Assembly (NCBI GenBank): GCA_030593075.1
Contig: JAUVHW010000011.1
Location: 1-32,639, forward strand
DNA: 32,639 nucleotides
DNA from: Ardenticatenales bacterium
Lineage (GTDB): Bacteria; Chloroflexota; Anaerolineae; Promineifilales; UBA4811
Direction: 5' to 3'
Within the stretch, counting starts at the first letter, position 1. Every line of letters begins with the position of its first letter. A model generated the notes under the pieces. That model saw nothing but the letters and a program-made list of their open reading frames with translations. It was not told the DNA's origin and did no database searches. Shown here one piece after another: positions 1-32,639 of this stretch. A program made the position numbers and the translations under genes.

Positions 1-963
1 CATCTTGTTAGCCTCGCAGGGGGCGCTGACGGAAAGCAGCTCAACTTCGGCCACCTCTTCTGGGCTGACCAGCGACGTATAGTCAAGGCCGTACCACTCG
101 AGCGAGAGTTCGACCAGGGTGCCATCGTTGTGCATGGCGGCGATGATCTCGTTGAGTTCGGCCACCAACTTGTCCGAGGGGCCGCGGCTCTTGTCGAGAG
201 CAAAGACCAGCGGCTCGTAGAAGGCGGGGGTGCCCACGTACTTGAGCGCCACGCCGCTGTCGATCGCCGTCTGGAGGGTGGGCTGGGCGGACATCACGGC
301 ATCCAGGCGAACGCCGTCGCCCAGGTCCAGGTCCGAGATCGCATCGCCGTCGGTCGTATAGGGACTGACGTCAAGGCCTGACGGCGGGTCATACATGACC
401 TCGCCACCCAAGATGGCCAGCGTGCCACCGAGATAGTCCTCGTAGGTGGTAGCTGTGCCGAGCCCCACCTTCTTTCCCGCCAGGTCTTCCACCGACCGGA
501 CGCTGGTGTTGTCCTTGTGGACGGCAAAGGAAGCGGGGACATAGTAGTAGGCATCGGTGAACCAGAGGACCTCGGAGCGGGGCTCAGTGGGGGTCATGGA
601 CCCGATGCTGATGTCCCAGCGAGCGCTCCAGTTGGCGCCGACGATCATGTCCCACTCGGGGGTCATGAATTCGGCTTCGACACCCAGCCGCTCGGCGACT
701 TCCTTGGCGACGTCGACGTCAAAACCGTCCAACTCGCCATCCTCGTTCAAGAAGCTCTGAGGGGCATAGTTGGGATCACTGGAGACTACCAGCACACCCG
801 CCTCCAAGATCTCGTCCAAGAGATCCTTGGCTTCCGGCTCGGGTGCTTTGGTCGCGGCCGGCTTGGGTGTCGCGGTAGGCTCTTTGGCGCCACAAGCGGT
901 CAAGACCATTGCGGCTACCAGCAGAATGCAAAGTAACGCACTAACCTTCTTGTAGACTGACAT
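1..963 (-). CDS. ABC transporter substrate-binding lipoprotein, family 3-like (amino acid type), C-terminus cut by window edge
   Basis: Own translation of minus strand from ATG at 963: MSVYKKVSALLCILLVAAMVLTACGAKEPTATPKPAA... (lipobox LTAC, T/P/A-rich linker) ...LVVSSDPNYAPQSFLNEDGELDGFDVDVAKEVAERLGVEAEF...; SD AGGAGGAG upstream; open to position 1. Confidence 0.88.
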   Translation of the reverse strand, partial: MSVYKKVSALLCILLVAAMVLTACGAKEPTATPKPAATKAPEPEAKDLLDEILEAGVLVVSSDPNYAPQSFLNEDGELDGFDVDVAKEVAERLGVEAEFMTPEWDMIVGANWSARWDISIGSMTPTEPRSEVLWFTDAYYYVPASFAVHKDNTSVRSVEDLAGKKVGLGTATTYEDYLGGTLAILGGEVMYDPPSGLDVSPYTTDGDAISDLDLGDGVRLDAVMSAQPTLQTAIDSGVALKYVGTPAFYEPLVFALDKSRGPSDKLVAELNEIIAAMHNDGTLVELSLEWYGLDYTSLVSPEEVAEVELLSVSAPCEANKM

Positions 964-1061
964 TCTCTCCTCCTAACATGATTGGAACGGTTTCACTGTG
1001 AGTTGCTAATCTACTGAGTGTCTGTCGGGCAGCATCACCTCCTCTTTTCAATAGGACCCGG

Positions 1062-1775
1062 CTAGGCCTCACCGAGGTACAGCTTGCGAACCTCGTCATT
1101 CTGGCGCAGGGCCTCGGCCGTGTCGGCCAGCTGAATCTCACCGGTCTGCAGTACATAGCCCCGGTTGGCTACCGAAAACGCCATGAGTGCGTTTTGCTCC
1201 ACTAACAGCACAGTGGTGCCTCGAGCATTGATCTCACGGATGGTGTCAAAGATTGCCTCCACCAGAATGGGGGCCAACCCCATGGATGGCTCGTCCAGCA
1301 GCAGCAACCGGGGACTGGCCATGAGCGCCCGTCCCATCGACAGCATCTGCTGTTCACCGCCCGACAGGGTGCCGGCTACCTGTTTGGATCGCTCTTCCAG
1401 ACGGGGGAAAAGAGTGAAGACCCGCTCCATGTCGCGGCGGATGCCGTTATTGTCCGATCTAGCGTAGGCTCCCATCTCCAGGTTTTCAGTCACAGTCAAC
1501 CGGCCAAAAACCCGACGACCCTCCGGGGCCTGAGACACGCCGCGCATCACGATCTCGTGAGCCGGCAGCTCGTGGATCGCCTCGCCTTCCAGGTAGATCT
1601 CACCCTGTGCAGGATGCAGGATGCCGCAGATAGTGTTTATGGTTGTGCTCTTGCCAGCTCCGTTGGCGCCGATCAGCGTCACGATCTCGCCCTCATCTAC
1701 GCTGACAGAGATACCTTTCAGGGCGTGAATCGCACCATAGTAGGTATGAATACCGTTGACTTCCAGTAAAGCCAT
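1062..1775 (-). CDS. livF: Branched-chain amino acid ABC transporter ATP-binding protein LivF
   Basis: Walker A GANGAGKST, LSGGEQQMLSMGRALM, Walker B LLLLDEPSMGLAP; follows livG. Confidence 0.95.
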   Translation of the reverse strand: MALLEVNGIHTYYGAIHALKGISVSVDEGEIVTLIGANGAGKSTTINTICGILHPAQGEIYLEGEAIHELPAHEIVMRGVSQAPEGRRVFGRLTVTENLEMGAYARSDNNGIRRDMERVFTLFPRLEERSKQVAGTLSGGEQQMLSMGRALMASPRLLLLDEPSMGLAPILVEAIFDTIREINARGTTVLLVEQNALMAFSVANRGYVLQTGEIQLADTAEALRQNDEVRKLYLGEA

Positions 1776-1776
1776 C

Positions 1777-2547
1777 TTATGCCCTTGCCTCCCTTCCCAG
1801 GTAGGCCTCGATTACCTTGGGATTCCGCTGGATCTGGGCTGGGGTCCCTTCGGCAATCTTCTCTCCATAGTCCAGCACAGTCACGACTTCGGAGATGCCC
1901 ATCACGACGCGCATGTCGTGCTCGATGAGGAGAATGGTAATGCCCAGCTCGTCGCGCAAACCGCGGATGAACGCCATCACATCCTGAGTCTCAGCGGGAT
2001 TCATGCCGGCCGTCGGCTCGTCCAGCAGCAGGAGCTTGGGCTGGCTGGCCAGCGCGCGAGCAATCTCGAGACGGCGCTGGTCGCCATAGGGGAGATTCCT
2101 GGCGAGGACGTCCCCTCTGCCGCTCAGGCCAACGAAGCGCAACATCCGTCGGGCGTCCGTCACAGCCTTCTCTTCCTCCTCGCGTGTCCCCCTGGTCCCC
2201 AGGATGGCACCGATCCAGCTTGATTTGAGCCGTGAGTCTTGGCCAACTAACGCGTTCTCAATCGCAGTCATGTTGGCAAAGAGCCGGATGTTCTGGTAGG
2301 TCCGAGCGATGCCCAGACGTGTAATGCGGTCCGGAGAAAGACCGTTCACCGGACGGCCCTGGAAGAGGATCATACCCTCTTGGTGGCGATAGAAACCGGT
2401 AACGCAGTTGAAAAACGTCGTCTTGCCTGCGCCGTTCGGGCCGATGATACTGTGAATAGACTGCTCCTTGACCTCGACTTCCAGGTCGTGAACGGCCGTC
2501 AGGCCGCCGAAGCGCTTGGTCACGTGATTTCCAGTAAGAATAGCCAT
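1777..2547 (-). CDS. livG: Branched-chain amino acid ABC transporter ATP-binding protein LivG
   Basis: GPNGAGKTTFFNCVTGFY, RTYQNIRLFANMTAIENALVG, LLLLDEPTAGMNPAE; ATG at 2547 preferred over the ORF-track TTG at 2553. Confidence 0.95.
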   Translation of the reverse strand: MAILTGNHVTKRFGGLTAVHDLEVEVKEQSIHSIIGPNGAGKTTFFNCVTGFYRHQEGMILFQGRPVNGLSPDRITRLGIARTYQNIRLFANMTAIENALVGQDSRLKSSWIGAILGTRGTREEEEKAVTDARRMLRFVGLSGRGDVLARNLPYGDQRRLEIARALASQPKLLLLDEPTAGMNPAETQDVMAFIRGLRDELGITILLIEHDMRVVMGISEVVTVLDYGEKIAEGTPAQIQRNPKVIEAYLGREARA

Positions 2548-2558
2548 GGGCAAGACCT

Positions 2559-4274
2559 CTAGCCGGTCTGTCCGGCGGCTAGATGAGCCAGGGCTTCAGG
2601 CTCTTCCATGTGGAGCTCACGCTTGTGAATCGCGGAGGGCCAGAAGCCTTCCGGCCGGACCAGCATCATCACGATCAACAACGCACCGTACATCATGAAC
2701 CGGTATTCGGCAAACTCCCGGAGCAGTTCGGGCAGTCCAACTAGAATGAGAGCTCCGACCATGGCACCGGGAAGGCTGCCGATTCCCCCCACGATGATCA
2801 AGCAGAGGACATTGATCGAGACTAGAAGCTGGAAGCTGTGGGGAAAGATCGAACTGAGCTTGCTGGCAAAGATCGCGCCGCTCAGGCCCGAGAAGCCAGC
2901 ACCGATGGCAAAGGCCAGCAACTTGGTCTTGACCAGGTTGATGCCCATCGCTTCCGCCACATCCTCGTCCTCTCGCATCGCCATCCATTGCCGGCCCAGG
3001 CGCGAGTCACGCAGCCGCCAAGAGACGAAAACAGCGAGCAGGCAGGCGAGGAGGATGACATAGTACAGTGACTCTGGTCTGACGAACTCAAAGCCGAGGA
3101 TGCGGGCTTTCGGAATCAGCAGGATACCCTGGGCACCTCCGATGTACGGAGCCAGGAAGTCTGAGAGAGCCAGGATGCGGATGATCTCGCCGAAGCCAAG
3201 GGTGACAATCGCCAGGTAGTCGCCACGCATTCGCAGCACCGGGATCCCCAGGATGATACCCGCCGCTACAGCGGCAAGCACCGCGAAAGGCAAGGCGGCC
3301 CAAAACGAAAGACCGCCAACGCCCAAGTCGCTGTGGGAGGTGAGCACGCCCATCGCGTAGGCGCCGATGGCGAAAAAGGCCACATAGCCCAGGTCCAGCA
3401 GGCCGGCAAAGCCAACCACGATGTTTAGGCCGAGCCCCATCAGGATGTACAGGCCAATGTTGTCAATCACCTCCGATAGATAGGTCCGAAGGATGAAAGG
3501 CAGAACAAGGAGGAGCAGTACGCCGAGGGCGATCATGCCCCGCCGAAGGCGCTGCTGCTGCTCAGGCCCAAGCGTGCTCAAGCGCTGCTCCACTCGCTCC
3601 TGCTGGCCGCTCCAGGCGACATTCGACCCGGCAGCAACCAGGAACACCAGGCAGGCGCCGGGCACCAAGAGGCCCCTCGCTGCGAACATGAACCGCCTGA
3701 TGATCAGGCCAATCCCCCTGTTGCCCCAGGCCAGGATAATGATCTCGGACAGCAGCCCAATCAAGAAGACCGAGATCAGGCCGACCAGCAGCGGCCGCCC
3801 CAGCCGTGGGGGAAGCAGGTACACACCAGCCCCCACGAGCCCCAGCACGCCGGTCACTGCTGCCAGAATCAGAGAGCCGGCGATCTGACCTTGGCCAAAG
3901 GCCAGCAACTTCAGCAGGCCGGGCGACACGTTGATAAGGAACCGGCGAAGCAAGATCCCCCCCTCGGCGTCGGTCAACCCACCCGCGACCAACAACAGGA
4001 TGAGAGGCAAGCTGGAGATCAGGCCAAGCGCAAGACCACCCAGGAGCACTCTGCCTAGCTCCTCGCCGGCGCTCCGTCGGGCGGCCAAGTATCCGCCGCC
4101 AATGGCCGCTCCAAACAGAAAGACCTGCCCGAGAGAGAACACTCCACCTATGATGTCGCGTTCGCTGAATCTCTCCACCATGCCAATCAGGCTCAGCGAC
4201 AAGGCAACGACGCCTGCAAGGAGCCCCAGCCGGACGGTCGCCCCCCAGTCGAGACGAGTCTGAGTTCCCATCAT
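2559..4274 (-). CDS. livM: Branched-chain amino acid ABC transporter permease LivM with a ~250-aa extra membrane N-terminal region
   Basis: C-terminal half GLGLNIVVGFAGLLDLGYVAFFAIGAYAMGVLTS...RMRGDYLAIVTLGFGEIIRIL is LivM; N-terminal ~250 aa hydrophobic and additional. Confidence 0.92.
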   Translation of the reverse strand: MMGTQTRLDWGATVRLGLLAGVVALSLSLIGMVERFSERDIIGGVFSLGQVFLFGAAIGGGYLAARRSAGEELGRVLLGGLALGLISSLPLILLLVAGGLTDAEGGILLRRFLINVSPGLLKLLAFGQGQIAGSLILAAVTGVLGLVGAGVYLLPPRLGRPLLVGLISVFLIGLLSEIIILAWGNRGIGLIIRRFMFAARGLLVPGACLVFLVAAGSNVAWSGQQERVEQRLSTLGPEQQQRLRRGMIALGVLLLLVLPFILRTYLSEVIDNIGLYILMGLGLNIVVGFAGLLDLGYVAFFAIGAYAMGVLTSHSDLGVGGLSFWAALPFAVLAAVAAGIILGIPVLRMRGDYLAIVTLGFGEIIRILALSDFLAPYIGGAQGILLIPKARILGFEFVRPESLYYVILLACLLAVFVSWRLRDSRLGRQWMAMREDEDVAEAMGINLVKTKLLAFAIGAGFSGLSGAIFASKLSSIFPHSFQLLVSINVLCLIIVGGIGSLPGAMVGALILVGLPELLREFAEYRFMMYGALLIVMMLVRPEGFWPSAIHKRELHMEEPEALAHLAAGQTG

Positions 4275-4279
4275 GCTCC

Positions 4280-5341
4280 TCAGGCTTTCTTCTCCGCAAG
4301 CCGCTCACCCAGGATTCCTTGCGGCCGCACAATCAGCACCAGCACCAGCATAGTGAAGGCGATCACGTCCTTGAGTTGGTAGGCGGCCGGGATCCCCAAG
4401 CCTTCGAGGAAGAGGCTGGGCCCTATCGATTCGAACATCCCCAGGAACAGCCCACCCAGGGCAGCGCCCGGGACGCTGCCGATGCCCCCCAGCACAGCGG
4501 CCGTGAAGGCTTTGATACCCGGGAAGAAGCCCATGAAAAAGTGCACCTGCCGGAACAGGAGCGCGTAGAGAAGCCCGGCCGCCCCCGCCAGCGCCGCGCC
4601 AGTGGCAAACGTGATCACGATCACTCTGTCCACGTCAATCCCCATCAGCGCAGCGACCTGTTTGTCTTCGGCCACTGCCCGCATGGCCTTGCCTGTCTTG
4701 GTGCGCATCACAAAGATGTACAGACCGATGAGCAGAAGAACAGAGGCCACAATCACGACCACCTGCGTCCACAAGATCTCCAGGCCCCCAACGATCAGGG
4801 AGCCCTTTAACATCTCCACGGGGGGGAATGCCGTGATGCCGGAACCGTACAGGCCCCGGAAAAAATACTGCCAGAAAAAGGAAGCGCCAATAGCCGTGAT
4901 CAGGGGTACGAGGCGCGGAGCGTGTCTGAGGGGGCGATAGGCGACTCGCTCGGTCAGGACAGCGATACCCACGGATGTTGCCATGGCCACCAGGGCGACA
5001 ACGAGCAGCGACAGCACCGGATGGCTGTCCCAGAACGCGGTCTCGCTCAGAGGGATGGCGACAAAGACCGTGGCGGTGAAAATGCCCGACATGAAGAACT
5101 CGCCGTGAGCAAAGTTGATCATGAACAGAACGCCGTAGACCAGCGTATACCCGAGAGCGATAAGGGCGTAAAGACTGCCCTGAGCCACGCCAAAGACCAA
5201 GAAGTCCAGCCAATTCTCGGCAGAGTACGGATTGTTGAGAATCGTAGCCACAGTCCCCCACAGGACAGCCCCAAGTATCGCCGCCCGGAGCAGCCATAAC
5301 ACGACGCTGAGGGGGTCCAGGTTCTGCAATCGTTCACGCAT
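4280..5341 (-). CDS. livH: Branched-chain amino acid ABC transporter permease LivH
   Basis: GSLYALIALGYTLVYGVLFMINFAHGEFFMSG...ERVAYRPLRHAPRLVPLITAIGASFF; operon context. Confidence 0.94.
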   Translation of the reverse strand: MRERLQNLDPLSVVLWLLRAAILGAVLWGTVATILNNPYSAENWLDFLVFGVAQGSLYALIALGYTLVYGVLFMINFAHGEFFMSGIFTATVFVAIPLSETAFWDSHPVLSLLVVALVAMATSVGIAVLTERVAYRPLRHAPRLVPLITAIGASFFWQYFFRGLYGSGITAFPPVEMLKGSLIVGGLEILWTQVVVIVASVLLLIGLYIFVMRTKTGKAMRAVAEDKQVAALMGIDVDRVIVITFATGAALAGAAGLLYALLFRQVHFFMGFFPGIKAFTAAVLGGIGSVPGAALGGLFLGMFESIGPSLFLEGLGIPAAYQLKDVIAFTMLVLVLIVRPQGILGERLAEKKA

Positions 5342-5473
5342 GCTCTCTTCCGTCCAGAGGTGTCTTCACGGAACGCCAGGCCGCTTGCGAGAAGCTCACC
5401 ATTCCAGCGCCCTGCCGCAAGCAGCCCCGTGTAGGTAGCGCTCCAGCACGTAGCTCTCTGCTCCGCAAGTGAC

Positions 5474-5517
5474 GGGGACGAGCCTGGGCGGCGCCAAGCG
5501 AGCCCAGGCTCATCCCC
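5474..5517 (-). terminator. Strong intercistronic hairpin between livK-type SBP and livH (no U-tract)
   Basis: GGGGACGAGCCTGGGC / GCCCAGGCTCATCCCC inverted repeat, 16-nt arms with one mismatch, 12-nt loop. Confidence 0.5.
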
Positions 5518-5566
5518 AGAGGTGACGTTAGCCGATAGGGTGTCTACAGACAGACGCTAGAGATCA

Positions 5567-6772
5567 CTAATCGGCCGTCCAGACCGGCACGTACTCGCCT
5601 TCCTGGATCTGGTTGACCGTGATCAGTGGGTCAGCGCAGTCTCCGTACTGGTTGCAGGTCAGTGTTCCCGTGATGCCCTCGTGGTCCTTGGTGGCATAGA
5701 GCGCGTCGCGCAACGCCTGGCGGCCGATGTGCAGCGTCCCATCCTCATCTTGTACGGCGACCTTCTCGATCGCGGCGATCAGCATCATCGTCGCATCGTA
5801 CGCGTGAGCGTGGAAGGCGCTCAACGGATCTTCGCCGTATTTTGTCCTGTGCTTCTGGAGGAATGCCTGGCCAAGGGGATTGTCGAAGGCGAGATCGGGA
5901 CCCGAGATGTACATCCCGTTGGCCTCGTCGCCAGCAGCTGCGATAAAGTCAGGTGAGATCATCCCGTCAGCGCCAGACAGAATCGTGTCCTCCAGCCCGG
6001 AGATCTCCTTGGCCTGCACGGTGATGTGCCCGCCCTCGGCGATAAAGATCGGGTAGTAGATCAGCTCAGGGCCGGTGACCGCGATCTTGGTGAGCACCGG
6101 ACGCATGTCAGTATCACCAGTATTGATGGCCTCCTGAGTGGTGATCTCACCGCCCAGCTCGACGAACTTGTCAGCGAACACCTGCTGCAGCTGGTCAGCG
6201 TAGGGGCTGCCATCGTGGATGGTGGCGGCCTTGCGCACGCCGAGCTCGTTGTACGCAAAGTTGGCCATCGCAGCGCCCTGGATGTTGTCGTTGTGGCAAC
6301 TGCGCAGGTAACCCGGGTTCCAGGTCTTGTCCGGATTGGTCAACGATGGGGCCGTATTGGAGGGGGAGATCAGCACCATGCCAGCGTCGGAAGCGATCTT
6401 TGACGCGGGTTCTCCTGCGCTGGAGCAGTTGGTGCCGACAATCCCAATCAGGCTGGGGTCAGAGGTCAGCTTGGTGACGGCCGTCTGGCCACCCTCGGCG
6501 CTGCACAGCGAGTCCTCCCCCACCAGCTCGATCGCGTGATCGAGGACTTTGCCTTTGTCTTCAGCGGCGATCTCGACACCACGCTGGGAGTCCACACCCA
6601 GTGTCTCGTTCGGCCCGCTGATCACCAGGGCCCAGCCAATGCGGACCGGGTCCTCCGGGGCGATGTCCACGCAGCCGATAGCGTCCTCGCACTCGAACTG
6701 GGGACCCCCACAGGCTGTCAAGAGCATGACAGCCAGGATACTGACTATTATCAAAGCACTGATTTTCTTCAT
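5567..6772 (-). CDS. Branched-chain amino acid ABC transporter substrate-binding lipoprotein (LivK-type)
   Basis: MKKISALIIVSILAVMLLTACGGP lipoprotein signal; VRIGWALVISGPNETLGVDSQRGVEIAAED...; upstream of livH; SD GGAGGAG. Confidence 0.93.
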   Translation of the reverse strand: MKKISALIIVSILAVMLLTACGGPQFECEDAIGCVDIAPEDPVRIGWALVISGPNETLGVDSQRGVEIAAEDKGKVLDHAIELVGEDSLCSAEGGQTAVTKLTSDPSLIGIVGTNCSSAGEPASKIASDAGMVLISPSNTAPSLTNPDKTWNPGYLRSCHNDNIQGAAMANFAYNELGVRKAATIHDGSPYADQLQQVFADKFVELGGEITTQEAINTGDTDMRPVLTKIAVTGPELIYYPIFIAEGGHITVQAKEISGLEDTILSGADGMISPDFIAAAGDEANGMYISGPDLAFDNPLGQAFLQKHRTKYGEDPLSAFHAHAYDATMMLIAAIEKVAVQDEDGTLHIGRQALRDALYATKDHEGITGTLTCNQYGDCADPLITVNQIQEGEYVPVWTAD

Positions 6773-6801
6773 CTCTTGCTCTCCTCCATGGAATAGCGGT
6801 A

Positions 6802-6830
6802 CTATTAAACAGTGTTGCGATTGGAATCAA
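6802..6830 (-). promoter_or_regulatory. Putative sigma70-type promoter of the liv operon
   Basis: Minus strand TTGATT (6830-6825), 17-nt spacer, TAATAG (6807-6802), just upstream of the SBP start. Confidence 0.4.
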
Positions 6831-7179
6831 CCACGAGACAACCTACGTAGCACGTGTTTCTTGCAGGCACCTCCTTATCCGATCAGACTCCGGACCACCA
6901 ACTACCCACTCAAATGGCCGGCGCAAAACCCGCACCCAGGTTCTGCCTGGCCGCGACGAGCCAACCGGCACGATTCTAGCAAAGTCTGCGAATTTGGCAA
7001 ACCGCGCCGGCAGCTGCGGGAGAGGGTCCGCCGCACACTAGCGGCCACAGACTTGGCCGGCAGCAGCCAAGACAGACGCGCCGGCAGCTAGAACATACCT
7101 CACGAGCCGCCCGGTCACCCGCGCAGCGCCGCCCGACAGACCCTCGAATCGCGCGTGTGTGCTGCGCACATGCCGGGCA

Positions 7180-8337
7180 TCAGATCACATTATACTCCAC
7201 CAGGCCCTCGCCGGTCCGGAAGCGCTCTATGGAGAGACCGCTCACATCCAGAGTGCGGGCGGCGCCGTCCAGGATTTCCTCTGCCAGCAGCAGGCCACAG
7301 ACGGGACCGTGCATAAAGCCGTGCCCGCTGAACCCGTTGATGCAATAAAAGCCCTCCAGCTCCGGCACCCGACCGAGAATCGGATGGGCGTCCGGCGTGA
7401 CCTCGTACAACCCGGCCCAGCGGCTGAGGAGGCTAGCTTCTTCCAGGAGCGGCATCCGCTCCATGGCGGCTTCCAGATGCACCAGTTCCCATTCCGAGTC
7501 GACCACCTGGCTGAATCCCGGCGATTCGTCAGGGTTGGACATGCCGGTGAGAATGCCCTCCCCCTCGCGGTGGAAGTAGAGCGATTGGGCAAAGTCAATC
7601 ACAAACGGCAGATCGGGCGGGACCTGAGGGAGCGGCGCGGTGACCACTATCTGCCGCCTCACCGGCAGCACCGGGATCTCCAGGCCGGCCATCTCCCCAA
7701 CCGCGCCCGCCCAAGGCCCGGCCGCGTTGACCACCTGCCGGGTGGAGATCACTCCCTGCGCCGTTTCTACACCCGCTACCTTGCCGCTCGCCGCGCGAAT
7801 CCCGATCACCTCTGCGTCACCGATCAGCCGGGCTCCCAGGCGCCGTGCCCCATTAACGTACCCCTGGGCCACGCTGTTGGGGTCGGCCAGCCCGTCGCCG
7901 GCGTGCCAGGAGGCCCCAAGGATGCCGTCACTGTTGATCAGCGGCACCATGGCGGCCGCATCACGAGCCGGCAGCCACTCAGAATCGACCCCTAGCCGGT
8001 TCTGAAGGGCGATGTTCCGCTGGAACTCGGCCCGGTTCTCGTCGCTGGACGCCAGCATCAGATAGCCGACCCAGCGGAGATCAATCGGCTGGTCCAGCTC
8101 CTCCTGGAACCGCTCCAGCATAGGCAGGCTGAGCTGGGAGAGACGGACGTTGATTTCGGTGCTGAACTGATACCGGATGCCGCCGGCGCAGCGGCCGGTA
8201 GCCCCCTGCCCAAAGAAGGTCTCGCGCTCCAGCAGCACCACGTCCCTACAGCCCCGTAGAGTCAGATGGTAGGCGGTGCTGGCGCCCATCACCCCACCCC
8301 CGATTATGACAACCTCGGCCGTGCTGGGGAGAGCCAT
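7180..8337 (-). CDS. FAD-dependent oxidoreductase, DAO family (sarcosine oxidase beta / glycine oxidase-like)
   Basis: N-terminal VVIIGGGVMGASTAYHLTLRG dinucleotide-binding motif; VVNAAGPWAGAVGEMAG; C-terminal GFYCINGFSGHGFMHGPVCGLLLAEEI. Confidence 0.9.
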   Translation of the reverse strand: MALPSTAEVVIIGGGVMGASTAYHLTLRGCRDVVLLERETFFGQGATGRCAGGIRYQFSTEINVRLSQLSLPMLERFQEELDQPIDLRWVGYLMLASSDENRAEFQRNIALQNRLGVDSEWLPARDAAAMVPLINSDGILGASWHAGDGLADPNSVAQGYVNGARRLGARLIGDAEVIGIRAASGKVAGVETAQGVISTRQVVNAAGPWAGAVGEMAGLEIPVLPVRRQIVVTAPLPQVPPDLPFVIDFAQSLYFHREGEGILTGMSNPDESPGFSQVVDSEWELVHLEAAMERMPLLEEASLLSRWAGLYEVTPDAHPILGRVPELEGFYCINGFSGHGFMHGPVCGLLLAEEILDGAARTLDVSGLSIERFRTGEGLVEYNVI

Positions 8338-8338
8338 T

Positions 8339-8366
8339 GAGGACTCTGGTCAGAGGACTCTGGTCA
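8339..8366. repeat. Two tandem copies of 14-bp GAGGACTCTGGTCA abutting the FAD-oxidoreductase start codon
   Basis: Exact direct repeat read in sequence: gaggactctggtca gaggactctggtca. Confidence 0.9.
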
Positions 8367-8383
8367 GTAGAATACAGGGAGGA

Positions 8384-8405
8384 GAGGGGTAGCTCGCTAC
8401 CCCTC
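8384..8405. repeat. Perfect 10-bp inverted repeat hairpin downstream of the flotillin gene
   Basis: GAGGGGTAGC tc GCTACCCCTC. Confidence 0.7.
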
Positions 8406-8466
8406 CCCGAGTGTAATCACGGTATGGTGCGCGTGCGGCGCGGCTGACGACCAAAGCTGGCAGGGG

Positions 8467-9921
8467 TTACTCCTTGTCCTCGCCGGCCGCCTCTCCGAGG
8501 CCGGGCAGCGCTTTGAGCATCTCGACCAGGTTGACGCCGGTCAGCGCCTCCAGTGTCTCCGGCACCTGAGCCACGATGCTGTTGATGTCGGCCGTCAAGC
8601 GGGAAGCGCCTCCGCCATCACTCCCGCTGTTGATGATGACGAGCCGGTCGGTTTGGGCCAGCGGGCTGGCGATTGCCTCAGCCACCTTGGGAAGCGCCTC
8701 AACGAGCTGCTGGATGATGGCAGCCTGGTTGTACTGCTGCCAGGCGGCCGCCTTTTTCTCCATTGCTGTGGCCTCGGCCGACCCCTGAGCGCGAATGACG
8801 TCAGCCTCAGCTAGACCGCGCGCCTTGTTGGCGTCTGCCTGTCCCATGCCGATCTGCCTGGAGGCTTCCGCCTCACCGGACGCCTCGGTCTCGGTTTGGA
8901 ACTTTTTCGCTTTGGCCAGAGTCTGGATGCGGTATTGCTCCGCCTCGGCCGGCTTGCGAACCGTGGCCAGCAGCTCTTTCTCTTTGCGCAGCGCCTCCTG
9001 CTCCTGGACCTGGATCTGCTTCTGCTTCTCGATGACCTGGATCTGGACAGCCTCGGCCCTGATCTGCTGCTGCGACTTGTTGTCCTGCAGATCGCGCTCC
9101 AGTTCCGCGATCACCTGCTGGCGATTGGTTACCTGGTCATAGGCTGCCTTCTGAACTTCATAATCCCGCTGGGACTCGGCGATCTTGGTCTCCGCCTGGA
9201 ACTTGGCTGTCTCCCCCTTTTGCCGAGCCGCAGCAGATCTGATGGTGGCGTCCCGCGCCGCCTCCGCTTCACCGATGGTAGCGTCTCGCTTGACCTCAGC
9301 GGTGCGCGGCCGGCCCAGGGCGTCCAGGTACCCTTGATCATCCTGGATGTTCTTGATGACAAAGGAATCGATGGCCAGCCCCATGTTGGCCATGTCGGGC
9401 CCAGAGGTCTCCTGCACCTGCTGGGCAAACTTGTCCCGTTCCCGGTAGATCTCCTCCACCGTCAATGTGCCGAGCATGGCTCGCAGGTGACCGGCCAGGG
9501 TCTCATGGGCAACGTGCAGGATCTCGGCCTGGGTCTTGGAGAGAAAGCGCTCGGCGGCCGTCGCGATCGAGACATCGTCCGAGCCTATCTTGATCTGGGC
9601 CACGCCATCCACCGTCACCGGAACACCCTTGACCGTGTATACCTCATCGGTGCCCACCTCAATGGTCATCAGCTCGAGCGAAAGGGTGTCCACTCGCTCG
9701 AGAACGGGCCAGATAAAGGCGGAACCACCGGTGACGACCCGGTACTGGCGCCGGACCTTTTTCCCGGTAGCCGGATCGACCTTTGTCTCTCCCCGGCCGG
9801 AGATGACCAGTACTTGGTTCGGTCCCACCTTTCTCAGCCGGGCCGAGAGCGCGATCACCGCGCCAAAGAACACCAGGGCAACGACAACCAACACAAATGC
9901 CAGAGCTGGAGCGAATTCCAT
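8467..9921 (-). CDS. Flotillin / SPFH-domain protein
   Basis: N-terminal TM then RKVGPNQVLVISGRGE, GVPVTVDGVAQIKIG, long EA/K coiled coil, C-terminal AAIIQQLVEALPKVAEAIASPL; SD GAGGAGG before ATG. Confidence 0.92.
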   Translation of the reverse strand: MEFAPALAFVLVVVALVFFGAVIALSARLRKVGPNQVLVISGRGETKVDPATGKKVRRQYRVVTGGSAFIWPVLERVDTLSLELMTIEVGTDEVYTVKGVPVTVDGVAQIKIGSDDVSIATAAERFLSKTQAEILHVAHETLAGHLRAMLGTLTVEEIYRERDKFAQQVQETSGPDMANMGLAIDSFVIKNIQDDQGYLDALGRPRTAEVKRDATIGEAEAARDATIRSAAARQKGETAKFQAETKIAESQRDYEVQKAAYDQVTNRQQVIAELERDLQDNKSQQQIRAEAVQIQVIEKQKQIQVQEQEALRKEKELLATVRKPAEAEQYRIQTLAKAKKFQTETEASGEAEASRQIGMGQADANKARGLAEADVIRAQGSAEATAMEKKAAAWQQYNQAAIIQQLVEALPKVAEAIASPLAQTDRLVIINSGSDGGGASRLTADINSIVAQVPETLEALTGVNLVEMLKALPGLGEAAGEDKE

Positions 9922-9942
9922 CGTTCAACCTCCTCTCAGTCG

Positions 9943-10584
9943 CTATTGCTCCTCAACCAGGCGGACCACCGCGGTGCCGCCCACAACGTGCACAATCTCC
10001 ACCTTTGCTCCCCGGGGAATAGGGCTGCCGCTCTCGCCTCGCGCACCGTACGTGATCCGCCGCCCCCGGGCCACAAACGCAATCTGTCCAATGCTCCCTT
10101 CGGGTATCGGAACCGTGACCTCACCGACCTGGCCGCCAACCTCGGAGAGCTGTACCTCACTTGACCCCTGGGATTTCAGCAGCACCGCGCCAAAGAAGAG
10201 CTGCATGACACCCCCGACCAGGAGGCCGCCCCCCATGGCCCACAGCAGGCTGGCAGGAGCAGAGACGTGGAAGGCCAGGTTGGCAACGATGCCGGCCCCG
10301 CCGAATCCGGTGATAAAGCTGGCTACGCTGAAGGGGCTTATCGATGGCAGCTGCAGTCCCCCCGCCAGGTCGACATCCGGCGCGTCCACTCCGATGTCCA
10401 CGTCGGGGACATGTATCCCGGCCACATCAAAATCCCCAATGTGCAAGTCGAAATCGGGTCCCCCTACGTCCACATCGGTGCCGAAATCCGCGCCGATGAG
10501 CGAGATCACCGTGTAGATGAGACCGATGGTCACCAGGGCAAAGTAGACGCAGTTGATCGAGTCACCAGGGATCCAGTCAAACAC
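9943..10584 (-). CDS. NfeD-like membrane protein with Asp-rich repetitive linker
   Basis: Directly upstream of flotillin; TM segments, C-terminal OB-like GQVGEVTVPIPEGSIGQIAFVARGRRITYGARGESGSPIPRGAKVEIVHVVGGTAVVRL; GTG at 10584 with SD GGAGGT (10596-10591, 6-nt spacing) preferred to the ORF-track start at 10683. Confidence 0.8.
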   Translation of the reverse strand: MFDWIPGDSINCVYFALVTIGLIYTVISLIGADFGTDVDVGGPDFDLHIGDFDVAGIHVPDVDIGVDAPDVDLAGGLQLPSISPFSVASFITGFGGAGIVANLAFHVSAPASLLWAMGGGLLVGGVMQLFFGAVLLKSQGSSEVQLSEVGGQVGEVTVPIPEGSIGQIAFVARGRRITYGARGESGSPIPRGAKVEIVHVVGGTAVVRLVEEQ

Positions 10585-10883
10585 CAGGCCACCTCCGTAA
10601 GAGAGAGAAAACGCAGGACTCGCGCCCCAGTCCTCCGAGCGCCACCCTACTGTGCTCTCGTCATCATTATATGGGCAGAGCACCGCCGGGTCAAGGTGGA
10701 ATCGTCGCCGGCCGGCTGACTAACTGCTGACAGGCGCACCTTGGCGGACGATCAGACCACCCAATGACGGAGAGGACCTGGCGACTGGCGCTCGCATGCA
10801 GCGGGCCCGGTGGCCGGCGGTGGGACAACAGCGGCGGACCCGGTCCGCTGCGGTACCCACATGGATGGCGGGCTGGCTTGGAT

Positions 10884-10911
10884 TTGCGCCTGCCTGCACC
10901 CATGCTATACT
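10884..10911 (+). promoter_or_regulatory. Putative promoter of the moxR-DUF58 operon
   Basis: TTGCGC - 16 nt - TATACT. Confidence 0.35.
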
Positions 10912-10997
10912 GGGCCACGTATTGAACCCACCGCAGGAGCGCGCAGTATAGAGCGTGGTGCTGACGCGAAACCCTTCCTGCCCACCGAGGACGACAG

Positions 10998-11960
10998 ATG
11001 AGTGACGTGAAAGATGTTCGGAAGGTAGCTGACAAGATCATTCAGAACGTTGAGCAAGTCATCATCGGCAAGTCGCTGGCAATCCAGCTGACGGTCATCG
11101 GCCTGCTGGCCCAGGGTCACATGCTGATCGAAGATGTGCCCGGTGTGGGGAAGACGATGCTGGCCAAGTCGCTCTCACGCTCCATTGGGTGCTCCTTCAA
11201 GCGCATCCAGTTCACTCCGGACATGCTGCCCAGTGACGTGACGGGTGTGTCGGTATTCAACCAAAAGACCCGCGAGTTCGAGTTCCGGCCCGGCCCCATC
11301 CACGCCCAAATAGTCCTCACGGACGAGATCAATCGCGCCACGCCCAAGACCCAGGCCGCCCTGCTGGAGGCAATGGAGGAGCGACAGGTGACGGTGGATG
11401 GGACTACGTACGCACTGGAGAAACCCTTTCTGGTGCTGGCCACGCAGAACCCGATCGAGTACGAGGGCACCTTCCCTCTGCCGGAGGCCCAGCTTGACCG
11501 CTTCCTGCTGCGGATCAGCCTGGGATACCCAGAAAAGGAGGATGAGATCCGGGTGCTCGATTCGCAGCAGTACCAGCATCCTGTGGACCAGATCGAACAG
11601 GTGGTAGCGGTAGAGGAATTGCTGGCTGTGCAGGAGGAGATCAAGTCAGTGTACGTGGACCCCCTGATAAAGTCGTACATTGTCGAGCTGGTCCGCCAAA
11701 CGCGACGACACCCAGACATCTATCTGGGAGCCAGTCCACGCGGTTCGCTGGCGCTATACCGCACAGGCCAAGCCCGGGCGGCGGTCCAGGAACGCGAGTA
11801 CGTGATTCCGGACGACATCAAGTCATTGACGCCCGCCGCGCTGGCGCACCGAGTCATCATTGGCCCGGCGGCCCGGATCAAGGACGTGGACGCCAGGTCC
11901 GTGATCGGCGAGATCGTCGACGGTGTTCCTGTTCCCGGCGCCCAGGTACGCGATCGCTAG
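10998..11960 (+). CDS. MoxR family AAA ATPase
   Basis: [49 protein letters not shown] ... [26 protein letters not shown]. Confidence 0.96.
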
Positions 11961-11968
11961 CTCCCGAC

Positions 11969-13270
11969 ATGCAGCGGGCCGGCACCGCCTTTCTGATAAT
12001 GCTTGCCAGCCTGGCGGGCGCGCTGATCTCCCGCCGGCCCAAGTCACAGGACCTCCTGTTCAACATCGCCTACCTGCTGGCGATCCTGCTGGCAGTCTCG
12101 TTTCTCTGGACATGGATCAGCATCCGTACGCTGCGCCTGATCCGCGTCACGCGCTCGCGGCGCGCCCAGGTCGGCCGCGCCATGGAGGAGCGTTTTGCGG
12201 TCATCAACACCAGCAGGGTGCCCAAGCTTTGGCTGGAAGTGTTGGATCACTCGGACCTCCCAGCGCACCGAGCCAGCCACATAGTCAGGGGACTGAAGGG
12301 CAGGAGGCGCTACGAGTGGCGAGTGAACACGCTCTGCCTGCGGCGCGGCCGCTACACCCTGGGACCAATTACGGTCACCACCAGCGACCCCTTTGGTTTC
12401 TTTCAGATGCAGCGCGAGTACACGCCTACCTCACACCTGGTGGTGTACCCCATGACGGTGGAGATAGAACGGTTTGCATTGCCGTTGGGGATTCTGCCCG
12501 GCGGCGATGCGCTCCGGCGGCGCACGCACAATATCACCGCCAACGCGGCCGGGGTGCGGGATTACCTGCCAGAGGACAGCTTCAACAGGATTCATTGGCG
12601 TTCCAGCGCCAAGCGCGCCCGGCTCATCTCGAAGGAGTTCGAGCTGGACCCTCTGGCGGACATATGGATCTTCCCGGATCTGCACCTCGCGGTGCAAGAA
12701 ACTGACAGCGACGCAGAAGCAAAGGAAAAGGCATACCTAGACCGGCCGCTCCGTTGGGCCCCGCCGACAAGCTATCAACTGGACCCAAGCACCGAAGAGT
12801 ACGTGGTGACCATTGCCGCCTCACTGGCGCAGCATTTTCTACGACGTAGCCGCGCGGTCGGGATGGTGATCTATTCCCAGGAGCGGGAGGTCATCCAGGC
12901 CGACCGCGGAGAGCGGCAGCTCAACAAGGTCCTGGAGACACTAGCTGTGGAACGGGGATTGGGCGAGGTGCCCATCGATCACGTGCTGACTGCAGAGATA
13001 GATCAGCTGCCGCGCGGCACTACTCTGATCGTGGTCACACCGAATACGAGTGAATCGACTGTGACGCTGGTCCGCCACCTGGAACGCCGCGGCGTGCGAG
13101 TGATGATAGTGCTGGTGGATCCGTCAGGCTTTGGCGGTCGCCGCTCGGCCGCTGGAGTAGCCACATTGCTCCGTTCGGCCGGCACGCCAACCTACCTGGT
13201 CCGGCGGGGCGACGCTCTGGAGGATGTTCTCAGCCAGCCGCGGGGGCCGCAGCACCACTACGCGACCTAG
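11969..13270 (+). CDS. DUF58 domain-containing protein
   Basis: Two N-terminal TM helices; GVRDYLPEDSFNRIHWRSSAKRARLISKEFE signature; directly downstream of moxR. Confidence 0.92.
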   Translation: MQRAGTAFLIMLASLAGALISRRPKSQDLLFNIAYLLAILLAVSFLWTWISIRTLRLIRVTRSRRAQVGRAMEERFAVINTSRVPKLWLEVLDHSDLPAHRASHIVRGLKGRRRYEWRVNTLCLRRGRYTLGPITVTTSDPFGFFQMQREYTPTSHLVVYPMTVEIERFALPLGILPGGDALRRRTHNITANAAGVRDYLPEDSFNRIHWRSSAKRARLISKEFELDPLADIWIFPDLHLAVQETDSDAEAKEKAYLDRPLRWAPPTSYQLDPSTEEYVVTIAASLAQHFLRRSRAVGMVIYSQEREVIQADRGERQLNKVLETLAVERGLGEVPIDHVLTAEIDQLPRGTTLIVVTPNTSESTVTLVRHLERRGVRVMIVLVDPSGFGGRRSAAGVATLLRSAGTPTYLVRRGDALEDVLSQPRGPQHHYAT

Positions 13271-14075
13271 CAAAGGCGTCAGCTAGTTTGGCCCACTCTG
13301 CCAGAGAGAGCGACTGCGCGCGGCGGCGAGGGTCGATTCCGGCTGCAGCGAGCGCCTTCTCGGCATGAGTCGCAGGTATCCCCAGACCTGCTCGGAGGCT
13401 GTTGCGGAGCTGCTTCCGCTTCTGGCCGAATCCAGCCCTCACAACGCGGAAAAAGAGCGCTTCGTCCACGACCTCGACCCGGGGTTCGGGGAAGAGGTCT
13501 ACGCGGACTATGGCCGAGTCCACCCCCGGCCGTGGATAGAACGATCCGGCCTTGAGCACGCGAACCGTTCTGACCTCACCATAGTACTGAACGCCGACCG
13601 CCAGCAGGTTCATCTGGCCCGGCCCGGCAGACAGCCGCTGGGCCACCTCGCGCTGCATGGTGAGCACCATCAGCTGGGGGCGGACCGATGCAGCGAGCAG
13701 GTGCCGCAGAACCGCACCGGTTACATAGTAGGGAAGGTTGGAGACCACCTTGTAGGGCTCACCGGCTAGTTCGGCGGGATCGAGGCTGAGGATGTCGCCG
13801 TGCACCAGCTCGACGTTGGCCGCACCGGCGAGTTCGCCCTCCAGTATGGGGATCAGCCGGCCGTCCAGTTCAACCGCTATCACCCGTCCCGCTGCAGCTG
13901 CCAGCCGCCTGGTCAACGCCCCCAGACCGGCTCCCACCTCCAATACGGTGTCGGTCTCGGTCAGTTCAGCGGCCTCTAGTATGTGGCACAGGGCGCCATC
14001 GTCCACCAGAAAACACTGGCCAAGGCTCTTCTTGGCGCGCAGCCCGTGTCGCTGGAGCAGGTGGCGCGGGTGCAC
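13230..14075 (-). CDS. rsmA: 16S rRNA (adenine1518-N6/adenine1519-N6)-dimethyltransferase
   Basis: KKSLGQCFLVDD, VLEVGAGLGALTRRLAAAAGRVIAVELD, VVSNLPYYVTGAVLRHLL; GTG at 14075 lies 3 nt after the upstream stop, ORF track start 14147 overlaps upstream gene. Confidence 0.93.
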   Translation of the reverse strand: MHPRHLLQRHGLRAKKSLGQCFLVDDGALCHILEAAELTETDTVLEVGAGLGALTRRLAAAAGRVIAVELDGRLIPILEGELAGAANVELVHGDILSLDPAELAGEPYKVVSNLPYYVTGAVLRHLLAASVRPQLMVLTMQREVAQRLSAGPGQMNLLAVGVQYYGEVRTVRVLKAGSFYPRPGVDSAIVRVDLFPEPRVEVVDEALFFRVVRAGFGQKRKQLRNSLRAGLGIPATHAEKALAAAGIDPRRRAQSLSLAEWAKLADAFARSRSGAAAPAAG

Positions 14076-14077
14076 AA

Positions 14078-15514
14078 TCAGTCGCCGATGATGTAACGAA
14101 TCTTGGTGGGGTCTGGATGGGGGGTCAGTAGGTAGACGTCCACCCAATCGTACCAGAGGACCAGCTCCTCCTCCTCGTATCCCAGGTCAATCCGCTTGCC
14201 CTTGATAGCGCCGCCAGTGTCGGCGGCAACGCCCACGCCGTAGCCCGGCACATAGACCTGCTGAAGCAGGTTGATCACACGCGGGTCGATAGCCACGATT
14301 CCGGTGCGCATGGGCCAGCCTATGGCCGTGATGCCATATGCCGGGTGGCTCGGATCCTTGCCCGAGGTGGCAGCTGTATAGGAGGTTGCTAGCACCCTCA
14401 GCTTGCGCCAGTACTCCAGTGTCTCGTCCGGCGTCTCCAGCTGGCGGATGACAATCTTGGTGCCGTAGGCGATTATGTGGCTGGTAGGCGCCTGCGCCAC
14501 CCATTCGTCCTCAAGGACGCGGCTGACCTCTTGGCCATCCTCATAACGTACCCGAATCCGGCGCTGGAGAAGGCCAGGCCCGCCCTGTTGGGCCACCCGT
14601 CGCAGATCGATCTCCAGGTTCGGATCGGGCTGCCAGGCGCTCTCATAGGGGATCGGTTCGTGCTCGGTGACGATCTCCTCCAACACGCGCACCACGCGAA
14701 CAGTTTCGCCGGGTTCCAGGAGTTCTTCCAGGCTGGGGAGCGTATAGTCCTGACCAATAAGAGCCAGACCCAGCTCGCCAAGCAGTTCCCCTACCGTGGT
14801 TCGGTGCGTTCGCGTGTGGATGGTCTCTCCGTCCACGTGCACCGACACCGGCACCGAGCGGAGGATGGTCACCTCCATGCCAGGCGTCACCCGAGTGTGC
14901 TGCGGAGGCTGGAGGTCGTCTCCCAGATAGAGCGTGATGCCCGCCTCTTGCAGCGCGCGGCCGACAGTCGGCTCCAGCGTATTCAGGGTCAGTCGGACCC
15001 CATGGTCATCCACAATCAGGGGTACCGAGCGGCGCACGGTGATACGCTGCGGCAAGGAGAGAGGATCGCTTAGATCACCGCCGGCCGCCGGGCCAACTTG
15101 CACACCGTCGGCGACAACGCTGTCAGCCGGGGAGAGGGAGATGCTCAGCTCGTCAAGTAGCTCAGCTACGCTGCTGGCCTGGGTTCTGTGAGTAAGCAGC
15201 CGGCCGTCAATGTTCACCGTCACTACTCGAGCGCGCACGACGGTGATCTCCATCCCGTCGTGCAGCGACGCGTCTGGGCGGGGTACCACTTGGTCGCCCT
15301 GCATCAGCTCCAGGCCAACGTCGCTCAGCAATCCGGCAACGCTAGTCTGATGCGTGTTCAGCGCAACCGAACGGCCGTCGGCAGACAGCGTTACGCGCTG
15401 CTGAGAATAGACATACCCTACACCCAGCAGCACGGCCGCAGCAGTCAGCGCCAGGCTTATCCACACACCGCCAGAGCGCTTCCTTCCTGTGCTCTCGCTA
15501 GATCCGTCGCTCAT
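14078..15514 (-). CDS. Cell-wall protein with DUF348 repeats, G5 domain and C-terminal 3D domain (YabE/RpfB-like)
   Basis: Signal anchor; repeated LSADGRSVALNTHQTSVAGLLSDVGLEL / VNIDGRLLTHRTQASSVAELLDELSISL / VHVDGETIHTRTHRTTVGELLGELGLAL; G5 EEIVTEHEPIPYESAWQPDPNL; 3D VLATSYTAATSGKDPSHPAYGITAIGWPMRTGIVAIDPRVI...YVPGYGVGVAADTGGAIKGKRIDLGY. Confidence 0.92.
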   Translation of the reverse strand: MSDGSSESTGRKRSGGVWISLALTAAAVLLGVGYVYSQQRVTLSADGRSVALNTHQTSVAGLLSDVGLELMQGDQVVPRPDASLHDGMEITVVRARVVTVNIDGRLLTHRTQASSVAELLDELSISLSPADSVVADGVQVGPAAGGDLSDPLSLPQRITVRRSVPLIVDDHGVRLTLNTLEPTVGRALQEAGITLYLGDDLQPPQHTRVTPGMEVTILRSVPVSVHVDGETIHTRTHRTTVGELLGELGLALIGQDYTLPSLEELLEPGETVRVVRVLEEIVTEHEPIPYESAWQPDPNLEIDLRRVAQQGGPGLLQRRIRVRYEDGQEVSRVLEDEWVAQAPTSHIIAYGTKIVIRQLETPDETLEYWRKLRVLATSYTAATSGKDPSHPAYGITAIGWPMRTGIVAIDPRVINLLQQVYVPGYGVGVAADTGGAIKGKRIDLGYEEEELVLWYDWVDVYLLTPHPDPTKIRYIIGD

Positions 15515-15785
15515 CAACCAGTATCAGTTGAGTCTCCTGCCCCGCCGACCAGGCATCCACAGACGCCCAATTGCAGCCTGCCCACCCCGTGTCCAGGCAA
15601 CCAGCGCTGAACAGCAGCACTCCGGGCCTCCGCCAGACAGGTTCCTCCGCTTGCGCACTGGGAGCCACTATGCTACTGACAGGCCGGTTGGTCAGCACCA
15701 GAACGGCCGCCAGGTGGTTCCGTAGCCCAACCAGCAACAGACGGTCCGTACCTGCCAGGGCAAAGGGCGCGACACGCAACCCGTT

Positions 15786-16054
15786 GGTCGTGCCCCCCTA
15801 ATCGAACTGCGCCATCTGACTCGCCTTTGCCAGCCAGCTCCGGCCAGGCAACCCTGCGGCACCCAGGAGGCATGCCTAATGGCTGCTTCCTCTCGGACCT
15901 GACCAGGTTCGGCGGCTCCTGCCGCGCAGGACCCGGCCTTCCACGCCACTTTGCATCGACAGCCTCAGACGCGTCAGCCCTCGTAGGGGGAGTTCGACCC
16001 CGCTATGGCGGATTGCGGGTACAGGGCACCGCCAGCTCCCCGTCTAGCACGACC
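15786..16054 (-). ncRNA. ffs: Large bacterial SRP RNA (Bacillus scRNA-type, with Alu domain), ~269 nt
   Basis: Minus strand has S-domain core GAACCTGGTCAGGTCCGAGAGGAAGCAGCC (GAGA tetraloop) and GTGCCGCAGGGTTGCCTGG, plus 5' Alu part GCTAGACGGGGAGCTGGCGGTGCCCTGTACCCGCAATCCGC; ends pair perfectly GGTCGTGC / GCACGACC. Confidence 0.93.
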
Positions 16055-16061
16055 ATGAAAA

Positions 16062-16090
16062 ATAGTAGCGGAAAATGGGTCGTTTGTCAA
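16062..16090 (-). promoter_or_regulatory. Sigma70 promoter of SRP RNA
   Basis: Minus strand TTGACA (16090-16085), 17-nt spacer, TACTAT (16067-16062), about 8 nt before the RNA 5' end. Confidence 0.8.
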
Positions 16091-16132
16091 AGACCCCCGC
16101 CTTCCTGCGGGACTGCCAGCTCCCCCTTTAGG

Positions 16133-16219
16133 CGGAGAGGGTGGGATTCGAACCCACGGTGGATCTCTCCACACGCGCTCTCCAGGCGCGCGCATTAGGC
16201 CGGACTATGCTACCTCTCC
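16133..16219 (-). tRNA. tRNA-Ser(GGA), CCA not encoded
   Basis: Minus strand GGAGAGG...CGCGC CTGGAGA GCGCG...long variable arm GTGGAGAGATCCAC...GTGGGTTCGAATCCCAC CCTCTCC G; discriminator G. Confidence 0.96.
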
Positions 16220-16226
16220 ACTCTCG

Positions 16227-16370
16227 AGTGCTTTGTCAAGCATCATCTGATGGCTGTTGCCTAGGCCTAGTGCCCGTTTTGCCTCGAGAGCGACGCCCAC
16301 GGTCCCGTCCAAAACACGGGATGCTTCGCGAGGGCTAGGCTACGCGTCAAAGCATCGTTGACAAAGCACT
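16227..16370. repeat. 144-bp element bounded by perfect 13-bp inverted repeats (AGTGCTTTGTCAA / TTGACAAAGCACT)
   Basis: Arms 16227-16239 and 16358-16370 exactly complementary; further partial inverted repeats inside. Confidence 0.75.
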
Positions 16371-16420
16371 AGGACAAGTATATTTGGTTTGCGAGGAGCG
16401 TCAAGCTTGGAGCCGCGGCC

Positions 16421-18883
16421 CTACGCTTGCGTGTCGTAGAGCGCCCGGTAGTAGGCATAGTGCGTGTAGATGCGCTGGATGTAGCGCCGGGGCTCGCTGA
16501 AGGTGATGGCCTCCAAGAAAAGGTCAGGGCTATCTGGCGCCAGCCCTGACCAGTATGCAGCGTTGCCGGGACCACCGTTGTATGCCGAGAGAGCCACATA
16601 GGGATCGCCATCGAAAGCCTCGAGCTGCTCGGCAACGTAGAACGCCCCGAATCGGATACTGACAAAGGGCTTGTACAGGTCCTCGGTCTGAAAGCCCGAC
16701 CAGCCGAGCTGCCCCGCTATGTACTCTCCGGTGCTGGGTATCACCTGCATCAGCCCACGCGCCGATGCCCACGAGCGGGCTGAACTCTCAAAGAGGCTTT
16801 CCTGTCTGATCATGGCAAAGATAAACAGGGGGTCCAGTTCGTATTCATCTGCCACGGACTCTACCAGTTGGCGGTAGTAGGCAGGATAGGCCAGCTGACC
16901 AACGAAACGGGGCACATCCAGCGGACTGGCGGCCGGAGACGCAGAGATCAGAGCATTGGCGGCGAGGATGGAGGAACGATAGAGCCCCAGCTCGCGAAAA
17001 GCAAGGGCCATCTGGTAGCTCCCGAGCGGGTCGTGGGCCAGGTCGCGGCGCACACCGTTCAGTTCCGCTCGCGCCTCACTCTCCAAACCCAGGTCCCAGA
17101 GCCGGAGGCCGCGCTCCCAGCGGGGATCAGTGGAGATGGCGGAGGAGGCAGTGGCAAGGTCGACGCCGGGGTCAAGTTCGAGCCACTGGCGCAGCCAGTC
17201 CTCGGCCTCCCCCTTGCCGTCAGCCTCGCCGTCAGGCCAGACAATAGCCGCTGGAGGCGCAAAGGGAGCCACACCGGCCACCAGATCGGCCGCTCGGATC
17301 GCGTAGTAGCTGTCGGGCGCGAGAGCGGCAGTCTGAGCGCCGTACTTGGCCGCAGCCTCTGGTGGCAGCGTAATCCCAAGCCAGAGCAGAGCTGGAGCGA
17401 TCCACTCACTTCCCGGGTAACGCTCTACCAGCTCCTCCCAGTCTAGGATCGCCTCCTCATCCCCAGCGTGAAAGGCCATCAAACCAGCGCGCAGCAGGGC
17501 CTCCGGAGCGTCCTCATGGTCGGGATAATCGGACGCCAACCGGTGGTAGAGTTGGATGGCGCTCTGCCAGTCGTCCTCCCTTTCCCGAAGCGCGGCGGCG
17601 CGCCAAAGCGCTATGGGAGCCAGCTGGTAGCTCGGGTAGCCGCTGGCAAAGCCCAGGCATGTCTGGACAGCCGCCTCGGCGTTCCCGGCTGCCGCCTGGA
17701 TCTTGGCCTTCTCCAACCAGGCGTCGTCCCAGAGTGGATCGCCAGGGTGAGTGTCTATGAGCAGGTCCAGCTCGGCCAGCGCGGACGGGAGGTTACCCAG
17801 AGCGACGTAGCTGCGGGCCACGTACCAGTGCCCGTCGGCCGGATGGTTCTCAGGGTCTGCCTCTATGTGGCGATAGAAGGCTGCAATGGCAGGAAGGTAG
17901 GCGTCTGCGTAATAGTCCACCAGCCCGCGCTGGAAATCGTCAACGCGAATGCCTGCGTCCACCAATTCAACAAGCGCCAGGTAGCTGTCATAGGCGGCCG
18001 GGTAGTTGTTGACCGCACGAAGATATCGGGCATAGCCTTCTTCGCGCCGGCCGCTGACGATAAGGGCATATCCGGCGAGATAGTCCATCCGGGCCAGCGT
18101 GGCGCTGTCGTCAGTGACCGCGCGGACGGCATCGTACTGCTCAACGGCGGCTTCATGTTGGTCGCTGGCGAGGTAGGCCCGAGCCAGATGCTCTCGAATG
18201 CTGGTCAACCTGTCGGCCGCCGTCGTGCCCGCCAGCGCCGCCTCGTAGGCCTCCACAGCAGCTGCATTGTCGCCCATTTCCAGGTGGCACTCGGCGATTA
18301 GATCGCCAACGTAGGCGGACAGGGTATCGTCGTACTCTAGATACTCCTCATAGGCCGCGATGGCGCCCTGCCAGTCCTCCTGCCCTTGCCGCGCCTGGCC
18401 CAGCCAGAAGTTGGCCTTTGCAGCCTCTGGCGATGTCGGGTAGAGTGCCAGGAACTCGCCGAGGGTAGCTTCCGCATCAGCGAATCCACCCAGCCGCAAA
18501 TGGGCCTCACCTAGGCCCAGTAGAGCAGCCTGCAGCTGCCCGGCCGTTGAACGGGGCGCGGCCGCCAAACGCTCAAAGTTCTGGACGGCGGCTTTATAAT
18601 CACCGATCTCCACACAATAGAGAGCAGCGCTCAGCAACGCTGACGGGAACGGGGTCGGGGTAGCTGTCGGCGTTGGCGTAGGGGTCGGGCTGGGCGTGAG
18701 GCTTGGCTCAACGGTTGCCACCGCCGAGGAACTGATGGTGGGCAGTCGAAGTGCTCCAGGGTCAACGCCCTTGGGCAGGGCGGCCGTGGGGACCAGGGTG
18801 GGCGGCGCCAGGCTGTCACAGGCGCTCAACCCCAGCAGAGCAAAAACAAGGGAGAAAAGCGTGATTCCGGCTGTCTTCTGCAC
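16421..18883 (-). CDS. Lytic transglycosylase lipoprotein, TPR repeats plus C-terminal SLT domain
   Basis: Lipobox LSAC; T/P linker; many TPR-like helices; C-term DPLFIFAMIRQESLFESSARSWASARGLMQVIPSTGEYIA...ALSAYNGGPGNA. Confidence 0.93.
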   Translation of the reverse strand: MQKTAGITLFSLVFALLGLSACDSLAPPTLVPTAALPKGVDPGALRLPTISSSAVATVEPSLTPSPTPTPTPTATPTPFPSALLSAALYCVEIGDYKAAVQNFERLAAAPRSTAGQLQAALLGLGEAHLRLGGFADAEATLGEFLALYPTSPEAAKANFWLGQARQGQEDWQGAIAAYEEYLEYDDTLSAYVGDLIAECHLEMGDNAAAVEAYEAALAGTTAADRLTSIREHLARAYLASDQHEAAVEQYDAVRAVTDDSATLARMDYLAGYALIVSGRREEGYARYLRAVNNYPAAYDSYLALVELVDAGIRVDDFQRGLVDYYADAYLPAIAAFYRHIEADPENHPADGHWYVARSYVALGNLPSALAELDLLIDTHPGDPLWDDAWLEKAKIQAAAGNAEAAVQTCLGFASGYPSYQLAPIALWRAAALREREDDWQSAIQLYHRLASDYPDHEDAPEALLRAGLMAFHAGDEEAILDWEELVERYPGSEWIAPALLWLGITLPPEAAAKYGAQTAALAPDSYYAIRAADLVAGVAPFAPPAAIVWPDGEADGKGEAEDWLRQWLELDPGVDLATASSAISTDPRWERGLRLWDLGLESEARAELNGVRRDLAHDPLGSYQMALAFRELGLYRSSILAANALISASPAASPLDVPRFVGQLAYPAYYRQLVESVADEYELDPLFIFAMIRQESLFESSARSWASARGLMQVIPSTGEYIAGQLGWSGFQTEDLYKPFVSIRFGAFYVAEQLEAFDGDPYVALSAYNGGPGNAAYWSGLAPDSPDLFLEAITFSEPRRYIQRIYTHYAYYRALYDTQA

Positions 18884-19052
18884 GGGGAGATTATGCCACA
18901 GGGGGGTGGGCGGTCAAGAAGCCGCAGCCATGCGGACTGTAGGAGCCCAAGCCGAGGACAGGGTCATTGACCTCCGGCGCCGCCTCGGTGGACTGCCCGC
19001 AAGAACAGAATTGCGGTTTGTGCCGCCTGGTGGTCAGGCGGCCGGAGCGGCC

Positions 19053-19946
19053 CTAGGAACGGCGAAGCTGAACGATCAGAGTTCCCGCGCCGGCCGCAAG
19101 CATGCCGATTCCCTGGCGCAATGTGGGCTGCTCTCCCAGAAAGATCCATGCCAGTACAGCAATGTGGATCAGCATCGTACCGTTGATGATACTGGATTCC
19201 GCGGCCCGCAGAGTGCGGAGGGTGTGATTCCACAGTGTGAAGGCAACGGCCGTGTTCACCACGGCTAGCCAGCCAACAATCACCCAGGTGCGCAGGGTCA
19301 GGCCTGGAAGACCCTGAAGCGTGATTCCACTGGCGGTCAAGATCAAGGCACCAACCCCCATGCTCACACTGGTCACAACCAGGGGGGATGCGTAGCCGCT
19401 CCGGTTCACCTGTCGTCCCAGAACCGAAGACAATGCGTTGGCCAGTACGCCGATCAGCACGATGATCAGGGCGCGAGTCTCTCCGGCCGGAAGAGAGACC
19501 GGGGTAAAGTAGAGCACTGCTCCCGCCAGGGCCAGCAGGATTCCCGCCCATTGGACCGCCGTGAGTCGCTCAGACAGGAAGACGACACCCAGCAGGGCAA
19601 CAGCTGGCGAGGTGAGATTCAGCAGCAGGCTGACGGTGAGGGCAGGCAGATGGGCCAGCCCCACGAACTGGGCTCCCTGAGTAAGGGCGTACAGCGTGAT
19701 TCCCAGCGCGGCCAACTGTGCCCAGGCTCGAGCTGGGAGCCTCGGGCGCGAGCCTATTATCGATGAGCGGACAGCAAAGGGAAGCAGGCAGAGAAAGGCC
19801 AGGCCGTACCGCAACCCTGCAAACGTCAATGCGGGTATGTCGGCCAGTCCGACCTTGATCAGCACCCAGGACGATGCCCACAGCAGAGTGACCACCAGAG
19901 CCAGCAGGATAGCGACCGGTCGAGATGATTGTTTGCTGAACATCAT
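19053..19946 (-). CDS. EamA/DMT-family transporter
   Basis: About 10 TM; TLLWASSWVLIKVGLADIPALTFAGLRYGLAFL repeat structure; SD GGAGGAG. Confidence 0.9.
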   Translation of the reverse strand: MMFSKQSSRPVAILLALVVTLLWASSWVLIKVGLADIPALTFAGLRYGLAFLCLLPFAVRSSIIGSRPRLPARAWAQLAALGITLYALTQGAQFVGLAHLPALTVSLLLNLTSPAVALLGVVFLSERLTAVQWAGILLALAGAVLYFTPVSLPAGETRALIIVLIGVLANALSSVLGRQVNRSGYASPLVVTSVSMGVGALILTASGITLQGLPGLTLRTWVIVGWLAVVNTAVAFTLWNHTLRTLRAAESSIINGTMLIHIAVLAWIFLGEQPTLRQGIGMLAAGAGTLIVQLRRS

Positions 19947-20119
19947 GCTCCTCCAGGGCCAAATACGAAGCGTCCTGCCTCGCGCCGCTCAGGCCACCAC
20001 GGGAACTGGGGCCACGACCGGCGGGTGGACATCCGCCCCATCTGCCGGCCGCCGCTACTCATGGGGCGAGCGGCGCCTTGCGGCAAGGACCCTGCATTGA
20101 GCGCAGGCCCGAGCCCCAG

Positions 20120-20149
20120 CCATTTCACGGGCAGGTGCCCGAGAAATGG
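20120..20149. repeat. Hairpin 14 nt downstream of the hypF stop
   Basis: CCATTTC A CGGG caggtg CCCG A GAAATGG; 11 bp plus one A-A mismatch; no U-tract. Confidence 0.6.
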
Positions 20150-20162
20150 CGCAGGAGATGAG

Positions 20163-22502
20163 TCATCCGGCCGGCCGGTGGGCGGCCACAGCAACCTGCC
20201 CCAGCGCTATGCCGCCGTCATTCGGGGGAACCCGCCGGTGGAGAAGCACCTTGAAACCCTCACCATGCAGCTCAGCAACCACCAACCGAAGGAGAAGCCG
20301 GTTCTGGAAGCAGCCGCCGCTTAGAGCCACCTGGTTCAGATTGTGCTCGTCTCGAATGCTGCTGCACATCTCGCGAACGATGGAGGCGACGGTGCCGTGG
20401 AACCGCGTGCTGATGGCGGCCGGCGAGATCCCAGCCTCCACGTCCCCGACAATGTCCTCAAGCAAGGCAGCCAGCCGAACCAGGAAACATCCGTTCTCGC
20501 GTTCAATACTGTAGCGGTACGGCCGGCCCATCGCGTTGTCAGCCTCCGGAGGGTTCGCCAGCATCTCCAGCTCGGTGGCCGCCTGTGCCTCATAGCTGAT
20601 CACGCCGCGGATGCCGACGAGAGCAGCCACCGCATCAAAGAGCCGGCCGCAACTAGAAGTCAGCGGGCTGTTCAGTCCCTTCTCCACCTGCTGCTTCAGA
20701 ATGGTCCGCTCCTCGCTGCTCACTCCTTCCAGGAACGGAAGCTCCGGCACGTGGCCTAGCAAGGCGTGCAAGTAGCCGATGGCGATGCGGTAGGGCCGCC
20801 GGATGGCTGCTTCGCCTCCCGGCAGCGGCAGGTACTCGAGGTGACCTGCACGCTCAAAACCGCGCATGTCGGCTACCAGGAACTCCCCTCCCCAGATCCG
20901 GCCGTCGCTCCCATACCCGGTGCCGTCCAAGGCCACTCCGATGACCGGGCCATCCATCTGATTGTCGGCCAGACAGCTGGCGATGTGAGCGTGATGATGC
21001 TGCACTGGCGCCACACTGACGGTCTCTCGCCGCAGGGCTAGCTCCTTCACGAACCGGGTGGACAAGTAGTCTGGGTGCATGTCATGGGCCAGGATGGATG
21101 GTGATGCCTTGAACGTGGTTAAGAAGTGGTCAACAGTACTGCGGTAGAATTCCAGCGTCTCCAGGTTGCCCAGCTCTCCAATGTACTGGCTGAGGAACGC
21201 CTGATCGTCCCGGAGGATACAGAAGACGTTCTTCATCTGCGCGCCCGCGCCAAACACAGGCGCTGCCGCCTGGAAGTGCAGTCTGACCGGAAAAGGTGCA
21301 TACCCGCGTGAGCGACGTACCGGCGTGGCCTGGAGGCCCTCACCCGCCAAGGCATTGACCATCCACACGCTGTCGTCACACCGAACGTGGACCCGCCGGT
21401 TGTGGAACAGGAACGCGTCAGCGATGTCGCTCAGTTCAGTGATGGCGTCCTGGTTGTTCTGCGCCAAGGGTTCGTCGGTGTGGTTGCCGCTGGTCATCAC
21501 CAGCGGGCGGTCCACTTCGCGGAGCAGAACGTGGTGCAAAGGGGTGTAGGGCAGCATGACGCCCAGAGTGTGGTTGCGAGGGCCAACGGTAAAAGCCACA
21601 TCAGCGCCCGGCCTGCGCCGGAGCAGCACGATGGGCGCGGCCGGAGATCGGAGTAGTTCCTCCTCTTCTCTGCATACCTCACAGAACAGGCGCACCATGT
21701 CCATGTCGGCCACCATCACCGCCAAGGGCTTGGCCGGCCGGGCCTTGCGCCTCCGCAGCCAGCGGACGGCCTGATCGTTTGTAGCGTCGCAGGCCAGGTG
21801 AAAGCCTCCCAGCCCCTTGATGGCCATCGTTCCTCCCAGCCGCAGCAGTGAGGCGGCTGCCTTGAAGGGATCCTCGGCCGTGGCCAGTGCCCCGTCGTAA
21901 CCCTCTGCTACCGAGCCTCCCCCACTGGCGGACATCCACACCCGCGGGCCGCAAGCCGGACAGGCATTGGGCTGGGCGTGAAAGCGGCGGTCAAGCGGGT
22001 CCTCGTACTCGGCCGCACAATCTGGGCACATGGGGAAATCACTCATGGTGGTCAGCGGCCGGTCGTAGGGCAGCCCCTCGATGATCGTGAATCTTGGTCC
22101 ACAGTTGGTGCAGTTGGTGAACGGGTAACGATGGCGCCGATCGCTCACTGAAAGGAGCTCATCCAGGCAGTCGGCGCAGGTTGCCACGTCAGGGGAGATC
22201 AGGCTGATGCCCGGCCGGGTCACGCTGTGCTGGATAACGAACCCGCCCACCCCTCCGACCGGCGGGATTGACGCCTTGGTGACCGCTTCGACGTATGCCA
22301 GCGGGGGAGCTTCCTCGCGCAGAGCAGCCAGGAACCGCGCCAGCAACTCGGGCGGGCCCTCCACCTCGATTTCTACCCCGTTGGAAGAGTTCAGGACCCA
22401 GCCTGACAGCTCCAGGCGGCGCGCTAGACCGTAAACGAACGGCCGAAAGCCGACGCCCTGAACCACACCGGTGACGAGGATGTGATAACGCTGCAAGGAC
22501 AT
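20163..22502 (-). CDS. hypF: Carbamoyltransferase HypF ([NiFe] hydrogenase maturation)
   Basis: Acylphosphatase domain TGVVQGVGFRPFVYGLARRL; zinc fingers CADCLDEL...NCTNCGPRF and CPDCAAEY...ACPACGP; YrdC-like and Kae1-like parts (HHHAHIASCLADN); ATG at 22502 chosen from N-terminal homology. Confidence 0.95.
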   Translation of the reverse strand: MSLQRYHILVTGVVQGVGFRPFVYGLARRLELSGWVLNSSNGVEIEVEGPPELLARFLAALREEAPPLAYVEAVTKASIPPVGGVGGFVIQHSVTRPGISLISPDVATCADCLDELLSVSDRRHRYPFTNCTNCGPRFTIIEGLPYDRPLTTMSDFPMCPDCAAEYEDPLDRRFHAQPNACPACGPRVWMSASGGGSVAEGYDGALATAEDPFKAAASLLRLGGTMAIKGLGGFHLACDATNDQAVRWLRRRKARPAKPLAVMVADMDMVRLFCEVCREEEELLRSPAAPIVLLRRRPGADVAFTVGPRNHTLGVMLPYTPLHHVLLREVDRPLVMTSGNHTDEPLAQNNQDAITELSDIADAFLFHNRRVHVRCDDSVWMVNALAGEGLQATPVRRSRGYAPFPVRLHFQAAAPVFGAGAQMKNVFCILRDDQAFLSQYIGELGNLETLEFYRSTVDHFLTTFKASPSILAHDMHPDYLSTRFVKELALRRETVSVAPVQHHHAHIASCLADNQMDGPVIGVALDGTGYGSDGRIWGGEFLVADMRGFERAGHLEYLPLPGGEAAIRRPYRIAIGYLHALLGHVPELPFLEGVSSEERTILKQQVEKGLNSPLTSSCGRLFDAVAALVGIRGVISYEAQAATELEMLANPPEADNAMGRPYRYSIERENGCFLVRLAALLEDIVGDVEAGISPAAISTRFHGTVASIVREMCSSIRDEHNLNQVALSGGCFQNRLLLRLVVAELHGEGFKVLLHRRVPPNDGGIALGQVAVAAHRPAG

Positions 22503-22662
22503 GGTCTCTACTGGCAGCTGCTGAGCCGCGGTTGACCCCCAATTATCCCACGGCCGTGCCAGAACTGTAGGGTGACGAAGGGCAGATTGCCCCAGGACGA
22601 ACATCACGGAGCAGATAGCACGCTCGATGCGATGGGAGCGGTGCGATGCACGACTGCCTCTC

Positions 22663-22690
22663 TTGACGCGGCAGCCTGTTTTCATACAAT
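22663..22690 (+). promoter_or_regulatory. Putative sigma70 promoter of the SF1-like gene
   Basis: TTGACG - 16 nt - TACAAT, 30 nt before GTG at 22720. Confidence 0.6.
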
Positions 22691-22719
22691 GACAGTCACG
22701 CTACCGGCCGGACCACACA

Positions 22720-24864
22720 GTGCCACATACGGGGACTCTCACACCGGATCAGAGGGCCATCGTCGAGGCTGCCAGCGACCAGGGGCAGAGCGTTTTCGTT
22801 CATGGCCCCGCAGGAACCGGCAAGACGACCGCGCTGCAGCAACGGCTCACTGCACTGCTGGCGGCCGGAATCCCATCGTACTCGGTGCTGACGCTGTTGC
22901 CCGACCCTGGCAGCGCCGAGGGGTATCACGCGGCTCTAGGAGAGGCGCAGCTAGGACCCTACTCTGATCCGCACCTTACTACTCTGGCCGGGCTGGCCCG
23001 AGAGGTGGTTACTCTGCTGTGGCCCCTGGTGGCGCGGCCGGCGGGTTTTGCAGCTCCTCACAAACCGCCCGTGCTTCTGAGCTACGATCTGGCTCAGGTA
23101 CAGATGCGACGGGTTATCGCTCCTATGTTGGCGAAAGGCGCCTTTCAGGGATTGCGCATGCGGCCCCAGCAGGTCCTCTCGCAGCTGCTTGACAACCTCA
23201 ACCGTGCAGCCCTCAACGGCTTGACGCTGGACGAGATGGAAGAACGACTTGTCCGCACCTGGAACGGCCACGCGTCCCACATTCGCTACTTTCGGCAGGC
23301 GGCCGACGCTGCCCGGCGTTTTCGCCAGAGCTGCCTGGAGGCCAACCTGCTCGACCTCTCCCTGGTGATCGACGTCTTTCATCGGCACATCGTCCACGAT
23401 AGTACCCTCTCTCAGTACTTGGCCGAACGATTCCGGCACTTGCTGGTGGACAACCTGGAAGAGATGCCGCCGGTCGGCATCCAGTTCCTCCAGGGGATGC
23501 TGCCCGGAGCAGACTCGGCTGTCCTGATCTACGACGAGGGCGGCGGGTACCGGCGATATCTGGCGGCCGACCCACAGAGTGGTTGGGCGCTGCGCAAAGA
23601 CTGTGACCGTACCCTGGCCATGCCACGAAGCCTGGTCTCAGGTGCTTGCATGGAGGCGCTGGCGAGGCTTGTACAGAGGCGGCTTGGCGGTCCGGCCGGG
23701 TTGACCTACTCTGAGGCGGCCGAGGCGGTAACCCAGGTCATCAAGCCCCGCTACCGGCAGGAGATGATTCGGGAAGTGGTAAGCCTGGCCGAGTCGCTGA
23801 TCCCCAGCGCAACCTCGTCAGATCAGATCGCGATGGTGGCCCCGTACCTGGACGGCGCGCTGCTCCACAGTCTGACGACCGGTCTGACCAATGCCAACAT
23901 CCCTTTCCGGCTGCTCCGCCGTCGCAGCAGCCTGCGGGATGAGCCCTTGGTCCGGGCTTGGCTGACGTTGGCAGCGTTGGCCCATCCAGACTGGACCGTC
24001 GCTCCCTCCGCGTATGAGGTAGCCGAAGCCTTGGCCCTGGCGGTGGGGCAGCTGGACTGGCCGCGCGCCCGGCTAGCCGCCCGGAGGTTGTATGACAACT
24101 CGACGCACGGCCTGCGGCCCACAGACAACCTGACAGACACGGACAAAGCGCGCTTGGGGATGCCGGTGGTGGAGCGGATCGGAGAGCTTCAGGGATGGTT
24201 GGACCGGTCGGTCGGAACCCAACCGCTCGACCACTTCCTGGGTCACCTGTTCAGCGACTTGTTGAGTACACGTCGCTTCCAGCCGCAGCCTGACATCCGG
24301 GCTGCAGCGGTGTGCGACTGGCTCGTCAACGCGGCCCGCCGGTTCCACCGTGCGGCGGCCGCGCTGGGGATGGACGATCCGCACCGTGAGGGGCAGGAAT
24401 TCATCGCCAGCATCCGTGACGGCCTGGTGACTGCTATTCCGGCTCCCGAGCTGACGGCCTCGCAGGCAGGCGAAGCCTTGTCGGACACACCTGTAATCGT
24501 GGCCACCGTGTACGCGTACTTGCTTTCAGGGCCAGCGGTTCAGTACCAGGTCTGGTTGGAGGCAGGAGCAACCGGCTGGTGGGAGATTCCGCGCCAACCA
24601 CTAAGCAACGCCTTTGTGCTCACGCCGCACTGGGACCCGACGCGGCAGTGGACCGAGGCGGACAGCTTTGCGGTCCGCAACGAACTGCTAGCCGGGCTGG
24701 TGCGCGGCCTCTGTTCCCGGTGCAGCAAGGGCATTGTGCTGGCCTCCTCCGAACTAGACCGGCGCGGAGAGCGGCAGGATGGCCCGCTCTGGCGGGCTCT
24801 CGCGCCGCTGCAGTCGTTATGGAAACCCAGGGCCGCGTTTGACAGCGCCCCAGCGGTGTGGTAA
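22720..24864 (+). CDS. UvrD/AddA-like SF1 ATPase with degenerate helicase motifs
   Basis: Q-motif LTPDQRAIVEA and Walker A HGPAGTGKTTAL; degenerate motif II LLVDNLEEM; motif III/V/VI positions diverged (LIYDEGGGYRRY, VIVATVYAYLLSG, RNELLAGLVRGLCSRCSKGIVLASSELDRRGER). Confidence 0.72.
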   Translation: MPHTGTLTPDQRAIVEAASDQGQSVFVHGPAGTGKTTALQQRLTALLAAGIPSYSVLTLLPDPGSAEGYHAALGEAQLGPYSDPHLTTLAGLAREVVTLLWPLVARPAGFAAPHKPPVLLSYDLAQVQMRRVIAPMLAKGAFQGLRMRPQQVLSQLLDNLNRAALNGLTLDEMEERLVRTWNGHASHIRYFRQAADAARRFRQSCLEANLLDLSLVIDVFHRHIVHDSTLSQYLAERFRHLLVDNLEEMPPVGIQFLQGMLPGADSAVLIYDEGGGYRRYLAADPQSGWALRKDCDRTLAMPRSLVSGACMEALARLVQRRLGGPAGLTYSEAAEAVTQVIKPRYRQEMIREVVSLAESLIPSATSSDQIAMVAPYLDGALLHSLTTGLTNANIPFRLLRRRSSLRDEPLVRAWLTLAALAHPDWTVAPSAYEVAEALALAVGQLDWPRARLAARRLYDNSTHGLRPTDNLTDTDKARLGMPVVERIGELQGWLDRSVGTQPLDHFLGHLFSDLLSTRRFQPQPDIRAAAVCDWLVNAARRFHRAAAALGMDDPHREGQEFIASIRDGLVTAIPAPELTASQAGEALSDTPVIVATVYAYLLSGPAVQYQVWLEAGATGWWEIPRQPLSNAFVLTPHWDPTRQWTEADSFAVRNELLAGLVRGLCSRCSKGIVLASSELDRRGERQDGPLWRALAPLQSLWKPRAAFDSAPAVW

Positions 24865-24867
24865 GCT
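24839..24867 (+). promoter_or_regulatory. Putative promoter upstream of the 24945 ORF
   Basis: TTGACA - 17 nt - TAAGCT. Confidence 0.35.
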
Positions 24868-24944
24868 ACGCCCGTCCGCTCAGGGTAACGGGTCCTACAC
24901 CACCCCCTTCCTTCCCACCGTAAACACCCAAGCGGAGGCTTTCT

Positions 24945-25280
24945 GTGGAAAGGAATGAGAAGAGCGGGCTGCTCTATCCCAACAAGCTGGCGCGTGTCTA
25001 TCTGGAAGCTATGGAGGAGCTAGCAGGCCCCAATGGCCTAGCAGCTGCCTTCCGAACAGCAGGACTTGCCGAGCTGACCAACGACTATCCCCCCTGCAAT
25101 CTGGACAAGGCGTTCGATTCGTTAGCCTACTCCACGGTAAACGGCGCGTTGGATGAGATCTACGGTCCAGACGGCGGCCGCGCTCTTGGGCTGCGGGAAG
25201 GCCGCGAGTCGTTTGCGCCTGGCCGGAAGGGCTTTGGCCCACCGGCAGGCGTGGGAGGCGCGGCTGCCGGTGCGTACTGA
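24945..25280 (+). CDS. Short protein resembling the N-terminus of Chloroflexi 4-vinyl-reductase-like/V4R proteins; possibly truncated
   Basis: GTG start with SD GGAGG at 6-nt spacing; MERNEKSGLLYPNKLARVYLEAMEELAGPNGLAAAF...YPPCNLDKAFD...YGPDGGRALGLREGR; family recalled from memory, not searched. Confidence 0.45.
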   Translation: MERNEKSGLLYPNKLARVYLEAMEELAGPNGLAAAFRTAGLAELTNDYPPCNLDKAFDSLAYSTVNGALDEIYGPDGGRALGLREGRESFAPGRKGFGPPAGVGGAAAGAY

Positions 25281-25343
25281 GGCCTCGCCAGCGGTGGCAC
25301 AGGACTACTCACATCATCGCCAGGACCGTGCAGGATTCGCAAC

Positions 25344-26099
25344 GTGAGAGTCGTCGTCGTAATCCCCACCTATAACGAGGCGGAGAACCTGCCACTGATC
25401 GCCGCAGAGCTATGGGCGCTGGACACCGCGGGAATCGAGATTCTGGTAGTGGATGACAGCTCCCCTGATGGAACCGGCGAGATAGCGGATGACCTGGTCA
25501 AGCGCCGGCCGGGCGATATCCACGTTATTCACCGGCCCGAGAAGGGCGGACTGGGGACCGCCTACATCACTGGCTTCAACTGGGCTCTAGACTCCGGGGC
25601 AGATCTGGTCATCCAGATGGATGCGGACTTTTCGCACTCACCCAGTCACATCCCTCGGTTCTTGGAGGAGATCCAGTCATACGACGTCGTGGTAGGCTCT
25701 CGCTACGTGGGAGGGGGAAAGCTCGACGAGCGGTGGGGTTTCGGCCGCCACCTCCTGAGCTGGTGGGCCAACAGCGTCTACACTCGCCTGATACTAGGAC
25801 TCAGCTCTAAAGACGCGACGGCCGGTTTCAAGTGCTGGCGCGCTGACACGCTGCGGGGGATAGACCTGAGAAGAGTCCGCTCCAGCGGTTACGTCTTCCA
25901 GGTGGAGATGGCTTATTTGGCACAGAAGATGGGTTACCGGTCCGTAGAGATCCCCATCTACTTTGAGGATCGCCGCGTCGGGAGCTCCAAGATGACCATG
26001 CCGGTGAAGCTCGAGGCAGCCTGGCGGGTGTGGGAGGTCAAGTGGCGACACCGCCATCTGACACCGGCCCACAGACGGAAACTGCCCAATAAGAACTAG
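25344..26099 (+). CDS. GT2 glycosyltransferase, polyprenyl-monophosphomannose (DPM1-like) synthase
   Basis: [88 protein letters not shown]; no C-terminal TM/GtrA domain. Confidence 0.93.
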
Positions 26100-26115
26100 A
26101 TGAGGAACTGGGAAT

Positions 26116-26153
26116 GACCAATGACCACGCAGGCGGTCATTGGTCGTTTTTTT
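26116..26153 (+). terminator. Perfect intrinsic-terminator-like hairpin with T-tract
   Basis: GACCAATGACC acgcaggc GGTCATTGGTC GTTTTTTT; 11-bp perfect stem. Confidence 0.85.
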
Positions 26154-26158
26154 GTGTC

Positions 26159-29100
26159 ATGAAAGCACTCCGCCGGTTCATTCCCGATCTTTTTGCGGCA
26201 GGAATACTGCTCCTGCTGCCTCTGGTGATGTTCTGGCCAGTGACCTGCGGAGATCGCACGCTGATTCCGGCTGACAATCTCTTCCAGTGGGCACCCTGGA
26301 AGTCATACGCCGAGGAGTACGGGGTAGAGACCCCCCACAACGAACTGCTCAGCGATCTGCTGCTGGAGAACTATGCGTGGAAGCGATTCATTCTGCAGTC
26401 GCTGCGCGAACGCCAGATTCCTCTATGGAGCCCCTACCTGTTTGCCGGAGCCCCCTTTCTGGCGAGCGGACAGCACTCGGCCCTCTACCCCTTTGGCCTG
26501 ATCTACCTGATGCTGCCGCTGGAGCGTGCGTACGGCGTGTTCACCGTCAGCCAACTCCTACTGGCAGGTATCTTTGCCTACCTGTTCGCGCGCGTTCTGG
26601 GGATCAAGAGGCCTGGCTCGCTGCTGGCGGCGATTACCTTTCAGCTGTGCGGCTACGTCTTGGTCAGCGTGGACTTTCCCATGATGCTCGCCGGATCCGC
26701 CTGGCTTCCTTTCCTGCTCACCATGATCGAGTTGGTGATTCGCCAGCAGCCGGCGCCGGGAGGGCGGCCAGCTACGGTACCGTGGGTCGTTCTGGGCGCG
26801 GCCGGGCTGGGCATGCAATTGCTGGCCGGGCATGGCGAGAACACCTACCTCACCCTTTTCGTGATGGGGCTCTACGCCGCCTGGCGACTAGGCGCTGAGA
26901 CCACCCGACGGAGGACCGGCGGCGATTCGGACCGGCCGCTGCCGCGCACCCACCCGAGTCGCGCTCTGCTGCGCCCCGCCCTCTGGCTCACAGTCATGGT
27001 CTTGCTGGGGATAGGACTGGGCTCCGTTCAGTTCATTCCTTTCATCGAGCTCGTCCAGCACAATTTCCGCGAGGGGGCGGTTTCGCTGGAGGAGGTGCTC
27101 AGCTGGGCGTATCCCTGGAGACGGCTGATCGCATTCCTGGCCCCCAACTTTTTTGGCAACCCCAGCCACCACAGCTACTTTGACCTGTTCAGCTGGCGGA
27201 CAGAGGCGGTGACGGCCAATGTCTATGGAGACCCGATCTTCAAGATAGACTGGGGTATCAAGAACTATGTGGAAGGCGGGGCCTACCTCGGCATCCTTCC
27301 TCTCCTGCTGGCAGCGATAGCAGTGCTGGGCAGCCTGCAGCGACGGGGACGCCGTTCCAGGACATCGGTATGGTTCTTTGCCCTGCTCGCTTTGGCCTCG
27401 CTCAGTTTCATTTTCCCCACCGGCGCCTATGCCATCATCCACTCCATACCGGTGATCAACCAATCCCACTCACCCTTCCGCTGGGTATTCCCGCTCTCGC
27501 TGAGTGCGGCAGTCCTGGCAGGATGGGGTTTCGAGGAGCTAGCTGCAGCTGAATCCAGCAGCCGGAAGGTTAGATGGCTGTCTCTGCTGGCTCTGGTGGG
27601 CGGCCTAGCAGGGATGGTCGGGCTGGGCGTGAGCCGGGTCCTCTTTGACCGGTTGGAGCCGCTGCTGGAGACGGTTTTCCGCGGGTTAGCCAGAGCACCA
27701 GGGGCATTCTCTGACGTGCGCGCCTTCTACAGCTATGAGTTCCGCCAGTTGACGGTTACCGCCCTGATGCTGCTGGCGGCCGGACTCGTGCTGTGCCTCG
27801 CCCGCCGGGCGGTGGTCGTCAGAGGCCGGCCGCTCTGGCAGCCGCTGGCCCTGGGGCTGGTGGCTGTGGACCTGGCGTTGGCTACCTGGGCCTTTCACCC
27901 GGCGGCCGACCCCGCCCTTCTGGAGGTCAAGCCCGAGCTGATTCAGTTCCTCGAATCTCAGCCCGGTCACTGGCGGCTGACGACATTCAATCCGCATGGC
28001 GACAACCCGCTCCACGCCAACACCCCCTGGCTGTACGATTTGCAGGACGTGCGTGGATACGATTCCATCATCACGAGGCGGTACGTCGACTATATGAGGG
28101 CTATCGAACCTCAGGGCGAACTGCTCCACAACCGGGTTCAGCCGATCACGAATTGGCAGAGCCTGAACTCCCCACTGCTCGACCTCCTAAACACCAAGTA
28201 TGTGATTACTTCCGAGAGGCTGGCCCTACCCAAGTTGGCCTTGGTCTGGGAAGGGGAGGGGCTGCGGGTGTACGAGAACCTGGCCGTCGCCCCTCGTGCC
28301 TTTACCCTCCCACAGAGCTCAACGGTGATCGCGAGCGACCCGCTGGCGGCCATGAAAGAGTACGATCCACGCAACTATGTGGTCAGGGATCTGGAGCGCG
28401 GTGACCCTGGTCTTCCTGATACCCCGCATCCCGGCTCGCTCACGCCGGCGACCATTGCGCAGTACGGCTCTCAGGAGGTACTGGTTGACGCCCACTCTGA
28501 CGAACCATCCTGGCTCATATTGACGGACAGCTACTTCCCAGGCTGGAAGGCCTTCGTCAGGCCGCTGGGCGGTAAAGAAGCCGACGAGAAGGACGCCGAG
28601 ATCTTTCCGGTGGACGGCAACTTTCGCGGGGTGCGACTGGACCCGGGCGCGTGGACAGTGCGCTTCAAGTACAGCCCGATGAGCTTCAAGGTGGGTCTCT
28701 TTGGCAGCTTCATGGCGGCCGTAGCGATGGTTTTCCTGGGCGCGGTCTGGCTGTGGCGCTACGCGTATCGCGAGAGCGCGGCCGACTCTACCGTCCGCCG
28801 GGTTGCCAAGAACAGCCTGGCACCCATGGCGCTCAGCCTGTTCAACCGGGGGATTGACTTTGCTTTCGCAATGCTGATGCTGCGCATCCTGGGGGCAGAG
28901 AACACAGGCAAATACTACGTTGCGATCGTCATTGCCGGCTGGTTCGAGATTCTGGCCAATTTCGGCCTCAACACGCTCCTGACCCGTGAGGTGTCAAAGG
29001 AGGGCGGCACCGCCAACCTCTACCTGGTGAACACTACCGTCCTGCGCCTGCTCACCAGCTTGGTCGCAGCGGTCCCCATCGCCCTTTACCTGCTCACTCT

Positions 29101-30304
29101 GGGTGCCAGCGCAGACCCGTTGGCCAGGGAGACCACGCTGGCACTCTGGCTGCTCATCATTGGTATGATTCCGGCTGGCGCCAACACCGGCCTTACGGCC
29201 CTCTTTTACGCCTACGAGCAAGCAGAAGTCCCAGCGGCCGTCTCGACCGTGGCCACCATCCTCAAGGTCACGCTCGGCACCCTGGTGCTGCTGCTGGGGA
29301 TGAGCTTTGTAGGTCTGGCGGGGGCGTCCATTGTGGTCAACCTGACGACAATGCTGCTGCTAGGCGCCATGGCATTCCGCACCTACTTTGTGCCACGATG
29401 GGAGCTGGACTGGAAACTGCAGTGGGATATGGTGACCGAGAGCTTTCCGCTGATGCTCAATCACTTGCTGGCGACTCTCTTTTTCAAGGTGGACGTATTG
29501 CTGCTGGAGAGGCTTGGCGGCAGCTCAGGGGTCAGCAGCGATACGGTGGTCGGCTGGTACCGGACAGGCTACATGTGGATAGACGCCCTGAACCTCTTAC
29601 CATCGCTCTTTACCTTCGCCGCCTTTCCGGTGCTGAGCCGGCAGGCCGAGGACCACCGGGAAACCATGGCAGAGACCTACCGGCTGGCGGTCAAGCTGCT
29701 GGTGATCATCGCTCTGCCCCTAGCAGTAGTGACGACTGGTGTCGCGCACTTTCTCATCCGGGTTCTGGGCGGAGCCGAGTACCTGCCCCACGGCGCTGTC
29801 GCGTTACAGATCATGGTCTGGTCCATTCCTGTGGGCTGGATCAACAGCATCACCAACTATGTGCTCATCGCCCTCGGCCGGCAGCGCCTGTTGACCCGAG
29901 CGTTCGTGATCGGGTTCGGGTTCAACCTGGTGGCCAACCTGCTGCTGGTGCCTCGCTATGGCTATCCTGCCACGGCCGCTATCGCCATCATCTCCGAAAT
30001 AGCGCTCCTGATCGCCTTCTACGTCTGTCTGCGGCCGGCCCTGGGCCCGGTTCCCTGGGCGGGCATGCTCTGGCGGCCGGTGGTGGCAGCCGCTATCATG
30101 GCGGCCGTCACCTGGGCTGGCTGGCGGCTCCACTGGGCGCTGGGCCTCGCGGCCGGGGGTGGTGTCTACATCGCGGCCTTGGCGCTGTTGGGCGTCTTGA
30201 CCTCGGCCGAGCGACAGGTCCTGACGGGTCTCCTGCCTGATCGGTTCAGGAGAGATGCCGGCGCCCAGCCAGTGTCTGAGAAAGAGGCAGGGCGCCTGGT
30301 CTGA
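26159..30304 (+). CDS. Fusion: YfhO-like GT-C membrane glycosyltransferase (N) + polysaccharide/MOP-type flippase (C, from about 28802)
   Basis: N part: [36 protein letters not shown]...[11 protein letters not shown] plus multi-TM; C part: [66 protein letters not shown]...; ORF track start 26114 lies next to the terminator stem, true start ambiguous. Confidence 0.88.
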   Translation: [1381 protein letters not shown]

Positions 30305-30364
30305 ACGTCCAAGACATCCTGCTGGGTCCGCTGTGCGAGAGTCGGGGTCCTGGCCCGCTCCCCG

Positions 30365-30508
30365 TCCCTCCGCCGTTGCCAAGGCACGGGGGAGGGGGTG
30401 GCTCTCGCGGCGCTGCGCGCAGTCAGCAAGCTTCGGAGTACGGCGGCGCCAGATTGGACCAGCCAACCTGCTCGCGAGGACGCACCTCCCCCCCGCCGAG
30501 CGGGGAGG
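30365..30508. repeat. Pair of G/C-rich palindromes upstream of the DUF559 remnant
   Basis: 30365-30396 TCCCTCCGCCG...CGGGGGAGGG and 30485-30508 CCTCCCCCCCGCCGAGCGGGGAGG. Confidence 0.55.
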
Positions 30509-30545
30509 ATAGAGAGGCGGGCCACAATCGGAGCCCCACCTGAGC

Positions 30546-30967
30546 AGACGCAGACGCTGGCGCACAACCGAGGCGATTCAGCAACGGGCGACAGGACTGC
30601 GGCGAAAGCAGACCCCGGCCGAGACGAAGCTCTGGACCAGGCTTCGGCGCAGGCAGCTGGGCGGCATGAGGTTCCGCAGCCGGCACCCCATCGGCCGCTT
30701 CATCGTCGACTCTTGCTGCATTGCCCAGAAGCTGGTGATCGAGATAGACGGCCCCAGCCACCCGACAGACCAGCAGCAGGAGGAGGCTCGCACGGCCTGG
30801 CTGGAGGAGCAAGGATCAGAGTGCTTGGGTTCACAAGCCAGCAGTTGCATCGGCAACTCGACGGCGTGCTGGAGCAGATCGCGCGTGAGTGTAACACGGT
30901 CCGGCCGCCAGGTGACGGACAGTGCCGTGGCTGGCGTGACATGCCACTCCGCTCAGCCAAGAGCTAG
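30546..30967 (+). pseudogene. DUF559 (Vsr-like endonuclease fold) gene with frameshift at about 30816
   Basis: Frame A: LRRKQTPAETKLWTRLRRRQLGGMRFRSRHPIGRFIVDSCCIAQKLVIEIDGPSHPTDQQQEEARTAWLEEQG; frame B resumes RVLGFTSQQLHRQLDGVLEQIARECN. Confidence 0.8.
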
Positions 30968-31080
30968 GCAGCCAGATGCGCGCGGCCGTCAGAGAACGCT
31001 GGCGCGAAGGTTCTGGCTGAGGTAGAATCCTGCCTCTGCAACCCCCGACTCGCGATGAGTCGAGAGCGAGGAGACAGCGT

Positions 31081-32418
31081 ATGGCAGATGTCATCCGGAT
31101 TGAGGAGGTCAGCGCCCATGTGGGCGAGACCGTGGCCATCAAGGGCTGGCTCTACCTGAAAACGGGCAAGGGAAAGCTTCAATTCCTGCGGGTGCGCGAC
31201 GGTACGGGCATTATCCAGGCAGTCGTCTTTAAGAAGGACGTGCCGGCCGAGGTGTTCGAAGCCGCGCGGCGACTGAGCCAGGAATCGTCATTGGTGATGA
31301 CGGGTACCATCCGGGCGGACCCACGGGCTCCAGGAATCCCAGGTGGCTATGAACTCGGAGTCGATGACCTGCAGATAGTCCAGGTGGCAGACGAGTACCC
31401 CATCACGCCAAAGGAGCACGGCGTCGAGTTCCTGCAGGACCACCGCCATCTCTGGATTCGCTCCTCTCGCCAATGGGCCATCCTGCGGGTGCGGGCGACG
31501 GTGATCATGGCCATCCGTGACTGGCTGGACAGCAACGGTTATGTCAACGTGGATACGCCCATTCTGACACCGGCCGCCGGAGAGGGCACCACTACGCTGT
31601 TTGAGGTGGACTATTTCGGGCAGCCGACCTACCTGGCGCAGACAGGGCAGTTGTACAATGAGGCGGACATCTATAGCTTTGGCAAGGTCTATTGCTTTGG
31701 TCCCACCTTCCGCGCGGAAAAGTCCAAGACCCGTCGCCACCTGACCGAGTTCTGGATGGTTGAACCGGAAGTCGCGTTCTGCGATCTGGACGACCTGATG
31801 GGCATTGAGGAGGAGTTTGTCTCCCACATCGTGCGGCGCACGCTGGAGGAGCGGGGACCTGAGCTGGGATTGCTGGAGCGGGATACCAGCGCCCTGGAGA
31901 GGGTGGAACCGCCCTTCCCTCGCATCTCCTACGACGAAGCGCTGGAGAAGCTGGCTGCCATCCGGGCGGAGACCCAGGACCCGGTACTCAAGGAGGCTCT
32001 TGCTCTGGAGTGGGGCAGCGATTTCGGCTCACCCCACGAGACAGCGCTAACCAAGCTCTACGATAAGCCGGTCTTTGTCTACGGCTACCCCACAGCCTGC
32101 AAGGCGTTCTATATGGAACCCTGGCCCGGCCGGCCCGAGGTGAGCAAGAGCGTTGACCTGCTGGCGCCCGAGGGCTTTGGGGAGATCATTGGCGGCAGCG
32201 AGCGAATCAGCGACCCCGCGCTGCTGGAACAGCGCATCCGGGAGCACGATCTGCCCCCGGAGGCATTCACCTGGTACGTTGACCTGCGCAAGTTCGGCAG
32301 CGTGCCGCACTCTGGCTTTGGGCTGGGGGTGGAGCGGACGGTGGCCTGGATAACCGGCACAAGGCACATCCGCGAGACTAGTCCCTACCCGCGGATGCTC
32401 AACCGCATCTATCCATAG
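31081..32418 (+). CDS. asnS: Asparaginyl-tRNA synthetase
   Basis: OB-fold N-term [23 protein letters not shown]; class II motif 2 [21 protein letters not shown]; motif 3 [24 protein letters not shown]. Confidence 0.93.
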
Positions 32419-32526
32419 CCGGAGGGACCGAGCACCCATCCGGCTGGCTCGTCCTGCCCGCTACCCTGGCCCTGCGTGATTGGGGCGCGCAAGGCGCCGC
32501 CAACCACAGGCAGGGTACGTTGCCTA

Positions 32527-32639
32527 CTAGGCTCCGAACTTGGTCAGGCGGCCGGCGTGGGCGAGCGAGAGCGTCATCAGCTCGGTAGCCGGAAAGATGC
32601 CCAGCGAACCCTTGAGGCACTCGGTCTCGCCGTAGGCCT
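32527..32639 (-). CDS. C-terminal end of an unidentified CDS continuing past the window
   Basis: Minus strand ...AYGETECLKGSLGIFPATELMTLSLAHAGRLTKFGA*, open to window edge. Confidence 0.5.
   Translation of the reverse strand, partial: AYGETECLKGSLGIFPATELMTLSLAHAGRLTKFGA

Follow-up and report, generated by a model that had tools for sequence, protein, structure and literature searches.

Three helicase-nucleases, RecBCD, AddAB, and AdnAB, are described for the resection of DNA ends in bacteria, and 88% of bacterial genomes have been credited with one of them (PMC6452273). In the first two of these systems, one subunit contains an SF1 helicase domain that has become inactive: RecC and AddB are missing most of the helicase motifs, and both search the 3' strand for Chi (PMC4824097). 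A simpler arrangement is also known, an operon found mostly in Clostridiales in which a UvrD-like helicase and a Cas4-like nuclease are encoded as unfused proteins and for which a role in repair has been proposed; the Cas4 nuclease is itself related to AddB and Dna2 (PMC5704561). In this study, we have analyzed a gene from the Chloroflexota, here called P, that encodes a helicase-like protein with altered motifs, together with the genes for an intact helicase (H) and a nuclease (N). P has lost motifs of the kind lost by AddB and RecC, it forms a genetic unit with an SF1 motor and a nuclease, and it resembles AddB; on these grounds, we think it probable, at roughly 70%, that P is the inactive-helicase subunit, comparable to RecC or to the N-terminal part of AddB, of a DNA end-resection complex of the AddAB/RecBCD type that is built from three polypeptides.

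The window, that is, the whole stretch of 32,639 nucleotides that was analyzed, carries P on its forward strand at positions 22720 to 24864 (coding frame 22720-24861), where an open reading frame with a GTG start encodes 714 amino acids. As judged from its sequence, P is an SF1A UvrD-like protein whose motor motifs have been inactivated. Its membership of this superfamily is indicated by homology: the UvrD-helicase N-terminal domain (PF00580) was matched with an E value of 5.9e-9, which is over the curated Pfam cut-off, and was found in 38 of 39 family members. A phmmer search of the PDB with P as a single sequence gave no match; a profile of the 39 members matched UvrD and PcrA chains at about 1e-9, a mycobacterial UvrD/REP chain, taken to be AdnA, at 7e-4, AddB at 1.3e-3, and AddA at 0.06. 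When profiles were compared with hhalign, P aligned with its intact partner H over 560 columns (E = 8.6e-15). An AlphaFold model of P built from two sequences, those of the window and of locus L001, had a pLDDT of 34 and was discarded.

The two N-terminal motifs that a sequence-only reading of this DNA had called canonical are both present in frame. The Q-motif region, LTPDQRAIVEA (amino acids 7-17; positions 22738-22770, forward strand, as for all features of P given here), keeps Q11 in 66 of 71 homologues, and in Walker A, GPAGTGKTT (amino acids 29-37; 22804-22830), G34 and K35 are each invariant (71/71) and residue 36 is always Thr or Ser (71/71). The same reading had described the Walker B region and motifs III and V as altered, and these alterations proved to be properties of the whole family. 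Walker B, or motif II, reads LLVDNLEEM (amino acids 241-249; 23440-23466), in which DNxEE replaces the canonical DExQD; D244, E247, and E248 are found in all 71 homologues and N245 in 70. Motif III, LIYDEGGGYRRYLAADP (amino acids 269-285; 23524-23574), has lost its Gln, the position being Gly, Ala, or Ser in the homologue alignment, and it retains D272 and G276 (each 71/71). The Arg position of motif IV is occupied by Val or Thr in most homologues, and the degenerate motif V region, TVYAYLLSGPAVQY (amino acids 596-609; 24505-24546), is unrecognizable as such, KGLEW being absent from the aligned homologues. In the hhalign alignment with H, VDNLEEMPP stands opposite EDEAQDSSP, YDEGGGYRRYLAADP opposite GDPNQ..FTxAxP, and the TVYA segment with which TVYAYLLSGPAVQY begins opposite VTTMHK of H motif V. 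For motif VI, the earlier description held only in part: the YVALTRA string is missing, but R667, which is found in all 71 homologues, appears to be the retained motif VI arginine; it lies within a C-terminal block, GLCSRCSKGIVLAS (24706-24747), in which G663 is also invariant (71/71) and C668 is present in 70 of 71 sequences. The register between R667 and the TRA arginine was set by eye from an ungapped C-terminal alignment, the hhalign local alignment ending before motif VI. P does not, then, have the complete catalytic motifs of an active SF1A enzyme; all that it has kept is Walker A and, probably, the arginine of motif VI.

The view that P is not simply decaying was borne out. The contig scan with the single P protein matched only L001, and a genome-wide search supplied the remaining members of a set of 71 homologues, with 25 to 100% identity to the window protein, all of which share the altered motifs; homologues with intact catalytic motifs beside a relaxed copy in the window, which would have spoken against this view, were not seen. 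The dN/dS ratios of close pairs were 0.04 to 0.20, and that between the window protein and its L001 homologue was 0.22 at a dS of about 1.2. Because the identical motif changes recur in 71 homologues and dN/dS is low, we conclude that P is under selection as an altered protein and that it is not a pseudogene. It was found in 54 of 59 relatives in a whole-genome search, as a rule in single copy. In a sample of 301 genomes of the phylum, P was present in 32, all of them in the window's class, and a census of that class found it in 131 of 199 genomes; no viral copies came up when viral sequences were scanned with the family alignment. A promoter, also claimed from the sequence, is represented upstream of P by a promoter-like site, TTGACG-16-TACAAT (22663-22690), which is a consensus match only (10/12; one site found against 0.3 expected from shuffles).

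The retention of Walker A, D244, and R667, combined with the replacement of the Walker B Glu by Asn, suggests that ATP is bound by P but not turned over. A different view of the same residues is that P is an active ATPase and a second motor, its catalytic Glu having moved to E247 or E248 of DNxEE, so that the complex would have two motors, as AdnAB or RecBCD does. The invariance (71/71) of the Walker A GK, D244, E247, E248, and the motif VI-like arginine suggests that a nucleotide chemistry has been selected, and such strict conservation exceeds the needs of a pure scaffold, which weighs to some extent against our own reading as well. However, the residue directly after the Walker B Asp is Asn in 70 of 71 homologues, and neither the Gln of motif III, nor the Arg of motif IV, nor the KGLEW of motif V has been kept; in SF1 helicases, these lost motifs couple hydrolysis to movement on DNA. 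We therefore regard a second motor as unlikely and retain the inactive-helicase subunit as the better interpretation of P.

H, a protein of about 760 amino acids with the Pfam domains UvrD-helicase and UvrD_C, keeps the Q-motif, GKT, DExQD, GDxxQ, the motif IV Arg, TxHxxKGLEW, and TRA wherever these are covered in 29 aligned sequences, and its best relatives in the PDB are PcrA, Rep, and UvrD, followed by AddA, AdnB, and RecB. N, of about 280 amino acids, belongs to Pfam PDDEXK_1, the PD-(D/E)XK nucleases, and keeps GxxxH (H57), E104, D121, D135-W-K137, and Q153xxxY157. It also has four invariant cysteines in the arrangement C...CX2CX5C, the Fe-S pattern of AddB; a cysteine set of this kind binds an Fe-S cluster in the AddB, Cas4, and Dna2 nucleases. 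Against the PDB, the N profile matched only AdnB-type chains, as judged from their UvrD/REP names and entries, and in profile comparison N aligned to the nuclease end of AddB. Neither P nor H contains a PDDEXK domain (Pfam).

The sequence-only reading had also called for the neighborhood of P to be examined, and it is here that the partners come to light. Gene order around P is variable in the window's order and P, H, and N are unlinked there; therefore, the operon argument rests on other families. Among 28 loci from distant members of the class, 23 have H 3' of P on the same strand, often with the two genes overlapping, and in 10 of the 23 H is followed by N; the order is invariably P-H-N. 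In three genomes (G190, G221, and G253), both the P-H and the H-N junctions are ATGA overlaps, a usual sign of coupled translation. Across the class census, 53 of the 128 genomes that carry both genes have H no more than 300 bp downstream of P, and 18 more have it within 4 kb on the same strand.

Inheritance of the three genes is equally concerted. The 32 P-bearing genomes of the phylum sample are exactly the 32 that bear H, and N was found in 28 of these and in no other genome of the 301. In the class census (n = 199), 128 genomes had both P and H, 66 had neither, 3 had P only, and 2 had H only; the corresponding Fisher P value, about 1e-46, is overstated, since the genomes share descent. At the threshold used, the H query did not detect PcrA, either in the window's genome or in the others; therefore, the co-occurrence is not a generic helicase signal. 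Genome G001, from the window's own family, has undergone joint loss or breakage of all three parts: P is absent at E <= 1e-10, with none near H, and on contig C30 (locus L168) a truncated N adjoins an H remnant that is in pieces, with in-frame stops and frame breaks. These lesions are unlikely to stem from a single sequencing error because several hits are spread over two genes. Taken together, the operon, the co-occurrence, and the joint loss place an intact SF1 motor, an inactive SF1 partner, and a PD-(D/E)XK nuclease in one genetic unit, and the genetic association of P, H, and N is strong. Against the end-resection reading stand three P-bearing genomes (G205, G311, and G353) in which N was not found, and the window's own genome, where a contig end truncates H and N is absent from the assembly.

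From this association, we infer a physical complex of P, H, and N with a role at double-strand breaks, in which P serves as a scaffold or scanner. In such a complex, H would unwind the duplex from a DNA end as a UvrD-like 3'-5' helicase, while the helicase-like fold of P, as in AddB and RecC, would act as an ATP-binding, nontranslocating clamp or channel for the unwound 3' strand, whose sequence it would probably check; N, as a separate Fe-S nuclease, would cut the strands. Of the roles previously suggested for P, namely, a nontranslocating ATPase, a nucleotide sensor, or a DNA-binding scaffold, the idea of a nontranslocating protein that binds nucleotide or DNA probably stands, but the context points to something more specific, a subunit of a helicase-nuclease complex.

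AddAB is among the closest known systems. AddB (RexB), like P, has a helicase-like N-terminal domain in which Walker A is retained and catalytic motifs are lost, and AddAB shares with the trio both the genetic link to an intact SF1 helicase and the Fe-S PD-(D/E)XK nuclease with its C...CX2CX5C cysteines. P aligned with AddB of the class at 94% probability (E = 1e-7) over 359 columns across the AddB helicase-like domain (hhalign), and the ADDB_N domain (PF21445) was matched in 5 of 39 family members; the AddB equivalog models of NCBIfam gave no match to P up to an E value of 1. Whereas AddB carries its Fe-S nuclease fused to the C terminus of the inactive helicase, the P chain terminates after the motif VI region and the nuclease is the product of a separate gene; likewise, AddA has a nuclease domain and H does not.

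RecBCD, like the trio, is encoded by three genes that include an inactive SF1 subunit, and the P-H-N order is like that of recC and then recB, if the nuclease domain of the latter were split off. Unlike RecBCD, however, the P-H-N operon encodes no RecD-like helicase; moreover, RecC has lost the Walker A motif that P keeps, and its Exonuc_V_gamma domain (PF04257) was not matched in P (Pfam). The mycobacterial AdnAB also has UvrD-like motors, and AdnB is the only type of chain that the N profile matched in the PDB, but AdnA and AdnB each combine a motor and a nuclease in one chain, an arrangement seen in neither P nor H, whereas the trio consists of three separate polypeptides with one dead motor. 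The UvrD and Cas4-like (pfam12705) operons resemble H and N in that an unfused helicase and nuclease form a predicted operon outside a defense context; no inactive-helicase partner has been described for these mostly clostridial operons (PMC5704561).

The P-H-N trio was not described in the literature that we searched, which lay largely outside the subscription journals. RecC (PF04257) was detected in none of the P-bearing genomes tested and in only 1 of 42 genomes of the class, G182, which lacks P, while 7 of 33 P-bearing genomes, along with two that lack P (G142 and G237), gave AddB_N matches above the cut-off, the AddB_N model being insensitive enough that an absent match should be read with caution. 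Since most of the P-bearing genomes tested matched neither RecC nor AddB_N, P-H-N becomes a candidate for the end-resection enzyme that is missing in the window's class, and it is often the sole recognizable system of this kind in the genomes that bear P. The notion that P merely replaces AddB is weakened by the finding that at least seven P-bearing genomes carry AddAB too. Full-length AddA and AddB genes were seen beside a P-H-N set in several genomes of the class (L138 and L139-L144). More tentatively, we can envision that P-H-N, with its three separate chains, joins RecBCD, AddAB, and AdnAB as a fourth helicase-nuclease for the resection of bacterial DNA ends and that much of the class relies on it as its principal enzyme of this sort. 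P would then be locked in an ATP-bound state by the Glu-to-Asn change in Walker B, with its Arg kept, and would read a Chi-like signal; this fuller proposal is possible but doubtful. The separation of dead helicase, motor, and nuclease into individual chains means that their roles can be tested singly, including the question of why AddB keeps Walker A.

P-H-N could instead be an antiphage defense or DNA-degrading system rather than part of housekeeping repair. Fusions of UvrD with Cas4-like nucleases are known in defense contexts (PMC5704561), GajB of the Gabija system is UvrD-like, and in PADLOC H and N match generic UvrD/GajB and Cas4 models; P itself has no specific match there (best E = 8e-5). 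The single copy of P, its presence in most members of the class, the lack of viral copies in our scan, and surroundings that are varied and, where examined, are not defense islands make this view improbable, and the two readings overlap to some degree, since RecBCD does both jobs. It is very improbable that P acts on its own as a nucleotide sensor or regulator with no connection to the processing of DNA ends, as might be supposed from its position between an FHA/VWA gene and genes for a response regulator and a histidine kinase in part of the window's order, given that those neighbors are confined to one family and that the concordance of P with H is class-wide (128 genomes against 5 discordant ones).

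In the window's genome (92.9% complete), H was found on contig C342, where the contig end cuts it after 349 amino acids; the part that remains has an intact Walker A, DEAQD, and GDPNQ. This assembly contains no N, which may lie beyond the break in C342, since an N remnant follows H in G001. The genes around P in the window, HypF upstream and a V4R remnant, a glycosyltransferase, and membrane/flippase genes downstream, are conserved only in the closest relative and were rejected as parts of the system. The V4R-domain gene (24858-25340, forward strand) is broken: an in-frame stop lies close to the start of the gene, and similarity extends only to 25235, short of the V4R domain; its counterpart after P in L001 (2199-2915) is intact and encodes 239 amino acids. 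Further downstream, an open reading frame of 1,396 amino acids (26114-30304, forward strand) looks like a fusion of a YfhO-type membrane protein with a flippase or polysaccharide transporter, and L001 has a similar long open reading frame (4139-8179).

In much of family f2 of the window's order, a gene for an FHA/VWA protein of 600 to 660 amino acids lies directly 5' of P on the same strand (L038, 5951-7936; L054, 9424-11382; L055, 10382-12310; and others), and a response regulator and a histidine kinase are often encoded downstream. These genes are specific to that lineage and were not accepted as partners of P. The window's genome also encodes, on contig C210 (L069, 2363-4489, forward strand), a UvrD-like helicase of 708 amino acids with intact motifs, whose N-terminal extension looks like a RelE/ParE-type domain.
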